From: Clostridia bacterium
Lineage (GTDB): Bacteria; Bacillota; Clostridia; Oscillospirales; Acutalibacteraceae
Assembly (NCBI GenBank): GCA_017481575.1
Contig: JAFUPA010000061.1
Span: 1 to 63,127, forward strand
Reading direction: 5' to 3'
Length of the DNA: 63,127 nt
Position numbers and translations under genes: made by a program. Within the stretch, counting starts at the first letter, position 1, and every line of letters starts with the position of its first letter. The notes under the pieces are model-generated. The model saw nothing but the letters and a program-made list of their open reading frames with translations. It was not told where the DNA came from and ran no database searches. Shown one piece after another: positions 1 to 63,127 of the stretch.

Positions 1-422
1 AACTACCTTTGTGTGCGTAGGGGCGTCTATCAGACGTCCGCCGATTTTGTGCTGATTTTGACGGACGACCAATGGTCGCCCCTACTTTCTCAACTATAAT
101 TCGTGCTTTTAAAAACAGCGTCGCAGACCCACAACTTTTGCGAAGCAAAAATTTCATATTGGCGAAGCCAATATTTCATCTGCGTAAGCAGATTTCACCC
201 GACCGTTGGTCGGATTTCATTGCAAAGTCAAGGACTTTGCCCTACAAACCCCAATTTATCGAACAAAATTCAATTTACATTGTAGGGGAGCATATTATGC
301 TCCCGCAAAATCAGCACAAAATACGCAGGCAGATGATATCTGCCCCTACGCACTCAATCATAATTGTAGCGGTAGGGCGGTGGCTTGCTGTCGCCGTTGT
401 TGCAGAGATTTAGAAGTGAAGT
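1..422. repeat. Repeat-rich non-coding stretch with short-hairpin array
   Basis: No credible gene. The block opens with inverted copies of GTAGGGGCG (about 17-85) and continues with five short perfect hairpins at 136-150, 157-173, 179-192, 199-213 and 222-240. Their stems differ, but the linkers between them are nearly constant (ATTTCA or TTTCA). A CCTACAAACCCCAATTTATC segment follows (about 241-260), then palindromic GTAGGGG-type pieces, and GGTAGGGCGGTGGCTTGCTG at 371-390. Related pieces recur at about 15722-16020 and 50780-51175, so this is a mosaic of dispersed intergenic repeats. Open frames across it run through the hairpins and lack ribosome sites. Confidence 0.75.
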
Positions 423-451
423 TTGACAGCGTGATTGGGGTGTGATATAAT
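423..451 (+). promoter_or_regulatory. Consensus sigma-A promoter
   Basis: TTGACA (423-428), a 17-base spacer and TATAAT (446-451), with a TGA extended -10. It sits 86 bases before the start at 537. A leader hairpin follows: AGTGCACA at 480-487 pairs with TGTGCACT at 503-510. Confidence 0.8.
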
Positions 452-536
452 TTAAATATACATAAGTGGATGTGCTAAAAGTGCACAGAGAACACCGTCC
501 TTTGTGCACTGTGTCACCAATCAAGGAGGAATAATT

Positions 537-803
537 ATGGGCTTATTTAGCAACTTTTTTAAAGATTCTTTTGAAACTTGGCTTGAAAATGCATCTGACG
601 AGGAACTCGAAGATGGTTACGAAGAAAGAAGACAACAATGGGTTGAAGATGGTTTCGGTGGCAATGGTGAAAAAACATCTGAAATGAAATGCATTGATAG
701 TGAAATGAGTCGTCGTGCTGAAGAAAAATGGGAAAATAACCCAAGTCGTAATAAAGCCCTCCATTTTCGTTGGACAGACGTTAATCGCTGGAACAACGAT
801 TGA
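537..803 (+). CDS. Small acidic hypothetical protein
   Basis: An 88-residue protein I do not recognise. An upstream in-frame start at 504 exists, but AAGGAGG at 523-529 places the start at ATG 537. The protein is charged and probably cytoplasmic, rich in Glu/Asp, Arg and Trp (WLENASDEELEDGYEERRQQ near the N-terminus). It has no signal peptide or membrane segment. It is driven by an exact consensus promoter and followed 25 bases later by the cysteine-repeat protein, so the two are probably one transcript. Codon use looks A+T-rich compared with the metabolic operons, which suggests an accessory gene. An 11-base sequence in its leader (CAGAGAACACC, 486-496) recurs inverted just after the second gene (1548-1558). 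Confidence 0.7.
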   Translation: MGLFSNFFKDSFETWLENASDEELEDGYEERRQQWVEDGFGGNGEKTSEMKCIDSEMSRRAEEKWENNPSRNKALHFRWTDVNRWNND

Positions 804-828
804 TAAAATATAAATAGGATTAGTTATA

Positions 829-1539
829 ATGAAAAAATTATTTTTAAAACGCTCGATTATAATTGTTTTGATAGTTATTTTACTTCTCACATTTTCTCTT
901 GTGGGTTATTTTCTTTTTAAGCCTTGTGAACATCAATGGGTTGATGCAACTTGTGAGTCGCCCCAAATATGTTCGCTTTGCGATGAAACTGAAGGAACCA
1001 AATTAGAACATCAGTGGGCAGATGCGACTTGCGAAACTGCCGTAACTTGCACACTCTGTGATGAAGTGGCAGGTAATCCACTCGGACACAAATGGCAAGA
1101 CGCAACTTGTGAAAAAGCAAAAGAATGTCTTGTATGTGGAAAAATTGAGGGTGGTCCTTTAGGTCATACATGGGAGAATGCAACATACACAAAACCTAAA
1201 ACTTGCACAAACTGTGGTGAAACATCAGGCTCTGCACTCGTGAAACCTTCTAACAACAGTAGCAGTAGTAACAACAATTCAAGTGGAAACAGTAATACCA
1301 ATAGTGGAGCTACCAAGGATTATGCAAAATGCTTAATTTGTGGTAATCGAACAAGTCGTTCTCAAACTAACTATTGTTCGTCTCATGATTGTATGGTCTC
1401 TTCCTGTCCGTATCCTGCGAAAAATGCTGTCGGTGCTTGGGGTAGTTATTGCGAATTCCATGGATGCCACCAATCAGGGTGTTTGAGTTATCCTATTGGT
1501 GGTACAGATTATTGTGGTGCACATGGCTTTGAAGACTAG
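829..1539 (+). CDS. Membrane-anchored CxxC-repeat protein
   Basis: 236 residues. An N-terminal hydrophobic helix (about residues 9-31) would anchor or export it. Four tandem repeats of about 26 residues follow (about 34-138), each of the form HxWxxATC...CxxC...GxxL. This repeat is common in clostridial surface proteins. A low-complexity Ser/Asn linker (about 140-162) leads to a second Cys/His-rich module with several CxxC- and CxxH-like pairs (about 166-236), perhaps zinc-binding. The fourth repeat has lost the first Cys (NATYTK). It follows the 537-803 gene closely and has only a weak ribosome site, so it may be translationally coupled. Function unknown; metal binding or cell-surface exposure is inferred from the cysteines and the anchor. 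Confidence 0.75.
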   Translation: MKKLFLKRSIIIVLIVILLLTFSLVGYFLFKPCEHQWVDATCESPQICSLCDETEGTKLEHQWADATCETAVTCTLCDEVAGNPLGHKWQDATCEKAKECLVCGKIEGGPLGHTWENATYTKPKTCTNCGETSGSALVKPSNNSSSSNNNSSGNSNTNSGATKDYAKCLICGNRTSRSQTNYCSSHDCMVSSCPYPAKNAVGAWGSYCEFHGCHQSGCLSYPIGGTDYCGAHGFED

Positions 1540-1599
1540 AGCGCACAGGTGTTCTCTGCGTTCGGCTTGCTTTAAACAATAAATAATAGATATACTAAA

Positions 1600-1627
1600 T
1601 TTACGGCGGGGCTTGCTCCGCCGTAAA
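1600..1627 (+). terminator. Hairpin, possible terminator of the 537-1539 cassette
   Basis: A ten-base-pair stem, TTTACGGCGG at 1600-1609 with CCGCCGTAAA at 1618-1627, and an 8-base loop. It lacks a clear T tract, so it may be a repeat-type hairpin rather than an efficient terminator. Confidence 0.45.
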
Positions 1628-1679
1628 ACGTTTGCTCCGAAGCATCGGCTTTCTTATCCTATTTCTTTCTTCCTTAATA

Positions 1680-1708
1680 TTGACATTATTTGCTTGTGGT
1701 GTTAAAAT
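1680..1708 (+). promoter_or_regulatory. Promoter of rhaD
   Basis: TTGACA (1680-1685), a 17-base spacer and TAAAAT (1703-1708), with a TGT extension before the -10. It lies 44 bases before the aldolase start. No carbon-source operator is obvious. Confidence 0.65.
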
Positions 1709-1751
1709 CAATGCGGAAATTTAAGAAAAATAAAAAACAGGAGACATTAAA

Positions 1752-2573
1752 ATGAGTATTCTTGATTTAGATGTAATTAAAAGCTTTGTCCGTGTTTGTG
1801 ACGACGGTTATTCAGAGGGCTGGCACGAAAGAAACGGCGGTAACCTTTCATACCGTATGACAGCCGAAGAGGTTGAGGCTTGCAAGGCTTACTTTACCTA
1901 CGACAGACCGTGGGTAAATATGGGCGTTCAGGCAGATAACCTTAAGAACGAATATTTTATGGTAACAGGTACAGGTAAGTTCTTCCGTAATACAATCCTT
2001 GATCCTGCCGCAAACATCTGTATTGTTGAGATTAACGATGCAGGCGACAGCTACCGTATCGTATGGGGTCTTGTAAACGGCGGCGGCCCGACAAGCGAAT
2101 TCCCGACTCACTTTATGAACCACAGCGTTCGTGTTGCCGCAACAGACGGAAAGTGCCGTGTTATCTATCACGCACATCCCGTTAACATCATCGCCCTCAC
2201 ATTTGTTCTTCCTCTCACATCAGAGGCTTTCTCAAAGGTTCTCTGGCAGAGCATGACAGAGTGCCCGATTATCTTCCCGAACGGTGTCGGTGTTGTTGAG
2301 TGGATGATTCCCGGCGGTGCGGAAATCGCACACAGAACCTGCGAGCTTCTCAAAACATATGATGCAGTTGTATGGGCTCACCACGGTCTCTTTGTTTCGG
2401 GCGATACATTTGACAATGCTTACGGTCTTATGCACACAATCGAGAAGTCAGCAGAAATTTACTGCAGAATTCTCTCTCTCGGTCAGCCTATCCGTCAGAC
2501 AATCAGCGACCAGGGACTCATTGATGTTGCCGCTGCTTACGGTCAGACACTCAACAAGGAGCTCTTGAAATAA
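1752..2573 (+). CDS. rhaD: Rhamnulose-1-phosphate aldolase
   Basis: 273 residues, matching the usual RhaD length of about 274. It is a class II zinc aldolase that splits L-rhamnulose 1-phosphate into dihydroxyacetone phosphate and L-lactaldehyde in the cytoplasm. RhaD-specific stretches are present: GWHERNGGNL (24-33), TGTGKFFRN (72-80) and DPAANICIV (84-92). The zinc ligands are visible as His140 and His142 (YHAH) and His211 (AHHG), and Glu116 fits the catalytic glutamate. The start has AGGAG about 8 bases upstream. It stands alone here: no rhamnose isomerase, kinase or regulator is adjacent, so the rest of the pathway must lie elsewhere, or the enzyme serves another 1-phosphate ketose. A T-box promoter begins 27 bases after its stop. 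Confidence 0.9.
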   Translation: MSILDLDVIKSFVRVCDDGYSEGWHERNGGNLSYRMTAEEVEACKAYFTYDRPWVNMGVQADNLKNEYFMVTGTGKFFRNTILDPAANICIVEINDAGDSYRIVWGLVNGGGPTSEFPTHFMNHSVRVAATDGKCRVIYHAHPVNIIALTFVLPLTSEAFSKVLWQSMTECPIIFPNGVGVVEWMIPGGAEIAHRTCELLKTYDAVVWAHHGLFVSGDTFDNAYGLMHTIEKSAEIYCRILSLGQPIRQTISDQGLIDVAAAYGQTLNKELLK

Positions 2574-2599
2574 TTTAGACAAAACGGCAGAATTGTCTA

Positions 2600-2628
2600 T
2601 TTACGTTTGTCGAAATGTAAGATATAAT
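2600..2628 (+). promoter_or_regulatory. Promoter of first T-box operon
   Basis: TATAAT at 2623-2628, with a weak -35 (TTTACG, 2600-2605) 17 bases upstream. It precedes the T-box leader. Confidence 0.5.
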
Positions 2629-2639
2629 TCACTTGATAT

Positions 2640-2908
2640 TGTTAAAAGCGACGAAGATATTAAGTCTTTTCCGGATTTTTTCAGAGAGCCGACGGTCGGT
2701 GCAAGTCGGTATTTGAAGGCTTTGACTGTCTCGTATCTGAGCTTGATTCCCTAACCGTATTTTTACTGCATAAGGAGTCACGGCAAGCACCGTTATCATA
2801 GCTTAGGGTTTGAAAGAATCCGAAGAGTGGCTGTTTTCAGCAATATGGGTGGTACCACGGTAATTTTGTTTATCGTCCCTGAAGCACAATGTGTTTCAGG
2901 GATTTTTT
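2640..2908 (+). promoter_or_regulatory. T-box leader, specifier probably CUC (Leu)
   Basis: Classical T-box architecture. Stem I has the conserved AGAGAG and GGTCGGTGCAAG distal elements (about 2683-2706). The T-box sequence GGGTGGTACCACGG is at about 2847-2860, followed by an intrinsic terminator (2877-2908). In the phenylalanyl-tRNA synthetase leader of this window the UUC specifier lies six bases before a GAGC motif. The same offset here gives CTC at 2730-2732, followed by a purine, so the leader should sense uncharged leucyl-tRNA. The specifier is an inference; the T-box class itself is clear. Confidence 0.85.
2877..2908 (+). terminator. T-box terminator of LeuA-like operon
   Basis: CCCTGAAGCAC (2877-2887) pairs with GTGTTTCAGGG (2891-2901), then six Ts. 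It is the regulated terminator that competes with the antiterminator containing the T-box sequence. Confidence 0.8.
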
Positions 2909-2949
2909 ATTTAAAAATCAATTATTATTTATTTTTAAGGAGAATATTT

Positions 2950-4365
2950 ATGAGAAAGATTCGTGTGTCAGACATTACCTTAAGAGAATGTGCAAATTCA
3001 GTTGACCATTCTTTGAGCTTTAAGGAAAAAATCGAGATGGCAAAGCTAATGGATAAGCTCCACTACGACAGCATTGAGATGCCTGAAATCAAAAATGTTT
3101 CTACCGATGTTCTCTTGATAAAGACAATCGCTTCACTTGTTAAGAATACAGAGGTATGCGTTCCTGCCGGAATGAGTGCTGAAAGTGTTGAAACAGCTTG
3201 GAACAGCGTTAAGGGTGCGGCAAAATCGGCTCTTAAGGTAAGCGTTCCTGTTTCTGCAGTTCAGATGGAGTTCAAGTGCGGCAAGAAGCCTCCGGTTGTT
3301 AAAGAAATGGCGGCTTCACTTGTTGCAGAGTGCAAAAAGTATACCGACAATGTTGAATTCTCCGCAGAGGATGCAATGAGAGGCGAAAAGGACTTCTTAT
3401 ACAGCGTAATCGCCTCCGCTGTTGAGGCAGGCGCAAGCCGTGTTACTGTTTGCGACTCCGAGGGAACAATGATGCCGTCAGAGATTTCCGCTTTCATCGG
3501 CGACCTTTACGAGAACGTACCCGCTCTCAAGGACGTAACACTTTCAGTTGAAATCAGCGACGAAATGAATATGGCAATTGCAAGTGCATTTGCGGCAGTT
3601 AATGCAGGCGCAGGTGAAATCAAGACAGTTGCCGAAGGCTTTGCTTTCCCCACCGTTGACAGCGTTATGAAGGTGTTTAAGTTAAGAGGGGACTCAAACT
3701 CAGTTTCAAGCAAGATAAGAACTACCGAGCTTTCACGTGTTGTGAACCAGATGAAGAGAATGGTAAGCACAACAAAGAGTGAAACTTCACCGTTTGAAAA
3801 CGGTGTCAACGACTCCGACGAGTCACTCACACTTGACAAAAACGACGACATTTCAACAGTTATCAAGGCTATCAAGAAGATAGGCTACGACCTCTCCGAA
3901 GAGGATAACTCAAAGGTTTACGACGCCTTCAAGCGTGTAGCTAAAAAGAAGGATTTTGTCGGCACAAAGGAGCTCGAAGCAATCATCGCTTCAACAGCAC
4001 TCCAGGTACCGTCAACATATACAATTGAAAGCTATGTTATCAACAGCGGTAACGTAATTACTGCAACTGCAAACATCAAGCTCGTCAAGGACGGCGAGGC
4101 TGTAAGCGGTGTAAGCGTTGGTGACGGCCCGATTGATGCGGCATTCCTTGCAATTGAACAGATTGTCGGTCATCACTACGAGCTTGACGATTTCCAGATT
4201 AAATCTGTTACAGAGGGTCGTGAAGCAATGGGCTCTGCTCTTGTAAAGCTCCGTTCAGCAAGCGGCAAGCTTTATTCGGGTACAGGCATCTCAACCGACG
4301 TTATCGGTGCAAGTATCCGAGCTTATGTCAGCGCACTCAATAAGATTGCTTATGAGGAGGAATAA
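2950..4365 (+). CDS. LeuA-like protein with degenerate active site
   Basis: 471 residues from ATG 2950 (AAGGAGA at about 2939); an upstream in-frame start inside the leader terminator is rejected. Residues about 1-270 form a DRE-TIM barrel related to 2-isopropylmalate/homocitrate synthases. Residues about 340-471 match the LeuA allosteric domain very well (GDGPIDAAF near 388, VTEGREAMG, SGTGISTDVIGAS), which binds leucine in true LeuA. The catalytic barrel is altered: the usual TLRDGEQ reads TLRECAN, and the paired metal-binding histidines (HxHND) are replaced by an EISDE-like stretch. Ordinary isopropylmalate synthase activity is therefore doubtful. It is first in a probable leucine T-box operon, with the next start 2 bases after its stop. 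A leucine-sensing subunit, or a changed condensation enzyme acting on an acyl-CoA, are both possible. Confidence 0.75.
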   Translation: MRKIRVSDITLRECANSVDHSLSFKEKIEMAKLMDKLHYDSIEMPEIKNVSTDVLLIKTIASLVKNTEVCVPAGMSAESVETAWNSVKGAAKSALKVSVPVSAVQMEFKCGKKPPVVKEMAASLVAECKKYTDNVEFSAEDAMRGEKDFLYSVIASAVEAGASRVTVCDSEGTMMPSEISAFIGDLYENVPALKDVTLSVEISDEMNMAIASAFAAVNAGAGEIKTVAEGFAFPTVDSVMKVFKLRGDSNSVSSKIRTTELSRVVNQMKRMVSTTKSETSPFENGVNDSDESLTLDKNDDISTVIKAIKKIGYDLSEEDNSKVYDAFKRVAKKKDFVGTKELEAIIASTALQVPSTYTIESYVINSGNVITATANIKLVKDGEAVSGVSVGDGPIDAAFLAIEQIVGHHYELDDFQIKSVTEGREAMGSALVKLRSASGKLYSGTGISTDVIGASIRAYVSALNKIAYEEE

Positions 4366-4367
4366 AG

Positions 4368-6875
4368 GTGAATTTAGCTTTTTCAACAAAGTTCCACAAG
4401 GCGAACGGACTTGGCGATTTTATAAAGATTGCCGATGAGCTTCGCTATGACGGAATTGAAATCCACGATATAAAAGCAGACGCTTTTTCGGGCAAGTCTT
4501 CACCCTTTAACCCCGATATGGCATCTGTAACAAAGCGTACTCTTGTAAACGCAAAGAAGTCAATCGTATGCATCAACGTCGGCTGTAACGTTGCAGACAA
4601 GGCTTCCGAAGAAGAAAATATGCAAAAAATCGAAACAGCAGTTTCGGTTGCAAACAATATAAATGTTCCTTACATCAAGGTTTATGCCGAGAGCGGTGAC
4701 GAGGATGCTTTCGACTATGTAACCGGGTTTATGACAAAGGTAATCGCCTTGTGCGAGAAGAAGAATGTTGTTGTACTTGTTGAAACCTGCGGCATTTTTG
4801 CCGATACCAACAAGCTCTGCGACCTCCTCAACTTCTTTGCAAGCGACTTTATCGGCGCAGACTGGAATATGTACGAAACATACTTCCACACAAAAGAGGA
4901 TGCCGAAAAAACTATCACAAACCTCGGTGCATATGTAAAGCTCGTTCATATGACAGACGCAAAGGCTTACGGCGAGCATACACTCATCGGTGAGGGTGTT
5001 CTTCCCGTTGAGGATATGGTCAACGCTCTTCGCTCAATCAACTACGCAGGCTTTGTATCTGTTGAGTGGGATCCCGAGTGGGTCAGCGAAATCGACGACC
5101 TTGAAATAGTCCTCACTCACTACGAAAGCTTCGTTGAAGCAATGGGCAGCACAAAGAGTGATAAAAAGTATTTCTATAATAAAACACGTACAGGTAAGTT
5201 CGTCTGGGAAAAAGAAGAGCTTGTTGACAAGACCTTCTCACAGGTGCTTGACACAATGGTTGAAAATTTCCCCGACCAGCTCGCATTCAAGTACACAACT
5301 CTTGATTACACAAGAACATACTCCGAGTTCCGTGACGATGTTGACACCTTTGCACGTTCACTCATCGCAATGGGCGTTAAGGCAGGTACACACGTTGCAG
5401 TTTGGGCAACTAACGTACCGCAGTGGTACATTGCATTCTGGGCGGCAACTAAAATCGGCGCAGTTCTCGTAACAGTTAACACAGCTTACAAAATCCACGA
5501 GGCAGAGTACCTTTTCCGTCAGTCAGACACTCATACCCTTATTATGGTTAAGGGCTACAGAGATTCTCACTATGACGAAATCGTAGCAGAGCTTTGCCCC
5601 GAGCTTAAAAATACAAAACCGGGCGAGCCTCTCCACGCAAAGCGTCTCCCGTTCTTGAGAAATGTCATCACAGTCGGCTTTGAGCAGGAGGGCTGTATGA
5701 CCTGGAACGAGGCAATCGACAAGGCTTCGCAGGTACCCGTTGAGGAAGTTTACCGTATGGCATCTCTTGTTAAAAAGGACGATGTCTGCAATATGCAGTA
5801 CACCTCGGGTACAACAGGCTTCCCCAAGGGCGTTATGCTCACACACTACAACGTTGTTAATAACGGTAAGTGTATCGGCGACAGAATGGATCTTTCCACA
5901 GCGGACAGAATGATGATTCAGGTTCCGATGTTCCATTGCTTCGGTATGGTTCTTGCAATGACAGCAACAATGACACACGGTGGTACAATCCTTCCCTTGC
6001 CGTATTTCTCACCGAAGCCGTCACTTGCTTGTATCAATAACGAGCGCATCACCGCTTTCCACGGTGTTCCTACAATGTTTATCGCAATGCTTCAGCATCC
6101 CGACTTTGAAAAGACCGACTTCTCTTATATGAGAACGGGAATCATGGCAGGCTCGCCCTGTCCGATTGCAAAGATGCGTGAAGTTGTTGAAAAAATGAAT
6201 ATGAAAGAAATCACAATCGTTTACGGACAGACAGAGGCTTCACCCGGCTGCACAATGTCAAGTACAGACGACCCGCTTGAGGTGCGTGTTGCAACCGTTG
6301 GTCGTGCCTTGCCGAAAATCGAGTGCAAAATCGTTGACCCCGAAACAGGTCTTGAGTGCCCGGATGAGGTGACAGGCGAATTCGTTGCAAGAGGCTACAA
6401 TATTATGAAGGGCTACTACAAGATGCCGAAGGCTACTGCGGCGGCAATCGACAAGGACGGCTGGCTTCATACAGGTGACCTTGCCTGCAGAACTCCCGAG
6501 GGCAACTTCCGTATCACAGGCAGACTCAAGGATATGATCATCCGTGGCGGTGAAAACATCTATCCCAAGGAGATTGAAGAGTTTATCTACACTCATCCCA
6601 AGGTCAAGGACGTTCAGGTTATCGGTGTTCCCGACGAGGGTCTCGGAGAGGAAATTATGGCTTGTATCATCCTGCAGGACGGCGAGTCTATGACCGAAGC
6701 AGAGATGAGACAGTATGTTCTCGACCATATGGCAAAGCATAAGGTACCTAAGTACATCGACTTCGTTTCCGAATTCCCGATGAATGCGGCAGGTAAAATT
6801 CTTAAATATAAAATGCGTGAAATGGCAATCGAAAAGTACGGCTTGCAGAAAGCAAATTCAGTCGTAACGGCATAA
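4368..6875 (+). CDS. TIM-barrel isomerase-like / acyl-CoA synthetase fusion
   Basis: 835 residues from a GTG start with GAGGAGG just upstream, inside the end of the previous gene. Residues about 1-260 resemble the sugar-phosphate isomerase/epimerase (xylose-isomerase-like TIM barrel) family, with the EIHDI, VLVETCG and VHMTDAK strands. Residues about 285-830 are an ANL-superfamily acyl-CoA synthetase: the ATP loop YTSGTTGFPKG (about 476-486), GQTEASP, the GRLKDMIIRGGENIYPKEIE hinge (about 717-736) and the catalytic-lysine segment NAAGKILK (about 807-814). The ligase should make acyl-AMP and then acyl-CoA. The leucine T-box points to isovalerate or a related branched acid, but the substrate is inferred. 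I do not know this fusion as a characterised enzyme; the barrel's role is unknown. Confidence 0.8.
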   Translation: MNLAFSTKFHKANGLGDFIKIADELRYDGIEIHDIKADAFSGKSSPFNPDMASVTKRTLVNAKKSIVCINVGCNVADKASEEENMQKIETAVSVANNINVPYIKVYAESGDEDAFDYVTGFMTKVIALCEKKNVVVLVETCGIFADTNKLCDLLNFFASDFIGADWNMYETYFHTKEDAEKTITNLGAYVKLVHMTDAKAYGEHTLIGEGVLPVEDMVNALRSINYAGFVSVEWDPEWVSEIDDLEIVLTHYESFVEAMGSTKSDKKYFYNKTRTGKFVWEKEELVDKTFSQVLDTMVENFPDQLAFKYTTLDYTRTYSEFRDDVDTFARSLIAMGVKAGTHVAVWATNVPQWYIAFWAATKIGAVLVTVNTAYKIHEAEYLFRQSDTHTLIMVKGYRDSHYDEIVAELCPELKNTKPGEPLHAKRLPFLRNVITVGFEQEGCMTWNEAIDKASQVPVEEVYRMASLVKKDDVCNMQYTSGTTGFPKGVMLTHYNVVNNGKCIGDRMDLSTADRMMIQVPMFHCFGMVLAMTATMTHGGTILPLPYFSPKPSLACINNERITAFHGVPTMFIAMLQHPDFEKTDFSYMRTGIMAGSPCPIAKMREVVEKMNMKEITIVYGQTEASPGCTMSSTDDPLEVRVATVGRALPKIECKIVDPETGLECPDEVTGEFVARGYNIMKGYYKMPKATAAAIDKDGWLHTGDLACRTPEGNFRITGRLKDMIIRGGENIYPKEIEEFIYTHPKVKDVQVIGVPDEGLGEEIMACIILQDGESMTEAEMRQYVLDHMAKHKVPKYIDFVSEFPMNAAGKILKYKMREMAIEKYGLQKANSVVTA

Positions 6876-6880
6876 TCAAA

Positions 6881-6917
6881 TACATTACAAAATGTAATAT
6901 GCACATTACAAAATGTA
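6881..6917. promoter_or_regulatory. Twin palindrome, candidate operator
   Basis: Two copies of ACATTACAAAATGT, at 6882-6895 and 6903-6916. Each is a dyad ACATT-N4-AATGT; the first extends one base further on both sides. Their centres are 21 bases apart, two helical turns, and the second ends 3 bases before the -35 of the second T-box operon. The first gene of that operon carries a helix-turn-helix domain, which makes it a candidate binder. Confidence 0.6.
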
Positions 6918-6919
6918 TC

Positions 6920-6948
6920 TTGCAAAAGAAATGCAAAAAGTTTATAAT
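6920..6948 (+). promoter_or_regulatory. Promoter of second T-box operon
   Basis: TTGCAA (6920-6925), a 17-base spacer and TATAAT (6943-6948), directly downstream of the twin palindrome. Confidence 0.6.
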
Positions 6949-6959
6949 GTACCGCAACA

Positions 6960-7243
6960 AGGAATTGTTGTTAAAGGCTGTGACGAAGACGGTTACGTTT
7001 CTGAAACTTTAAGAGAGTCGGCGGCTGGTGTGAGCCGATAGTTTTCGGGGCGAAAAGAACCTATCCCTTCTGAGCCGAAGAGATGAAAGCCGAGTGCAAA
7101 TAGTTTCTTCCGTTTTACTACGTTAGTGTTAAGGGGTTGACAGACCCTATGAGTGGCACAGAGCAATAGCCGAGTGCAATTTGAGTGGTACCGCGGATTT
7201 TATTTCCGTCTCAAAGTTTTAAAAGACTTTGAGACGGTTTTTT
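6960..7243 (+). promoter_or_regulatory. T-box leader, specifier probably AUC (Ile)
   Basis: The Stem I distal elements (AGAGAGTCGGCGGCTGGTG, about 7012-7030) and the T-box TGAGTGGTACCGCGG (7182-7196) are clear, followed by a terminator at 7206-7243. With the six-base offset to GAGC seen in the pheS leader, the specifier is ATC at 7063-7065, isoleucine. The base after it is C rather than the usual purine, so the specifier is less certain than the T-box class. Gene content (branched-chain aminotransferase, ketoisovalerate-type oxidoreductase) supports isoleucine. Confidence 0.85.
7206..7243 (+). terminator. T-box terminator of XRE-cupin-ligase operon
   Basis: A perfect 12-base-pair stem, CCGTCTCAAAGT (7206-7217) with ACTTTGAGACGG (7226-7237), followed by six Ts. 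Confidence 0.85.
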
Positions 7244-7277
7244 ATTTCCTCAAAGTCACAAAAAAGGAGGTAAATTT

Positions 7278-9545
7278 ATGGAAAACAACACAACCGGTAA
7301 ACTTTACGAGGTGGCACAGCGAATTAAGGAAATGCGTGACATTTGCGGCTACAGCGTAGAAGAAATGGCACAGAAAACAGAAGTAACAGTTGAGCAGTAC
7401 CTTGTTTATGAGGCAGGCGAAATTGACCTTCCGTTCTCATTTATTCACAAGTGTGCGCTTGCATTTGATATCGGTCTGACCGACCTTCTTGAGGGACACA
7501 GTGCAAAGCTTACATCTTACACTGTAACACGTAAGGGCAAGGGTCAGACAACAGCCAGCGAAAACGGCATCGAAATCAAAAACCTTGCACCTAAATTCAG
7601 AAAAAGACTTTCGGACCCCTATATGGTTCGTTATGAATATTCAGCAGAGCTTGAAAACAAGCCCATTCACACATCAACCCATGCAGGTCAGGAGTTTGAC
7701 CTTGTTATCAGCGGTAAGTTAAAGGTTAAAATCGGTAACCACGAGGAAGTTCTCGGTGAGGGCGACAGCATCTACTACAACAGCTCAACTCCTCACGGTA
7801 TGATTGCTATTGACGGCAGAGACTGCGTCTTCCTTGCCATGATTATGGCAAGTGACGAGCCTGTTGAAAAAATCGTTCATGACAGAGCAGTCAAGGGAAC
7901 AAAGGTTTCAGGCAGCCTTGTATGCGAGAAGTTTATCGATACAACTGAAGATGAAAACGGAAATCTCGTTTCCATCGATTTTAATAACGAAGATAAATTC
8001 AACTTTGCTTTTGATATTGTAGATAATATCGGCAGAAAATCACCTGACAAGCGTGCATTGGTTCACCTTGATAAGAATAAGACTGAAAGAATCTTTACAT
8101 ATAAAGATATCAAGGACCATTCAAGTCAGGCTGCAAACTATTTCAAGTCACTCGGTATCAAGAAGGGTGACACCGTAATGCTCGTTATGAAGCGTCATTA
8201 TCAGTTCTGGTTTGCAATCCTCGGTCTTCATAAGATTGGTGCAATTGCAATTCCTGCAACTAACCTTCTTGTTCAGCACGACTTTGAGTACAGATTCAAG
8301 GCTGCAAACGTTTCAACACTTATCTGTACGGCTGACGGTGACACAGCACATCAGGCAGAGCTCGCAGATGCAGTTACAGGCACACTTAAAAATAAAATCA
8401 TCGTTAACGGCACAAGAGAAGGCTGGCACAGCTTCGATGAAGAATACGGTCTTTTCAGCCGACGTTACCGAAGAGAAGACGATGCTCCGTGCGGCGATGA
8501 TCCGATGCTTATGCTTTTCACATCAGGTACTACGGGTTATCCGAAAATCGCAACACACAGCTATAAATATCCTCTCGGTCACTACATCACAGCTAAATAT
8601 TGGCATTGTGTAAGCAAGGACGGTCTCCACTTCACAATCTCCGAAACAGGCTGGGGTAAGGCACTCTGGGGCAAGCTCTACGGTCAGTGGCTTTGCGAAG
8701 GCTCAATCTTCACATATGACTTCGACCGTTTCGATGCGGCAGATATTCTTCCTTTGTTTGCAAAGTATCAGATTTCAACATTCTGCGCACCTCCCACAAT
8801 GTACAGAATGCTTATCAAGCAGGATATCAGTAAGTACGACTTAAGCTCAATCAAGCACGCAACGGTTGCCGGCGAGGCGCTCAATCCTGAGGTATTCAAG
8901 CAGTTCTACAATGCAACGGGACTTGAGCTTATGGAGGGCTTCGGTCAGACCGAAACAACTCTTTCAATTGCAAATCTTACAGGTATGAATCCGAAGCCGG
9001 GTTCAATGGGTAAACCGGTTCCTCTTTACGATATCCAGATTCTCCGTCCGGACGGAACTCCTGCCGAACTTGGTGAAACAGGCGAAATCTGCATCAAAAT
9101 GGCTGACAAGGTACCTTGCGGTTTGTTTATCGGATATTATCTCAATGAGGAAGCCACTAATGATGTTATGTACGACGGCTATTACCACACAGGCGACACC
9201 GCTTGGGCAGACGAAGACGGCCACTATTGGTATGTCGGACGTATTGATGACGTTATCAAGTCCTCGGGCTACCGTATCGGACCCTTTGAAATCGAAAATG
9301 TTATCATGGAGCTTCCTTATGTTCTTGAGTGCGGCGTTTCAGCGGCACCTGACGAGATAAGAGGACAGGTTGTTAAGGCAAGCATCGTTCTCACAGCAGG
9401 CACAGAGCCTACAGAAGAGCTCAAAAAGGAAATCCAGACCTACGTTAAGAATAATACAGCACCGTATAAGTACCCGAGAATAGTCGAGTTCAGAAAAGAG
9501 CTTCCCAAGACTATCAGCGGTAAGATAATCAGAAATCAGTTATAA
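7278..9545 (+). CDS. XRE / cupin / acyl-CoA synthetase fusion
   Basis: 755 residues with AAAGGAGG about 8 bases before ATG. Three parts are visible. Residues about 9-72 are an XRE-type helix-turn-helix. Residues about 115-205 are a cupin barrel (HAGQEFDLVISGKLKV, GEGDSIYYNSSTPHG), as in XRE-cupin regulators that sense small ligands. Residues about 235-755 are an acyl-CoA synthetase with LFTSGTTGYPK (about 413-423), GQTETT, the GRIDDVIKSSGYRIGPFEIE hinge (about 653-672) and the C-terminal catalytic lysine in KTISGKIIRN. It leads the probable isoleucine T-box operon with the oxidoreductase and aminotransferase. It should activate a short or branched carboxylate to its CoA thioester; the N-terminal half could regulate the enzyme or bind the twin palindrome upstream. 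Substrate and DNA binding are inferred. Confidence 0.85.
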   Translation: MENNTTGKLYEVAQRIKEMRDICGYSVEEMAQKTEVTVEQYLVYEAGEIDLPFSFIHKCALAFDIGLTDLLEGHSAKLTSYTVTRKGKGQTTASENGIEIKNLAPKFRKRLSDPYMVRYEYSAELENKPIHTSTHAGQEFDLVISGKLKVKIGNHEEVLGEGDSIYYNSSTPHGMIAIDGRDCVFLAMIMASDEPVEKIVHDRAVKGTKVSGSLVCEKFIDTTEDENGNLVSIDFNNEDKFNFAFDIVDNIGRKSPDKRALVHLDKNKTERIFTYKDIKDHSSQAANYFKSLGIKKGDTVMLVMKRHYQFWFAILGLHKIGAIAIPATNLLVQHDFEYRFKAANVSTLICTADGDTAHQAELADAVTGTLKNKIIVNGTREGWHSFDEEYGLFSRRYRREDDAPCGDDPMLMLFTSGTTGYPKIATHSYKYPLGHYITAKYWHCVSKDGLHFTISETGWGKALWGKLYGQWLCEGSIFTYDFDRFDAADILPLFAKYQISTFCAPPTMYRMLIKQDISKYDLSSIKHATVAGEALNPEVFKQFYNATGLELMEGFGQTETTLSIANLTGMNPKPGSMGKPVPLYDIQILRPDGTPAELGETGEICIKMADKVPCGLFIGYYLNEEATNDVMYDGYYHTGDTAWADEDGHYWYVGRIDDVIKSSGYRIGPFEIENVIMELPYVLECGVSAAPDEIRGQVVKASIVLTAGTEPTEELKKEIQTYVKNNTAPYKYPRIVEFRKELPKTISGKIIRNQL

Positions 9546-9559
9546 TGCGAGGTGATACA

Positions 9560-10222
9560 ATGGAATACAAAAGAGTAACTCTTTTTGCGGGTCATTACGG
9601 CAGCGGAAAGACGAATATTGCGGTGAATTACGCTTTTCGGTTAAAGCGTGACGGCAAGCCGGTGGTTATTGCCGACCTTGATATTGTCAACCCCTATTTC
9701 CGTACAAAGGACTCCGAGCGTGAACTCACCGAGGCAGGAATCAAGCTCATTTCCTCCGAGTTTGCAAGCTCAAACGTCGACTTGCCCGCACTTCCGCAGG
9801 AGATATATTCCGTTGTTCACACTCGTTCCGACTACGCTGTTCTTGATATCGGCGGCGATGACAGAGGTGCTTATGCCCTCGGTCGTTACGCCGACAGCAT
9901 AGTTAAAGAAAACAACTACGAGATGCTTATGGTAATCAATATGTACCGACCTCTTACAAGGGACGTTGAAAGCACTCTCGAGGTAATGAGCGAAATCGAG
10001 CTTGCATCGGGTATGCGTTTCACAGCCGTTGTCAACAACTCAAACATCGGTGAGGAAACCACAGCGCAGGATGTTCTTGATTCGCTCGAATATGCAAACT
10101 GTGTGGCATCTGCGGCGGGACTCGAGCTTAAGATGACAACAGTTAAAGAAGATTTGTATAATCAACTGTGCGAGAGTGTCGAAAATCTTATGCCTCTCAA
10201 ACTACAGGAAAAGATAAGTTAG
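9560..10222 (+). CDS. P-loop ATPase of MinD/CobQ-like type
   Basis: 220 residues. GAGGTG at 9549-9554 favours ATG 9560 over the overlapping ATG 9545. Walker A is GHYGSGKTN (about 11-19). The following AVNYAFRLKRDGKPVVIADLDIVNPYFRT pattern (Walker A', Asp-containing strand) is that of SIMIBI-class ATPases such as MinD, ParA and cobyrinate synthase-like proteins. A VLDIGGDD segment follows. There are no metal-cluster cysteine pairs of the Mrp type. It sits between the CoA ligase fusion and the ferredoxin subunit of the oxidoreductase. An assembly, chaperone or activation role for that complex is plausible but unproven. Confidence 0.7.
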   Translation: MEYKRVTLFAGHYGSGKTNIAVNYAFRLKRDGKPVVIADLDIVNPYFRTKDSERELTEAGIKLISSEFASSNVDLPALPQEIYSVVHTRSDYAVLDIGGDDRGAYALGRYADSIVKENNYEMLMVINMYRPLTRDVESTLEVMSEIELASGMRFTAVVNNSNIGEETTAQDVLDSLEYANCVASAAGLELKMTTVKEDLYNQLCESVENLMPLKLQEKIS

Positions 10223-10233
10223 GAGGAAAAATC

Positions 10234-10440
10234 ATGGCAAAAGTAACATTTAAAACAGACCTTTGCAAGGGATGCAGCCTTTGCGTAGGTGCTTGCCCTA
10301 AGGGTATCGTTAAATTGTCTGAAACAAAGCTTAATGCAAAGGGTCATCATCCCGCAGAGGTGACAGACCCCGAAAAATGTATCGGGTGTGCATTCTGCGC
10401 AACTATGTGTCCCGATTGTGTAATTACGGTTGAGAGGTGA
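10234..10440 (+). CDS. 2-oxoacid:ferredoxin oxidoreductase, ferredoxin subunit
   Basis: 68 residues; TTAGGAGGAAAA lies just before ATG 10234. Two CxxCxxCxxxCP motifs (Cys11/14/17/21 and Cys49/52/55/59) bind two [4Fe-4S] clusters. It passes electrons between the thiamine-diphosphate subunit and free ferredoxin. It is the delta subunit of the four-gene complex that follows directly. Its stop overlaps the region where the alpha subunit begins. Confidence 0.9.
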   Translation: MAKVTFKTDLCKGCSLCVGACPKGIVKLSETKLNAKGHHPAEVTDPEKCIGCAFCATMCPDCVITVER

Positions 10441-10445
10441 ATGAA

Positions 10446-11510
10446 ATGTCAGAAAAAGTACTTATGAAAGGTAACGAGGCTATAGCCGAGGCGGCAATCC
10501 GTGCCGGCTGTAACCACTATTTCGGTTACCCGATCACACCGCAGACAGAAGTTGCGGCTTATATGGCAAAGCGTATGCCGAAAATCGGCGGAACCTTCCT
10601 TCAGGCTGAAAGTGAAGTTTCTGCAATCAATATGGTAATCGGTGTTGCATCAACAGGTAAAAGAGTAATGACCTCTTCTTCCAGCCCGGGAGTTTCCCTT
10701 AAGGCAGAGGGTATCTCATATCTTGCAGGCTGTGACCTTCCTGCAGTCGTTGTCAACGTTCAGCGTGGCGGCCCGGGCCTTGGCGGCATTCAGCCCTCAC
10801 AGTCCGACTACTTCCAGTCAACAAAGGGCGGCGGACACGGTGACTACCGCAACATCGTTCTTGCACCTGCATCTGTTCAGGAAATGGCAAGCCTTACTTT
10901 CAAGGCTTTTGACCTTGCAGACAAGTACAGCATGGTTTCAATGATTCTTGCTGACGGTACAATGGGTCAGATGATGGAGCCTGTCAGCCTTGACGCAGGC
11001 GAAGTTAATACCTACGAGAAGCCGTGGGCACTCACAGGTACAAACTGCGAAAGAAAGCACAATATCGTAAACTCACTTTATCTTAAGCCCGAAGCACTCG
11101 AGCAGAAGAACTTTGAGAGATACGAAAGATACAAGAAAATCGAAGAAAACGAAGTAATGTATGAAGAGTACCTTATGGACGATGCGGAAATCTGCGTTGT
11201 TTCCTTCGGTATTACTTCACGTGTTGCTAAAAACGCAATCAACGAGGCACGTGCTAAGGGTGTTAAGGTCGGTATGATTCGTCCCATCACACTTTGGCCG
11301 TTCCCGAAAAAGCCTCTTGCAGCTGCTGCTGAAAAGTGCAAGGCATTCATTTCAGTTGAGATGAGCATGGGTCAGATGATTGAGGATATCGAGCTTGCAA
11401 TCCGTTGCAAAAAGCCCGTTCTTCTCTGCAACCGTGTCGGCGGTATGATTCCTACACCCGAAGAGGTACTTGCAAAAATTCAGGAAGCTAACGAGGGAGG
11501 TGCATTCTGA
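10446..11510 (+). CDS. vorB: Ketoisovalerate-type ferredoxin oxidoreductase, alpha subunit
   Basis: 354 residues from ATG 10446 (GAGAGG eight bases upstream); GTG 10437 is an alternative. Sequence runs such as [37 protein letters not shown] and [16 protein letters not shown] are typical of VorB/KorA alpha subunits, containing the pyrimidine-side and gamma domains. With the beta, gamma and ferredoxin subunits it interconverts a 2-oxoacid plus CoA with acyl-CoA, CO2 and reduced ferredoxin. Family labels point to 3-methyl-2-oxobutanoate or 2-oxoglutarate. The branched-chain aminotransferase and T-box in the same operon favour branched 2-oxoacids. T-box control suggests it runs in the carboxylating direction here. 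Confidence 0.88.
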
Positions 11511-12265
11511 TGTCAGTAGTATTTGAAAAACCGAAGTCACTCACAAACGCAGTGCTTCACTATTGCCCCGGCTGTACACACGGCATTATCCACCGCCTTG
11601 TAGCCGAGGTTATCGACGAGCTTGGTATTGAAGGCAAGACAATCGGCGTTGCACCGGTTGGCTGTGCAGTTATGGCTTATGACTATTTCACCTGTGACTT
11701 TGTTCAGGCGGCACACGGACGTGCTCCTGCGGTTGCAACAGGTGTCAAGAGAAGTGACCCGTCAAAAATCGTTTTCACATATCAGGGCGACGGCGACCTT
11801 GCCGCTATCGGTACTGCAGAAACAGTACACTCTGCCGCAAGAAGAGAGAACATCACCGTTATCTTTGTAAACAACGCAATCTACGGTATGACAGGTGGTC
11901 AGATGGCTCCCACAACTCTTCCGGGTCAGGTTACACAGACATCACCCTACGGTCGTGATGTTGAGACAGTCGGTTACCCCGTAAAGGTTTGTGAGCTTCT
12001 TTCAAATGTTGACGGTGCGGCTTACGTCGAGCGTGTTGCTGTTAACAGCGTTAAGAATATCAAAAACGCAAAGAAGGCTATCAAAAAGGCATTCCAGAAC
12101 CAGCTTGACGGCAAGGGCTTCTCACTTGTTGAGGTTGTTTCAACCTGCCCGACAAACTGGGGTATGACTCCCGAAAAGGCACTTCAGTGGGTTGAGGAAA
12201 AGATGATTCCTTACTATCCGCTCGGTGTTTATAAAGACATCTATGCAGAGGAGGAAGCAAAATGA
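11510..12265 (+). CDS. 2-oxoacid:ferredoxin oxidoreductase, beta subunit
   Basis: 251 residues; its ATG overlaps the alpha-subunit stop (TGATG). It carries the thiamine-diphosphate-binding motif GDGDLAAIG (about 92-100) with the downstream [11 protein letters not shown] segment (about 122-132), and the early CPGCTHG cysteine motif found in this subunit class. Together with the alpha subunit it forms the active site for the acyl-CoA/2-oxoacid interconversion. Overlapping starts throughout 10234-12804 show a tightly coupled complex. Confidence 0.9.
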
Positions 12266-12804
12266 GCAAGTCATGTAAATTACTCTTTGCAGGCTTCGGC
12301 GGACAGGGTATCCTCTTCGCAGGCAAGTTCCTTGCATACAAAGGTCTTATTGAAGACAAGCAGGTAAGCTGGCTTCCGTCCTACGGTCCCGAAATGCGTG
12401 GCGGTACGGCAAACTGCTCCGTTATCATCAGCGACGAGCCTATCGGTTCTCCGATTGTTGATAACCCCGATGTTCTTATCGCAATGAATCTTCCCTCACT
12501 TGAAAAGTACGAAAACGCTGTTGTAAGCGGTGGCAAGATTTTTGTTGACTCAACACTTATCAACAAAAAGGTTGAAAGAACAGATGTTGACGTTTACTAC
12601 ATCCCCGCAACACAGATGGCTTACGACAACAACATCAAGACTCTTGCTAATATGATTATCACAGGTAAGGTGCTCAAAGAGGTTGACGGCTTCTCGATGG
12701 ATAATATTGAAGCCGCACTCAAAAAGGTTGTTTCAGCCCGTAAGATTGAGCTTCTCGGTGTTAACGAAACAGCAATCAAGTCAGGCTACGATTACGCAGA
12801 ATAA
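12262..12804 (+). CDS. 2-oxoacid:ferredoxin oxidoreductase, gamma subunit
   Basis: 180 residues, overlapping the beta subunit by 4 bases (ATGA). [12 protein letters not shown] (about 10-21) and [15 protein letters not shown] (about 38-52) are hallmarks of the gamma domain of pyruvate/2-oxoacid ferredoxin oxidoreductases. This domain binds CoA in structurally known relatives. It completes a four-subunit enzyme, and the next gene starts 1 base after its stop. Confidence 0.9.
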
Positions 12805-12805
12805 G

Positions 12806-13594
12806 ATGAAAGTAAGTTGTATACAGCTCAATATGAAATTCTGCGATGCGGATTTCAATTATTCACACGCAGAAAAGCTTATACACGAAACCGTTAAAAA
12901 AGAAAAATCGGATGTAGTCGTGCTCCCGGAAACATGGAGCACAGGCTACTATCCGAAGGATAATCTTGTGTCTTTTTGCGAAGTCGATGGCGACAGATGC
13001 AAAAAGACATTTTCACTTCTTGCAAAGGAACTGGGTGTCAACATCGTCGCAGGAAGTGTCGCAACAATCAAAAACGGTAAAGTGTATAACACAGCTTATG
13101 TCTTTAATCGTAACGGCGAGTTGTTGGGGGAGTATGACAAAACCCACCTGTTCACGCCTATGGATGAGCATAAGTTTTTTGAGTTCGGAGAAAAAGTTAC
13201 AACCTTCGAGCTTGACTCTCATAAATGCGGTGTAGTAATCTGCTACGATATCCGTTTCCCCGAGCTGGCACGCACACTTGCGTTAGAGGGTATCGAAATG
13301 CTTTTTGTCGTTTCGCAATGGCCCGACAAAAGGACAGAACACCTTAAAACTCTCACATCGGCAAGAGCAATTGAAAATCAGATGTTTGTCGCTGTCTGCA
13401 ATTCCTGCGGTGAGGCTGACGGAGTGCAATTCGGCGGCAATTCGAGGGTGATTGACCCGTGGGGCACGGTACTTGCATCAGCAGGCGAAACAGAAGAAGT
13501 AATCACAGCGGACTGCGATTTCACCGTAATTGAGGGCATAAGAACATCAATAAATGTCTTTAATGACAGAAAAAAAGAAATATATAATATTTGA
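12806..13594 (+). CDS. Nitrilase-family amidohydrolase (omega-amidase-like)
   Basis: 262 residues from ATG 12806, one base after the gamma-subunit stop. The carbon-nitrogen hydrolase triad is visible: Glu42 (LPETW), Lys112 (YDKTHLF) and Cys146 (VICYDIRFPE). The pattern resembles omega-amidases (Nit2/YafV), which hydrolyse 2-oxoglutaramate-type products of glutamine transamination. That would suit the aminotransferase that follows, if glutamine is an amino donor. Hydrolysis of a branched-chain amide or nitrile to feed the CoA ligases is an alternative. Substrate not determined from sequence. Confidence 0.8.
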   Translation: MKVSCIQLNMKFCDADFNYSHAEKLIHETVKKEKSDVVVLPETWSTGYYPKDNLVSFCEVDGDRCKKTFSLLAKELGVNIVAGSVATIKNGKVYNTAYVFNRNGELLGEYDKTHLFTPMDEHKFFEFGEKVTTFELDSHKCGVVICYDIRFPELARTLALEGIEMLFVVSQWPDKRTEHLKTLTSARAIENQMFVAVCNSCGEADGVQFGGNSRVIDPWGTVLASAGETEEVITADCDFTVIEGIRTSINVFNDRKKEIYNI

Positions 13595-13608
13595 AAGGGG
13601 GGTTAGCA

Positions 13609-14685
13609 GTGAGCTACACATTTCCGGTAACCCATACTGCAACACCAAAAGAAAAACCAGACGAAACACAACTTGGCTTTGGCCGCTATTTTACGGACCA
13701 TATGTTTATTATGGACTATGACGAAGGTCAAGGGTGGCACGACGGCAGAATCGTACCTTATGAGCCGATTTCCATTGATCCGGCATCCTGCGTTCTGCAC
13801 TATGCACAGATGATGTTTGAGGGAATGAAGGCTTACCGTACACCCTCAGGAGATATTCAGCTTTTCAGACCCGATATGAACTTTGAGCGTATGAACAGAA
13901 CCAACGAGCGTATGTGTATTCCTGCAATGGAAGAGGACATCTTTATGTCCGCAATCACTCAGCTTGTTGATGTTGACCGTGATTGGGTCCCGTCAGTTCA
14001 GGGCACATCACTCTATATCCGCCCCTTTATTTTCGGTGATGAGGTTTCTTTCAGCGTTCTTCCTGCAAAGCGTTACAGATTTATGGTAATTCTTTCACCT
14101 GTCGGTTCATATTATGCCGCAAACGACGGCGGACTTTCAACAACAAGAATTTTTGTTGAGGACGAGTATATCCGTGCGGCTGTCGGAGGCACAGGCTTTG
14201 CAAAGTGCGGCGGCAACTATGCAGGCGGTATGCGTGCATCAAAGAAGGCTGCCGAGCATCAGTGTAAGGATGTTCTTTGGCTTGATGCCGCAGAGCACAG
14301 GTATGTTGAGGAAATCGGCACATCAAACGCTTTCTTTATGATTAACGACGAGGTTATCACAGCACCTCTTATGGGCACTATCCTCCCGGGTATCACAAGA
14401 AATTCCGTAATTCAGCTTCTCAAAAAGTGGGGCATCAAGGTCAGTGAAAGACGTCTTCTTATTGAGGATGTTGTCAAGGCTGCAAAGGACGGCTCACTCA
14501 AAGAGGTTTTCTCAAGCGGAACAGCCGCTGTTATTTCTCCTATCGGTTGCCTTTACTATAAAGGCGAAGACAATCAGGTTGCCGACGGTAAGGTCGGTCC
14601 CGTTGCCCAGAAGGTCTATGACACACTCTACGGTATCCAGACAGGTGCAGTTGAGGACGATATGGGCTGGACAGTTAAAATATGA
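13609..14685 (+). CDS. ilvE: Branched-chain amino acid aminotransferase
   Basis: 358 residues from GTG 13609, preceded by a strong AAAGGGGGG; the in-frame TTG at 13591 is rejected. It is a fold-type IV pyridoxal-phosphate enzyme of the longer, BCAT type. The cofactor lysine is Lys199 in FAKCGGNYAGG, with the EEIGTSNAFF phosphate-side segment and the conserved VFSSGTAAVISP near the C-terminus. It converts 4-methyl-2-oxopentanoate, 3-methyl-2-oxopentanoate and 3-methyl-2-oxobutanoate to Leu, Ile and Val with glutamate. As the last gene of the T-box operon it supplies the final step of the proposed branched-acid route. An intrinsic terminator follows. Confidence 0.9.
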   Translation: MSYTFPVTHTATPKEKPDETQLGFGRYFTDHMFIMDYDEGQGWHDGRIVPYEPISIDPASCVLHYAQMMFEGMKAYRTPSGDIQLFRPDMNFERMNRTNERMCIPAMEEDIFMSAITQLVDVDRDWVPSVQGTSLYIRPFIFGDEVSFSVLPAKRYRFMVILSPVGSYYAANDGGLSTTRIFVEDEYIRAAVGGTGFAKCGGNYAGGMRASKKAAEHQCKDVLWLDAAEHRYVEEIGTSNAFFMINDEVITAPLMGTILPGITRNSVIQLLKKWGIKVSERRLLIEDVVKAAKDGSLKEVFSSGTAAVISPIGCLYYKGEDNQVADGKVGPVAQKVYDTLYGIQTGAVEDDMGWTVKI

Positions 14686-14691
14686 TTTAAG

Positions 14692-14726
14692 AATACCGTA
14701 TGCCACAGCGCACACGGTATTTTTTT
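14692..14726 (+). terminator. Terminator of VOR-ilvE operon
   Basis: AATACCGT (14692-14699) pairs with ACGGTATT (14714-14721), followed by a T run. Confidence 0.75.
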
Positions 14727-14772
14727 ATGCCATCAAGAATATTCTTAAACAAAAACAATAAAGGGGTATTAT

Positions 14773-15684
14773 ATGGCTTTTCAGCAGTTTGGAATTGATA
14801 TTTCAGAGTTTCAGGCAGGCATAGATTTTGACGAAATAGTTTCGGAGGGTGTCGAGTTCGTAATTCTTCGAGGTGCTTACCATCTTTCAAAAGACGAAGA
14901 ATTTGAAAATTTTTACGCACAGGCAAAGGAAAGAAATCTGCCTGTAGGCGCATACCTTTACACAATAGCTACAACACCGCAGGAGGCAAGGGAAGAGGCG
15001 AATTTCCTTATAAATAATGTTCTCGCAGGCAAACAGTTTGAACTCCCGATTTACATTGACATCGAGGACGAGATTTATTATTCACGCTCACCGAGCGACA
15101 ACAGCGCAGTTGTCAAAGCCTTTTGTGATACGCTCGAAGCAAATAACTTTTTTACGGGGGTTTATGCGTCAACCTACTTCTTTGCAACCTACCTTGACGA
15201 CTCAATGCTCAAAGCCTTTACCCATTGGGTCGCACAATGGTCAAGAGAACTGACTTTCTCCGATATGAGCGTTGTCGGAATGTGGCAGTTCGGCGGCAGT
15301 ACAAACTACTTGAGAAGCAATATGATTGCAGGGATGGTTGTTGACCAGAACTATATGTATAAGGACTTCCCCACGATTATAAAATCCTACGGCTTGAACG
15401 GCTTTGCAAGAGCGGATGTTCCGGTCAGTGCAATTCCGTATTCGGTCGGGGTACTCAAAAAAGGCGACAGAAACGCAGGTGTCTACCTTTTGAAGCAAAA
15501 CATACTCCTTTTAAGAAGCACAGGGGTGATAACGCAAGGGGTTGACGACAACAACATATTCGGCGAGGGCACCGAAACCGCAGTAAAACAAATCCAGCGT
15601 GCCGCAAGAATAACCGAAGACGGCATCGCCGGCGCACAGACAATCCGTGCCATCCGCACCCTGCTTGCCGCCCGGCTCAATTGA
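14773..15684 (+). CDS. GH25 muramidase with peptidoglycan-binding domain
   Basis: 303 residues, with AAAGGGG before ATG. Residues about 5-200 are a glycoside hydrolase family 25 (Chalaropsis-type lysozyme) barrel. Asp9 (GIDISEFQ) and the Asp96/Glu98 pair (IYIDIED) fit the catalytic site that cuts the MurNAc-GlcNAc bond. Residues about 225-300 are a PG_binding_1-type domain (LLKQNILLLRSTG, GTETAVKQIQ, DGIAGAQTIRAI). There is no signal peptide or membrane segment, so export would need a holin, lysis, or a non-classical path. This is typical of phage endolysins, but also of clostridial chromosomal GH25 proteins. It is transcribed alone. Confidence 0.85.
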   Translation: MAFQQFGIDISEFQAGIDFDEIVSEGVEFVILRGAYHLSKDEEFENFYAQAKERNLPVGAYLYTIATTPQEAREEANFLINNVLAGKQFELPIYIDIEDEIYYSRSPSDNSAVVKAFCDTLEANNFFTGVYASTYFFATYLDDSMLKAFTHWVAQWSRELTFSDMSVVGMWQFGGSTNYLRSNMIAGMVVDQNYMYKDFPTIIKSYGLNGFARADVPVSAIPYSVGVLKKGDRNAGVYLLKQNILLLRSTGVITQGVDDNNIFGEGTETAVKQIQRAARITEDGIAGAQTIRAIRTLLAARLN

Positions 15685-16023
15685 TTTTGCATAATGTTTT
15701 ACCGCTCAAATTATCTCTGTGATCGGTAGGGCGGTGGCTTGCTGCCGCCGAATGTTTTACAAATTTTAATTTGTCGGGATAATTTAAGTTTAGCAGGAAA
15801 CCAGCCCTCCTTGCCTAAAGGAGGGTGGCACGGCGTAGCCGTGACGGGAGGATATTATAAAAAGCGGCGCAGCCCCACAGCTTTTGCCGTCAGGCAAAAA
15901 TATCGCTTTGCGCAAGCAAAATATCGCTCGCCGAAAGGCGAATTTAGCATCTGCGTCAGCAGATATTTAGCTGCAGAGGAACACTTTCCTCTGCTCTGTA
16001 ACCCCCAATTTGTTAACCACATA
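15685..16023. repeat. Repeat mosaic with second hairpin array
   Basis: Non-coding. GGTAGGGCGGTGGCTTGCTG (15725-15744) is followed by a double-hairpin repeat at 15804-15851 (CCTCC...GGAGG, then CACGGC-GTA-GCCGTG, then a closing GGGAGG). Five short hairpins follow at 15882-15899, 15907-15920, 15928-15941, 15949-15964 and 15973-15994, separated by ATATCG or ATTTAGC linkers. CCCCCAATTTGTTAA at about 16002-16016 matches the end of the element at 136-260. An open frame over 15739-16206 is driven by these repeats and is not believed. Confidence 0.75.
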
Positions 16024-16053
16024 AAAAACGGAGCCGTTACAACGACTCCGTTT
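16024..16053 (-). terminator. Terminator of cupin gene
   Basis: On the minus strand, AAACGGAG and CTCCGTTT form the stem, followed by a T run; it starts five bases past the cupin stop. Confidence 0.75.
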
Positions 16054-16057
16054 AACT

Positions 16058-16405
16058 TTATTCATAAACAATCAGTGCAACGAGTTCAACAGTTTCTGTT
16101 CCTTCATTCGCAATCGAATGACCTGTACCCGTGGGGCAAATCATTGTGTCACCTGCATTTACGGTCACAACCTTGTCGCCGTCCGTGTACTGTGCAGTAC
16201 CCTTGATGATGTAGAAAATTTCCGCATCCTTGTCGTGAATGTGGTATCCGATGCTTGAACCGGGCTCAAGTATAATCTTTCCGAAAAGTCTGCCCTTGTC
16301 GTTAAGCTCGTCAGCGGAAACAAAATTTTCAATCTTAACCGTGCCGTTACCGCCACGCATCTGCTCACGCACGTCTACTTTATATTCTTCATTACGTCTT
16401 ACCAT
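16058..16405 (-). CDS. Small cupin-fold protein
   Basis: 115 residues forming a single cupin_2 barrel. Metal ligands are visible in the two motifs: His55, His57 and Glu62 (GYHIHDKDAE) and His96 (PTGTGHSIAN). A conserved G(X)5HXH and a C-terminal beta-sandwich make up most of the protein. Proteins of this size can be isomerases, dioxygenase-like or ligand-sensing, and the sequence does not decide. Its start is preceded by AAGGAG on the minus strand. It is a single gene convergent with the GH25 gene and divergent from the toxin-like gene at 16502. Confidence 0.8.
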   Translation of the reverse strand: MVRRNEEYKVDVREQMRGGNGTVKIENFVSADELNDKGRLFGKIILEPGSSIGYHIHDKDAEIFYIIKGTAQYTDGDKVVTVNAGDTMICPTGTGHSIANEGTETVELVALIVYE

Positions 16406-16501
16406 AAAAAAATCACTCCTTGTTGGTTTAAAATAGGTTTTCTGCCTTTTTTCAAAATCATAATATCACTTTGCAATATATTTTTCAAGTTGTATTTATG
16501 A

Positions 16502-17104
16502 ATGGGTGACAAAGAGACGGTAAAGAAACTCAAAAAGCGTATAAAACTCAAAAGTGAAGAGATTGATAAATTCTGCGAAGATAATAAGCTTAAGAGAGAT
16601 TATAGTCGGGAACTCGTCACCGAGCAGATTGCTAAAAAGGTTGCAAAATCTGAAAATGGTGATATAATAGAAACAGAGATGTTCAGAAAAGAAACTGAAA
16701 CAAAACGAAATGTAAAGCCTATAAGTGAGAAACGGTTCAATGAACTAACTGTGGAAGCGAGGAAAAACGGAGCGAATATTTTGAGAGGCACTAAAGAAGT
16801 TGAGGAACATTTAGACTCAATGAAAGCACACGCTTCTACTATTGGAGATACCATCCTTTTCAGAAAAGAAGTTTCTGTCAGTGAGGTTTTAGAAGAAACC
16901 TATCATTTTATGCAAATTAAAAATCGAACAAATGAAAATCTTTCTGAACCTGAAAAGACATATGTAAATGAGATTGAAGCTCAAAAGTACTTGATTGAGA
17001 ATGTTGCAAAGTACAAAATACCACGAGCTGAAACAGAAGAGACAGAAAAGGCACTTAAATATTACGAAAAATTACTGGAAGAATATAGAAAGGAGCAACG
17101 GTAA
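16502..17104 (+). pseudogene. Toxin-domain-like protein, probably 5'-truncated
   Basis: 200 residues, very charged, with no ribosome site before ATG 16502 (upstream is A+T-rich, with a 3-residue out-of-frame ATG at 16498). The C-terminal half reads GDTILFRKEVSVSEVLEETYHF followed by NEIEAQKYLIENVAKYKIP. From memory this resembles the C-terminal toxin-like region found behind phage minor-head (MuF/SPP1 gp7) proteins, with an E-x-x-x-H metal-site-like pattern. The N-terminal delivery/head domain is missing here, so this looks like an orphan fragment. It overlaps the next small gene (TAATG), as toxin and immunity pairs often do. Family assignment is tentative. Confidence 0.5.
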
Positions 17105-17307
17105 TGGCTAAGATAGTCAGCGAATTAAAAGTTGGTGGGTGTTTACTGTTAAAGATTGATAAAATGCCCAATTTGCCTTATAACAAGGTTGTTGTTGATG
17201 AATGTGAGTATGACCTTGTTCCTTCTTATGATCTTGGTGATTATAATATTGCAGTCAATTCTCTGAAGTCTCTGAACAATAAAGATATTGAGTTTGTAAA
17301 GCAATGA
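17104..17307 (+). CDS. Small partner protein, candidate immunity
   Basis: 67 residues; its ATG overlaps the stop of the upstream toxin-like frame, and AAAGGAG lies about 8 bases before it. The sequence KVGGCLLLKIDKMPNLPYNK...YDLVPSYDLGDYNIAV looks like the short beta-rich proteins that accompany minor-head toxin domains. No signal peptide or membrane helix. A role as antitoxin/immunity protein is inferred only from the overlap and size. Its base composition is A+T-rich like its partner. Confidence 0.55.
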   Translation: MAKIVSELKVGGCLLLKIDKMPNLPYNKVVVDECEYDLVPSYDLGDYNIAVNSLKSLNNKDIEFVKQ

Positions 17308-17420
17308 TAATAATTTAACATCGGGTATCAAAAAGCAAAATTGCTTTTGTAACGGGGGTGCTACTGGCATCCCCTTAGTTTTTAAATCCGCAGTCACTTC
17401 AAATTTAATACAATAATTCA

Positions 17421-17447
17421 AGACATCCTACGTGGTGTCTTTTTTTA
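17421..17447 (+). terminator. Terminator after toxin-like pair
   Basis: AGACATC pairs with GGTGTCT around a short loop, followed by seven Ts; a usable intrinsic terminator about 115 bases past the small gene. The stretch 17308-17420 holds nothing recognisable. Confidence 0.6.
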
Positions 17448-17468
17448 TACCATTTCCCCCGGGCATGG

Positions 17469-17535
17469 GATATAAAAGGCTCAGTTCTCACGAGCGTGAG
17501 ATATAAACCGCTTAATACTATTCCGGGGATATAAA
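17469..17535 (+). repeat. Triplicate GATATAAA motif
   Basis: GATATAAA occurs at 17469-17476, 17500-17507 and 17528-17535, preceded by GG, GA or GGG. The spacing is 31 and 28 bases. The second follows a CTCACGAGCGTGAG palindrome (17486-17500). It lies just before a 27-codon reading frame with a good ribosome site. Meaning unknown. Confidence 0.45.
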
Positions 17536-17552
17536 AACAAAGGAGTATTTTT

Positions 17553-17636
17553 ATGGAAAATCTTGAAATTTTGAAGGGCGTTGTTTCAGATGAGACATTC
17601 GCAAGACTTGAGGAGGAAAATCACATAGCATATTAG
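17553..17636 (+). pseudogene. 27-codon frame, possible phage protein remnant
   Basis: AAAGGAG lies 8-14 bases before ATG 17553, and the frame ends at TAG 17634-17636. The predicted peptide begins MENLEILKGVVSDETFAR and ends IAY. The start resembles the N-terminus of phage scaffold or minor structural proteins (short helix, then S-DETF/ELF), which would fit a decayed prophage beside the toxin-like frame. It could equally be a genuine small peptide. Confidence 0.35.
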
Positions 17637-17716
17637 CATATCACTAATTTGAGTATAACCGAAACTTCCTATTGCCTTTTGCCGCTCTTTGTTTTAAAAT
17701 AAAAACGGTGATTAAA

Positions 17717-18823
17717 ATGAATATGAATTTCTTTGTCAACACAAAAGTCATAACAGGTGTTGATTGTGTTAAAAACAATGCAGACAAAATCTCCGCACTC
17801 GGCAAAAAATGTCTTATTGTCACAGGTGCATCCTCCGCTAAAAAATGCGGCGCACTTGACGATGTTCTTTTTGCACTAAATTCAAAAAATGTGCAGTACG
17901 AAATCTACGACAAAATTCAGCAAAATCCGACTTCTGACTCCTGCTTTGAGGCAGGACGTCTTGCCTGTGAAACGGGTGCTGATTTCATCCTCGGTATCGG
18001 AGGCGGCTCTCCGCTTGATGCGTCAAAGGCGATTGCCGTTGTTGCGGCTAACCCCAATATTTCCGAGGAAATGCTCTATTCAATGGATTGGGGCAAGGCT
18101 CCGCTTCCAGTCGTGGCAGTCGGCACAACTGCGGGTACGGGCAGTGAGGTAACGGGTGTTGCGGTTATCACCAACTCAAAAGGATTTAAAAAGAGCTTCA
18201 GAAACGACCTTTCATATCCCGTTCTGTCACTCGGCGACCCGCAATATACACAGAGTCTCTCGGATTCCTTTACACGCTCAACGGCTGTTGATGCACTTGC
18301 ACATTGCGTTGAAAGCTTCTTTAACCGTTCTGCAAACGACATCTCAAAGGTTTTTGCCGTCGCAGGTGTCAAAAAGCTTTTTAAGGTGTTTGATAAGGTT
18401 ATTTCTGACGGCACACAAAACCTCACGTTGGAGGACAGGGAACAGCTTTACAACGCTTCACTCATCGGCGGACTTGCAATTTCCGTCACAGGTACAGCCT
18501 TTCCGCACGCTCTCGGTTACTTCTTAACCGAAAATTACGGTGTTGCCCACGGCACAGCCTGCGCAGTTTTTCTTAATAAATTTATCGAATACAATTCATC
18601 GCTAAAGCCCGAACTTACCGCAGAATTTTTTGAGGAAACAGGACTTGATTCGGAACGGTTTATGACGGTTGTTTCTGCCGTTACTCCTAAAATAAATGTC
18701 AGCCTTACTGATGAAGACATCAAAAATCTTTCCCCACGCTGGCAGAATAACGCAGGACTTAAGCGCAATTGGGGAAATGTTGACTGTGCATTTGTTAATT
18801 CTGTTTTGAAAGATTTATTTTAA
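17717..18823 (+). CDS. Iron-containing alcohol dehydrogenase
   Basis: 368 residues from ATG 17717; a longer frame from 17672 lacks a ribosome site. It has the group III (Fe-ADH) fold: the NAD(P) loop GIGGGSPLDASK (about 109-120), the second loop GTTAGTGSEVT, and the metal ligands in DALAHCVE, FPHALGY and GVAHGTA. It reduces an aldehyde to an alcohol, or the reverse, with NAD(P)H. Members include butanol, 1,3-propanediol and lactaldehyde dehydrogenases, so the substrate is open. Lactaldehyde from the RhaD reaction is one option in this organism, but the genes are 15 kb apart. Transcribed alone. Confidence 0.85.
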   Translation: MNMNFFVNTKVITGVDCVKNNADKISALGKKCLIVTGASSAKKCGALDDVLFALNSKNVQYEIYDKIQQNPTSDSCFEAGRLACETGADFILGIGGGSPLDASKAIAVVAANPNISEEMLYSMDWGKAPLPVVAVGTTAGTGSEVTGVAVITNSKGFKKSFRNDLSYPVLSLGDPQYTQSLSDSFTRSTAVDALAHCVESFFNRSANDISKVFAVAGVKKLFKVFDKVISDGTQNLTLEDREQLYNASLIGGLAISVTGTAFPHALGYFLTENYGVAHGTACAVFLNKFIEYNSSLKPELTAEFFEETGLDSERFMTVVSAVTPKINVSLTDEDIKNLSPRWQNNAGLKRNWGNVDCAFVNSVLKDLF

Positions 18824-18831
18824 GTTAGCTA

Positions 18832-18860
18832 TTGAAAATGTAATTTGATTGTAGTATAAT
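18832..18860 (+). promoter_or_regulatory. Promoter of alkaline phosphatase
   Basis: TTGAAA (18832-18837), a 17-base spacer and TATAAT (18855-18860). No Pho-box-type direct repeat is obvious upstream. Confidence 0.7.
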
Positions 18861-18889
18861 TTTTCCAACAATTAAGGAGGTTGTTATTT

Positions 18890-20008
18890 ATGTGTATTAT
18901 TAAAGGCATTGTTTCAATTTTTCTCTCTGCTCTCATAGCGCTTTCCGGTCTTATCGGAATGACAGGTGACAAAGGTACAGAAAATGAGGACTACAGAACT
19001 TACAAAAACGTCATCCTTATGATCGGTGACGGTATGGGCTTTAACACAATTGCGGCTACAAAGGCAACAAAAACCCCCAACCTTGCAATGGATAATATGC
19101 CCGTTCTTTGCGAGTCTGAAACAAGAAGCTTTACAAACAGAGTTACAGACAGTGCAGCAGGTGCAACAGCTCTTGCTTGCGGTGTAAGAACCTATAACGG
19201 TGCAATCGGTGTTTATTTGTTTGCACCTCTTGCTAACAAGTGGCACGTTCCGAAGTCACTCACAGAGCTTGCTATTGAGAACGGCAAGGCTGCAGGTGTT
19301 GTTACAACAGACTCAACAAGCGGTGCAACTCCGGCTTGCTTCTCAGCTCACACTTATGAGCGTGGCAACGAAAAAGGCATTTCAAAGGATCAGCTTGCTT
19401 CCGAGCTTGACCTTATCTGGGGTGCAGCGTCAGAAAGCATCAATGCTGAAAATTGTGCAGAAAACGGTTTTGAATACGTTACAACAGCAACACAGATGAA
19501 CGCTCTTGAGGCAGGAACACGTTCGTTTGCACAGTTCGATTGGGATGATATTGCAAACATCACAAACGAAAAGGACACTCCTAGAATTGACGCTATGACA
19601 GAAAAGGCTATCGAACTTCTCAATGATGATGAGGACGGATTCTTCCTTATGGTTGAGGGTGCTCATATCGACAAGTTCTCACACAGCAATATTCTTGACG
19701 GCTCAACATCGCACGTTGTAGAGTTCAGCAACGCTATCCAGGTAGCTCTTGATTTCGCTGCTGAAGACGGTGATACACTCGTTCTCGTAACTGCTGACCA
19801 CGAAACAGGCGGCATTACATACAATGCAGAAACAGGCGAATACTACTACACAACAGGTAGCCACACAGGCGTAAATGTTCCGATTTATGTTTCTGCAACA
19901 GACGCAGGCTTCGTTTCAGGTGAGGCTTATAAGAACTGTGCAATTCCCGTTCAGCTCGCAAGAGTTATGGGCTTTGATGATGAGCAGTTCCCTTCGATTA
20001 AAAATTAA
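18890..20008 (+). CDS. phoA: Alkaline phosphatase, PhoA type
   Basis: 372 residues from ATG 18890 with AAGGAGG upstream. The N-terminal hydrophobic stretch (about 5-24) should export or anchor it. It keeps the alkaline phosphatase hallmarks: the metal-binding IGDGMG (about 45-50), the nucleophile in RVTDSAAGATAL (Ser88), EGAHIDKFSHSN, TADHETGG and GSHTGVNVPIY. It releases phosphate from extracellular monoesters using two zincs and one magnesium. The next gene is a HAD nucleotidase, separated by a terminator. Extracellular nucleotide scavenging would suit the nucleotide genes downstream, but that link is inference. Confidence 0.9.
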   Translation: MCIIKGIVSIFLSALIALSGLIGMTGDKGTENEDYRTYKNVILMIGDGMGFNTIAATKATKTPNLAMDNMPVLCESETRSFTNRVTDSAAGATALACGVRTYNGAIGVYLFAPLANKWHVPKSLTELAIENGKAAGVVTTDSTSGATPACFSAHTYERGNEKGISKDQLASELDLIWGAASESINAENCAENGFEYVTTATQMNALEAGTRSFAQFDWDDIANITNEKDTPRIDAMTEKAIELLNDDEDGFFLMVEGAHIDKFSHSNILDGSTSHVVEFSNAIQVALDFAAEDGDTLVLVTADHETGGITYNAETGEYYYTTGSHTGVNVPIYVSATDAGFVSGEAYKNCAIPVQLARVMGFDDEQFPSIKN

Positions 20009-20016
20009 ACTCAAAC

Positions 20017-20047
20017 AAAAGGGCTGTTAGTCAGCCCTTTTATTTTT
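20017..20047 (+). terminator. Terminator after phoA
   Basis: AAAAGGGCTG (20017-20026) pairs with CAGCCCTTTT (20032-20041), then a T-rich tail that runs into the ribosome site of the next gene. Confidence 0.75.
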
Positions 20048-20056
20048 GGAGGAATT

Positions 20057-20728
20057 ATGAAATACACAACTCTTCTCTTCGACCTTGACGACACGTTGCT
20101 GGACTTCGGCAAGGCAGAGGATAATGCAATCAATAAGCTTCTCATAAAGTACAATATACCGGTAACCGAAGAAAATAAACAGCTTTATGTAAAGATGAAT
20201 AAAGCTAAATGGACGGCACTCGAAAAGGGCGAAATTACACGCAAACAGCTTTTTGCAACAAGATTTTCAGATTACTTTTCTGCTCTCGGTGTCGAGGCTG
20301 ATGGAATAAAAGCAAACGAAGAATACATCTTGTTCCTCGGTCAGGGTCACTTTTTGATTGACGGTGCGCTCGACGTCTGCCGTGAGCTTAATAAGAAATA
20401 CTCAATGTATATCATAACCAACGGTGCAAAAAAAGCGCAAGAGGGCAGACTTACTGATTCACCGCTTATGGAGTTTTTTGACGGAGTGTTTATTTCCGAG
20501 GAAATCGGATTTGACAAGCCAAAAAAGGAATACTTCGACTTTGTTTATAAAAACATAACCGAACAGGATAAGTCGAAAACCCTTGTAATCGGCGATTCTC
20601 TTAATTCCGATATTGCAGGAGCAGTCAATTACGGTGTGGACAGCTGCTGGGTAAACAGGGGAGAGCCGAAAGAGACAGCCGCCACCTATACTGTCAAAAA
20701 TATAGGAGAATTATTGTCTATTCTATAG
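20057..20728 (+). CDS. yjjG: HAD hydrolase, YjjG-type pyrimidine nucleotidase
   Basis: 223 residues with GGAGG before ATG. Haloacid-dehalogenase motifs are in order: DLDDTLLDF (about 10-18, nucleophile and acid), IITNGAKKAQ (about 119-128, motif II), the lysine in DKPKKEY, and VIGDSLNSDIAGA (about 179-191, motif IV). TNGxxxxQ with DTLLDF is typical of the YjjG/YfnB subgroup, which hydrolyses non-canonical pyrimidine 5'-monophosphates (housecleaning). It is probably transcribed by leakage from phoA, as no own promoter is evident. Subgroup call is by motif only. Confidence 0.75.
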   Translation: MKYTTLLFDLDDTLLDFGKAEDNAINKLLIKYNIPVTEENKQLYVKMNKAKWTALEKGEITRKQLFATRFSDYFSALGVEADGIKANEEYILFLGQGHFLIDGALDVCRELNKKYSMYIITNGAKKAQEGRLTDSPLMEFFDGVFISEEIGFDKPKKEYFDFVYKNITEQDKSKTLVIGDSLNSDIAGAVNYGVDSCWVNRGEPKETAATYTVKNIGELLSIL

Positions 20729-20744
20729 AATTTAATTTTCTGTA

Positions 20745-20773
20745 TTGATTTTATTTCCCTTTTTTGGTACAAT
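20745..20773 (+). promoter_or_regulatory. Promoter of secreted hydrolase gene
   Basis: TTGATT (20745-20750), a 17-base spacer and TACAAT (20768-20773) with a TGG extension. Confidence 0.6.
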
Positions 20774-20805
20774 GAATTGTAATTATGACTATGGAGGTCA
20801 AAATA

Positions 20806-22620
20806 ATGAAGATTACAAAGAAAATTCTCGCAGTAATCATTTGTGTTGTTATGGCTTTTTCTGCTATGACAGCCGCATTCGCTGTTTCTGCAAAGGACGA
20901 TGTTACTCCCGTTATTTTTGTTCCGGGCATCGGTCAGTCGCAGACTTATAAGTATGACGACGAAGGCAATGTTGTTGCTGAATGGAACCTTCTCCACATC
21001 AACACAGACTTTGCAAGCTTCTCCGTTTTTGATTGGTTGAATCTTGTTAAGTTTGTTGTAGAGTTTGTTCAGTCAATCTGCGTTCAGAAGGACGTAATTG
21101 CTCCGTCAAGCATCGACAACTTGCTTGAAATCTTTTTCGCTGACCATCTCAACGATGAAAACGGCGACCCCATCAACAATGTCGTAACACCGCTTCATAC
21201 ATATCCTGTTTCAGAGTATGACGAGGAAGCAAGAGACATTTTTGACAACAGAATTCCCTGCCAGTTCCTCCTTGACGAAATCGGTGCAGAGAACGTTTAT
21301 TGCTACAACTATCCTATCTTCTCAAACGCTGACAGAAACGCAATCGGTCTTAACGACTTTATCGAAAACGTTGTTCTTGAGCAGACAGGCGCAGAAAAGG
21401 TTATCCTTGTTCCCATGAGTATGGGCGCAAGCGTTGTTAACAACTACCTCAACCACTATCCCGATGCAGGCAGAGTTGCCAAGGTTATCAGCATCGTAGG
21501 TGCTTGGGACGGTAGTGATGTTTTCGGCGACCTTATGCTTGCTGATTTTGACGATAACGCTCCCGCAATGGTTTACACAAACCTCCTTGGCGAGCTTGGC
21601 TTCGTTGATCCTTATGTTGGCTCAATCATCAATATCGCAGCACGAATTCTCCCGAAGCAGGAGCTCAGAAACATTCTTGACGATATCGTTGACTCTCTTG
21701 TAAGAACTCTCTTCCTTGAGAACACATCATTCCTCGCTCTTTGCCCGTCATCAAGATATGACGAGTTTGCGGAGAAATATCTCCAGGGCGACGATATGGC
21801 AGATATCAAAGCACAGGTAGAAAAGTATGCCGAAGCACAGGCAAACCTCGAGTCAAGACTTAAGTATCAGCAGTCAAAGTACGGCACAGAGTTCTACTTC
21901 ATCAGTGGTTACAACCTTGCTTTCGGTGACGAGGACTACGGCTTCTTCAAGTTCTTTGAAACTTACGACACAACAAATTCTGACGAAATCATTCAGATTT
22001 CATCAACAGCACCGGGTACATCTTACGTCCCTGCAGGTCAGTCATTTGATGCAGATTACATCGCAGACCCTGCTCACAATGTTTCACCCGACGGCTCAAT
22101 CGACGCTTCAACCTGCTACTTTGAAGACACATCATGGTACTTCGAGGGTCAGAAACACGAGCTTACAGATAACAACACAGCTTTGAGCCTTGCTTTTGAA
22201 ATTGCACTCGGCAACATCCACTCTGTTGACGATTGTAAGGATACATATCCGCAGTTCAACGAGTCAAGATTTGTAAGAAGACTTACAAGAGACTACCTTC
22301 CCGATGCTGCAACTATCGACCGTTCAACTCTTGAAGCAGAAGACGCTGCAAGACTTGACAAGGCTGTTGCAGATGCAGAGGCTATGATGGCTCGCACAAT
22401 CAATGACCGTGACGAAGACGACAAGATTATCTTTGCTCTCAAAGACCTTCTTATTGAGCTCAACGTCAAGTATAACATCTGGGAAGACAAATACCAGCCC
22501 GAGCAGGACGATCCGACAATGGATGCAGTTGAAAAGGTTCTCGGCGTCGTATCAGATGTACTTCTTCTTATCTTCGGCGAAAAAGGCTTTGCAGATTTCT
22601 GGAGCTTCCTTTTTGTATAA
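20806..22620 (+). CDS. Secreted alpha/beta hydrolase (lipase/LCAT-like)
   Basis: 604 residues from ATG 20806 (GGAGGTC upstream; ATG 20785 rejected). A signal peptide spans about residues 1-28, ending in AAFAVSA. The mature protein opens with the VIFVPGIGQ oxyanion-type strand. The likely nucleophile elbow is VPMSMGASVV (about 205-214), a variant of GxSxG in which the first Gly is Pro. The layout fits extracellular lipase or acyltransferase-like esterases of Clostridia. The C-terminal 60 residues include helical, Ala-rich and hydrophobic stretches (VVSDVLLLIFGEKGF), possibly an anchor. Substrate unknown. It is a single gene with its own promoter and terminator. Confidence 0.7.
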   Translation: MKITKKILAVIICVVMAFSAMTAAFAVSAKDDVTPVIFVPGIGQSQTYKYDDEGNVVAEWNLLHINTDFASFSVFDWLNLVKFVVEFVQSICVQKDVIAPSSIDNLLEIFFADHLNDENGDPINNVVTPLHTYPVSEYDEEARDIFDNRIPCQFLLDEIGAENVYCYNYPIFSNADRNAIGLNDFIENVVLEQTGAEKVILVPMSMGASVVNNYLNHYPDAGRVAKVISIVGAWDGSDVFGDLMLADFDDNAPAMVYTNLLGELGFVDPYVGSIINIAARILPKQELRNILDDIVDSLVRTLFLENTSFLALCPSSRYDEFAEKYLQGDDMADIKAQVEKYAEAQANLESRLKYQQSKYGTEFYFISGYNLAFGDEDYGFFKFFETYDTTNSDEIIQISSTAPGTSYVPAGQSFDADYIADPAHNVSPDGSIDASTCYFEDTSWYFEGQKHELTDNNTALSLAFEIALGNIHSVDDCKDTYPQFNESRFVRRLTRDYLPDAATIDRSTLEAEDAARLDKAVADAEAMMARTINDRDEDDKIIFALKDLLIELNVKYNIWEDKYQPEQDDPTMDAVEKVLGVVSDVLLLIFGEKGFADFWSFLFV

Positions 22621-22628
22621 ATAGTCCA

Positions 22629-22658
22629 AAGAGCACCTGAAAAACAGGTGCTCTTTTT
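22629..22658 (+). terminator. Terminator of secreted hydrolase
   Basis: A perfect 11-base-pair stem, AAGAGCACCTG with CAGGTGCTCTT, a five-A loop and a T run. Confidence 0.9.
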
Positions 22659-22681
22659 ACATGTAAAAAATCCTCTTTTCA

Positions 22682-22710
22682 TTGACAATTTTCCTTGGTT
22701 ATGATAGAAT
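22682..22710 (+). promoter_or_regulatory. Promoter of pyr operon
   Basis: TTGACA (22682-22687), a 17-base spacer and TAGAAT (22705-22710) with a TGA extended -10. The leader to 22790 has small dyads (AGTAC...GTACT; TGGTATTACCA) but no PyrR-type site or terminator I can recognise. Confidence 0.75.
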
Positions 22711-22790
22711 TTTTAGAGTACGAGCCTTAATACATTGTACTGTCGAAGCAGTGTGGTATTACCATCACCCTAAGTTGAAAGGAGCAAATT

Positions 22791-24053
22791 ATGGACTTCA
22801 TTCTCAAAGGCGGACAAGTTTATACAGACGGCGTGTTTAAAAAGCAGGATATACTTGTTTCTAACGGCAGTATTGCCGCTGTTTCCAATTGTCTTTGCTC
22901 AACTTACGCAGAAGTTATTGATTGTGAAGATAAGCATATTTTTCCCGGACTTGCAGATGTTCATGTGCATTTGCGAGAGCCGGGTTTTTCATATAAAGAA
23001 ACAATTGAGACAGGCTCAAAGGCTTGTGCCCACGGTGGCTACACTCTTGTGTGCTCAATGCCTAACTTGAATCCGACTCCTGACAGCCTTGAAAACCTTA
23101 AGGTACAGCTCGATTTAATCGAAAAGGATGCAGTCATTTCCGTTAAGCCCTACGGTACAATAACCGTTGGCGAAAAAGGCGAGTGCCTTTCGGATATGGA
23201 GGCTATGGCACCTTATGTTGCAGGCTTTTCTGACGACGGTAAGGGTGTGCAGGATGAAGATATGATGCGTGAGGCTATGCTCAAAGCAAAGTCACTTGGC
23301 AAGATGATTGTTGCTCACTGTGAGGACAACTCACTACTTCACGGCGGCTATATCCACGACGGCGAGTATGCAAAACAGCACTCTCACAAGGGTATCTGTT
23401 CGGAAAGTGAATACGGTCCGATTGCCCGTGATTTAAAGCTTGTCCGGGAAACGGGATGCAGCTACCACGTCTGCCACATTTCAACAAAGGAAAGCGTTGA
23501 AATCATCCGTCTGGCAAAGGCAAAGGGGATAGATGTCACCTGCGAAACTGCACCGCACTACCTTGTTCTTTCGGATAAGGACTTACAAGAGGACGGACGC
23601 TTCAAAATGAACCCACCGCTTCGTGGCGAAGAGGACAAGCAGGCGCTTATCGAGGGCATACTCGACGGCACAATAGATATGATTGCGACCGACCACGCAC
23701 CGCACTCTGCAGAGGAAAAGAGCAAGGGACTCCGTGACAGTCTTATGGGTGTTGTCGGAATTGAAACAGCCTTCTCGGTAATGTATACAAATTTTGTCAA
23801 AAACGGTCGAATGACGCTTGGCAAGCTCATTGAGCTTATGAGTGTCAACCCCTGCAAACGCTTCGGCTTTGATAACGGCATTAAGCTTGACAAAAAAGCA
23901 AATCTTACGGTCTTTGACCTTAATCAAAAATACACGGTTAACCCCGACGAATTTTTATCCAAGGGCAGAAGCACTCCGTTCAAGGGTGCCGAGCTCAACG
24001 CAAAATGTATATTAACTGTTGCAAACGGCGAGATAGTGTATCAAGGAGAATGA
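22791..24053 (+). CDS. pyrC: Dihydroorotase
   Basis: 420 residues with AAAGGAG before ATG. It is a type I (PyrC/AllB-like) amidohydrolase that cyclises carbamoyl-aspartate to dihydroorotate. Metal-site motifs are visible: DVHVHLREPGF (about 58-68), the carboxylated-lysine region, HCED, HICHIS-type (HVCHIST) and ATDHAPH (about 300-306). It is first in a seven-gene UMP operon, although its substrate is made by the PyrB/PyrI enzyme at the end. Carbamoyl-phosphate synthase genes are not in the window. Confidence 0.93.
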   Translation: MDFILKGGQVYTDGVFKKQDILVSNGSIAAVSNCLCSTYAEVIDCEDKHIFPGLADVHVHLREPGFSYKETIETGSKACAHGGYTLVCSMPNLNPTPDSLENLKVQLDLIEKDAVISVKPYGTITVGEKGECLSDMEAMAPYVAGFSDDGKGVQDEDMMREAMLKAKSLGKMIVAHCEDNSLLHGGYIHDGEYAKQHSHKGICSESEYGPIARDLKLVRETGCSYHVCHISTKESVEIIRLAKAKGIDVTCETAPHYLVLSDKDLQEDGRFKMNPPLRGEEDKQALIEGILDGTIDMIATDHAPHSAEEKSKGLRDSLMGVVGIETAFSVMYTNFVKNGRMTLGKLIELMSVNPCKRFGFDNGIKLDKKANLTVFDLNQKYTVNPDEFLSKGRSTPFKGAELNAKCILTVANGEIVYQGE

Positions 24054-24054
24054 A

Positions 24055-24786
24055 ATGAAACAGGAACTTTTAACAATAACCGAAAATAAGAAAATCGCAA
24101 AAGACGTTTATCTTATGGTGCTTGAAGGCGACACCTCTGCAATCACCGCATCTGGTCAGTTTGTAAATATCAAGCTTGACGGCTTCTATTTAAGACGACC
24201 GATTTCTGTCTGCGATTATGACGAAAAAACACTCACAATCATCTACAAGGTAGTAGGCGAGGGTACCGAAGCTATGGCGGAGCTTGCCTGCGGCGAAAAG
24301 CTCGACGTTCTTCTCGGTCTCGGCAACGGCTACGACCTTTCAAAAAGCGGCGATGCACCGCTTCTTATCGGCGGCGGTGTAGGTGTACCTCCGATGTATA
24401 ATCTCTGCAAAAAGCTTCTGGCAGAGGGCAAAAAGGTAACTGTAATTCTCGGCTTTAACAAGCAGGAAGAAATTTTCTTTGAGGATGAGTTCAAGGCTCT
24501 CGGCGCTACAGTTTATATAACAACCGTCGACGGAAGCTACGGCACAAAAGGCTTTGTAACAGATGTTATGAAAAACCTTACATACACCTACTTCTACACC
24601 TGCGGCCCGATGCCGATGTTCAAGGCAATCGAAGCAACAGCCGTGACAAGCGGTCAGTACAGCTTTGAGGAAAGAATGGGTTGCGGCTTCGGTGCTTGCA
24701 TGGGTTGCTCATGCAAAACAAAGTACGGCAACAAGCGTATCTGTAAGGACGGCCCCGTGCTTGAAAGGGAGGAAATAGTATGGTAA
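24055..24786 (+). CDS. pyrK: Dihydroorotate dehydrogenase B, electron-transfer subunit
   Basis: 243 residues, beginning 1 base after the pyrC stop. It has a ferredoxin-reductase-like FAD domain (RRPISVCDY, the RxYS-type site, about 43-51), an NAD-binding part (LLIGGGVGVPPMY, about 102-114) and a C-terminal [2Fe-2S] cysteine set (GCGFGACMGCSC...RICKDGP). It passes electrons from dihydroorotate oxidation on PyrD to NAD+. It overlaps pyrD by 7 bases, as expected for a tight heterotetramer. Confidence 0.93.
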   Translation: MKQELLTITENKKIAKDVYLMVLEGDTSAITASGQFVNIKLDGFYLRRPISVCDYDEKTLTIIYKVVGEGTEAMAELACGEKLDVLLGLGNGYDLSKSGDAPLLIGGGVGVPPMYNLCKKLLAEGKKVTVILGFNKQEEIFFEDEFKALGATVYITTVDGSYGTKGFVTDVMKNLTYTYFYTCGPMPMFKAIEATAVTSGQYSFEERMGCGFGACMGCSCKTKYGNKRICKDGPVLEREEIVW

Positions 24787-25691
24787 ACACAAAGGTTGAG
24801 CTTTGCTCAATAATGCTTGATAATCCCGTAATCCCTGCAAGCGGAACATTCGGATTCGGCTACGAGTTTGCAGAGCTTTACGACATAAACTGCCTCGGAA
24901 CATTTTCGTTCAAGGGCACAACAAAGGACGCACGCTTCGGCAACCCCACACCACGAATTGCCGAGTGTGACAGAGGTATGATTAACGCTGTCGGACTTCA
25001 GAATCCCGGCGTTGAAGCAGTAATCGCTAACGAGCTTCCGAAGCTTGCAAAGTGCTTCAATAAGCCCGTTATGGCAAATGTCAGCGGCTTCTCGGTTGAA
25101 GACTATGTCTACACCTGCGAAAAGCTCGACAAAGAGGAGCAGGTCGGCTGGCTCGAGGTCAATGTTTCCTGCCCCAATGTTCACGGCGGCGGTATGGCAT
25201 TCGGCACATCAGCCGAAGCGGCGGCAGAGGTCACAAAGGCGGTTAAAGCAGTAACGACCAAGCCTGTTATCATCAAGCTTTCACCGAATGTAACGGACAT
25301 CGTTTCAATTGCCAAGGCTTGTGAAGAAGCAGGTGCTGACGGTATCAGTATGATAAACACTCTTCTCGGTATGAAGATTGATTTAAAAACAAAGAAGCCC
25401 GTAATAGCCAACAAAATGGGCGGTTTCTCGGGTCCTGCAATCAAGCCCGTTGCGGTCAGAATGATTTATCAGGTTTACGAAGCTGTTAACATTCCGATTG
25501 TCGGTATGGGCGGTGTATCCTCGGCGGAGGATGTAATCGAGCTTATGCTTGCAGGTGCAACAGCAGTTGAGGTCGGTGCGGCAAACCTTGTTGACCCGTT
25601 TGCGGCAAGGGATATTGTAAACGACCTGCCGAGGGTAATGGAAAAGTATTCAATAAATAATTTAAGTGAAATAATAGGAGGAGCACACTAA
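24780..25691 (+). CDS. pyrD: Dihydroorotate dehydrogenase B, catalytic subunit
   Basis: 303 residues, FMN-binding TIM barrel of class 1B. VIPASGTFGFG (about 18-28), the active-site NVSCPNVHGGG (about 128-138, Cys base) and GMGGVSS (about 242-248) are typical. Oxidises dihydroorotate to orotate in the cytoplasm with PyrK. It overlaps pyrK upstream and touches pyrF downstream (shared base at 25691). Confidence 0.93.
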   Translation: MVNTKVELCSIMLDNPVIPASGTFGFGYEFAELYDINCLGTFSFKGTTKDARFGNPTPRIAECDRGMINAVGLQNPGVEAVIANELPKLAKCFNKPVMANVSGFSVEDYVYTCEKLDKEEQVGWLEVNVSCPNVHGGGMAFGTSAEAAAEVTKAVKAVTTKPVIIKLSPNVTDIVSIAKACEEAGADGISMINTLLGMKIDLKTKKPVIANKMGGFSGPAIKPVAVRMIYQVYEAVNIPIVGMGGVSSAEDVIELMLAGATAVEVGAANLVDPFAARDIVNDLPRVMEKYSINNLSEIIGGAH

Positions 25692-26395
25692 TGGGTAAGG
25701 ACGTAATTGTAGCCTGCGACTTTTCGTCAAAGGCAGATGTAATGAACTTTCTTGACAAGTTCAACGGCGAAGGCAGAAAGCCTTTTGTAAAAATCGGTAT
25801 GGAGCTTTTCTATGCAGAAGGTCCCCAGATTGTAAAGGAAATTAAAGCGAGAGGACACAAGATTTTCCTTGACCTCAAGCTTCACGATATTCCTAACACA
25901 GTTAAGAAATCAATGGCTGTTCTTTCAGGTCTTGATGTTGATATGACAAACCTCCACGCAAGTGGCACAATCGCTATGATGGAAGCAGCACTCGAGGGTC
26001 TTACACGTCCCGACGGCACAAGACCTATGCTCATCGCTGTAACACAGCTCACATCAACAAGCGAAGAGAGAATGAAGACAGACCTCCTTATAAACGAGCC
26101 TATCGACAAGGTTGTTATGCACTATGCACACAATGCGAAGCTCGCAGGACTTGACGGTGTTGTATGCTCACCTCTTGAGGCAGGCAAGGTACACGAAACC
26201 TGCGGTGACGGCTTTGTAACCGTAACACCGGGTGTACGCTTTGCAGACGGAGACATCGGCGACCAGGTAAGAGTTATGACTCCTGCCGAGGCAAAGAAAA
26301 TAGGCTCTGACTACATCGTAGTCGGCAGACCAATCACAGCGGCAGAGGATCCCGTTGCGGCTTATAACAGATGCGTAGCTGAATTCGTAGATTAA
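25691..26395 (+). CDS. pyrF: Orotidine 5'-phosphate decarboxylase
   Basis: 234 residues, overlapping the pyrD stop (TAATG), with AGGAGGAG upstream. The catalytic Asp-Lys-Asp stretch is FLDLKLHDIPNT (about 59-70), and the phosphate-binding end has VGRPITAA (about 215-222). It has the short, bacterial type I length. Converts OMP to UMP, the last step of the pathway. Confidence 0.93.
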   Translation: MGKDVIVACDFSSKADVMNFLDKFNGEGRKPFVKIGMELFYAEGPQIVKEIKARGHKIFLDLKLHDIPNTVKKSMAVLSGLDVDMTNLHASGTIAMMEAALEGLTRPDGTRPMLIAVTQLTSTSEERMKTDLLINEPIDKVVMHYAHNAKLAGLDGVVCSPLEAGKVHETCGDGFVTVTPGVRFADGDIGDQVRVMTPAEAKKIGSDYIVVGRPITAAEDPVAAYNRCVAEFVD

Positions 26396-26431
26396 GTTTA
26401 AAATTAGATTGAGATAAAGGAGATAAAAACA

Positions 26432-27070
26432 ATGGAGAAGCTTATTGCAAAAGATTTACTTAAGATTAAGGCGGTTTTCTTCCGTCCCGAAGAGCCGTTC
26501 ACATGGGCAAGCGGTATCAAAAGCCCCGTTTACTGTGACAACAGACTCACTCTTACAGCACCCGATGTAAGAACAGATGTTGAAAACGGTCTTGCAAAAC
26601 TTATCAAAGAAAAATATCCCGAGGCTGAAGTGCTTATGGGTACATCAACGGCAGGTATCGCTCATGCTGCTATCACAGCACATCTTCTTGATATGCCTAT
26701 GGGTTATGTCCGTTCAGGCAACAAGGACCACGGCAGACAGAACCAGATCGAAGGCAAGCTCCTTCCGGGTCAGAAGGTTGTTGTTGTTGAGGACCTTATC
26801 TCAACAGGCGGCAGCGTTATCGAGGTTGTAAACGTTCTTCGTGAAGCAGGTGCAGAGGTTCTCGGCATCGTTTCAATCTTCACTTACGGTATGAAGAAAG
26901 GTCTTGTTCGTCTTGAAGAGGCAAACGTTACAAACTACTCTCTTACAAACTTTGACGTAATCGCAGAGGTTGCGGCAGAGGAGGGCTACATCGCAACAGC
27001 AGATATTCAGAGACTCATCGCATTCAGAAACAATCCGTCCGACGAAAGCTGGATCGGAGGCGCAAAATAA
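26432..27070 (+). CDS. pyrE: Orotate phosphoribosyltransferase
   Basis: 212 residues, with AAAGGAG before ATG. The PRPP-binding motif is [17 protein letters not shown] (about 114-130). [16 protein letters not shown] (about 23-38) is the orotate-side signature. Makes OMP from orotate and PRPP. Its stop overlaps the pyrB start. Confidence 0.93.
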
Positions 27071-27984
27071 TGAGAAGCGTAATTGACATCCTTGACCTTT
27101 CCGTTGAAGAGCTTGATGAGCTTGTTGCTTGTGCGAACGACATTATCGCAAATCCCGATAAATACGCTCACAAGTGCGCAGGCAAAAAGCTTGCAACACT
27201 TTTCTTTGAGCCGTCAACAAGAACAAGACTCAGTTTTGAAGCCGCTATGTACGAACTCGGCGGTAATGTGCTGAGTATGTCAGACGCAAAGTCAAGCTCT
27301 GCCGCAAAAGGTGAGAGCGTTGCAGACACCGCAAAGACAATTTCCTGCTATGCGGATATTATCGCAATGCGTCACCCCAAGGAGGGCGCACCGCTTGTAG
27401 CATCTCTTAATGCGAGCGTGCCTGTTATCAACGCAGGTGACGGCGGTCACAACCACCCGACACAGACTCTTGCCGACCTTCTCACAATCAGCCGTGAAAA
27501 GGGCAGATTTGATAACATCACAGTCGGCTTCTGCGGTGACCTTAAGTTCGGCAGAACGGTTCATTCACTCATAAGTGCTCTTTCAAGATACGAGAACGTA
27601 AAGTTCGTTCTCATCTCTCCCGAAGAGCTCAAGCTTCCGAGCTATGTCAAAAAGGATATCATTCAGCAGAACAACCTTGAGTATGTTCAGACAACTGACC
27701 TCGAGGCTGTAATGCCCGAGCTTGACATCCTTTATATGACACGTGTTCAGCGTGAGCGTTTCTTCAATGAGGAGGATTATCTCCGATTGAAGGACAGCTA
27801 CATTCTCACACCCGAAAAGCTCGAGAATGCAAAACCTGACCTTACAATTATGCACCCGCTGCCCCGTGTTAACGAGATAAGCGTAGCGGTTGACGAAGAC
27901 CCCAGAGCCTGCTATTTCAAGCAGGTGCTTAACGGCAAGTATATGAGAATGGCTTTGATACTCAAACTTCTGGAGGTAAAATAA
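27070..27984 (+). CDS. pyrB: Aspartate carbamoyltransferase, catalytic chain
   Basis: 304 residues. The carbamoyl-phosphate motif [12 protein letters not shown] (about 49-60), [15 protein letters not shown] (about 124-138) and MHPLPRVNE (about 259-267) are intact. Condenses carbamoyl phosphate with aspartate. It is followed at once by pyrI, so the holoenzyme should be the regulated dodecamer type. Confidence 0.94.
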
Positions 27985-28404
27985 ATGAATATAGATTCAA
28001 TCAAAAACGGTATCGTTATCGACCACATTGCCGCAGGCAAGGGTATGCAGATTTACAACCTTTTAAACCTTGACGAGCTTGACTGTTCGGTTGCGATTAT
28101 CAAAAACGTCAGCAGTAATAAAATGGGCAAAAAAGACATTATCAAGGTCGATGCCGACATCAATGTCGATGTTGAGCTTCTCGGCTACGTTGACCCCGGC
28201 GTAACTGTCGATATCATCAAAGACAGTAAGCTTGTGGAGAAAAGAAAGGTGTCCTTGCCCGAAAAACTTACAAACGTAATCAAATGCAAAAATCCCCGTT
28301 GCATCACCTCGGTTGAGCAGGAGTTACCGCATATTTTCAAAAAGACAACAAACGGTGAAAAAGCGGTTTACAGATGTATTTATTGTGAAACAAAAGCCGA
28401 ATGA
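27985..28404 (+). CDS. pyrI: Aspartate carbamoyltransferase, regulatory chain
   Basis: 139 residues starting on the base after the pyrB stop. An N-terminal nucleotide-binding domain (GIVIDHIAAGKGMQIYNLL) and a C-terminal zinc domain with four cysteines (CKNPRC and YRCIYC) are present. It binds CTP/UTP or ATP and gives allosteric control of PyrB. The last gene of the operon; no clear terminator before the purE promoter. Confidence 0.93.
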   Translation: MNIDSIKNGIVIDHIAAGKGMQIYNLLNLDELDCSVAIIKNVSSNKMGKKDIIKVDADINVDVELLGYVDPGVTVDIIKDSKLVEKRKVSLPEKLTNVIKCKNPRCITSVEQELPHIFKKTTNGEKAVYRCIYCETKAE

Positions 28405-28465
28405 AATTGTATATTTTTGATAGACAATAGCGAAAACAGGGGATAAAGTTTTACACTTGCTTACA

Positions 28466-28494
28466 TTGACCTTTTCGGCGGTATTTGGTATAAT
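28466..28494 (+). promoter_or_regulatory. Promoter of purine operon
   Basis: TTGACC (28466-28471), a 17-base spacer and TATAAT (28489-28494) with a TGG extension. Confidence 0.75.
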
Positions 28495-28504
28495 ATTTTT
28501 ACAA

Positions 28505-28618
28505 GTTAACCCACCCCTTTTGTAACTGACGGAAATGTGGATAACCACAAGGGAGCAAAAGGATTTTAACAGCCGACCGTCTGGGCAGTCCTGTTCTTTG
28601 TATAGGACTGCCCTTTTT
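28505..28618 (+). ncRNA. ZTP (pfl) riboswitch upstream of purE
   Basis: The leader has the ZTP/ZMP aptamer elements in order: TAACTGACGGAAATG (about 28522-28536), the ATAACCACAAGGGAGCA hairpin flank (about 28541-28557) and the conserved 3' segment CCGACCGTCTGGGC (28573-28586). The last six bases double as the 5' arm of an intrinsic terminator. Binding of the AICAR phosphate ZMP/ZTP, which accumulates when 10-formyl-tetrahydrofolate is short, should keep that arm paired in the aptamer pseudoknot and let transcription proceed. The downstream operon includes glyA and fhs, the classical targets. Call is by consensus recall, not by a covariance search. Confidence 0.88.
28583..28618 (+). terminator. 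ZTP-riboswitch expression-platform terminator
   Basis: GGGCAGTCCT (28583-28592) pairs perfectly with AGGACTGCCC (28604-28613), followed by five Ts. It overlaps the aptamer's conserved 3' end. Confidence 0.9.
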
Positions 28619-28637
28619 GATTTTAGGAGGATATTTT

Positions 28638-29132
28638 ATGAAAAAAATCGGAATTATTATGGGTAGCGACAGCGATTTACCCGTAGTTGAAAAAGCAATG
28701 ACAACTCTTGACGAGTTTGGCGTTCCTTACGAGGTGCATGTTTTTTCGGCACACAGAACACCTGTTGAGGCTAAAGAGTTTTCTTCAAATGCCCGTGCAA
28801 ACGGCTTCGGTGCAATTATCGCCGCCGCAGGCAAAGCGGCGCATCTTGCAGGTGCCATTGCCGCAAACACAACCTTGCCCGTTATCGGTATTCCCGTAAA
28901 ATCATCAACACTCGACGGCTTGGACGCACTTCTCTCAACTGTTCAGATGCCTGCGGGAATTCCCGTTGCAACAGTTGCAATCGACGGTGCGGCAAATGCG
29001 GCTTTATTGGCAGTTCAGATTTTGTCGGTAAGCGATGACGAGGTTGCCGCAAAGCTCGACGCACAAAGAAAGTCAGCATCAGAGAACGTTCTCAAAAAGA
29101 ACGCTGATATAGAGAAAAGATTTAACAAATAA
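28638..29132 (+). CDS. purE: N5-CAIR mutase
   Basis: 164 residues from ATG 28638, with AGGAGG at 28625-28630; an in-frame TTG at 28617 lies in the terminator. GSDSDLPVVEKA (about 11-22) and HRTP, plus AAAGKAAHLAGA, are the PurE class I signature. Moves the carboxylate of N5-CAIR to CAIR. First gene of the ZTP-controlled operon. purK, purC and purB are not in the window. Confidence 0.92.
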   Translation: MKKIGIIMGSDSDLPVVEKAMTTLDEFGVPYEVHVFSAHRTPVEAKEFSSNARANGFGAIIAAAGKAAHLAGAIAANTTLPVIGIPVKSSTLDGLDALLSTVQMPAGIPVATVAIDGAANAALLAVQILSVSDDEVAAKLDAQRKSASENVLKKNADIEKRFNK

Positions 29133-29173
29133 ATTCTTTCGTACGCAAGACACCATAAAACGGAGGTAAATAT

Positions 29174-30598
29174 ATGGGAGGTTTTTTCGGAGCTGCCTGC
29201 AAAGAGGATGCAATTTATGACGTATTCTTCGGCACAGACTATCATTCACACCTCGGCACACGCCGTGGAGGTATGGCAGCTTATGATAAGGACATCGGCT
29301 TACAGCGTGAGATTCACAACATCGAAAACTCACCGTTTAGAACAAAGTTTGAAGATGTTTTTGAAGAGATGAAAGGTAATTCGGCAATCGGTTGCATCAG
29401 CGATTCTGACCCACAGCCCTTGCTTGTCCGTTCAAATCTCGGCACTTACGCTATCTGCATAGTCGGAGTTATCAACAATTCCGAGGCTCTTATCAATCAG
29501 TATCTTGATTTCAGCGGCGGTCACTTCGGCGCAATGACAGGCGGCAAGGTAAATTCAACCGAGCTTGTTGCCGCACTCATTAACCAGAAGAGTGACTTTG
29601 TCGACGGTATAAAATTTGCACAGAAGTCAATCGAAGGCACGGCTTCAATCCTTATCCTAAAGGGTGACGGCTCAATCATTGCCGCACGTGACCGACTCGG
29701 CAGAATTCCCGTTCTCATCGGTAAGGGTGAAAACGGCTACTGCGTTTCCTTTGAGTCCTTTGCTTACAAGAAGCTCGGCTATGATGACGAAAAGGAGCTC
29801 GGCCCCGGTGAAATTGTCGAACTCACCTGTGATTCAATAACACAGCTTGCCACCCCGGGCAAGAAAAAGCGTATCTGCGCTTTCCTGTGGTCTTATTACG
29901 GTTATCCGCCCTCAAATTACGAGGGAGTAAACGTTGAGGCTATGCGTTACCGCAACGGCGAGATAATTGCGGCGCACGATATGGAAGTCGGCAACGCAAA
30001 GGATATCGACTACGTCAGCGGTGTTCCCGATTCAGGTACTCCTCATGCAATCGGTTATTCAAACAAAAGCGGAATCCCGTTTTCACGTCCGTTTATCAAA
30101 TACACACCCACATGGCCACGAAGCTTTATGTCTGCAAAGCAGAGCGACAGAAACAAGGTCGCAAAGATGAAGCAGGTTCCCGTACACGAGCTCATTCAGG
30201 ACAAAAACCTCCTGTTTGTTGACGATTCAATCGTCCGTGGTACACAGCTTCGTGAAACTGTTGAGTTCCTTTACTCAAACGGAGCTAAGGCTGTTCATAT
30301 GCGTTCGGCTTGTCCGCCGATTATGTACGGCTGTAAATATCTCAATTTTTCAAGAGCAACAAGCGACCTTGAACTCATCACAAGAAGCACCATTATGGAG
30401 CTTGAGGGCGAGGAAGGCTCAAAATATCTTGATGAATACAGCGATTCATCAACCGAACGAGGCAAAAAGCTTCGTCAGGCAATCTGCGACAAATTTAATT
30501 TCGCATCACTCGAATTTCAGTCACTTGAAGGTCTTATCGAATCAATCGGAATTGACGAATGTGACCTTTGCACATATTGCTGGAACGGAAAGGAATAA
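29174..30598 (+). CDS. purF: Amidophosphoribosyltransferase without glutaminase residues
   Basis: 474 residues with CGGAGG before ATG. The C-terminal half is a normal PurF phosphoribosyltransferase: [17 protein letters not shown] (about 351-367) binds PRPP, and [11 protein letters not shown] follows. The N-terminal Ntn-hydrolase half is present in length but altered. The protein starts MGGFFG instead of MCGI(x)G, so the catalytic Cys1 is Gly. The GHVRYST arginine region reads GCISDSDPQ, and the HNGN oxyanion loop reads VGVINNSE. It should therefore make phosphoribosylamine from ammonia rather than glutamine, or borrow a glutaminase. Internal Cys9 is out of register. This is the only PurF in the operon; another copy may exist elsewhere. 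Confidence 0.85.
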
Positions 30599-30603
30599 GA
30601 ATT

Positions 30604-31647
30604 ATGAATACAAAATCAAAATCAGATAGCTACGCAGCGGCAGGCGTTGACATTACAGCAGGTTATAAGGCAGTTGAGCTTATGAAGGCTCACATCGCAA
30701 GAACAATGACAAATTCAGTTGCATCAGACATCGGCGGCTTTGGCGGTCTTTTCGAGCTTGACCTTACAGGCATCTCAAAGCCCGTTCTCGTAAGCGGAAC
30801 AGACGGTGTCGGCACAAAGCTTAAAATCGCTTTCCTTATGGATAAGCACGACACAGTCGGTATCGACTGCGTTGCAATGTGCGTTAACGACGTTATCTGT
30901 TGCGGTGCAAAGCCGTTGTTCTTCCTTGACTACATTGCTTGCGGCAAGAATGTTCCCGAAAGAATTGCAGACATCGTTGCAGGTGTTGCAGAGGGTTGTG
31001 TTCAGTCAGGTTCAGCACTCATCGGCGGCGAAACAGCAGAAATGCCCGGCTTCTATCCCATTGACGAGTACGATATGGCAGGCTTCTCTGTTGGTGTTGT
31101 CGATAAGGACAAGATTGTCAACAACAAGACAGTTAAAGAGGGCGACGTAATTATCGCACTTCCGTCATCAGGCGTTCATTCAAACGGCTTCTCACTTGTA
31201 AGAAAGGTTTTCGATATCGAGAACGCTGACCTCAAAACTCCTCTTGAGGAGCTCGGCGGCAAGTCACTCGGCGAAACACTCCTTACGCCCACAAAGATTT
31301 ACGTTAAGCCTATGACAGCGTTGTTTGAAGAAGTAACAGTTAAGTCTGTTTCTCATATCACAGGCGGCGGATTCTACGAGAATATTCCAAGAAGCCTTCC
31401 CGACGGCTTCGGCGCAAAGATTGATAAAGCTTCAATCCGCATTCTTCCAATCTTCGACCTCATCGCAAAGACAGGCAACATCCCCGAGCGTGATATGTTC
31501 AATACATACAATATGGGTGTTGGTATGAGCGTTGTAGTTGCAAAAGAAGACGCAGACAAGGCTCTCGAAATCCTCAAGGCAAACGGTGAGGACGCTTATG
31601 TAATCGGCGAAATCATTGCAGGTGACGATAAGATTATCATCGAATAA
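30604..31647 (+). CDS. purM: AIR synthetase
   Basis: 347 residues from ATG 30604 (AAAGGAA upstream, start 5 bases after purF). [15 protein letters not shown] at the N-terminus, [13 protein letters not shown] (about 67-79), [19 protein letters not shown] (about 98-116) and [11 protein letters not shown] (about 147-157) are PurM landmarks. ATP-dependent closure of FGAM to AIR. Confidence 0.94.
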
Positions 31648-31660
31648 GAGGGGATAGGCT

Positions 31661-32299
31661 ATGAATACTGCTCCTACCAAAATTGCCGTCCTTGTTTCGG
31701 GCGGCGGAACAAATCTGCAGGCACTCATTGATGCACAGCAATCAGGAATTATAAAAAACGGTAAAATCGAGCTTGTAATTTCCAATAAGGAGGGTGCTTA
31801 TGCCCTTACCCGTGCAGAAAATGCAGGTATCAAAACCGCAGTTATCAACAATAAAAACTACGCAACAAGAGAGGACTTTGAGGCTCAGGTCAAAGCCGTG
31901 CTTAAAGAAAACGGAATTGAACTGATTATCCTCGCAGGCTTTATGTGCATACTCACCGAAAGCTTTACCTCCTGCTATCCGAAGCGAATCATCAACGTTC
32001 ACCCGTCTTTGATTCCTTCCTTCTGCGGCGAAGGCTTTTACGGACTTCACGTACACGAGGCGGCACTCTCTTATGGCGTTAAGGTAACAGGCGCAACCGT
32101 TCATTTTGTAAATGAAATTCCCGACGGTGGTCAGATTATACTCCAGAAAGCGGTTTACATTGAGCCGCAGGACACTCCCGAAACCCTGCAGAAAAGAGTA
32201 ATGCAGGAGGCAGAGTGGCACATCCTGCCCGAGGCGGCAGAACTCGTATCAAAAGAAATTAAGGAAAAAGGTGAAGAATATGAACATATACAAGGTTAA
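31661..32299 (+). CDS. purN: GAR transformylase
   Basis: 212 residues. VLVSGGGTNLQALI (about 10-23) binds phosphate, INVHPSLIPSF (about 110-120) has the catalytic Asn and His, and HFVNEIPDGGQI carries the catalytic Asp region. Uses 10-formyl-tetrahydrofolate, linking it to fhs/glyA in the operon and to ZMP sensing in the leader. Its 3' end overlaps the next gene by 20 bases. Confidence 0.93.
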   Translation: MNTAPTKIAVLVSGGGTNLQALIDAQQSGIIKNGKIELVISNKEGAYALTRAENAGIKTAVINNKNYATREDFEAQVKAVLKENGIELIILAGFMCILTESFTSCYPKRIINVHPSLIPSFCGEGFYGLHVHEAALSYGVKVTGATVHFVNEIPDGGQIILQKAVYIEPQDTPETLQKRVMQEAEWHILPEAAELVSKEIKEKGEEYEHIQG

Positions 32300-32999
32300 T
32301 GACATCGGCGAGCTTATCAAAGACAATTCTTATGTCGGCAGAGGTATCGTAATCGGTAAAACTGCAGATGCAAAAAAGGCGGTAGCAGCTTACTTTATTA
32401 TGGGCAGAAGCGAAAACAGCCGTAACCGTATTTTCTCTGAAAAGGACAACGCAGTTTTCACAGAACCGTTTGACGCTTCAAAGGTTGAAGACCCGTCACT
32501 CATCATCTATGCCGCTATCAGAAAGCACGAGAACAAGCTCATCGTTACAAACGGTGACCAGACAGATACAATCTACGAATTCCTCAAGGAAGGCAAGTGC
32601 TTCAACGGCGCTCTCAAAACAAGAGAGTTTGAGCCCGACAAGCCGAACTTCACACCGAGAATCAGTGGTATGCTCAAGTTCAACAATAACGACTTCACCT
32701 ACGAAATGAGCATCCTTAAGAGCATCGACGAGGACGGCACAGACTGTGCACGTTACCTCTTTATGTACCCCTCAAAGGCAGGTCTCGGCCACTTCATCCA
32801 CACTTATGTGTGCGACGGCAATCCTATTCCGACCTTCCAGGGCGAGCCTGAAAGAGTTATGATTCCCGATGACATCGACGAGTTCACAAACACACTCTGG
32901 ACAAACCTTAACGAAGACAATAAGATTTCTCTTTATGTTCGTTACATCGACCTCGAAACAGGTGCAGAAGAGAACCGTCTTATTAACAAGAATAAATAA
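32280..32999 (+). CDS. purO: IMP cyclohydrolase, archaeal PurO type
   Basis: 239 residues from ATG 32280 (AAGGTGAAG upstream; GTG 32271 is an alternative). It matches the IMP_cyclohyd family (PurO) rather than the N-terminal half of PurH. AAYFIMGRSENSRNR (about 36-50) fits the conserved nucleotide/phosphate-binding segment, and a GALKTREFEPDKPNFTPRIS region follows. Closes FAICAR to IMP. It directly precedes the gene for AICAR formyltransferase, so the two together replace bifunctional PurH. Confidence 0.85.
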   Translation: MNIYKVNDIGELIKDNSYVGRGIVIGKTADAKKAVAAYFIMGRSENSRNRIFSEKDNAVFTEPFDASKVEDPSLIIYAAIRKHENKLIVTNGDQTDTIYEFLKEGKCFNGALKTREFEPDKPNFTPRISGMLKFNNNDFTYEMSILKSIDEDGTDCARYLFMYPSKAGLGHFIHTYVCDGNPIPTFQGEPERVMIPDDIDEFTNTLWTNLNEDNKISLYVRYIDLETGAEENRLINKNK

Positions 33000-33011
33000 G
33001 GAGAAATCACA

Positions 33012-34196
33012 ATGAAAGAGTTTGAATTAAAATACGGTTGTAACCCCAATCAGAAGCCCGCAAAGATTTTTATGTCAGATGACAGCGACCTTCCCATCGA
33101 AATCCTTTCAGGCAGACCGGGTTACATAAACTTCCTTGATGCCTTTAACTCATGGCAGCTTGTAAAGGAGCTCAAAGAGGCTCTCGGTATGCCTGCCGCA
33201 GCATCCTTCAAGCACGTTAGCCCCACTTGTGCCGCAGTCGGCAACCCGTTGCCCGAAAAGCTCAAGAAGGCTTGCTTCGTTGACGATATCGAAGGTCTTG
33301 ACGATTCTCCGCTCGCTTGTGCTTATGCAAGAGCAAGAGGTACAGACCGTATGTCATCTTTCGGTGACTGGATTGCACTTTCAGATGTCTGCGACAAGAC
33401 AACTGCAACAATCATCAAGCGTGAGGTTTCTGACGGTGTTATTGCTCCGGGTTATACTGACGAGGCTCTCGAAATCCTCAAATCAAAGAGAAACGGCAAC
33501 TACAACATCGTTAAAATCGACCCCGATTACGTTCCCCAGCCCATTGAGCAGAAGCAGGTTTACGGCATCACATTTGAGCAGGGCAGAAACGATTACAAAA
33601 TCGACGAGTCACAGCTTGAGAATATCGTAACAGCTAACAAGGAGTTCCCTGAAGAGGCAAAGCGTGACCTCATCATCGCTCTCATCACTCTTAAGTACAC
33701 ACAGTCAAACTCTGTTTGCTATGCAAAGGACGGTCAGGCAATCGGTGTCGGCGCAGGTCAGCAGTCAAGAATTCACTGCACACGTCTTGCAGGACAGAAG
33801 GCAGACACCTGGCACCTTCGCCAGAGCGACAAGGTTCTGGGGCTTCCGTTTAGAGATGACGTTTCAAGACCTAACCGTGACAATGTAATCGACGGTTATA
33901 TCAATAAAAACGAAGAAGATGTATGCGCAGACGGCAACTGGCAGAAGTACTTTACACGTCAGCCTGAACCGTTCACAGACGAAGAACAGGCGGCATACCT
34001 TGCAACAATCACAGGTGTTTCAGTCGGTTCAGATGCATTCTTCCCGTTCAGCGACAATATCGAACGTGCAAAGAAGAGTGGTGTTTCGTACATTGCAGAG
34101 CCTGGTGGCTCAATCCGTGACGATATCGTTATCGAGTGCTGTGACAAGTACGGCATCGTAATGGCTTTCACAGGAATGAGACTTTTCCACCACTAA
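33012..34196 (+). CDS. purH: AICAR formyltransferase, stand-alone
   Basis: 394 residues with AAGGAG before ATG. It corresponds to the C-terminal formyltransferase part of PurH only. The catalytic Lys-His pair lies in ASFKHVSPTCAAVG (about 65-78). YTQSNSVCYAKDGQAIGVGAGQQSR (in pieces, about 228-252) and the C-terminal MAFTGMRLFHH complete the AICARFT signature. No IMP cyclohydrolase (MGS-like) domain is present; that activity is supplied by the preceding gene. Uses 10-formyl-THF. Confidence 0.9.
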   Translation: MKEFELKYGCNPNQKPAKIFMSDDSDLPIEILSGRPGYINFLDAFNSWQLVKELKEALGMPAAASFKHVSPTCAAVGNPLPEKLKKACFVDDIEGLDDSPLACAYARARGTDRMSSFGDWIALSDVCDKTTATIIKREVSDGVIAPGYTDEALEILKSKRNGNYNIVKIDPDYVPQPIEQKQVYGITFEQGRNDYKIDESQLENIVTANKEFPEEAKRDLIIALITLKYTQSNSVCYAKDGQAIGVGAGQQSRIHCTRLAGQKADTWHLRQSDKVLGLPFRDDVSRPNRDNVIDGYINKNEEDVCADGNWQKYFTRQPEPFTDEEQAAYLATITGVSVGSDAFFPFSDNIERAKKSGVSYIAEPGGSIRDDIVIECCDKYGIVMAFTGMRLFHH

Positions 34197-34217
34197 TATT
34201 TTAATTTGAGGTTTCCA

Positions 34218-35453
34218 ATGAATTTTTTTGAAGAGCTTATAAATTTTGACCCCGAGGTTGCAGGCGCTTGCAGTGAAGAGCTCGAGCGTCAGCGCCATAA
34301 CATTGAGCTTATTGCTTCTGAAAACATCGTTTCAAAGGCGGTGCTTCTTGCCGCAGGCGGTGTTCTTACCAACAAATACGCAGAGGGCTACCCCTCAAAG
34401 AGATACTACGGCGGTTGCTACTGTGTCGATAAGGTAGAAGAAATTGCACGTGAAAGAGCAAAAAAGATTTTCGGTGCAGACCATGCCAACGTTCAGCCGC
34501 ACAGCGGTGCAAACGCAAATCTTGCTGTTTTCTTTGCACTTGTTAAGCCCGGCGATACAGTTATGGGCATGAACCTTTCCGAGGGCGGACACCTTTCACA
34601 CGGTTCACCTGCAAATATCTCGGGTAAGTATTTCAACATAGTTCCTTACGGTGTTGATTCCGAAACAGAAGTTATCGATTACGAAAATATGCGTCAGATT
34701 GCACTCGAATGCAAGCCGAAGATGATTGTTGTCGGTGCAAGCGCATATTCAAGAGTAATCGACTATAAAAAATGCCGTGAGATTTGTGACGAAGTCGGCG
34801 CATATCTTATGGTTGATATGGCACACATCGCAGGTCTTGTTGCCGCAGGACTTCATCCCAATCCCGTGCCGTATTCAGATGTAGTTACAACTACTACTCA
34901 CAAAACATTAAGAGGTCCCCGTGGCGGTCTTATTCTTTGTAAGGAAGAATACGCAAAGGCAATCGACAAGGCTGTTTTCCCGGGTACACAGGGCGGCCCG
35001 CTTATGCACATCATTGCCGCAAAGGCAGTTGCTTTCGGTGAGGCTATGACAGACGAGTTCAAGGCTTACCAGCAGCAGGTTGTCAAAAATGCCGCTGTTC
35101 TCTCCAAGGCTTTGCAGGATGAAGGCTTCAGAATTGTATCAGGCGGTACAGATAACCACCTTATGCTTATTGACCTTCGCAATTTTGATATCACAGGCAA
35201 AGAGATGGAACACCGTCTTGACGAAGTACATATCACAGTCAATAAAAACACAGTTCCCAACGAAACACAGAGCCCGTTTGTAACAAGCGGACTTCGTGTA
35301 GGTACACCGGCAGTAACATCAAGAGGCTTCAAAGAGCCCGAGATGCTCAAAATTGCCGAGTGGATGAAATTGATTGCTACAGATTTTGAGGGCAACAAGG
35401 AGCAGGTTACAAAGGAAGTAACCGAACTCTGTGCTAAATTCCCGATTTATTAA
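34218..35453 (+). CDS. glyA: Serine hydroxymethyltransferase
   Basis: 411 residues from ATG 34218 (weak GAGG; an in-frame TTG at 34206 is rejected). [13 protein letters not shown] (about 31-43), the [10 protein letters not shown] motif, the pyridoxal-phosphate lysine in [14 protein letters not shown] (about 222-235) and the C-terminal [13 protein letters not shown] are typical. Makes glycine and 5,10-methylene-THF from serine. Inside the purine operon it supplies both glycine and one-carbon units. Confidence 0.94.
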
Positions 35454-35483
35454 GATACCCCTATTAAAAGGAGACATCACAAT

Positions 35484-36761
35484 ATGAAAGTAATGGTTGT
35501 CGGTTCAGGCGGACGTGAACACGCCATAATCAAAAAGCTTAAGTTAAGTCAGGAGATTGACGAAATCTTCGCACTTCCGGGCAACGGAGGTATGGCAGGG
35601 GACGCAACTCTTGTTAATGTCGGTGCAAAGGATATTGACGGTCTTGTAAAGTTTGCAACCGAAAATTCAATTGACTTTGCAGTTGTTGCACCCGATGACC
35701 CGTTGGTGCTCGGTGCGGTTGATGCACTAAATGCCGCAGGTATCGAGTGCTTCGGTCCGAAGGCAAATGCCGCAATAATCGAAGGCAGTAAGGTTTTTTC
35801 AAAGAACCTTATGAAGAAATATAACATTCCCACCGCACAGTACGAGGTTTTCACTTCTATGGACGAGGCTCTTGACTATGTCAAGACAGCTCCGATGCCT
35901 ACTGTTATCAAGGCTGACGGTCTTGCACTCGGTAAGGGTGTAATCATCGCACAGACACTCGCCGAGGCAGAGGATGCAATCCGCTCAATGATGCAGGACA
36001 AGGTCTTTGGCGAAAGCGGAAGCAACGTTGTTATTGAGGAGTTCCTTACAGGTCCCGAGGTTTCCGTCCTTGCGTTTACGGACGGCAATGTCGTAAAGCC
36101 GATGATTTCCTCAATGGACCACAAGCGTGCATTGGATAACGACGAGGGTCTTAACACAGGCGGTATGGGTACGGTTGCTCCCAATCCTTACTACACCGAC
36201 AAGGTTGCAGAGGAATGTATGGAAAAGATTTTCCTCCCGACAATCCGTGCAATGAAAGCGGAGGGCAGAGAATTCAGAGGTTGCCTTTACTTCGGACTTA
36301 TGATTACTCCGAACGGTCCGAAGGTTATCGAATACAACTGCCGTTTCGGCGACCCCGAAACACAGGTTGTTTTACCGTTACTTGAGAGTGATTTGTTCAC
36401 GATTATGAAAGCCACCGCAAGAGGTGAGCTTGACAAAACAGAGGTTAAGTTCTCAGATAAATCTGCATGCTGTGTAATCCTTGCTTCAAAGGGTTATCCC
36501 GTTAAGTACGAAAGCGGTTTCGAGCTTACACTTCCCGAAACTGACTCGAACAGCGAGATTTTCGTTGCGGGTGCAAAGCTTGAAAACGAAAAGCTTTTGA
36601 GTGCAGGCGGACGTGTTCTCGGCATAACAGCCGTGGCTGATGACCTCGAAACAGCAGTTAAAAACGCTTATAGACTTACCGAAAAGGTAGGATTTGAAAA
36701 CGGCTTCTGCCGCAGAGATATTGGTAAAAAGGCTCTTGCGGTAAGCGTGGAGGTTAAATAA
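35484..36761 (+). CDS. purD: GAR synthetase
   Basis: 425 residues with AAAGGAG before ATG. VVGSGGREHAI (about 5-15) and the ATP-grasp motifs (VIKADGLALGKGVI, about 141-154; EFLTGPEVSVLAF; NCRFGDPETQ, about 290-299) identify PurD. Joins phosphoribosylamine and glycine. Its stop is directly followed by the purL start (TAAATG). Confidence 0.94.
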   Translation: MKVMVVGSGGREHAIIKKLKLSQEIDEIFALPGNGGMAGDATLVNVGAKDIDGLVKFATENSIDFAVVAPDDPLVLGAVDALNAAGIECFGPKANAAIIEGSKVFSKNLMKKYNIPTAQYEVFTSMDEALDYVKTAPMPTVIKADGLALGKGVIIAQTLAEAEDAIRSMMQDKVFGESGSNVVIEEFLTGPEVSVLAFTDGNVVKPMISSMDHKRALDNDEGLNTGGMGTVAPNPYYTDKVAEECMEKIFLPTIRAMKAEGREFRGCLYFGLMITPNGPKVIEYNCRFGDPETQVVLPLLESDLFTIMKATARGELDKTEVKFSDKSACCVILASKGYPVKYESGFELTLPETDSNSEIFVAGAKLENEKLLSAGGRVLGITAVADDLETAVKNAYRLTEKVGFENGFCRRDIGKKALAVSVEVK

Positions 36762-39700
36762 ATGGTATATCGTATATATGTTGAAAAGAAAAAAGGTCTC
36801 GATAATGAAGCAAAATCACTTCGTTACGACATCAGACACATTCTCCAGATAAAGAGCCTTGAAGAGGTCCGTGTTATCAACCGCTATGACGTTGAAAACA
36901 TCGACGAGGAGCTTTTTAATTATTCAAAGAAAACAGTATTCTCCGAGCCACAGCTCGATATAATCTACGATTCTCTTCCCGAGGATAACGCAACAGTTTT
37001 TGCAGTTGAGTATCTTCCCGGTCAGTTTGACCAGCGTGCAGACTCAGCCGCACAGTGTATTCAGATTATCTCAAAGGGTGAGCGTCCTACAGTCCGTGCC
37101 GCAAAGGTTTATCTTCTTTACGGTGAGATTTCAGCCGACGAGCTTGCACAGATTAAGAAGCACGTTATCAACCCCGTTGAATCCCGTGAAGCATCACTTG
37201 AAACTGTTGAAACACTTAAGGTTGAGTACGAAATCCCCACAACAGTTGAAACTCTTGACGGCTTCAACGACCTTGACAGCGACGGTCTTGCCGCTTTTGT
37301 CAAGAATTACGGTCTTGCTATGGATAATGACGATATCGCATTCTGTCAGTCATATTTCAAGTCAGAAAACCGTAACCCCACAATTACTGAAATCCGTATG
37401 ATCGATACATACTGGTCTGACCATTGCCGTCACACAACATTCCTTACAACTATCGATAAGGTAACATTTGAAGACGAGTTTTTGCAGGCTGCTTATGACG
37501 ATTATCTCAAAACACGTGAATTCCTCGGCAGAACAAAGCCGCAGAACCTTATGGATATCGGCACACTTGCCGCAAAGTATCTTAAGAAAATCGGCAAGCT
37601 CGACAAGCTCGACGAATCCGAGGAAATCAACGCTTGTACAGTTAAAATCGAGATTGAGGTTGACGGCGTAAAAGAGCCGTGGCTTCTTCTCTTCAAAAAC
37701 GAAACACATAACCACCCCACAGAAATCGAGCCCTTCGGCGGTGCCGCTACCTGTATCGGCGGTGCTATCCGTGACCCGCTTTCAGGTCGTTCATATGTTT
37801 ATGCCGCTATGCGTGTAACAGGTGCGGCAGACCCCTTGAAGCCTGTTAAGGAAACAATGGAAGGTAAGCTTCCGCAGAGAAAGATTGTCACAACTGCGGC
37901 GGCAGGCTACTCTTCCTACGGTAACCAGATTGGTCTTGCAACAGGTATGGTTGACGAGCTTTATCACGACGGCTATGCCGCAAAGCGTATGGAAATCGGT
38001 GCAGTTGTTGCGGCGGCTCCGCAGGAGAATGTTCGCCGTGAACGTCCCGAGGACGGCGACATCGTTATCCTTCTTGGCGGCAGAACAGGTCGTGACGGTT
38101 GCGGCGGTGCAACAGGTTCTTCAAAGTCACACACACTCGATTCTCTCGAATCCTGCGGTGCAGAGGTTCAGAAGGGTAATGCTCCCGAGGAAAGAAAGCT
38201 TCAGCGCATTTTCCGTAACGGTGACGCTTGCCGTATGATCAAGCGCTGTAACGACTTCGGTGCAGGCGGTGTTTCCGTTGCTATCGGTGAGCTTGCAGAC
38301 GGTCTTGAAATCGACCTTAACGCAGTACCCAAGAAGTACGACGGTCTTGACGGCACAGAGCTTGCAATCAGTGAGTCACAGGAGAGAATGGCTGTTGTAA
38401 TCGAAAAGGAAAACGTTGACGCTTTCCTTAAGATTGCAAATGAGGAAAACCTTGAAGCAACAGTTGTTGCCACAGTCAAGGCAGAGCCGAGACTTAAGAT
38501 GTATTGGAACGGCAACACAATCGTTGATATCAGCCGTGAGTTCCTCAACTCAAACGGTGCAGAGAAGCACATCACAATCGAAGCCGCAGGCGTTCAGAAT
38601 TACGATAAAGAAATCAAAGGAAACTTCGCAGACGAGTTCAAGGCTCTTGCAGACGACCTCAATGTCTGCTCAAAGCGTGGACTTTCAGAGCGTTTTGACT
38701 CAACAATCGGTGCAGGCACAGTTCTTATGCCGTTCGGCGGTAAAAACCAGCTTACTCCGATTCAGGCAATGGTACACAAGGTTTCCGTTGAAAAGAAGCA
38801 TACAAACGATTGCTCTGTTATGACATGGGGCTACAACCCGTTCATCACAGAAAAGAGCCCGTACCACGGTGCATACCTTGCAGTTGTTGAATCTGTGGCA
38901 AAGCTTATTGCCGCAGGTGCAAAGTACGAGGATGTTTACCTCACATTCCAGGAGTACTTTGAAAGACCCAATAAGGATGCAAAGCGTTGGGGCAAGCCTC
39001 TTTCAGCACTTCTCGGTGCATTTGAGGCACAGAAGAATCTCGGTGTTGCCGCTATCGGCGGTAAGGACTCAATGAGCGGTACATTTGAGCATCTCGACGT
39101 TCCGCCGACACTTGTTTCTTTCGCAGTTACAACAGAAAATGTTGATAACATCATCACAAACGAATTCAAAAAGGCAGGCAGCAAGGTAGTTCTTGTAAAG
39201 CCTGAATACGACGAAAACAAGCTCCCGAAGACAGAGTCACTTCTCGCTCTCTTCGACACAGTTATCTCTCTTATGAGAGAGGGTAAGGTGCTTTCAGCTT
39301 ACACTCCGACCTACGGCGGTGTTGCAGAAGCAGTTATGAAGATGGCATTCGGTAACGGCTTCGGCTTTGAGTTTAACAAGGCTCTTTCGCTTGAAGATAT
39401 CTTCGGCTATTGCTACGGCTCATTCGTTCTTGAACTCAGTGACGATACCGAAATCGGCACACTTGTAGGTACTGTAACTGCAGAGAAAGCCTTTGCTTAC
39501 GGTGACGAAAAGCTTTGTGCTGACGAAATTCTCAAGGTTTATGAGGATAAGCTTGAAAGCGTATTCAGCTGTAACATTCCTGCTGATAATAAGGAGATCG
39601 AAACATTCTCCTACGAGGTTACAGAGCGCAAGGCTCCTGCAATCAAGGTTGCAGCGCCGAAGGTTCTCATTCCCGTATTCCCGGGCACAAACTGCGAATT

Positions 39701-40451
39701 CGACACAGCAAAGGTTATGCGAGATGCAGGCGCAGATGCCGAAATCATTGTTATTAACAACCTTTCTGCTGACGGAATTGCAAGAAGCGTTGACAGCTTT
39801 GCAGAGAAGATTAAGTCCGCACAGATGATATTCATTCCCGGCGGCTTCTCAGGCGGTGACGAGCCCGACGGTTCAGGTAAGTTTATCACAGCATTCTTCC
39901 GCAATGCCGCTATCAAGGACGGCGTAACAGACCTTCTTGAAAACCGTGACGGTCTTATGTGCGGTATCTGTAACGGCTTCCAGGCTCTTATCAAGCTCGG
40001 TCTTGTGCCTTACGGTAAGATTATCGACACAGACGAAAGCTGTCCGACACTTACCTTCAACACAATCGCACGTCACCAGTCAAGAATGGTAAGAACACGA
40101 ATTGCCTCCAACAAGTCCCCGTGGCTTGCAGGCACAAAGGTCGGCGACATCTACAATGTGCCGATTTCACACGGCGAGGGTCGCTTCCTTGCAAGCGAGG
40201 AGCTTATTTGTCAGCTTGCCGCAAACGGACAGATTGCTACACAGTATGTTGACCTTAACGGCAACGTAACAGACGACGTTCACTTCAATCCGAACAACTC
40301 AATGTCCGCAATCGAGGGTATCACATCTCCCGACGGACGTGTATTCGGTAAAATGGCTCACTCCGAGCGTATCGGCTACGGTCTTTACAAGAACGTTTAC
40401 GGTGAGTACGATATGCAGATGTTCTCTTCTGCTGTTAAATATTTTAAATAA
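36762..40451 (+). CDS. purL: FGAM synthase, single-chain
   Basis: 1229 residues, slightly shorter than the enterobacterial fused enzyme (about 1295). N-terminal PurS-like and linker regions lead to two AIR-synthase-like halves (YWSDHCRHTTF near 215; NHPTEIEPFGGAATCIGG near 316; GGKDSMSGTF near 767). A C-terminal class I glutamine amidotransferase holds the nucleophile in MCGICNGFQAL (about 1066-1076) and the His of SHGEGRF. Unlike PurF in this operon, its glutaminase looks intact. Converts FGAR to FGAM. Confidence 0.93.
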   Translation: MVYRIYVEKKKGLDNEAKSLRYDIRHILQIKSLEEVRVINRYDVENIDEELFNYSKKTVFSEPQLDIIYDSLPEDNATVFAVEYLPGQFDQRADSAAQCIQIISKGERPTVRAAKVYLLYGEISADELAQIKKHVINPVESREASLETVETLKVEYEIPTTVETLDGFNDLDSDGLAAFVKNYGLAMDNDDIAFCQSYFKSENRNPTITEIRMIDTYWSDHCRHTTFLTTIDKVTFEDEFLQAAYDDYLKTREFLGRTKPQNLMDIGTLAAKYLKKIGKLDKLDESEEINACTVKIEIEVDGVKEPWLLLFKNETHNHPTEIEPFGGAATCIGGAIRDPLSGRSYVYAAMRVTGAADPLKPVKETMEGKLPQRKIVTTAAAGYSSYGNQIGLATGMVDELYHDGYAAKRMEIGAVVAAAPQENVRRERPEDGDIVILLGGRTGRDGCGGATGSSKSHTLDSLESCGAEVQKGNAPEERKLQRIFRNGDACRMIKRCNDFGAGGVSVAIGELADGLEIDLNAVPKKYDGLDGTELAISESQERMAVVIEKENVDAFLKIANEENLEATVVATVKAEPRLKMYWNGNTIVDISREFLNSNGAEKHITIEAAGVQNYDKEIKGNFADEFKALADDLNVCSKRGLSERFDSTIGAGTVLMPFGGKNQLTPIQAMVHKVSVEKKHTNDCSVMTWGYNPFITEKSPYHGAYLAVVESVAKLIAAGAKYEDVYLTFQEYFERPNKDAKRWGKPLSALLGAFEAQKNLGVAAIGGKDSMSGTFEHLDVPPTLVSFAVTTENVDNIITNEFKKAGSKVVLVKPEYDENKLPKTESLLALFDTVISLMREGKVLSAYTPTYGGVAEAVMKMAFGNGFGFEFNKALSLEDIFGYCYGSFVLELSDDTEIGTLVGTVTAEKAFAYGDEKLCADEILKVYEDKLESVFSCNIPADNKEIETFSYEVTERKAPAIKVAAPKVLIPVFPGTNCEFDTAKVMRDAGADAEIIVINNLSADGIARSVDSFAEKIKSAQMIFIPGGFSGGDEPDGSGKFITAFFRNAAIKDGVTDLLENRDGLMCGICNGFQALIKLGLVPYGKIIDTDESCPTLTFNTIARHQSRMVRTRIASNKSPWLAGTKVGDIYNVPISHGEGRFLASEELICQLAANGQIATQYVDLNGNVTDDVHFNPNNSMSAIEGITSPDGRVFGKMAHSERIGYGLYKNVYGEYDMQMFSSAVKYFK

Positions 40452-40466
40452 GAGGAGCGAATTTAA

Positions 40467-42140
40467 ATGGGATACTTAACAGACATTGAAATTGCACAGC
40501 AGTGCGAAATGAAGCCCATTACCGAAATAGCAAAAACTGCCGGAGTTGATGAAAAATACATCGAGCAGTACGGCAGATACAAAGCAAAGGTTGACTATGC
40601 ACTCCTTAACGAAAGCGATAAAAAAGAGGGTAAGCTTATCCTCGTTACCGCAATCACACCCACACCCGCAGGTGAGGGTAAAACAACTACAACAATCGGT
40701 CTTGCCGACGGACTTAAGCGTATCGGCAAGAACGTAATGGTTGCTCTTCGTGAGCCGTCGCTTGGCCCCGTTTTTGGTGTCAAGGGCGGTGCCGCAGGCG
40801 GCGGATATGCACAGGTTGTTCCCATGGAAGACATCAATCTTCATTTTACAGGTGACTTCCACGCAATCGGTGCGGCTAACAACCTTCTTGCCGCAATGCT
40901 TGACAACCACATTCATCAGGGCAATGCTCTCGGCATTGACACACGTCGCATCACATGGAAGCGTTGCGTTGATATGAACGACAGACAGCTTCGTAATGTT
41001 GTTGACGGTCTCGGCGGCAAGGTCAACGGTGTTCCCCGGGAGGACGGCTTTGATATCACAGTTGCTTCCGAAATTATGGCAGTTTTCTGCCTTGCAACCT
41101 CTATCACAGACCTTAAGGAAAGACTTGCACGCATCATCGTCGGCTATTCCTACGACGGCAAGCCCGTAACAGCAGGCGACCTTAAGGCAGTCGGTGCTAT
41201 GACCGCACTTCTCAAGGACGCAATCAAGCCGAACCTTGTTCAGACTCTTGAGGGTACACCTGCGTTTGTTCACGGCGGCCCGTTTGCAAATATCGCACAC
41301 GGCTGTAACTCCGTAATCGCAACAAAAATGGCTATGAAGCTCGGCGACTATGCTGTTACAGAGGCAGGCTTCGGTGCTGACCTCGGTGCAGAGAAGTTCC
41401 TTGACATCAAGTGCCGTTATGCAGGTCTCAAGCCGTCAGCAGTTGTTATGGTTGCAACAGTACGTGCGCTTAAAATGCACGGCGGTCTTGCAAAAACAGA
41501 GCTTGGCACAGAAAACCTCGAAGCACTCGAAAAGGGTATTCCTAACCTTCTTCGTCACGTTTCAAACATCACAACGGTTTATAAGCTTCCGTGCGTGGTT
41601 GCTGTCAACCGTTTCCCGACCGATACAGACAACGAAATCGAGTTCATTATCGAGAAGTGTAAGGCTCTCGGTGTAAATGTTGTGCTTTCAACAGTATGGG
41701 CAGACGGCGGCAAAGGCGGCGAAGAGCTCGCAAAAGAGGTTGTTGCTCTCTGCGAAAAGGAAAATGATTTCTCATTCTCCTACGAGCTTGAAGGCTCAAT
41801 CGAGGATAAAATCGAGGCAATCGTCAAGCGTGTTTACGGTGGTAACGGCATCAGCGTTCTTCCTGCCGCAAAGAAGCAGATTGAAACTCTTAAGGAGCTC
41901 GGCTTTGACAAGCTTCCCATCTGTGTTGCCAAAACACAGTACAGCTTCTCCGACGACCCGACAAAGCTCGGTGCGCCCGAGAATTTCACAGTAACAATCA
42001 AAAATGTCAAGGTATCCGCAGGTGCAGGCTTCATCGTAGTTCTCACAGGCGACATTATGACTATGCCCGGACTCCCGAGAGTACCGGCAGCCGAGAAAAT
42101 CGACGTTGACGAAAACGGCGTAATTTCAGGCTTATTCTGA
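40467..42140 (+). CDS. fhs: Formate-tetrahydrofolate ligase
   Basis: 557 residues with AGAGGAG before ATG. The P-loop [16 protein letters not shown] (about 64-79), [18 protein letters not shown] (about 95-112), [13 protein letters not shown] (about 126-138) and [13 protein letters not shown] (about 301-313) are diagnostic. Makes 10-formyl-THF for PurN and the AICAR formyltransferase from formate and ATP. A hairpin 10 bases after its stop probably ends most purine-operon transcripts. Confidence 0.95.
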
Positions 42141-42149
42141 TAATAAACT

Positions 42150-42182
42150 AAAAGGGTGTGGCGCAAAAACTGCACCCTTTTT
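42150..42182 (+). terminator. Terminator or attenuator between fhs and paaK
   Basis: AAAAGGGTG pairs with CACCCTTTTT around a 14-base loop (TGGCGCAAAAACTG). No separate promoter is obvious before the next gene, so partial read-through is likely. Confidence 0.65.
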
Positions 42183-42211
42183 AAAATACTTAAAGGAAAA
42201 AGGTGATTCAA

Positions 42212-43513
42212 ATGGCAATGTGGCAACAGGAAATTGAAACAATGCCCCGTGAGGAGCTCGAACAGCTTCAGTCAGAGCGTCTCGTATGGCAGGTAAACAG
42301 AATGTATGAGCGTGTAGAGCTGTTCAGAAACAGAATGGATGAGCTCGGACTCAAGCCGTCAGACATTCACGGCATTGAGGATTTGCACAAGCTTCCGTTT
42401 TCATATAAGCAGGATTTAAGAGACTACTATCCGTACGGTCTTTTTGCAGAGCCGATGGATAAAATCGTCCGTATTCACGCTTCAAGCGGAACAACGGGCA
42501 AAAAGATAGTTGTAGGATATACTGAAAAGGACATTGATTCATGGGCAAACGGTGTAGCAAGAATGATGACCGCAATCGGTCTTGATAACAGAGATTTTGT
42601 TCAGGTTTCTTACGGTTACGGTCTTTTTACGGGTGGTTTAGGTGCACACGACGGTGCAACGAAAATCGGTGCAACTGTTATCCCGACATCTTCAGGTAAC
42701 ACAGCCAACCAGATTCAGACAATGGTTGACTTCGGCTCAACCTGCCTTTGCTGTACTCCGTCTTATGCGCTTTACCTCGGCGAGGCTATTGAAGAGGCGG
42801 GACTTACAGACCAGTTAAGCCTCAAAGCAGGTATCTTTGGTGCAGAGCCGTGGACAGAAGAAATGCGCCACGCTATCGAAGAGAAGCTTCGCATCAAGGC
42901 TTACGATATCTACGGTCTTTCAGAGATTATGGGTCCCGGTGTTTCATACGAGTGTGAGCATCAGTGCGGTATGCACGTCTGTGAGGATATGTTCATTCCC
43001 GAAATCATCGACCCCGACACAGGCGAGGTTCTCCCGAAGGGCAGCACAGGTGAGCTTGTATTCACAACAATCACCAAGGAAGGCTTCCCGCTCATCCGTT
43101 ACAGAACAAGAGACATCTGCTCACTTAACTATGAAAAATGTGCTTGCGGCAGAACTCATGTAAGAATGAACAAGCCGACAGGCAGAAGTGACGATATGCT
43201 CATCATCCGTGGTGTTAACGTGTTTCCGTCACAGGTTGAAGAGGTGCTTCTCAAGGTTGGTAGCGGTATCACACCTAACTATCAGATTATCGTTGACCGT
43301 GTCAACAACAACGACACATTTGAGGTTAACGTTGAAATGGACGAAACAATGTTTACCGATGATGTTAAGTCTATCGAAAAACTCGAAAAGACAATCACAA
43401 ACGAGCTTCGTTCAGTACTCGGTATCGGTGCAAAGGTACGTCTTGTTAACCCGAAGTCTATCACACGAAGCGAAGGCAAAGCAAAGCGTGTAATTGATAA
43501 GAGAAAGATTTAA
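42212..43513 (+). CDS. paaK: Phenylacetate-CoA ligase family protein
   Basis: 433 residues from ATG 42212 (AAAGGTG upstream; GTG 42203 less likely). It is an ANL-fold ligase of PaaK type: ASSGTTGKKIVVGY (about 93-106), YGLSEIMGPGVSYEC (about 234-248), YRTRDICSL and the C-terminal RSEGKAKRVID lysine. It should activate an arylacetate such as phenylacetate or indoleacetate to its CoA ester. The ACT-domain gene 13 bases downstream is a common partner. Anaerobes use such ligases for reductive carboxylation of arylacetates to aromatic amino acids, or for aromatic 2-oxoacid oxidation; direction is unknown. Confidence 0.85.
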   Translation: MAMWQQEIETMPREELEQLQSERLVWQVNRMYERVELFRNRMDELGLKPSDIHGIEDLHKLPFSYKQDLRDYYPYGLFAEPMDKIVRIHASSGTTGKKIVVGYTEKDIDSWANGVARMMTAIGLDNRDFVQVSYGYGLFTGGLGAHDGATKIGATVIPTSSGNTANQIQTMVDFGSTCLCCTPSYALYLGEAIEEAGLTDQLSLKAGIFGAEPWTEEMRHAIEEKLRIKAYDIYGLSEIMGPGVSYECEHQCGMHVCEDMFIPEIIDPDTGEVLPKGSTGELVFTTITKEGFPLIRYRTRDICSLNYEKCACGRTHVRMNKPTGRSDDMLIIRGVNVFPSQVEEVLLKVGSGITPNYQIIVDRVNNNDTFEVNVEMDETMFTDDVKSIEKLEKTITNELRSVLGIGAKVRLVNPKSITRSEGKAKRVIDKRKI

Positions 43514-43526
43514 GGAGGAATACACT

Positions 43527-43958
43527 ATGTTTGTAAAGCAGATTTCAGTTTTTGTTGAAAATAAATTCGGCAGAATGGCAGAGATTTTGAACGCACTTGC
43601 AGAAAAATCAATCGACATTTCAGCACTTTCACTTGCAGATACATCCGAGTTCGGTATTCTCCGTCTTATCGTTGACAAGCCCGAGCTTGCAGTTGAAGTC
43701 CTCAAAGCAGAGGGAGTTATTGTTAAATTAAGCGATGTTCTCGCAATTGCAGTTGACGACACACCCGGCGGACTTTCAAAGGCACTGGCTGTCCTTACAG
43801 AGGCAGATGTTGTTATCGAGTATATGTACGCATTCATCGGCAAGGCAGACGGCAAAGCAATGACAGTTATCCGTGTTGATGACGAAATCAAGGCAATCAA
43901 TGCCCTCAATGCCGGCGGCATAGCCCTCCTCACAACAGAGGATATTTCAGAAAGATAA
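43527..43958 (+). CDS. Tandem ACT-domain protein
   Basis: 143 residues from ATG 43527 (TAAGGAGG upstream; longer frame rejected). Two ACT-like halves are visible: residues about 1-65 (VFVENKFGRMAEILNALAEKSIDI) and about 70-143 (AVDDTPGGLSKALAVLTEADVVIEYMYAF). ACT domains bind amino acids, and stand-alone pairs next to PaaK probably sense an aromatic amino acid and modulate the ligase. No catalytic domain is attached. A strong terminator follows. Confidence 0.85.
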   Translation: MFVKQISVFVENKFGRMAEILNALAEKSIDISALSLADTSEFGILRLIVDKPELAVEVLKAEGVIVKLSDVLAIAVDDTPGGLSKALAVLTEADVVIEYMYAFIGKADGKAMTVIRVDDEIKAINALNAGGIALLTTEDISER

Positions 43959-43965
43959 TTTAATA

Positions 43966-44010
43966 AAATCGAGTGTGCAGTCCACAACGGATGCGCACTC
44001 GATTTGTTTG
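43966..44010 (+). terminator. Terminator after ACT gene
   Basis: AAATCGAGTGTGC (43966-43978) pairs with GCGCACTCGATTT (43993-44005) with one G-U pair, followed by a T-rich tail that merges into the next promoter. Confidence 0.85.
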
Positions 44011-44036
44011 ACAAGGTATTAGCAGAGTGATATAAT
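44008..44036 (+). promoter_or_regulatory. Consensus promoter of GIY-YIG gene
   Basis: TTGACA (44008-44013), 17 bases, TATAAT (44031-44036), with a TGA extended -10. Same arrangement as at 423-451 and 51177-51205. Confidence 0.8.
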
Positions 44037-44068
44037 CAACAAAAGCGACATTTTTTGAGGATGATAAT

Positions 44069-44944
44069 ATGAAAGTAGTTGAAATAATTTTAAAGGATAA
44101 TTCAGCAAAAGGTCCACAAAAATTTTCAATTCAAAGTGAAACAACAGTTGGCTACAAAATTTCTAGAACCGAAATTGATAATTATTTATCTGATTCTTTT
44201 TATGATAATTTAAAAACTCCCGGTGTTTATATTCTTGTTGGAACACGTGTTAATGACGGCAAAAGGAGTGTTTATATTGGTCAAAGTGATAATGTCGCTA
44301 AACGGTTATATGAACACAAAGGTGGGCAGGATGGCGAGAAAAAGCAAGGAAAACTATTTTGGTCTGAGTGTTTAGCTTTTGTTGCAACGAATAGTCAAAT
44401 GCATAAAGGACATGCTGAATATTTAGAATTAGAGTTTTACAAAAGAGCATACGAGGCTAATCAATATTTATTAGAAAATGAAAATATACCGAGTGAAAAA
44501 TTTGTATCAGAAAGTGATAAGATTTTTTGTGATGATTTTATTGAAGATTGTAAATTGTTAACATCTTTAATGGGTGTTCCTGTTTTTGATTTATCAAATA
44601 AAGAAGAGAAAGAGATATTTAGCTCATCTGAAAGAATGAAAATATTTAACGGTAACAAACGAGGAATAGAAGATCCAAAATATGTGAATGCAAATGGTTA
44701 TTTCTGTCAAACTGTTGATAATGAAAAAGCATTTATTATTCTTGAAAATTCAATTGTCGCAAGAGAGCTTACCAAAAAAGCAAGTCCTACAATTAAAAGA
44801 TTAAGAAGAGAATTGCAAAAACGGGGATATATAAAAGAGGAAAATGGGAAATTAGTTGTGAAAAAAGAATACCAATTTGCTTCTGCGGGGATAGCAGCAT
44901 CTTTTGTTCTTGGAAGAAATGCAAGCTCAAAAGAGTGGAAGTGA
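44069..44944 (+). CDS. GIY-YIG nuclease-fold protein with DUF4357
   Basis: 291 residues. The GIY-YIG module is at about 51-130: PGVYILVG, then VYIGQSDNVAKRLYEH (Tyr, Arg), and a later Glu in the HAEYLELEFY helix. The C-terminal region (about 225-291) ends with FASAGIAASFVLGRNASSKEWK, which fits the DUF4357 module often fused to GIY-YIG domains and thought to bind nucleic acid. Such proteins are sometimes near restriction or defence genes, but here it stands alone between metabolic operons. Composition is clearly A+T-rich and the promoter very strong. Biological role unknown. Confidence 0.8.
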   Translation: MKVVEIILKDNSAKGPQKFSIQSETTVGYKISRTEIDNYLSDSFYDNLKTPGVYILVGTRVNDGKRSVYIGQSDNVAKRLYEHKGGQDGEKKQGKLFWSECLAFVATNSQMHKGHAEYLELEFYKRAYEANQYLLENENIPSEKFVSESDKIFCDDFIEDCKLLTSLMGVPVFDLSNKEEKEIFSSSERMKIFNGNKRGIEDPKYVNANGYFCQTVDNEKAFIILENSIVARELTKKASPTIKRLRRELQKRGYIKEENGKLVVKKEYQFASAGIAASFVLGRNASSKEWK

Positions 44945-44964
44945 TTGATATTTTAAAAGTATTA

Positions 44965-44998
44965 AAGCCGTAGCGAACCGCTACGGCTTAATTTTTTT
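44965..44998 (+). terminator. Terminator after GIY-YIG gene
   Basis: AAGCCGTAGCG pairs with CGCTACGGCTT around a 3-base loop, followed by a T tract. Confidence 0.9.
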
Positions 44999-45018
44999 GC
45001 AAATCTGAAGTTTTTTCA

Positions 45019-45067
45019 GCCTCCCTTGCCCTAAAGGGAGGGGGACCACGAAGTGGTGGAGGGATTG
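45019..45067 (+). repeat. Double-hairpin dispersed repeat
   Basis: CTCCCTT...AAGGGAG, then CCAC-GAA-GTGG, then GGAGGGATTG. It overlaps the 3' end of the YkvI-like gene on the other strand. It belongs to the family at 15804, 46166, 50869 and 53911. Confidence 0.65.
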
Positions 45068-45068
45068 T

Positions 45069-46139
45069 TTATTGCTGGATTTTATTTTCCTTTCTGACTT
45101 TCACAAAATTCACCACAATCAACACTAGCGCCGCAACACCGAGGTAACCGCAAACAGGGTAGACAACACCAATCAGCTTATCAAACCCGAAGACACTTCC
45201 TGCAAATGCCAGAACCGCAAGGGCAACAATTACGCCAACCGAAACCTTTTTGCTTACCTTAAACCTTGCTTTTACAAATTCATCAATCGCAAAAACGCTC
45301 GAAACCGATGTGCCGAACATTCCGCCGAAAAGGAGTATCGCAAAAATAAAGGTGAACACAGGGCTTATATTCTCTGCCGCCGCAAGCATCGGAAGCTGTG
45401 CAGAAATCGAATTTGGGTTCATTGCCATTGTCATCATGATTCCGAACGCTATGAGCAAAAGCAAAACACCGCCGCCTATAATTCCCGTGTAAAGTGTCTT
45501 TTTGCTTTTAACCTCTTTGCCGATCGGTGTCAGAATTCCGATTGAAGCAAACAGATTGTACGAAACAAACACAACAGCAGACACAAGCCAGTTTGAAAGC
45601 AGGGGATTTTCGTTTGTATTTTCGGGAAAAGCAATGTTTGAAAATCCGTTTTTCGTTCCGCTTACCGCAAAAATCACGGCAGACATCACAACAAGCACGG
45701 GTACGGTAACCGAAAAAGCCGTTACCATACCGCTCATTCCGCAAATTGCCGTCAACGCAACAAGCAGAGAGAAAACAGCCGAGCCCAAAAGCGGATTTAT
45801 TCCGAAAACCTGCTCGAGCATCGCACCGACACCTGCGGTCATAATCACGAAAATGCCGAACAAAAAGAAAACTTCAAGAAAAACAAAAACCGCCCGAAGT
45901 GACTTTATATCCTTTTTAATAACAACCTTGTCCATGTCACTGATGCCCGTCAACTGAACATAGCGTGTCAGCACAATTCCGAATGCGGAAAGAAGCACAG
46001 CGGCAACAACCATTCCGACAAGTCCGATTTTACCGAACGAGCCGAAAAATTGCCACAGCTCCTGACCGGAAACATACCCCGCACCCAGAAAACACCCGGC
46101 AAAGGTAAACATCAGCTTAATTGAATTGATTTTTTTCAT
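45069..46139 (-). CDS. ykvI: YkvI-family membrane transporter
   Basis: 356 residues with about ten predicted membrane helices. The N-terminus FTFAGCFLGAGYVSGQELWQFF is characteristic of the YkvI family, a branch of the amino acid-polyamine-organocation fold. GMSGMVTAFSVTVPVLVV and LFGGMFGTSVSSVFAIDE lie in later helices. Substrate is unknown; an amino acid or cation is likely. Transcribed alone, flanked on both sides by dispersed double-hairpin repeats. Confidence 0.75.
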   Translation of the reverse strand: MKKINSIKLMFTFAGCFLGAGYVSGQELWQFFGSFGKIGLVGMVVAAVLLSAFGIVLTRYVQLTGISDMDKVVIKKDIKSLRAVFVFLEVFFLFGIFVIMTAGVGAMLEQVFGINPLLGSAVFSLLVALTAICGMSGMVTAFSVTVPVLVVMSAVIFAVSGTKNGFSNIAFPENTNENPLLSNWLVSAVVFVSYNLFASIGILTPIGKEVKSKKTLYTGIIGGGVLLLLIAFGIMMTMAMNPNSISAQLPMLAAAENISPVFTFIFAILLFGGMFGTSVSSVFAIDEFVKARFKVSKKVSVGVIVALAVLAFAGSVFGFDKLIGVVYPVCGYLGVAALVLIVVNFVKVRKENKIQQ

Positions 46140-46165
46140 TATAGCACTCCGATTAACCTCGTTGT

Positions 46166-46212
46166 TCCTTCCCCTAGAGGGGAAGGGGACCGCATCAGCG
46201 GTGGATGAGGTG
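46166..46212 (+). repeat. Double-hairpin dispersed repeat
   Basis: CCTTCCCCT-AGA-GGGGAAGG, then CCGC-ATCA-GCGG, then GGATGAGGTGG. Same plan as the copy at 45019-45067 but with different stem sequences. Confidence 0.6.
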
Positions 46213-46281
46213 GAATAAAGTTCTTAAATTATATTACAAAATCCCACTTGATTCAAGTTTTTATATAAGATATCGCAACAA

Positions 46282-46310
46282 AAAACCACCGGAACAAAAC
46301 CGGTGGTTTT
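46282..46310 (-). terminator. Terminator of ireB operon
   Basis: AAAACCACCGG and CCGGTGGTTTT form a perfect 11-base-pair stem; a T tract follows on the minus strand. Confidence 0.85.
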
Positions 46311-46318
46311 CGTTTGTC

Positions 46319-46621
46319 TTATGCAGTTCCTTTTTCGAGTGCACGCTCAAGCCAGATTGTACCGATGTCCATTGCATTGTAAAGACCTTTTTTCTCGCTC
46401 TTTTTAACAATGCGGTCTCTCGGACGGCAATCGGGGTCTGTGTTGAGAAGCTGAATCAGAACTCTGTCAGCAATCTCCATATCGTTAAAAGTCTTTGTGC
46501 TTGTAATCTGGAGCATAATTACATACGGGTCATTCATATTGCCGTAGTAAATTGTATTGCCGCAGCGTACAAGGGGCTTGCCACGATATTCAAGGAACTT
46601 GTTATCTTTTTTCTTAGCCAT
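46319..46621 (-). CDS. Small conserved hypothetical protein
   Basis: 100 residues, cytoplasmic, basic N-terminus (MAKKKDNKFLEYRGKPLVR). No known domain recognised. YYGNMNDPYVIMLQI and the DIGTIWLERAL C-terminus give a mixed alpha/beta pattern. It lies 16 bases downstream of ireB, with GAAAGG as ribosome site, and is co-transcribed with it; a shared terminator follows. I believe similar small proteins accompany ireB in related Clostridia, but cannot confirm this here. Confidence 0.7.
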   Translation of the reverse strand: MAKKKDNKFLEYRGKPLVRCGNTIYYGNMNDPYVIMLQITSTKTFNDMEIADRVLIQLLNTDPDCRPRDRIVKKSEKKGLYNAMDIGTIWLERALEKGTA

Positions 46622-46637
46622 ATTTATGCTACCTTTC

Positions 46638-46883
46638 TTAATCTTTCAGATAGTTCTTAACCAAGGATTGTAACAACTCGTCTCTGTCAATTCTTCTGAT
46701 AAGACTTCTTGCATTGTTGTGTGTAGTGATATAGGTCGGGTCTTCGGAAAGGATGTATCCGACGATCTGACTAATGGGGTTGTAACCCTTTTCATTCAGA
46801 GCATTGTACACTGTATTCAACGTGGCTTTCATTTCACGCTCGTGGTCTTCCTTGATTGTGAACTGAATGGTTTTATCTGTCAT
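46638..46883 (-). CDS. ireB: IreB-family regulatory phosphoprotein
   Basis: 81 residues from ATG at 46883 (CGGAGG eight bases upstream; the GTG at 46892 is too close to it). The family signature is [20 protein letters not shown] and [19 protein letters not shown] (about 31-70). In Enterococcus, IreB is a small dimer phosphorylated by the Ser/Thr kinase IreK on N-terminal threonines and affects cephalosporin resistance; Thr2 and Thr5 are candidates here. It usually lies beside alaS/ruvX, whereas here it follows pheT. Confidence 0.88.
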
Positions 46884-46911
46884 TGTGAACACCTCCGTAA
46901 TGATATCCTTA

Positions 46912-46940
46912 ATTATATACTATATTCTTCGAGATAACAA
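46912..46940 (-). promoter_or_regulatory. Promoter of ireB
   Basis: On the minus strand: TTGTTA, 17 bases, TATAAT (complement of 46912-46917). Confidence 0.6.
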
Positions 46941-46969
46941 GTGGAAAATTTAAAGTTAATGTAAATTTT

Positions 46970-49351
46970 TTAGCTTCTGAGTGTAATTCCAAGCTCTTTG
47001 AGTGCTTCAATAGCACGGTTAACAGCTGCATCAGCCTCTTCGTCATTAAGAGTATGGTCTTTTGCACGGAGCTTGAGGTTGAACGCAACGCTCTTCATAC
47101 CCTCGGGAATCTGTGAGCCTTCATAGATGTCGAAGAGTGTGATATCTTCAAGAATTGCACCTACAGCCTTCTTGATAGCCTTTTCGAGTGTAAGAACAGT
47201 AAGTCCCTTCTCACAAACAAAAGCAAGGTCACGTGTTGATGCGGGGAACTTCGGAAGCGGAGTGTATGTCTTGTTAGCATTGCGGTATTTTGCAATAACC
47301 TCCATGCTTACGGTTGCAACATAAACTCTTGTGTTAAATCCGTAGTTGTCAGCAACAATCGGGTGAATTTCACCAAGCACTGCAAGCTCCTCGTCTCCTA
47401 CGGTAAGCTTTGCACAGCGGCCGGGGTGGAATGTCGGGTTGTCGTTAACGGGAACAACGTCGTAGTCTGTAAGACCAACCTTTTCAAGAAGCTCCTCAAC
47501 ACTGCCCTTAAGAGCATAGAAGTCAGCGTTCTTGCCGTACATACCGATAACCGCAGACTGCTTTTCAAAGGGAAGCTCTTCTGTGCCACGGCTGATGTAT
47601 TCTGTCGAAATCTCGTAAAGATAAGCCTCAAGGTTGCGGTTGTTGTAGTTTCTTGCAAGCACCTCAAGCATTGAGGGGATTGAAGTTGTACGCATAACAC
47701 TTGTCTCTTCGCCGAGCGGGTTAGAGATAACTACAAGCTTGCGAAGCTCGCTGTCCTCGGGAACTCTTATCTTGTCAAGAGTCTTCGGGCTTACGAATGA
47801 GTATGTGCAGATTTCTGTAAGACCGCAGGAAATAAGTGTTGAATCAACAAGCTTTGTAAGCACCTGTGCAGGTGTGAGCTTTGCCTTTGCCTCACCACGC
47901 AGAGGTCTGTTCGGAATGTTGCCGTAGCCGTAAAATCTTGCAATTTCCTCTGCAACGTCAGCCTTGTGTTCAATGTCATTTCTGAAATAAGGAACGTAAA
48001 TCTTGCCGTCCTTAACTTCAAAGTCGATAGCTTCAAGCATCTTCTTCTGCTCGTCAGCAGAAACATCAATGCCGATAAACTCGTTAACCCAATCAGGCTC
48101 AAAGTCGAGAACAGTCTGTTCCTTTGTAACCTTGTTGCAGTCAACAACACCGTTTACAACGTCACCTGCATCAAGAAGCTGAATAAGCTCAAGTGCTCTG
48201 TTAAGGCAAGTGTCGCAGGAGTGGGGGTTGAGTTCCTTTTCGTATCTTGCAGAAGCCTCTGTTCTCATACCAAGGCTCTTTGCTGTTCTTCTTACTGATG
48301 CACCGTTGAAGCAAGCGGATTCAAAAACGATTGTTGTTGTGTCGTCCATAATTCCGCTGTATTCGCCGCCCATAACACCTGCAACGGCAACGGGCTTATT
48401 TGCGTCAGCGATAACGAGCATCTCTTCTGAAAGTGCTCTCTCTTCGCCGTCAAGAGTTGTGATTGTTTCGCCTGCTTTAGCGTTTCTTACGATAACCTGG
48501 TTGCCCTCAAGGTAACGAAGGTCAAAAGCATGCATCGGCTGACCGTACTCAAGCATAACGTAGTTTGTGATGTCAACAATGTTGTTGATTGCACGCACGC
48601 CGCTTGCACGCAGTCTCTCTCTCATCCAGAGGGGAGAGGGCTTAACTCTTACGTTTTCAACAACAGCACCGACATAGCGGTAACACTTTGAAGGCTCGTC
48701 AATCTGAACCTTGAGCATATCGTTTACATCACCGTGACCGAGTTTTACAACAGGTGTATTAACCTTAAGCTCTGTCTTGAATGTAGCTGCAGCCTCTCTT
48801 GCAAGACCGATAACTGAAAGACAGTCGGGACGGTTGGAAGTGATTTCAAATTCTGTAACTGTATCGTTAAGGCCGATAGCCTCACGGATATCCATACCTA
48901 CTTCCTTTTTGCAGTCGTCACCGAGAACGAAAATACCGTCCTCAATAGCGTAGGGGAAGTCGTGAGTTGTAAGACCAAGCTCTGCAACAGAACACATCAT
49001 ACCCTGGCTTGCAACACCACGGAGCTTGCCTTTTTCAATCTTGTGTCCGCCTGCAACAACAGACTTGTGAAGAGCGGCGGGAACATAGTCGCCAACCTTA
49101 AGGTTCTGTGCGCTTGTAACAATCTGAATGTTCTCTTCCTTACCGACATCAAGCTGGCAAATCCAGAGTGTGTCTGCGTCGGGGTGATGCTCAATAGCTT
49201 CAATGTGACCGACAACAATATTTTTAAGCTCTGCGCCTTCGACCTCGAAGCCCTCAACCTTGGAGCCTGAAAGAGTCATTTCATCGGCGAATTCTTTGTC
49301 TGTAGCGTTAAAGTCAACATAATCCTTGACCCATTTCTTTGATAAAATCAT
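46970..49351 (-). CDS. pheT: Phenylalanyl-tRNA synthetase, beta subunit
   Basis: 793 residues. It starts MILSKKWVKDYVDF and has the N-terminal tRNA-binding (EMAP-like) domain (about 40-150; VVGHIEAIEHHPDADTLWICQLDVG). The B3/B4 editing region contains FEITSNRPDCLSVIGLARE (about 167-185), with B5 and the catalytic-like core after it. A C-terminal FDX-ACB anticodon domain reaches LKELGITLRS. It pairs with PheS as a heterotetramer to charge tRNA-Phe and proofread Tyr-tRNA. The start is 15 bases after the pheS stop. Regulated by the Phe T-box. Confidence 0.95.
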   Translation of the reverse strand: MILSKKWVKDYVDFNATDKEFADEMTLSGSKVEGFEVEGAELKNIVVGHIEAIEHHPDADTLWICQLDVGKEENIQIVTSAQNLKVGDYVPAALHKSVVAGGHKIEKGKLRGVASQGMMCSVAELGLTTHDFPYAIEDGIFVLGDDCKKEVGMDIREAIGLNDTVTEFEITSNRPDCLSVIGLAREAAATFKTELKVNTPVVKLGHGDVNDMLKVQIDEPSKCYRYVGAVVENVRVKPSPLWMRERLRASGVRAINNIVDITNYVMLEYGQPMHAFDLRYLEGNQVIVRNAKAGETITTLDGEERALSEEMLVIADANKPVAVAGVMGGEYSGIMDDTTTIVFESACFNGASVRRTAKSLGMRTEASARYEKELNPHSCDTCLNRALELIQLLDAGDVVNGVVDCNKVTKEQTVLDFEPDWVNEFIGIDVSADEQKKMLEAIDFEVKDGKIYVPYFRNDIEHKADVAEEIARFYGYGNIPNRPLRGEAKAKLTPAQVLTKLVDSTLISCGLTEICTYSFVSPKTLDKIRVPEDSELRKLVVISNPLGEETSVMRTTSIPSMLEVLARNYNNRNLEAYLYEISTEYISRGTEELPFEKQSAVIGMYGKNADFYALKGSVEELLEKVGLTDYDVVPVNDNPTFHPGRCAKLTVGDEELAVLGEIHPIVADNYGFNTRVYVATVSMEVIAKYRNANKTYTPLPKFPASTRDLAFVCEKGLTVLTLEKAIKKAVGAILEDITLFDIYEGSQIPEGMKSVAFNLKLRAKDHTLNDEEADAAVNRAIEALKELGITLRS

Positions 49352-49366
49352 CTTTAAAGCACCTCC

Positions 49367-50386
49367 TTAAAACTGGCTGAGAAATCTTACGTCGTTTTCA
49401 TACAAAAGACGCATATCATCAATGTTAAATCTGAACATAACAAGTCTCTCAAGACCGAGACCGAAAGCGAAACCGCTGTAAATCTCGGGGTCAATGCCGC
49501 CTGTCTTGAGTACCTTCGGGTGAACCATACCGCCGCCGAGGATTTCTATCCAGCCTTCGCCCTTACACATCGGGCAGCCCTTACCGCCGCAACGGAAGCA
49601 GGAAACGTCAATTTCGCATGACGGCTCTGTGAACGGGAAGTGGTGAGGACGGAGTCTGATTTTAGTATTCTCACCGTAAAGCTGTTTAGCAAAAGTTTCA
49701 AGACAGCCCTTAAGGTCGCCCATTGTGATGCCCTTGTCAACTACAAGACCCTCAATCTGGTGGAAGAGGGGAGAGTGAGTTGCGTCAACAGCGTCCGAAC
49801 GGAAAACACGACCGGGTGCAATGATGCGGATAGGCGGCTGTTCCTTTTCCATAACACGGATCTGCATGGGAGAAGTCTGTGTACGAAGGAGCATATTCTC
49901 TGTGATGTAGAATGTGTCCTGTGTATCTCTTGCAGGGTGATCCTTCGGAATGTTGAGTGCTTCAAAGTTGTAGTAATCCCACTCAACCTCAGGACCTGTT
50001 GCAATGTTAAAGCCCATACCGAAGAAGATGTCCTTAACCTCGTCAAGAACTATTGAAAGCGGATGCTTGTGACCGATTTTGTTCGGTGTTCCGGGGATAG
50101 TAACGTCAATAGTCTCTTTTTCGAGAGCCTTTTCCATTTCGATTTTCTTAATTTTTTCTGCTGTTTCTGTAACAAGAGCCTCAATGCTGCTTCTTACTTC
50201 GTTAGCAAGCTGACCCATAACAGGTCTTTCTTCAGGGGAAAGCTTACCCATCTGCTTGAGGATAGCTGTAAGCTCACCTTTTTTACCGAGGAACTTAACA
50301 CGGATAGCGTCAAGCTCTGCACGGTCTTCAACCTCAGCAATCATTCTGACTGCCTCAGCCTTGATGCTTTCAAGCTGCTGTTTCAT
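49367..50386 (-). CDS. pheS: Phenylalanyl-tRNA synthetase, alpha subunit
   Basis: 339 residues from ATG at 50386 (AGAAAGG upstream); a TTG three codons earlier is rejected. N-terminal coiled-coil arm (about 1-85) and class II core with motif 1/2 ([31 protein letters not shown]) and motif 3 ([15 protein letters not shown], about 307-321). Also a zinc-like [17 protein letters not shown] insertion found in clostridial PheS. Unlinked to any IF3/L20 cluster. Confidence 0.95.
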
Positions 50387-50429
50387 TTTTTTCAACCTTT
50401 CTTATATTTATTCAGTTCGTGTGGACGAA

Positions 50430-50465
50430 AAAATAAAAAGCTCCGTCCCAAGATAAGGGACGAAG
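50430..50465 (-). terminator. pheST T-box terminator
   Basis: On the minus strand: CTTCGTCCC with GGGACGGAG (one G-U pair), loop TTATCTT, then a T-rich tail. Confidence 0.85.
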
Positions 50466-50672
50466 CCGAAAACTCCGCGGTACCACCCTTTATTTTTGCC
50501 TGAGCAAACACTCTTGCACCCTTTAACGGAGATGAACCGTCCCGACCTACTATCGTTTCAGCCGAGCTGCTCCAAAGTGAACTTCTGCAACCTTACGCAT
50601 AAGCAGTCTTTCAGCAGATGACCGCCCTCTCTGAATGTATCGGGATGCATACTCTCTTTTTCAACGCATTAA
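50430..50672 (-). promoter_or_regulatory. T-box leader of pheST, specifier UUC (Phe)
   Basis: Minus strand. AGAGAGGGCGGTCATCTGCTG is the Stem I distal region. The specifier TTC (complement of 50579-50581) sits in GCAGAAGTTCACTTTGGAGC, and AGGGTGGTACCGCGG (complement of about 50475-50488) is the T-box. The specifier matches the gene function, so this leader serves as the internal reference for reading the two leaders at 2640 and 6960. Confidence 0.93.
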
Positions 50673-50680
50673 CTTTTGAT

Positions 50681-50709
50681 ATTCTATCATATACAATTAA
50701 ATAATGCAA
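50681..50709 (-). promoter_or_regulatory. Promoter of pheST
   Basis: On the minus strand: TTGCAT, 17 bases, TGA-extended TAGAAT (complement of 50681-50686). Confidence 0.6.
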
Positions 50710-50779
50710 GACTTTTTGTGCTAAAATTTCATTTGAAACTTTCTGAAAAAACTGTAAGTTTACATCAAATTTTAAATCG

Positions 50780-51176
50780 TGTGCGGTAGGATAGTGGCTC
50801 CCGAAAAATGTTGCACAAATTTTAATTTGTCTGGTTGTTTTAAATTTAATAAAAACTTGGCTTGTGAGGAGGCTCCACTTGTCAGGGGAGCTGTCGAGCA
50901 TAGCGAGACTGAGGGGTAGTTCGAGTAGCGACTGAAAGGTCTCTCCCTCCGTCTTTTGCGTCGCAAAATCCACGCTTACGGCGCCGTCCCCCTTTGTCGC
51001 TTTGCGACATTTCTCCCACAACTGTGGGGGAATCTGTCCTCGTCAGATGGAGGCAACGGCTACAATCAGTTTTATAAAAATCAAAGCCTCCTACAAACTC
51101 CAACTTTGTCGGGCAAAATCTCAATTTACATCGTACGGTCAATCCGGAGGCTCGTCCGTAACAACACACCTTCAAT
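50780..51176. repeat. Third repeat mosaic, two opposed double-hairpin elements
   Basis: Non-coding. A CGGTAGG...GTGGCT piece and ACAAATTTTAATTTGTC (about 50816-50832) match 15722-15775. A double-hairpin repeat at 50869-50919 is followed by an inverted one (50941-51030) containing TTTTGC-GTC-GCAAAA and TGTCGC...GCGACA stems. CCTACAAACTCCAACTTTGT at about 51090-51109 and the following CTCAATTTACAT match the end of the element at 241-280. Reading frames across it are products of the repeats. Confidence 0.7.
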
Positions 51177-51205
51177 TTGACAGAATAATAGTTCAGTGAT
51201 ATAAT
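51177..51205 (+). promoter_or_regulatory. Consensus promoter of DUF5104-type gene
   Basis: TTGACA (51177-51182), 17 bases, TATAAT (51200-51205), TGA extension. The leader has a GACGAA...TTCGTC hairpin at about 51237-51256. Confidence 0.8.
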
Positions 51206-51279
51206 CTGGATAACAGGGGATGTACTGCGTTTTGTGACGAACACACAACTTCGTCCCTGTGTTAAAAGGAGGAATAAAC

Positions 51280-52071
51280 ATGACCAAAAAAATCATTATG
51301 TTTCTAATTACGGGAATGATAGTTTTCTCTAATTTTATACCAGCTTTGGGTGTCTCAAATAAATTAACAGAATATCCCGGTCAAGCTGAGGCGGCAGGCA
51401 TGATTATGGAAGCTATAAAATCTGATGATGTTGATAAAATAGCATCAATGTTTAACACTGAATCACGTGATGGAATTAAAGATTTTTATCAGAGAATTGA
51501 AAACTTGATATCTGTAATTGACGGTGATATATCAGAATATGAATCAAGTGGAACTTATCAAAAAGATAAAATTGATGGTGAATACAAATACAGTGAAGTT
51601 GGTTTTACAATAAAAATCACCACTACCCAAAATAAACTTTACCACTTAAGTGTCGGCTGGATAAAAAAGTGCTCGTCAAATTCTAGCAAAGTCGGAATAA
51701 ATTGCCTGGGATTAAATCTCCGTAATGATGACGGAAGAGTAATAGACATTTGGGAAGATATATCTTTACCATCTAAAAAAAGTGTAAAATATAAAAATGA
51801 ACTTGATCTTCTTCGTGACCCGGGAGCTATTGCGTACTATAATTGGATGGGTTATGATTCTGTAACCTTTACATCTTCGGACGAGTCCATAGCAACTGTC
51901 GATTCAGAGGGTTTTGTTACACCTGAAGAACCTGGAACAGTGGTGATTACGCAAACTTTGACTAATACCAAAACGGGAAAAACAGTTAAAACGGAATATG
52001 AGGTTAATGTTTACCTTGATTTTGTGCAAAAAATAATTTGGTATGTATTTTTCGGGTTTCTTTGGTATTGA
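51280..52071 (+). CDS. Exported DUF5104-like protein with Ig-like domain
   Basis: 263 residues from ATG 51280 (AAAGGAGG upstream; GTG 51259 rejected). Signal peptide about 1-26 (MFLITGMIVFSNFIPALG). Residues about 33-150 resemble the DUF5104 fold (AAGMIMEAIKSDDVDKIASMF; YKYSEVGFTIKITT). Residues about 175-245 are a bacterial Ig-like (BIG2) domain with SVTFTSSDESIATVDSEGFV. The last 15 residues are hydrophobic and aromatic (IIWYVFFGFLWY) and may anchor it. A surface role is likely, function unknown. A+T-rich, with an exact consensus promoter. Confidence 0.7.
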   Translation: MTKKIIMFLITGMIVFSNFIPALGVSNKLTEYPGQAEAAGMIMEAIKSDDVDKIASMFNTESRDGIKDFYQRIENLISVIDGDISEYESSGTYQKDKIDGEYKYSEVGFTIKITTTQNKLYHLSVGWIKKCSSNSSKVGINCLGLNLRNDDGRVIDIWEDISLPSKKSVKYKNELDLLRDPGAIAYYNWMGYDSVTFTSSDESIATVDSEGFVTPEEPGTVVITQTLTNTKTGKTVKTEYEVNVYLDFVQKIIWYVFFGFLWY

Positions 52072-52136
52072 TAGGTGTTTTGTCGAGTACATAGGGTACG
52101 TTTTCCTGTATTAACTAAAATATAATAGTGTAACAA

Positions 52137-52165
52137 TTGACAAATCCTCCCGTGTGTTATATAAT
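52137..52165 (+). promoter_or_regulatory. Consensus promoter of yebC
   Basis: TTGACA (52137-52142), 17 bases, TATAAT (52160-52165). Confidence 0.8.
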
Positions 52166-52200
52166 CTTTAAGTTAAAATTTATTTGAAATCGGTGATAAT

Positions 52201-52932
52201 ATGTCAGGACATTCAAAATGGAGTACCATTAAGCGCAAAAAGGAAAAAACAGACGGCGCAAGAGCAAAGATTTTTACAAAAATCGGTCGTGAAATTGCAG
52301 TTGCAGTTAAGAACGGCGGTCCCGACCCGTCAGTTAATACAAAGCTCAAGGATGTAATCGCAAAGGCAAAGTCAAACAACGTGCCCAACGATAACATCGA
52401 GCGTATCATCAAAAAGGCTGCAGGCGAAGGCAACTCAGACAACTACGAAGAGATTATGTACGAAGGCTACGGCCCGTCAGGCATCGCAGTTATCGTTGAA
52501 ACTCTTACCGACAACCGCAACCGTACAGCAGGTGACGTCCGTCATTACTTCGATAAGTACGGCGGAAATATGGGTCAGAGCGGATGCGTTTCGTTTATGT
52601 TCACACGTTGCGGTGTGATTATGATTGAAGCAGAGGACGTTGACGAAGAGAAGCTTATGGAAGATGCTCTTGAGTCAGGCGCAACAGACTTCATCACAGA
52701 TGAAGAGGGTGTGTTCGAAATCCGCACAGAGCCGAATGACCTCGGTGCTGTCCGTGACGAGCTTGAAGCAAAGGGCTACAGCTTCCTTTCAGCAGAGGTT
52801 GAGTACGTACCCAGCACTTACACAAAGCTCACAAGCGAAGATGACATCACAAATATGACCAAAATGCTCGATATGTTCGAAGACAACGACGACGTCCAGA
52901 ACGTATGGCACAACTGGGAAATGGAAGACTAA
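52201..52932 (+). CDS. yebC: YebC/TACO1-family translation or regulatory factor
   Basis: 243 residues. Starts [16 protein letters not shown], the family hallmark, and continues with [34 protein letters not shown] (about 60-75), [13 protein letters not shown] and GCVSFMF. Three-domain protein long listed as a transcription regulator. Recent work on the family supports a role in translating difficult peptide motifs such as proline runs. It is usually next to ruvC, but here it is alone between accessory genes, with its own promoter and terminator. Confidence 0.93.
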
Positions 52933-52938
52933 AAATTG

Positions 52939-52969
52939 ACGGCAGGGAACTATCCCTGCCGTTTCCGCT
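52939..52969 (+). terminator. Hairpin after yebC
   Basis: ACGGCAGGGA pairs with TCCCTGCCGT; loop ACTA. The tail is only weakly T-rich. Confidence 0.65.
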
Positions 52970-52972
52970 TTG

Positions 52973-53001
52973 TTGACACCATTTTTTATCAATGCTATAA
53001 T
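52973..53001 (+). promoter_or_regulatory. Consensus promoter
   Basis: TTGACA (52973-52978), 17 bases, TATAAT (52996-53001) with a TGC extension. Confidence 0.8.
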
Positions 53002-53021
53002 GTGCAGGAGGAGAGATAGAA

Positions 53022-53543
53022 ATGGCTAAATCCAAAAAGACAAGATTTTTCCGACGGGTTAAGAGAAATCTGAAAAATCTTAAAAAAAGAACGATTGTCT
53101 GTGCTGTACTTGTTCAGATGTTGCTTGTTGTATTCCTTGTAAACGGAATAATAGACAGCCAACCGATAAAACCGGAAGAAACACAGCAAGCGACAATTAT
53201 TGTTGAAAAAAAGAAATATTCCAGCAGACCTGATTGGTTTATAGTATATTCAGATTCACAAAAATATTATTTCAATAATTTTGGTGTGTTCGGCAACTAT
53301 GCGAACAGCGAATTGAATGATAGCATCTCTGTTGGTGAAAAATTGACATTGACTTATTTTGAAGATTATCATCTGTTTGCAAACAGAAATTGGGTTGTTG
53401 ACGCACGAAGCGAAACAGAAGTTTTTCGCACACTTGATGAATATAACGAGATGCATTCCGGTGGCGATATTGCAGTAATTATTATATTTTGTATTTTTGA
53501 AATTATTTTCTGGCTTTTTTTTATCCCGTTTATACTTTTATGA
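53022..53543 (+). CDS. Two-helix membrane protein
   Basis: 173 residues with AGGAGGAGA before ATG. A basic N-terminus (about 1-25) is followed by one hydrophobic helix (about 26-45). An extracytoplasmic domain of about 100 residues follows (IIVEKKKYSSRPDWFIVYSDSQKYYF, VGEKLTLTYFEDYH), which looks like the small beta-barrel of DUF3592-type proteins. A second very hydrophobic helix (about 150-173, IIFCIFEIIFWLFFIPFILL) ends it. Function unknown. Confidence 0.65.
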   Translation: MAKSKKTRFFRRVKRNLKNLKKRTIVCAVLVQMLLVVFLVNGIIDSQPIKPEETQQATIIVEKKKYSSRPDWFIVYSDSQKYYFNNFGVFGNYANSELNDSISVGEKLTLTYFEDYHLFANRNWVVDARSETEVFRTLDEYNEMHSGGDIAVIIIFCIFEIIFWLFFIPFILL

Positions 53544-53562
53544 TGTGAGTGAGGCTGTTTAA

Positions 53563-53805
53563 ATGAAAATATATATTGAAAATAATACCGAAATATCTGA
53601 TGCTGAAGTGATGATGACAAGTCAAGAATTAAAAGCACTAGTCAATGCGTTGGCTGAATTTGAATCCAAAATCCAAAAGTATAAAACAGACAACAAAGAG
53701 AAAAGGGACTTAGGCTTTACACACATGCATTTAAAAGATCATATCCAGGCAAGTACAGAAAATGAATCTGATATTGTTTTTTATGTTGATTTAGATGGTA
53801 AGTAA
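53563..53805 (+). CDS. Small hypothetical protein
   Basis: 80 residues, cytoplasmic, predicted mixed alpha/beta: MKIYIENNTEISDAEVMMTS, a helix at about 22-46, and a final strand SDIVFYVDLDGK. Not recognised. It starts 19 bases after the membrane-protein gene with a weak ribosome site (GTGAGG), so the two are probably one transcript. A+T-rich. Confidence 0.55.
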   Translation: MKIYIENNTEISDAEVMMTSQELKALVNALAEFESKIQKYKTDNKEKRDLGFTHMHLKDHIQASTENESDIVFYVDLDGK

Positions 53806-53851
53806 AAAAATAATTTTTGCAAGATTCAACATTTGTGTTTAAAAAATAAAC

Positions 53852-53898
53852 AAAAATCCGTAGCAGAACATAACTCCTGCTACGGATTCAATTTTCTC
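53852..53898. terminator. Bidirectional terminator
   Basis: AATCCGTAGCAG (53855-53866) pairs with CTGCTACGGATT (53877-53888), with A runs upstream and T-rich sequence downstream. It serves the genes ending at 53805 and probably the one ending at 54017 on the other strand. Confidence 0.75.
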
Positions 53899-53910
53899 AC
53901 AAACTATCGT

Positions 53911-53962
53911 GCCTTCCTCTGACGAGGAAGGTGGATTTTGCGAAGCAAAAGACGGAAGGAGA
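53911..53962 (+). repeat. Double-hairpin dispersed repeat
   Basis: CCTTCCTC...GAGGAAGG, then TTTTGC-GAA-GCAAAA (about 53937-53950), then GACGGAAGGAGAG. The inner hairpin is identical to the first hairpin of the array at 136-150. Confidence 0.65.
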
Positions 53963-54016
53963 GAAAAACAAAATTCAGATAATAGATATTTATTCAATCG
54001 GTAGAGGTATTTCCTG

Positions 54017-54703
54017 TCAAACACTCTGCCTCTTCTCCATCCTTTTCCAGCAGATAAATCCGTACATATCGTTCACAAAAAACACCGTAAAGCACACTAC
54101 CATAGGCAGATACGAAAGGTCGGTAAGTGTGGCTAAAACCCACAGCACAATAAGTACGATATCGTTTGCGGCGTAACCGAGTGCATAGTACGGACTGCGG
54201 AAAGCCGTAAGCGTTGCGGCAATATAGCTTGTCAGTACGGAAACAGTACTCGGCACAAGGTTGGCGGTGTTAAATGCCTTAAGGATAAAATAAAACGCAA
54301 CAGTTACCGCAACCGACGAAATAATAAGGAAAACGATTTTCTTTTTATTGAGCTTGCTCACTTCAACTTCTGCACTTTTCTTGTAAGGGTGACGTATCCA
54401 CGAAACAAGCGACACAACCGCCATAGGCAGTGTCATTCCTACATATGTGAGCATCTCGCCGTAATAGTTAAAGCGGAAAGAGATTATGCCGTAAATAGTG
54501 CTGAAAATTATCATCAGCACCTGACCGAAAGCAAATCCTCTTGCAAGGAAGATTAGCGAAGTAACACCCACAAGCGAAGCGATGAGCGTCAGCACATCAC
54601 CGTTTTGGGTTACAAGAAACGAGCCTGCAACAACAATCATTGAAACAATCCATAGCAGAAGTTCAAACTTCGTCAGATTTTTAAAAGCTTTAAAAATGTT
54701 CAT
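54017..54703 (-). CDS. pnuC: PnuC-family vitamin transporter
   Basis: 228 residues from the internal ATG at 54703 (TTGGGGTGTG upstream). The frame extends eight codons further, but those lie in the leader terminator tail. Seven or so hydrophobic helices, with MPMAVVSLVSWIRHPYK and the C-terminal VCFTVFFVNDMYGFICWKRM typical of PnuC (WxxNxxYxxxxW-like). Facilitated uptake of nicotinamide riboside, or thiamine/riboflavin in the PnuT/PnuX branches; the specificity is not resolved. It has an attenuator-type leader. Confidence 0.85.
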   Translation of the reverse strand: MNIFKAFKNLTKFELLLWIVSMIVVAGSFLVTQNGDVLTLIASLVGVTSLIFLARGFAFGQVLMIIFSTIYGIISFRFNYYGEMLTYVGMTLPMAVVSLVSWIRHPYKKSAEVEVSKLNKKKIVFLIISSVAVTVAFYFILKAFNTANLVPSTVSVLTSYIAATLTAFRSPYYALGYAANDIVLIVLWVLATLTDLSYLPMVVCFTVFFVNDMYGFICWKRMEKRQSV

Positions 54704-54815
54704 AAACACACCCCAATAAAAAAACACCCGTCTTGCATTTCTTCAAAGACCTAACGAAATGCAAACGGATGCCAAGCATCACACTACCCGGTGGCAGTAA
54801 TTTTTAGTTTTCAAT
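54704..54815 (-). promoter_or_regulatory. Attenuator leader of pnuC, class not recognised
   Basis: On the minus strand two small hairpins, ACTGCC-ACC-GGGTAGT and GATGC-TTG-GCATC, are followed by a 16-base-pair terminator (54725-54771). Its 5' arm begins inside GCATC of the second hairpin, so the structures are mutually exclusive. This is a typical riboswitch expression platform, but I do not recognise the aptamer as TPP, preQ1 or FMN. Confidence 0.6.
54715..54771 (-). terminator. Leader terminator of pnuC
   Basis: CATCCGT-TTGCATTTC pairs with GAAATGCAA-(G)-ACGGGTG, with one bulge and a G-U pair, followed by seven Ts on the minus strand. Confidence 0.8.
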
Positions 54816-54844
54816 ATTATAACATTTCTTTTCTAAAAATGCAA
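54816..54844 (-). promoter_or_regulatory. Promoter of pnuC
   Basis: On the minus strand: TTGCAT, 17 bases, TATAAT (complement of 54816-54821). Confidence 0.6.
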
Positions 54845-54856
54845 TATCTCTGACTA

Positions 54857-54885
54857 TTGATTTTCAAAACGAGTGTTGATATAAT
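54857..54885 (+). promoter_or_regulatory. Promoter of GPH transporter
   Basis: TTGATT (54857-54862), 17 bases, TATAAT (54880-54885) with a TGA extended -10. Divergent from the pnuC promoter, with 12 bases between the two -35 boxes. Confidence 0.65.
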
Positions 54886-54915
54886 ATATTCATCAATCAA
54901 AAGAGGAGAGGTATT

Positions 54916-56358
54916 GTGGGATTAATAAGAGAAATATTTAACGAAACTCCCTCGGGCTGGGCAACAAACTCAATCGAGCGAAAGAGTTATTATGCTTTTT
55001 TTCTCGGTCAGAACGCAATTTACGCACTCGTAACTTCATATCTGACTACATACTTTATGCTCATCGGTGTTGACCTTACCAAGGCAACGGGCATTATGCT
55101 TGCTATTAAAATCTGGGATGCAGTCAACGACTGCCTTTTCGGTGTAATCTTTGATATGGTCAAGTTCAAAAGCGGTAAGAAATATCTCCCGTGGCTTCGT
55201 GTGTCACTTGTGCTCATTACCGTTACAACCGTGCTTATGTTTGCCGCACCGTTCAATTCAAGCGGTACTACAAAACTCGTATGGTTTGCAATCAGCTACC
55301 TTATATGGGATTCTGTCTATACTCTGTGTGACGTGCCTATTTACGGTATCATCACTTCAATGACAAAGAATATTGCCGAACGTAATGCAATGATGTCCTA
55401 CAAGAGCATCTGGGGCGGCGCAGGCAGTACCGTCACAACGGTAGTTGTTACCGTGCTCATTTCCGAGCAGGTCGGCAGTAACTATACAGTTGTTGCTATT
55501 GTAGTTGCAATTATTGCATTCCTCACAATGCTTCCGTCCTGCCTTAAACTGCAGGAGCGTTACACACCGCCTAAAGAGGAAGAAAATTTCTCTGTCAAAA
55601 AGATGTTCTCATATCTTTTCAAAAACAAATACCTCCTTATTTTCTACATCGGATTTTTCTTCTATTCGAGCGTAAATATTTCAAACGCACTCAACCTCTG
55701 GGTTTCGTTCTATCTCTTCAATAACACCTTGTTTTCACTCGTTGTCGGAGCTCTCGGTGTTGCACCGTCGCTCATAATGTCGGTGCTTGTTCCTAAAATT
55801 CTGACAAAAATCGACAAGATGAAGCTCTTTAAATTAAGCACCCTCGGTATTATCGTCACAAGCGTGCTTATGTGGGTTATCGGCTACAAGAGCATCATAG
55901 CCTTTGCTGTTCTTTCAACGGTACGCTCAATTCCCATGGCTATTTTCGGTGTTGTTCTCTTTATGTTTACGCCTGACTGTGCCGAATACGGCAAGTTCAA
56001 AACAGGTATAGATGCAAAGGGTATCACCTTTGCAATCCAGACCTTTATGTGTAAGCTTACGGGTGCAATTTCAGGCTCGGTCAGCCTTTTATGGATGGGT
56101 CTTGAATACACAGGCTGGATTTCCGTCGAAGCTGAAAACTTCGAGCAATTGCAGGCTCTTAACATTCAGCAGTCCGACCACGCTCTTGGTGTGCTGTGGT
56201 TTACTTATGTGATGGTACCTGCAATCGGCTATCTTTTCTCTTATATCGTATGGCAGTTCTACAAGCTCAATGATAAGGACGTTCAGCTTATGGCAGACTG
56301 CAACGCAGGCAAAATCACACGTGAAGAAGCCGAAAGTCAACTTTCCCGAAAATATTAA
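54916..56358 (+). CDS. GPH-family sugar:cation symporter (MFS)
   Basis: 480 residues from a GTG start with GAGGAGAGG upstream. About twelve membrane helices. The MelB-like signature is present: KIWDAVNDCLFGVIFDMVKFKSGKKYLPWL (in parts, about 55-90), with the conserved Asp residues and RxxxW motif, then YTLCDVPIYGIITSMT (about 135-150) and an AEYGKFKTG motif (about 355-363). Imports glycosides, pentosides or hexuronides with a cation. No sugar hydrolase is adjacent, so substrate cannot be given. Confidence 0.85.
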   Translation: MGLIREIFNETPSGWATNSIERKSYYAFFLGQNAIYALVTSYLTTYFMLIGVDLTKATGIMLAIKIWDAVNDCLFGVIFDMVKFKSGKKYLPWLRVSLVLITVTTVLMFAAPFNSSGTTKLVWFAISYLIWDSVYTLCDVPIYGIITSMTKNIAERNAMMSYKSIWGGAGSTVTTVVVTVLISEQVGSNYTVVAIVVAIIAFLTMLPSCLKLQERYTPPKEEENFSVKKMFSYLFKNKYLLIFYIGFFFYSSVNISNALNLWVSFYLFNNTLFSLVVGALGVAPSLIMSVLVPKILTKIDKMKLFKLSTLGIIVTSVLMWVIGYKSIIAFAVLSTVRSIPMAIFGVVLFMFTPDCAEYGKFKTGIDAKGITFAIQTFMCKLTGAISGSVSLLWMGLEYTGWISVEAENFEQLQALNIQQSDHALGVLWFTYVMVPAIGYLFSYIVWQFYKLNDKDVQLMADCNAGKITREEAESQLSRKY

Positions 56359-56361
56359 AAC

Positions 56362-56400
56362 AAAAATTGCCACCGAAATTTCTTCGGTGGCATAAATTTT
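56362..56400. terminator. Bidirectional terminator
   Basis: TGCCACCGAA pairs with TTCGGTGGCA; A/T-rich on both sides. It separates the convergent transporter and ABC genes. Confidence 0.85.
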
Positions 56401-57109
56401 ATACAGCTTTTTCAGGCTTTATGTTCTCATTAACATAATCCTCAATAATCTTTCCGTCGCTGATACGGATAACTCTGTGGGCCTTCTCGGCGATTTTATC
56501 GTCGTGAGTGATTAGGATAATTGTTCTGCCCTCTGCCCACAGCTCGTTGATGATTCTCATAACTTCCTTACCCGAAGCCGAGTCAAGGTTGCCTGTCGGC
56601 TCGTCAGCGAGGATAACGGGAGGCTTTGCGGCAACGGCTCTTGCAATGGCAACTCTCTGCTGCTGACCGCCCGACATTTCGCTTGGCAGGTGGTTCATTC
56701 TCTGCTCAAGACCAACTCTTTTAAGAGCCTCGGTAGAAAGCTTGTCTCTTTCCTCCTGCTTCATACCTCGGTATATAAGCGGAAGCTCAACGTTTCCCTT
56801 TGCCGTAAGGCTCGGTATAAGGTTAAAGCCCTGGAAGATAAAGCCGATTTCCTGATTTCGGATAGCACTCAGCTCATCGTCGTCCATATCCTTGATGTCT
56901 TTGCCGTCAAGGATGTATGTTCCGCTTGTAACAACATCCAGAAGACCCAGCATATTCATAAGTGTTGATTTACCCGAACCGGACTGACCGACAATCGCAA
57001 CAAAGTCGCCCCTGTCAATACAGAGGTCAACTCCGTCAAGGGCACGGACTTCGTTTTCGCCCGGGTTATAGATTTTATACGCATCTTTAAGCTCGATAAG
57101 ATGTGACAC
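56399..57109 (-). CDS. ABC transporter ATPase, MacB/LolD type, without permease
   Basis: 236 residues from a GTG start (GGAG 12 bases upstream). All nucleotide-binding motifs are intact: Walker A GQSGSGKST (about 41-49), Q-loop FIFQGFNLIPSL, signature MSGGQQQR (about 143-150), Walker B VILADEPTGNLD (about 164-175) and the His loop ILITHD. The NLIPSLTAKGNVELPL stretch is typical of the MacB/FtsE-like group that works with FtsX-type permeases. No permease lies beside it, so its partner must be elsewhere. The 250 bases upstream hold nothing recognisable apart from the opposed xpt promoter. Confidence 0.85.
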   Translation of the reverse strand: MSHLIELKDAYKIYNPGENEVRALDGVDLCIDRGDFVAIVGQSGSGKSTLMNMLGLLDVVTSGTYILDGKDIKDMDDDELSAIRNQEIGFIFQGFNLIPSLTAKGNVELPLIYRGMKQEERDKLSTEALKRVGLEQRMNHLPSEMSGGQQQRVAIARAVAAKPPVILADEPTGNLDSASGKEVMRIINELWAEGRTIILITHDDKIAEKAHRVIRISDGKIIEDYVNENIKPEKAV

Positions 57110-57262
57110 AGAAAATCACTCCAATGTGTTATCACAGTAATAAACATTTTAAAGTATTTTACACCATTCATATTAATATTTTGTGAACAAAACAGAAAAA
57201 TTTGTTGTTAATTTCAAACAAAACAATGTAAATTTATTTGTATCATAAATTACTCTAATTTA

Positions 57263-57290
57263 TTGACAAAAACCTATAATGTGATAAAAT
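57263..57290 (+). promoter_or_regulatory. Promoter of xpt
   Basis: TTGACA (57263-57268), 16 bases, TAAAAT (57285-57290) with a TGA extension. The 73-base leader lacks the purine riboswitch landmarks. Confidence 0.6.
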
Positions 57291-57363
57291 AGGATTGATA
57301 ATTTCAAAATGTGGCGGTATTTTTAAAAATAACAACATTATGTAGTGAATACGGAGAGTTTTT

Positions 57364-57939
57364 ATGAAGTTACTTGAAGAACGCATAATTAAGGACGGCA
57401 AGGTTTTCCCGGGAAATGTGCTCAAGGTTGACCGTTTCCTTAACCACCAGGTTGATGTCAAGCTTCTTAACGAAATCGGCAAGGAGTTTCACCGTCTTTT
57501 TAAGGACGAAAAAATCACCAAAATCTTCACTATTGAAGCCTCGGGTATAGGTATTGCCTGTATTGTTGCACAGTATTTTGACGTTCCCGTGGTTTTTGCG
57601 AAAAAGACTCTCGGTAAAAACATTTCGTCAGATGTTTATTCAACACCCATAACATCCTTTACTCACGGCAGAACTTATGATGTTATTGTGTCGCAGGAGT
57701 TCCTCAACAAGGACGACCGCATTTTGATTATTGACGACTTCCTTGCACAGGGCTGTGCTCTTCAGGGACTTATCAGCCTTATCAATTCCGCAGGCGCTCA
57801 CATTGTCGGTGCAGGTATTGTTATTGAAAAGGCATTTCAGCAGGGCGGTGAGCTCATCCGCTCACAGGGTATCCGTGTCGAGTCACTCGCAAGGGTCGAG
57901 TCAATGACGGATGACGGAAAGATTACTTTCTGCGAATAA
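57364..57939 (+). CDS. xpt: Xanthine phosphoribosyltransferase
   Basis: 191 residues with CGGAGAG before ATG. The Gram-positive Xpt signature is clear: LEERIIKDGKVFPGNVLKVDRFLNHQ (in parts, about 4-29), EASGIGIA (about 59-66) and the PRPP motif ILIIDDFLAQGCAL (about 120-133). Converts xanthine and PRPP to XMP. It is followed by a purine-nucleoside-type ABC uptake system, so the pair forms a salvage unit. Confidence 0.93.
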   Translation: MKLLEERIIKDGKVFPGNVLKVDRFLNHQVDVKLLNEIGKEFHRLFKDEKITKIFTIEASGIGIACIVAQYFDVPVVFAKKTLGKNISSDVYSTPITSFTHGRTYDVIVSQEFLNKDDRILIIDDFLAQGCALQGLISLINSAGAHIVGAGIVIEKAFQQGGELIRSQGIRVESLARVESMTDDGKITFCE

Positions 57940-58014
57940 TAATCTGTATGCCTTGATTTTAAATCGGTAGCAATTTTTTAGCTATAAATTGAAAGTTAAA
58001 CGGAGGAAAAACAC

Positions 58015-59217
58015 ATGAAAAAGATTCTTGCATTACTTCTTGCAGTAGTCATGGTTTTCGCACTTGCAGCTTGCGGCGGCAACAACAATGATGAAGCTAA
58101 AGACGATTTCAAAGTCGGCTTTATCTTCCTTCATGACGAAAACTCTACTTACGACAAGAACTTCATGGACGCTGCAGCAGCTGTTCAGAAGGAACTCGGT
58201 CTTACAGACGAGCAGGTTCTTTACAAAAGCAACATTCCTGAAAGCAACGAGTGCTACGAAGCAGCACTTGAACTTGTAGATGCAGGCTGCGACGTTATCT
58301 TCGGCGACAGCTTTGGCTTTGAGTCACATCTTCTCAAGGCTGCTAAGGAGCATCCGGAGGTTCAGTTCTGCCACGCAACAGGTACAAATGCAAAGACAGC
58401 AGGCTTAGCTAACTATCACAACGCTTTCGCATCAATCTACGAGGGCCGTTACCTTGCAGGTATTGCAGCAGGTATGAAGCTCAACGAGATGATTAAGGAA
58501 GGCAAGTTCACAGCAGAGGAAGCAAAGATGGGTTATGTCGGCGCTTTCCCGTACGCTGAGGTTATTTCAGGCTTCTCATCATTCTATCTTGGCGCAAAGT
58601 CAGTTTGCCCGACAGTTACAATGGAAGTTAAGTACACAAACTCTTGGTTTGACATTGCTGCTGAAAAGGAAGCTGCACAGGCTCTCATTCAGTCAGGCTG
58701 TAAGCTCATCAGCCAGCACGCTGACTCAGAGGGTGCACCGAAGGCTTGTGAAGAGAAGGGTATCCCCAATATTGCTTACAACATCAACACATCTTCTATC
58801 GGCCCGAACACAGCTATCATTTCTTCCAAGATTTCTTGGGAGCCTTACATGAAGCTTATGATCGAGTCAGTTATGAACGGCAAGGAAATCCCTGTTGACT
58901 ATACAGGTACACTTGCAACAGGTTCAGTTCAGCTCACAGAGCTCAACGAAAAGGTTGCTGCTGAAGGCACACAGGCTGCTCTTGACGCTGCTGCTGAAAA
59001 GCTTAAGAACGGCGAAATCCATGTATTCGATACATCTACATTCACAGTAGGTGGCAAGACTCTTGACGAGAATACACTTGCAGACGTTATTCCTGATGCA
59101 AACTATGAGGCTGACACAAAGGTTGTTTCTGACGGTTATTACCACGAGTCAGAGTACCGTTCAGCTCCGTATTTCTTCGTTGTAATCGACGGTATTACAG
59201 GTGTTATTCCCGAATAA
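58015..59217 (+). CDS. BMP-family nucleoside-binding lipoprotein
   Basis: 400 residues with CGGAGG before ATG. Lipobox LAAC with Cys20, then the BMP/PnrA fold: VGFIFLHDENSTYDKNFM, the INxxSxDKNF-like ligand loop, and YEGRYLAGIAAGMK (about 141-154). It should capture purine nucleosides, or possibly xanthine given xpt, for the ABC system downstream. A hairpin after the gene would give excess binding protein over the ATPase and permeases. Confidence 0.88.
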   Translation: MKKILALLLAVVMVFALAACGGNNNDEAKDDFKVGFIFLHDENSTYDKNFMDAAAAVQKELGLTDEQVLYKSNIPESNECYEAALELVDAGCDVIFGDSFGFESHLLKAAKEHPEVQFCHATGTNAKTAGLANYHNAFASIYEGRYLAGIAAGMKLNEMIKEGKFTAEEAKMGYVGAFPYAEVISGFSSFYLGAKSVCPTVTMEVKYTNSWFDIAAEKEAAQALIQSGCKLISQHADSEGAPKACEEKGIPNIAYNINTSSIGPNTAIISSKISWEPYMKLMIESVMNGKEIPVDYTGTLATGSVQLTELNEKVAAEGTQAALDAAAEKLKNGEIHVFDTSTFTVGGKTLDENTLADVIPDANYEADTKVVSDGYYHESEYRSAPYFFVVIDGITGVIPE

Positions 59218-59244
59218 GTTTTAATTCGGTCTTTTAAAATTAAA

Positions 59245-59287
59245 GGGCGAGGCACTAATCTGTCTCGCCCGCTTAATCTTTTTTTAT
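59245..59287 (+). terminator. Partial terminator after binding protein
   Basis: GGGCGAG (59245-59251) pairs with CTCGCCC (59264-59270); a T run follows nine bases later, so read-through into the ATPase is expected. Confidence 0.6.
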
Positions 59288-59361
59288 TGAGCTGTTAAAA
59301 ATGCTTATATTCGTGTGAATGTAATTGTTTTTAACAATTGAATTCTTTTGAGGAGGTTATT

Positions 59362-60903
59362 ATGAGTAATAAACCGGTAGCGATTGAATTAAAAAAGATT
59401 ACCAAAACCTTCGGTAAGGTCGTTGCAAACAAGGATGTTGACCTTACCGTGTACGAGGGCGAAATCCTTTCAATCCTCGGCGAAAACGGTAGCGGTAAAA
59501 CAACCCTTATGAATATGATCTCGGGTATTTATTTTCCCGACAGCGGTCAGATTTTTGTCAAGGGCAAGGAGGTAAGCATTCAGTCTCCGAATGATGCCTT
59601 CAGTCTCAAAATCGGTATGATTCATCAGCACTTCAAGCTTGTTGATGTTTTCACAGCCGCCGAAAACATTGCACTCGGCGTTGACGACGGCAAAAAGTTT
59701 GATTTAAAGCGTATTTCTGCTGACATAGAAGCAATCAACAAGAAATACGGATTTAATATCGACCTTAAAAAGAAGATTTATGAAATGTCGGTTTCCGAAA
59801 AGCAGACGGTTGAAATAGTTAAGGTGCTTTACAGAGGTGCGGATATCCTCATTCTCGACGAGCCCACAGCCGTTCTTACTCCGCAGGAAACACAGAAGCT
59901 TTTCGCAATCCTTCGCAAGATGCGTGAGGACGGCAAGGCTGTTGTCATCATTACTCATAAGCTCCACGAGGTTATGTCTATTTCAGACAGAGTTTCTGTT
60001 CTTCGTAAGGGTGAATACATCGGCACAATCAATACTGCCGAGGCTAACGAGTCAATTCTTACCGAAATGATGGTCGGCAAGAAAATTAGCCTTGATATTG
60101 ACCGTTCAGAGCCGAAGGACCCCGTTGACAGACTTGTTATCAAAAACATCAACTGCTCTAACCGTGAGGGCGTAAAGATACTTAATGACGTTTCTTTCAC
60201 CGCACGTTCGGGCGAAATTCTCGGTATTGCAGGCATTTCGGGTAGCGGTCAGCGTGAGCTTCTTGAGGCTATCGCCGGACTTCAGAAGCTCGACAGCGGC
60301 TCAATTATTTATCATAACTCAAAAACAGGCAAGGAGGACAACCTCCGAGACAAAACTCCGATTCAGATTCGTGAGCTCGGCATCCGTCTTTCTTTTGTTC
60401 CCGAGGACAGACTCGGAATGGGTCTTGTCGGCAATATGGACATTGTAGACAATATGATGCTTCGAAGCTACAAAAAGGGCAAGTCTGTATTCCTTCAGAA
60501 GAAAGAGCCGAAAACCCTTGCAGAGAAAATTATCAAGGACCTTGAGGTCGTAACTCCGTCAGCATCAACACCTGTCCGCCGTCTTTCGGGCGGTAATGTT
60601 CAAAAGGTGCTTGTCGGACGTGAAATTGCCGCATCGCCAACAGTTCTTATGGCGGCTTATCCTGTAAGAGGTCTTGATATCAACTCGTCTTATCTCATTT
60701 ATAATCTTCTCAATCAGCAGAAGGAAAAGGGTGTAGCCGTAATTTTCGTCGGTGAGGATTTGGACGTTCTCATTGACCTTTGCGACAGAATTCTTGTTAT
60801 CGGCGGCGGTCAGATTAACGGTATCGTCGATGCACGCACAACAACCAAGGAAGAAATCGGCTTGATGATGGTCAAGTCAAAGGGAGGTAACGCTGATGAA
60901 TAA
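59362..60903 (+). CDS. Nucleoside ABC transporter, double ATPase
   Basis: 513 residues from ATG 59362 (GAGGAGG upstream; a TTG eight codons earlier is rejected). Two nucleotide-binding domains, as in the NupA/YufO and RbsA class. The first has GENGSGKTT (about 39-47) and DEPTAVLTP (about 168-176). The second has a degenerate Walker A (GISGSGQREL) and LSGGNVQKVLVGREIA. Powers the two permeases that follow. It overlaps the first permease by 8 bases. Confidence 0.9.
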   Translation: MSNKPVAIELKKITKTFGKVVANKDVDLTVYEGEILSILGENGSGKTTLMNMISGIYFPDSGQIFVKGKEVSIQSPNDAFSLKIGMIHQHFKLVDVFTAAENIALGVDDGKKFDLKRISADIEAINKKYGFNIDLKKKIYEMSVSEKQTVEIVKVLYRGADILILDEPTAVLTPQETQKLFAILRKMREDGKAVVIITHKLHEVMSISDRVSVLRKGEYIGTINTAEANESILTEMMVGKKISLDIDRSEPKDPVDRLVIKNINCSNREGVKILNDVSFTARSGEILGIAGISGSGQRELLEAIAGLQKLDSGSIIYHNSKTGKEDNLRDKTPIQIRELGIRLSFVPEDRLGMGLVGNMDIVDNMMLRSYKKGKSVFLQKKEPKTLAEKIIKDLEVVTPSASTPVRRLSGGNVQKVLVGREIAASPTVLMAAYPVRGLDINSSYLIYNLLNQQKEKGVAVIFVGEDLDVLIDLCDRILVIGGGQINGIVDARTTTKEEIGLMMVKSKGGNADE

Positions 60904-62005
60904 TGTTAAAAAGCGTAAGGATCCGCTTATCAGAATCAGTAAGCGTGACGTTCCTGTTTGGTGGAAATCGCTTATTATAAGAGTTGTAGCTGTCGCATTT
61001 GCGCTTGTAGCATGTGCAGGTCTCATCGTTATTATTTCCGACTACAATCCTTTAGATGTTTTCAAAACAATGATTGAAGGTAACTTCGGTACAGAGCGTA
61101 AAATCTGGAACTTACTCCAGAACACAGCCCTGCTTCTTTGTATTTCACTTGCCGTAACACCTGCGTTCAAGATGAAATTCTGGAACCTCGGTGCAGAGGG
61201 TCAGGCACTCATCGGTGCACTCTCAACAGCGGCTTGTATGATTTACCTAGGGGACAAGCTTCCTTCACCGGTACTCATTCTTGTAATGCTTGTTGTAAGT
61301 ATACTTTCGGGTATGATTTGGGCAGTTCTTCCTGCAATTTTTAAAGCAAAGTTCAACACAAACGAGTCGCTTTTCACTCTTATGATGAACTATGTTGCAA
61401 CACAGCTCGTTCTTTACTGCATCACATTCTGGGAAAATCCGAAAGGCTCAAACACAGTCGGCATCATTAACTTTGATTCTGAAAGCGGCTGGCTTCCGGC
61501 ACTCTTTGACCAGAAGTATCTTCTCAATATCCTCATTGTTACCGTTATCACGGTTATAATGTACATTTACCTCAAATACAGCAAGCACGGTTATGAAATC
61601 TCCGTTGTCGGTGAAAGTGAAAACACAGCCCGCTACATCGGTATCAACGTTAAAAAGGTTATCATCCGTACTGTGCTTGTTTCGGGTGCAGTCTGCGGTA
61701 TCACAGGCTTCCTGCTTGTTTCAGGCACACACCACACAATCACGGCAGATACTGTCGGTGGTCAGGGCTTTACAGCTATTATGGTTTCCTGGCTTGCAAA
61801 GTTCAACCCCTTTGTAATGGCAGGTGTTTCGTTCCTCATCACTTTCCTCGAAAGAGGTGCAGGCGAAATTGCAACAATACTCCGTCTCAATCAGAGCGTT
61901 GCCGCAATTATGCAGGGAATAATTCTTTTCTTCATCATCGGCAGTGATTTCTTTATTAACTATAAAATCAACTTCCGTTCAAGCAAAAAGGAGGGTCATA
62001 AATGA
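60896..62005 (+). CDS. Nucleoside ABC transporter, permease 1
   Basis: 369 residues, BPD_transp_2 family, about nine membrane helices. FKMKFWNLGAEGQALIGAL (about 96-114) and the coupling-helix region YLKYSKHGYEISVVGESENTARYIGI (in parts, about 223-248) are typical of NupB/YufP. Forms a heterodimer with the next gene product, which it overlaps by 4 bases. Confidence 0.9.
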   Translation: MNNVKKRKDPLIRISKRDVPVWWKSLIIRVVAVAFALVACAGLIVIISDYNPLDVFKTMIEGNFGTERKIWNLLQNTALLLCISLAVTPAFKMKFWNLGAEGQALIGALSTAACMIYLGDKLPSPVLILVMLVVSILSGMIWAVLPAIFKAKFNTNESLFTLMMNYVATQLVLYCITFWENPKGSNTVGIINFDSESGWLPALFDQKYLLNILIVTVITVIMYIYLKYSKHGYEISVVGESENTARYIGINVKKVIIRTVLVSGAVCGITGFLLVSGTHHTITADTVGGQGFTAIMVSWLAKFNPFVMAGVSFLITFLERGAGEIATILRLNQSVAAIMQGIILFFIIGSDFFINYKINFRSSKKEGHK

Positions 62006-62985
62006 TTACTACAATCGCACTTTTCTTAAAGCAGGCAATCATTCAGGGCATCCCTCTTCTCTACGGCTCAACGGGCGAAATTATTACCGAAAAGTCGGGT
62101 AACCTCAACCTCGGTATTCCGGGCATTATGTACATCGGCGGCATTTCGGGCATCATCGGCGGCTACATTTATGAGTTTTCGGGCGCAGAGCTCAATCCCG
62201 TGTTACTCATTTTAATTCCCTTGCTTTCGTCACTTCTCGGCTCAGTGCTGATGTCACTCATCTACTGCTTGCTGACAGTAACACTCAAAGCAAACCAGAA
62301 CGTTACGGGTCTTGCACTCACAACCTTCGGTGTAGGTATGGGTAACTTCTTCGGCGGCTCACTTTCATCAATCCTCGGTGAAGGCGGCACAATTTCGCTT
62401 ATCGAAACAGGTAAGGCATTCAAGCAGACACTTCCTTTCGCAAAGGATCTCGGTCTCTTTGGCGAAACCTTCCTTTCATTCGGTTTTCTTGCTTACCTTT
62501 CAATCATCATTGCAATTCTTGCATCGGTTTTCCTCAACAAAACACGTAAGGGTATGAATCTTCGTGCAGTCGGTGAAAACCCTGCAACAGCAGATGCCGC
62601 AGGTATCAACGTTACAGCCAACAAATACCTCGCAACCTGCATCGGCGGTGCTATCGCAGGTCTTGGCGGACTTTACTTCGTTATGGACTACGTTGGCGGT
62701 GCATGGACAAACAACGGCTTCGGCGACCGTGGATGGCTCGCTATCGCACTTGTTATCTTCGCACTCTGGAAGCCGCACACAAGTATCCTCGGCTCAATTC
62801 TCTTTGGCGGTCTTTATATTGTTTATCTCTACATTCCCGATTTGAGCAGAAGCTCACAGGAAATTTTCAAAATGCTTCCGTACCTTGTAACAATCGTTGT
62901 TCTTGTTGTTATCAGCGTGCGCAAGAAGAGAGAGCATCAGCCACCGCAGAGCCTCGGACTTTCATATTTCCGAGAGGAAAGATAA
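62002..62985 (+). CDS. Nucleoside ABC transporter, permease 2
   Basis: 327 residues, BPD_transp_2 family, about eight helices. ITEKSGNLNLGIPGIMYIGG (about 28-47) and RKGMNLRAVGENPATADAAGI (in parts, about 181-200) mark the NupC/YufQ-type subunit. The last gene of the salvage transport operon, followed by a terminator. Confidence 0.9.
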   Translation: MITTIALFLKQAIIQGIPLLYGSTGEIITEKSGNLNLGIPGIMYIGGISGIIGGYIYEFSGAELNPVLLILIPLLSSLLGSVLMSLIYCLLTVTLKANQNVTGLALTTFGVGMGNFFGGSLSSILGEGGTISLIETGKAFKQTLPFAKDLGLFGETFLSFGFLAYLSIIIAILASVFLNKTRKGMNLRAVGENPATADAAGINVTANKYLATCIGGAIAGLGGLYFVMDYVGGAWTNNGFGDRGWLAIALVIFALWKPHTSILGSILFGGLYIVYLYIPDLSRSSQEIFKMLPYLVTIVVLVVISVRKKREHQPPQSLGLSYFREER

Positions 62986-63022
62986 TAAATCAAGGGGCTG
63001 TAAAAAAACAGCCAGAAAAAAA

Positions 63023-63064
63023 TCCGAGATTCGTGTAAAAGCGAGTCTCGGATGATTTTTTTGT
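63023..63064 (+). terminator. Terminator of nucleoside ABC operon
   Basis: TCCGAGATTCG (63023-63033) pairs with CGAGTCTCGGA (63042-63052), then TGA and seven Ts. A smaller GGCTGT...ACAGCC hairpin precedes it at about 62997-63013. Confidence 0.85.
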
Positions 63065-63127
63065 GAAAGATTGGTTAAATGTGGGAAAATATTGTCTTTT
63101 GAGGTACACCAACCAAGCCGACGAGTT

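Follow-up and report, generated by a model that had tools for sequence, protein, structure and literature searches.

That branched short-chain acids serve as growth factors of rumen and gut anaerobes has been known for a long time, and T-boxes turn genes on when the cognate tRNA is uncharged. Rumen anaerobes form leucine and valine by carboxylation of isovalerate and isobutyrate (Allison and co-workers, 1960s, as cited in the available part of PMC7356843). The acyl-CoA synthetase MbcS of Staphylococcus aureus accepts 2-methylbutyrate and isobutyrate, whereas isovalerate is used very poorly according to the accessible text of PMC10026030, and MacsMa of Methanosarcina acetivorans (structure 3etc) prefers 2-methylbutyrate, as stated in the portion of PMC10455477 consulted. 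The chemistry is old, but the papers searched held no assignment of a gene set that takes branched acids to Leu, Ile, and Val, nor any cluster with the exact make-up of the one given here, as a preliminary description of this DNA had claimed; both absences are weak, as most subscription journals lay outside coverage.

Two neighboring operons with T-box leaders

The window analyzed is a 63,127-nucleotide stretch of an uncultured gut Clostridia bacterium (Oscillospirales, Acutalibacteraceae; GCA_017481575.1, contig JAFUPA010000061.1, forward strand). The region of interest consists of two neighboring operons, the first (LeuAd and ACS1) under a Leu T-box and the second (ACS2 to the aminotransferase) under an Ile T-box. 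Its features are as follows.

2642..2883, + strand: T-box leader, specifier CUC (Leu); Rfam RF00230, 94.7 bits, E 1.7e-19; same position is Leu in relatives
2950..4365, + strand: LeuAd, a divergent LeuA homologue with an HMGL-like barrel and a LeuA_dimer domain (Pfam; alignment with canonical LeuA)
4368..6875, + strand: ACS1, a xylose-isomerase-like TIM barrel fused to an AMP-forming-type acyl-CoA synthetase (Pfam/NCBIfam, synteny)
6971..7216, + strand: T-box leader, specifier AUC (Ile); Rfam RF00230, 100.4 bits, E 6e-21
7278..9545, + strand: ACS2, an HTH-cupin-acyl-CoA synthetase fusion (NCBIfam best match MbcS; HTH below Pfam cut-offs)
9545..10222, + strand: P-loop ATPase, CbiA/ParA-like (Pfam, 26.9 bits against 25.4)
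10168..10440, + strand: 2x[4Fe-4S] ferredoxin, delta-type subunit (Pfam Fer4 families)
10437..11510, + strand: VorB-type alpha subunit of 2-oxoisovalerate:ferredoxin oxidoreductase (VOR) (NF005507, 548.6 bits, cut-off 399)
11510..12265, + strand: VOR beta subunit, thiamine-diphosphate domain (Pfam TPP_enzyme_C; TIGR02177, 118.7 bits, below the cut-off of 261.9)
12262..12804, + strand: VOR gamma subunit (Pfam POR; TIGR02175, 71.2 bits, below the cut-off of 81.1)
~12806..13594, + strand: nitrilase-family (C-N hydrolase) protein (Pfam, 195 bits)
13591..14685, + strand: branched-chain amino-acid aminotransferase, IlvE type II (NF009897, 469.9 bits against 307)

The Pfam and NCBIfam matches bear out the two synthetase fusions, four VOR subunits, and branched-chain aminotransferase of the preliminary description. 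That description overlooked LeuAd, which opens the operon behind the Leu T-box and is the most unusual part of the locus, and the P-loop ATPase and nitrilase-family genes inside operon 2 were likewise absent from it.

Both leaders score above the RF00230 gathering score of 93, the Leu leader only barely, and both contain the UGGUACC antiterminator core. Terminator hairpins with a T run were located by eye at ~2877-2909 (Leu leader) and ~7207-7244 (Ile leader). The two specifiers had originally been read from the letters, with a T-box covariance model proposed as a check; the covariance alignments place CUC and AUC at the specifier position. A third T-box on the − strand (50453-50673, UUC, Phe) lies upstream of pheS-pheT, both of which score above their NCBIfam cut-offs, and served as calibration. 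In their sequence hallmarks the leaders resemble other T-box riboswitches, and they differ in the genes controlled (branched-acid synthetase fusions, VOR, and a dead LeuA), a combination not met in the papers searched.

Specifiers in relatives

A specifier was called in 146 of 192 leaders; the 46 uncalled leaders comprised 33 LeuAd and 13 HTH-cupin hits, and nine of the 46 had <300 bases upstream on their stretch. The calling rule, which makes no use of codon identity, had been tightened after misregisters in earlier automatic readings (for example at repeated GAGC), and the counts leave out repeats (L127 and L131-L134). A Leu specifier was found in 70 of 71 called LeuAd leaders, whereas registers slid by 1-6 bases gave 0-11 of 71. 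The sole exception, L187 (TCC), has CTG in register when read by eye, a reading kept outside the 70/71 count. Leaders of cupin-ACS2 genes carried an Ile or Val specifier in 74 of 75 called cases (0-15 of 75 in registers slid by 1-6 bases), and two more (L119 and L099) have ATC with longer spacing by eye, again outside the count. For the Ile leader, all 33 called leaders of close relatives read ATC, and Val specifiers precede paralogous ACS2-type synthetases in relatives. The distribution of Ile and Val specifiers agrees with the ACS2 tree, on which the Val label changes three times compared with a mean of 15.0 for shuffled labels; in this tree seven labels were assigned by eye (L098, L105, L108, L116, L118, L120, and L121), four rows were unlabeled (including L099 and L119, later read as ATC), and a truncated gene (L124) and a repeat of L045 (L127) were omitted. 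The leaders thus combine scores above the covariance threshold with specifiers that fit the controlled genes and are kept in relatives, and a response to the matching tRNAs is predicted.

LeuAd lacks the catalytic residues of LeuA

LeuAd shares the barrel fold and the LeuA_dimer allosteric domain of isopropylmalate synthase (PF08502, 103.6 bits, cut-off 24.9), but falls far below the LeuA equivalog score (TIGR00973, 266.8 bits against 598.7). LeuAd proteins (102, after removal of the repeats L131-L134) were aligned with canonical LeuA and examined at the positions that we take to be the LeuA active site: the metal Asp, two metal His, and the GERxGN loop. The metal Asp was present in 0/102 LeuAd proteins and the two His in 0/102 and 3/102; the E and R of the loop were found in 0/102, and an HESGIH-like segment in none of the 102. 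In the window LeuAd the three metal positions are occupied by E, E, and S.

Unlike LeuA, LeuAd has its regulatory domain as its most conserved part (mean identity 69%, against 45% for the barrel). Six canonical LeuA proteins gave the reverse, 47% for the regulatory domain and 64% for the barrel, after four of ten rows were dropped because their lengths were out of line (three also lacked the expected motif). LeuAd is under purifying selection with dN/dS values of 0.02-0.09 (0.09 for the barrel), which are rough as mean dS exceeded 1. The LeuAd regulatory domain matched those of solved LeuA structures with E values of 0.76 or worse, such that leucine contacts could not be mapped from sequence, and a structural model, in which part of this domain has low confidence, did not place the leucine-binding residues. 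LeuAd is probably a pseudoenzyme, a catalytically dead LeuA that may serve as a leucine sensor.

Two synthetase families

The synthetase motifs of ACS1 are conserved in 87 full-length relatives (17 of 104 fusions were incomplete and were left out, as were L131-L134). No solved relative was found at 1e-100, and the eight found at 1e-60 are acyl-CoA ligases of other types. We propose that ACS1 is an isovaleryl-CoA synthetase. In its isomerase-like domain the window copy keeps all four of what we presume to be metal ligands, whereas among the 87 relatives the putative metal Asp occurs in 13 and two other ligands in 65 and 72. A simply dead domain was considered and this view was tempered by the window copy, whose isomerase-like domain may not be inert. 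A distance correlation links the LeuAd barrel and the isomerase-like domain (partial correlation 0.67, permutation p 0.002), which is only suggestive of contact between the two.

For ACS2, proposed to be a 2-methylbutyryl-CoA synthetase, the nearest named and solved relatives of the synthetase domain are MbcS and MacsMa (3etc, 622 bits), both of which act on 2-methylbutyrate. ACS2 differs from these in its N-terminal HTH-cupin part (the HTH scoring just below the Pfam cut-offs), in its T-box leader, and in scoring well under the MbcS equivalog cut-off (425.4 bits against 850). The poor activity of MbcS on isovalerate would explain why a separate synthetase family stands under Leu control.

Downstream genes of operon 2

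VorB scores above its cut-off and is accompanied by beta, gamma, and ferredoxin genes; carboxylation to branched 2-oxoacids is the predicted activity. The true ferredoxin start is probably downstream of 10168. The ferredoxin gene adjoins the P-loop ATPase gene in 44 of 45 hits. The nitrilase-family protein, possibly an omega-amidase, was found in 8 of 151 compared stretches, many of them not covering its position. The aminotransferase also passes a second curated cut-off (380.9 against 250.05), in keeping with an IlvE II equivalog.

Synteny and co-occurrence with ilv and leu genes

ACS1 is the next recognized gene behind LeuAd in 104 of 105 loci (28/29 in a first set and 80/80 in a second, four of the 80 being repeat contigs of the 29-locus set). 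L046 carries genes that are broken by assembly frame shifts and were read to the first stop only, and in L060 the LeuAd gene lies behind VOR genes without a leader of its own. Leu-rich leader peptides were seen in 6 of 19 LeuAd loci without a T-box, versus 0/45 and 5/173 in controls, with a limit of 0.03 that had been picked after an earlier look at the data; the other 13 of the 19 had no clear Leu-rich leader peptide. Here a locus counts as lacking a T-box when a short antiterminator pattern finds no match in it; L184 (0.04) was left out as a near-copy of L182.

True leuC was present in 4 of 29 genomes with LeuAd versus 65 of 89 without, and ilvC in 4 of 29 versus 55 of 89. Among the named LeuAd genomes (41 of the 80 loci), 16 had ilvC and 7 had leuC; nine had only ilvC and none only leuC. 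As these nine of 41 retain ilvC without leuC, the module points to leucine. One isolate with the module, Bittarella massiliensis GD6 (L187), gave no ilvC match and, for leuC, a match of aconitase-like type only. Among 85 genomes with a completeness of at least 90%, 16 lacked LeuAd, ilvC, and leuC altogether, which means that auxotrophy or some further route is also found in this order. The expected co-occurrence with loss of ilv and leu genes stood across genomes and failed in the source genome, which keeps a complete ilvBNCD/leuABCD cluster. The idea that the branched-acid route takes the place of de novo synthesis in this organism was rejected for that reason, and the route is not an obligate replacement.

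Discussion

We consider it likely that the two operons encode a salvage-type route, in which isovalerate and 2-methylbutyrate (and isobutyrate in relatives) are reductively carboxylated to Leu, Ile, and Val. Operon 1 would be opened by uncharged tRNA-Leu and operon 2 by uncharged tRNA-Ile. We infer the substrates and the direction of flux as follows. With ATP and CoA, ACS1 would activate isovalerate and ACS2 2-methylbutyrate; the VOR complex with ferredoxin would carboxylate the acyl-CoAs to 4-methyl-2-oxopentanoate and 3-methyl-2-oxopentanoate, from which the aminotransferase would yield Leu and Ile. The ACS2 paralogues that stand under Val T-boxes in relatives would take isobutyrate to valine by the same route. 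The path from acid to acyl-CoA, 2-oxoacid, and amino acid, with one operon controlled by Leu and the other by Ile as originally put forward, gains support from the specifiers of relatives, the Val-specifier paralogues, the kinship of ACS2, and the anti-correlation with leuC and ilvC. Weighing against the overall reading are the complete ilv/leu cluster of the source genome, the 16 genomes without LeuAd, ilvC, and leuC, the lack of close solved relatives of ACS1, the four putative ligands kept in the window isomerase-like domain, the poor match of the LeuAd regulatory domain to solved LeuA regulatory domains, the 13 LeuAd loci with neither T-box nor clear Leu-rich leader peptide, and the leaderless LeuAd gene of L060. 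The proposed chemistry and the kind of gut habitat are those of the rumen anaerobes; what differs is the proposed gene set, its three separate tRNA sensors, and the LeuA-derived accessory protein.

The least certain step is feedback on ACS1. LeuAd, with its allosteric domain kept, would sense leucine and restrain ACS1 by touching its isomerase-like domain, a step to which we give about even chances. LeuAd may equally well be or not be a detached leucine sensor, that is, a regulatory enzyme of the old pathway that lost its chemistry on the move to isovalerate carboxylation and became a feedback subunit of ACS1, the first enzyme of the new route, by a contact between its barrel and that of the mostly degenerate isomerase-like domain, with leucine control kept across at least two leader mechanisms (T-box and Leu-rich leader peptide). 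It is unlikely, though a real alternative, that LeuAd is an enzyme with a new reaction other than metal-dependent Claisen condensation, that the isomerase-like domain is catalytic too, and that the leucine precursor made or altered by operon 1 is something other than isovalerate. Purifying selection on the barrel (dN/dS 0.09) and the putative ligands of the isomerase-like domain (four in the window copy, two of them kept in 65/87 and 72/87) fit such an enzyme, but the 102 aligned LeuAd proteins have lost the LeuA metal site, the putative metal Asp of the isomerase-like domain is kept in only 13/87, and conservation of LeuAd peaks in the regulatory domain rather than the barrel.

Other readings concern the fate of the acyl-CoAs. 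VOR enzymes of gut Clostridia also work oxidatively, according to the part of PMC13290082 available, which counts against a reductive route and would suit catabolism of branched-chain amino acids to branched acids, with VOR working in the direction of acyl-CoA and the synthetases reversed. However, the T-boxes respond to uncharged tRNA and their specificity here is for Leu, Ile, and Val, both synthetases are members of AMP-binding (AMP-forming) families, and presence of the module is anti-correlated with leuC and ilvC, all of which make catabolism very unlikely. That anti-correlation and the amino-acid specificity of the T-boxes also argue against the branched acyl-CoAs being destined for branched-chain fatty acids. 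The ACS2 synthetase domain does resemble the staphylococcal MbcS, which feeds fatty-acid synthesis (PMC10026030, in the text accessible), but VOR and the branched-chain aminotransferase share its operon, and we regard this fate as extremely improbable.

Under the preferred reading, reductive carboxylation of branched acids to amino acids, the locus and its relatives provide a testable gene set in which the amino acid is written into each leader. Gut bacteria that depend on branched acids produced by their neighbors can then be predicted from their genomes. If LeuAd does sense leucine, it would show clearly how a biosynthetic enzyme can come to regulate the very pathway by which it was replaced.

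T-box leaders and genes of the two operons

Both T-box leaders that the preliminary description had placed 4.3 kb apart were found on the forward strand, and alignment to the covariance model gave the same specifier triplets, CUC and AUC. Its named genes were all located in the window, although the first gene of operon 1, encoding the LeuA homologue LeuAd, had been overlooked. The specifier reading is calibrated by a third, ordinary T-box in the window, since its Phe specifier precedes pheS-pheT.

2642-2883, + strand: T-box leader of operon 1, above the Rfam gathering score, specifier CUC
2950-4365, + strand: LeuAd, LeuA homologue, first gene of operon 1
6971-7216, + strand: T-box leader of operon 2, above the Rfam gathering score, specifier AUC
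50453-50673, - strand: T-box with specifier UUC (Phe), ahead of pheS-pheT

Both acyl-CoA synthetases are fusions, ACS1 with a xylose-isomerase-like barrel and ACS2 with an HTH-cupin part. A nitrilase-family gene between the VOR genes and BCAT (12806-13594), present in 8 of 151 stretches, might encode an omega-amidase for glutamine-driven transamination. The window also contains a ZMP/ZTP riboswitch (28512-28593, + strand, 66.7 bits) and a Gut-1 RNA (146-222, - strand, 60.2 bits), the latter present too in the LeuAd neighbourhoods L044 and L045.

LeuAd and ACS1 form a module

LeuAd-like proteins (E < 1e-90) were found in 29 of 118 genomes, counting the window's own, and in 28 of these 29 first-set loci the next recognised gene was the isomerase-like/ACS1 fusion; in the sole exception, L061, a contig edge ends the locus. 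A wider scan of one genome per species (84,980 species) matched at least 597 stretches, at least 583 of which encode a relative. Among the best 80 of these the fusion was the next recognised gene in all 80, within 0.2 kb save at L151 (226 bases), L160 (374) and L207 (712), with three stretches stopping short of the synthetase domain. As four of the 80 are first-set contigs, the pooled count is 104 of 105 distinct loci (first set plus best 80 of at least 583). Record titles of the best 80 include Lachnospiraceae, Oscillospiraceae, Eggerthellaceae, Coriobacteriaceae and Synergistes bins, many from rumen or gut.

The Rfam scan gave an over-threshold T-box directly upstream in 20 of 22 LeuAd loci. 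A congener scored LeuAd-negative has a CUC T-box at a contig edge (L093:87, - strand), and its LeuAd probably lies just beyond the contig end. Within 200 bases upstream of position 10001 of locus L201, a T-box antiterminator and terminator were seen by eye with no recognisable stem I; at L195, a similar locus, the leader is fuller.

Specifiers follow the synthetase type

A positional rule (AG bulge, lower-stem pairing check, and a triplet lying 9 to 7 bases ahead of the GAGC-like end) yielded a specifier for 146 of the 192 LeuAd and HTH-cupin hits whose upstream regions were read. The resulting counts are of non-independent events, the rows being related: LeuAd leaders carried a Leu specifier in 70 of 71 calls (CTC 48, CTG 22), HTH-cupin-ACS2 leaders with an N-terminal part at least 52% identical to that of the window carried Ile in 33 of 33, and more distant ones carried Val (28), Ile (13) or another (1). 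When the register was slid by 1-6 bases, only 0-11 of 71 read Leu and 0-15 of 75 read Ile/Val.

In a quick tree built from 57 ACS2 synthetase domains, 3 changes suffice for the Val label (mean of 15.0 when shuffled), and the Val genes therefore form three groups, some held together by weak branches. Relatives have additional synthetase genes under Val T-boxes, as expected if isobutyrate feeds valine; the window's own genome (72.9% complete) has a single ACS2 match at E 1e-120. A third clade of cupin-ACS2 with Ile T-boxes (stretches L056, L096, L102, L106, L107, L108, L109, L114, L115 and L122) has short branches, covers several families of the order and looks recently spread.

Proposed substrates and known systems

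The ACS2 synthetase domain has MbcS as its nearest named relative, with a score below the MbcS cut-off; the nearest solved one is MacsMa 3etc (622 bits). MbcS uses 2-methylbutyrate and isobutyrate and is very poor on isovalerate (PMC10026030), and 2-methylbutyrate is the preferred substrate of MacsMa (PMC10455477). Such specificity would call for a distinct synthetase family controlled by Leu. ACS1 lies in another branch than ACS2 (best NCBIfam match PRK12583, under its cut-off). We infer the substrate assignments of ACS1 and ACS2 from this kinship.

The chemistry of branched-acid carboxylation is already known: PMC7356843 cites rumen isovalerate carboxylation to leucine, and PMC10658910 gives 2-methylbutyrate for Ile and isovalerate for Leu in Methanobrevibacter. 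No branched-acid gene set combining a dead LeuA with three tRNA sensors came up in a limited literature search.

LeuAd is a maintained protein lacking LeuA active-site residues

Of 102 LeuAd proteins (456-475 residues) aligned with LeuA from relatives, none keeps the metal Asp, and the two metal His are retained in 0 and 3; the GERxGN loop has its E and its R in 0 of 102, and an HESGIH-like segment is likewise present in 0. Residue roles are those assigned in LeuA structures. Conservation in LeuAd is highest in the regulatory domain (69% mean pairwise identity; barrel, 45%), the reverse of canonical LeuA (47% and 64%, n=6). Among seven congeners the barrel has a dN/dS of 0.09 and the regulatory domain one of 0.02, with dS near saturation, and the low values indicate a maintained protein. 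In the AlphaFold model the barrel matches LeuA structures and the regulatory domain is partly of low confidence.

In ACS1 the fold of the isomerase-like domain is UlaE-like. Among 87 relatives the four putative metal residues of this domain are conserved in 65, 13, 72 and 58, and the copy in the window retains all four. Distances of this domain track those of the LeuAd barrel more closely than the synthetase domain accounts for (partial 0.67), a hint that barrel and domain may be in contact.

Leu-rich frames at loci lacking a T-box pattern

Upstream short reading frames of the 19 LeuAd loci with no T-box pattern and at least 300 bases upstream were compared with mononucleotide shuffles (fraction at most 0.03). 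Six had a Leu-rich frame (L146, L158, L173, L183, L188 and L208), versus 0 of 45 T-box LeuAd leaders (Fisher p 0.0004) and 5 of 173 other genes (Fisher p 0.0001). The six look like ribosome-mediated attenuation by leucine, which would give the T-box's signal by other means; no clear leader peptide was found in the other 13 of the 19.

Co-occurrence with leuC and ilvC

Loss of the ilv/leu genes alongside the module had been put forward for genome comparison. True leuC was defined by a LeuC match < 1e-100; weaker matches, mostly 36-43% identical and chiefly in aconitase-length frames, were excluded. Both genes proved rarer in LeuAd-positive than in LeuAd-negative genomes, with the reservation that same-clade genomes are not independent: leuC in 4/29 versus 65/89 (Fisher 2.5e-8) and ilvC in 4/29 versus 55/89 (Fisher 9.4e-6). 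At 90% completeness or more the values were 0/14 versus 53/71 and 1/14 versus 46/71, and by genus 1/17 versus 56/74 and 2/17 versus 46/74.

The window's own genome is an exception: another of its contigs (L032, C17) has ilvA, leuA, leuC, leuD, leuB, ilvB, ilvN, ilvC and ilvD in one cluster. An AUC T-box, found by pattern and under the Rfam gathering score, lies upstream of this cluster near L032:15858 (- strand). Horizontal spread of its leuC type is suggested because the gene is 95% identical in three congeners and 93% in a member of another family. The de novo and LeuAd-module routes can coexist.

We also picked 41 genomes of unstated completeness from the best-80 loci, mainly for long stretches and including the three loci with ilv genes nearby. 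Among these, ilvC was present in 16, leuC in 7 and neither in 25; nine had ilvC without leuC, and none the converse. At L195 and L201, ilvB-ilvN-ilvC-ilvD-aminotransferase adjoin LeuAd-ACS1, and both genomes are without a leuC match. Such a natural dissection suggests that the LeuAd module makes leucine.
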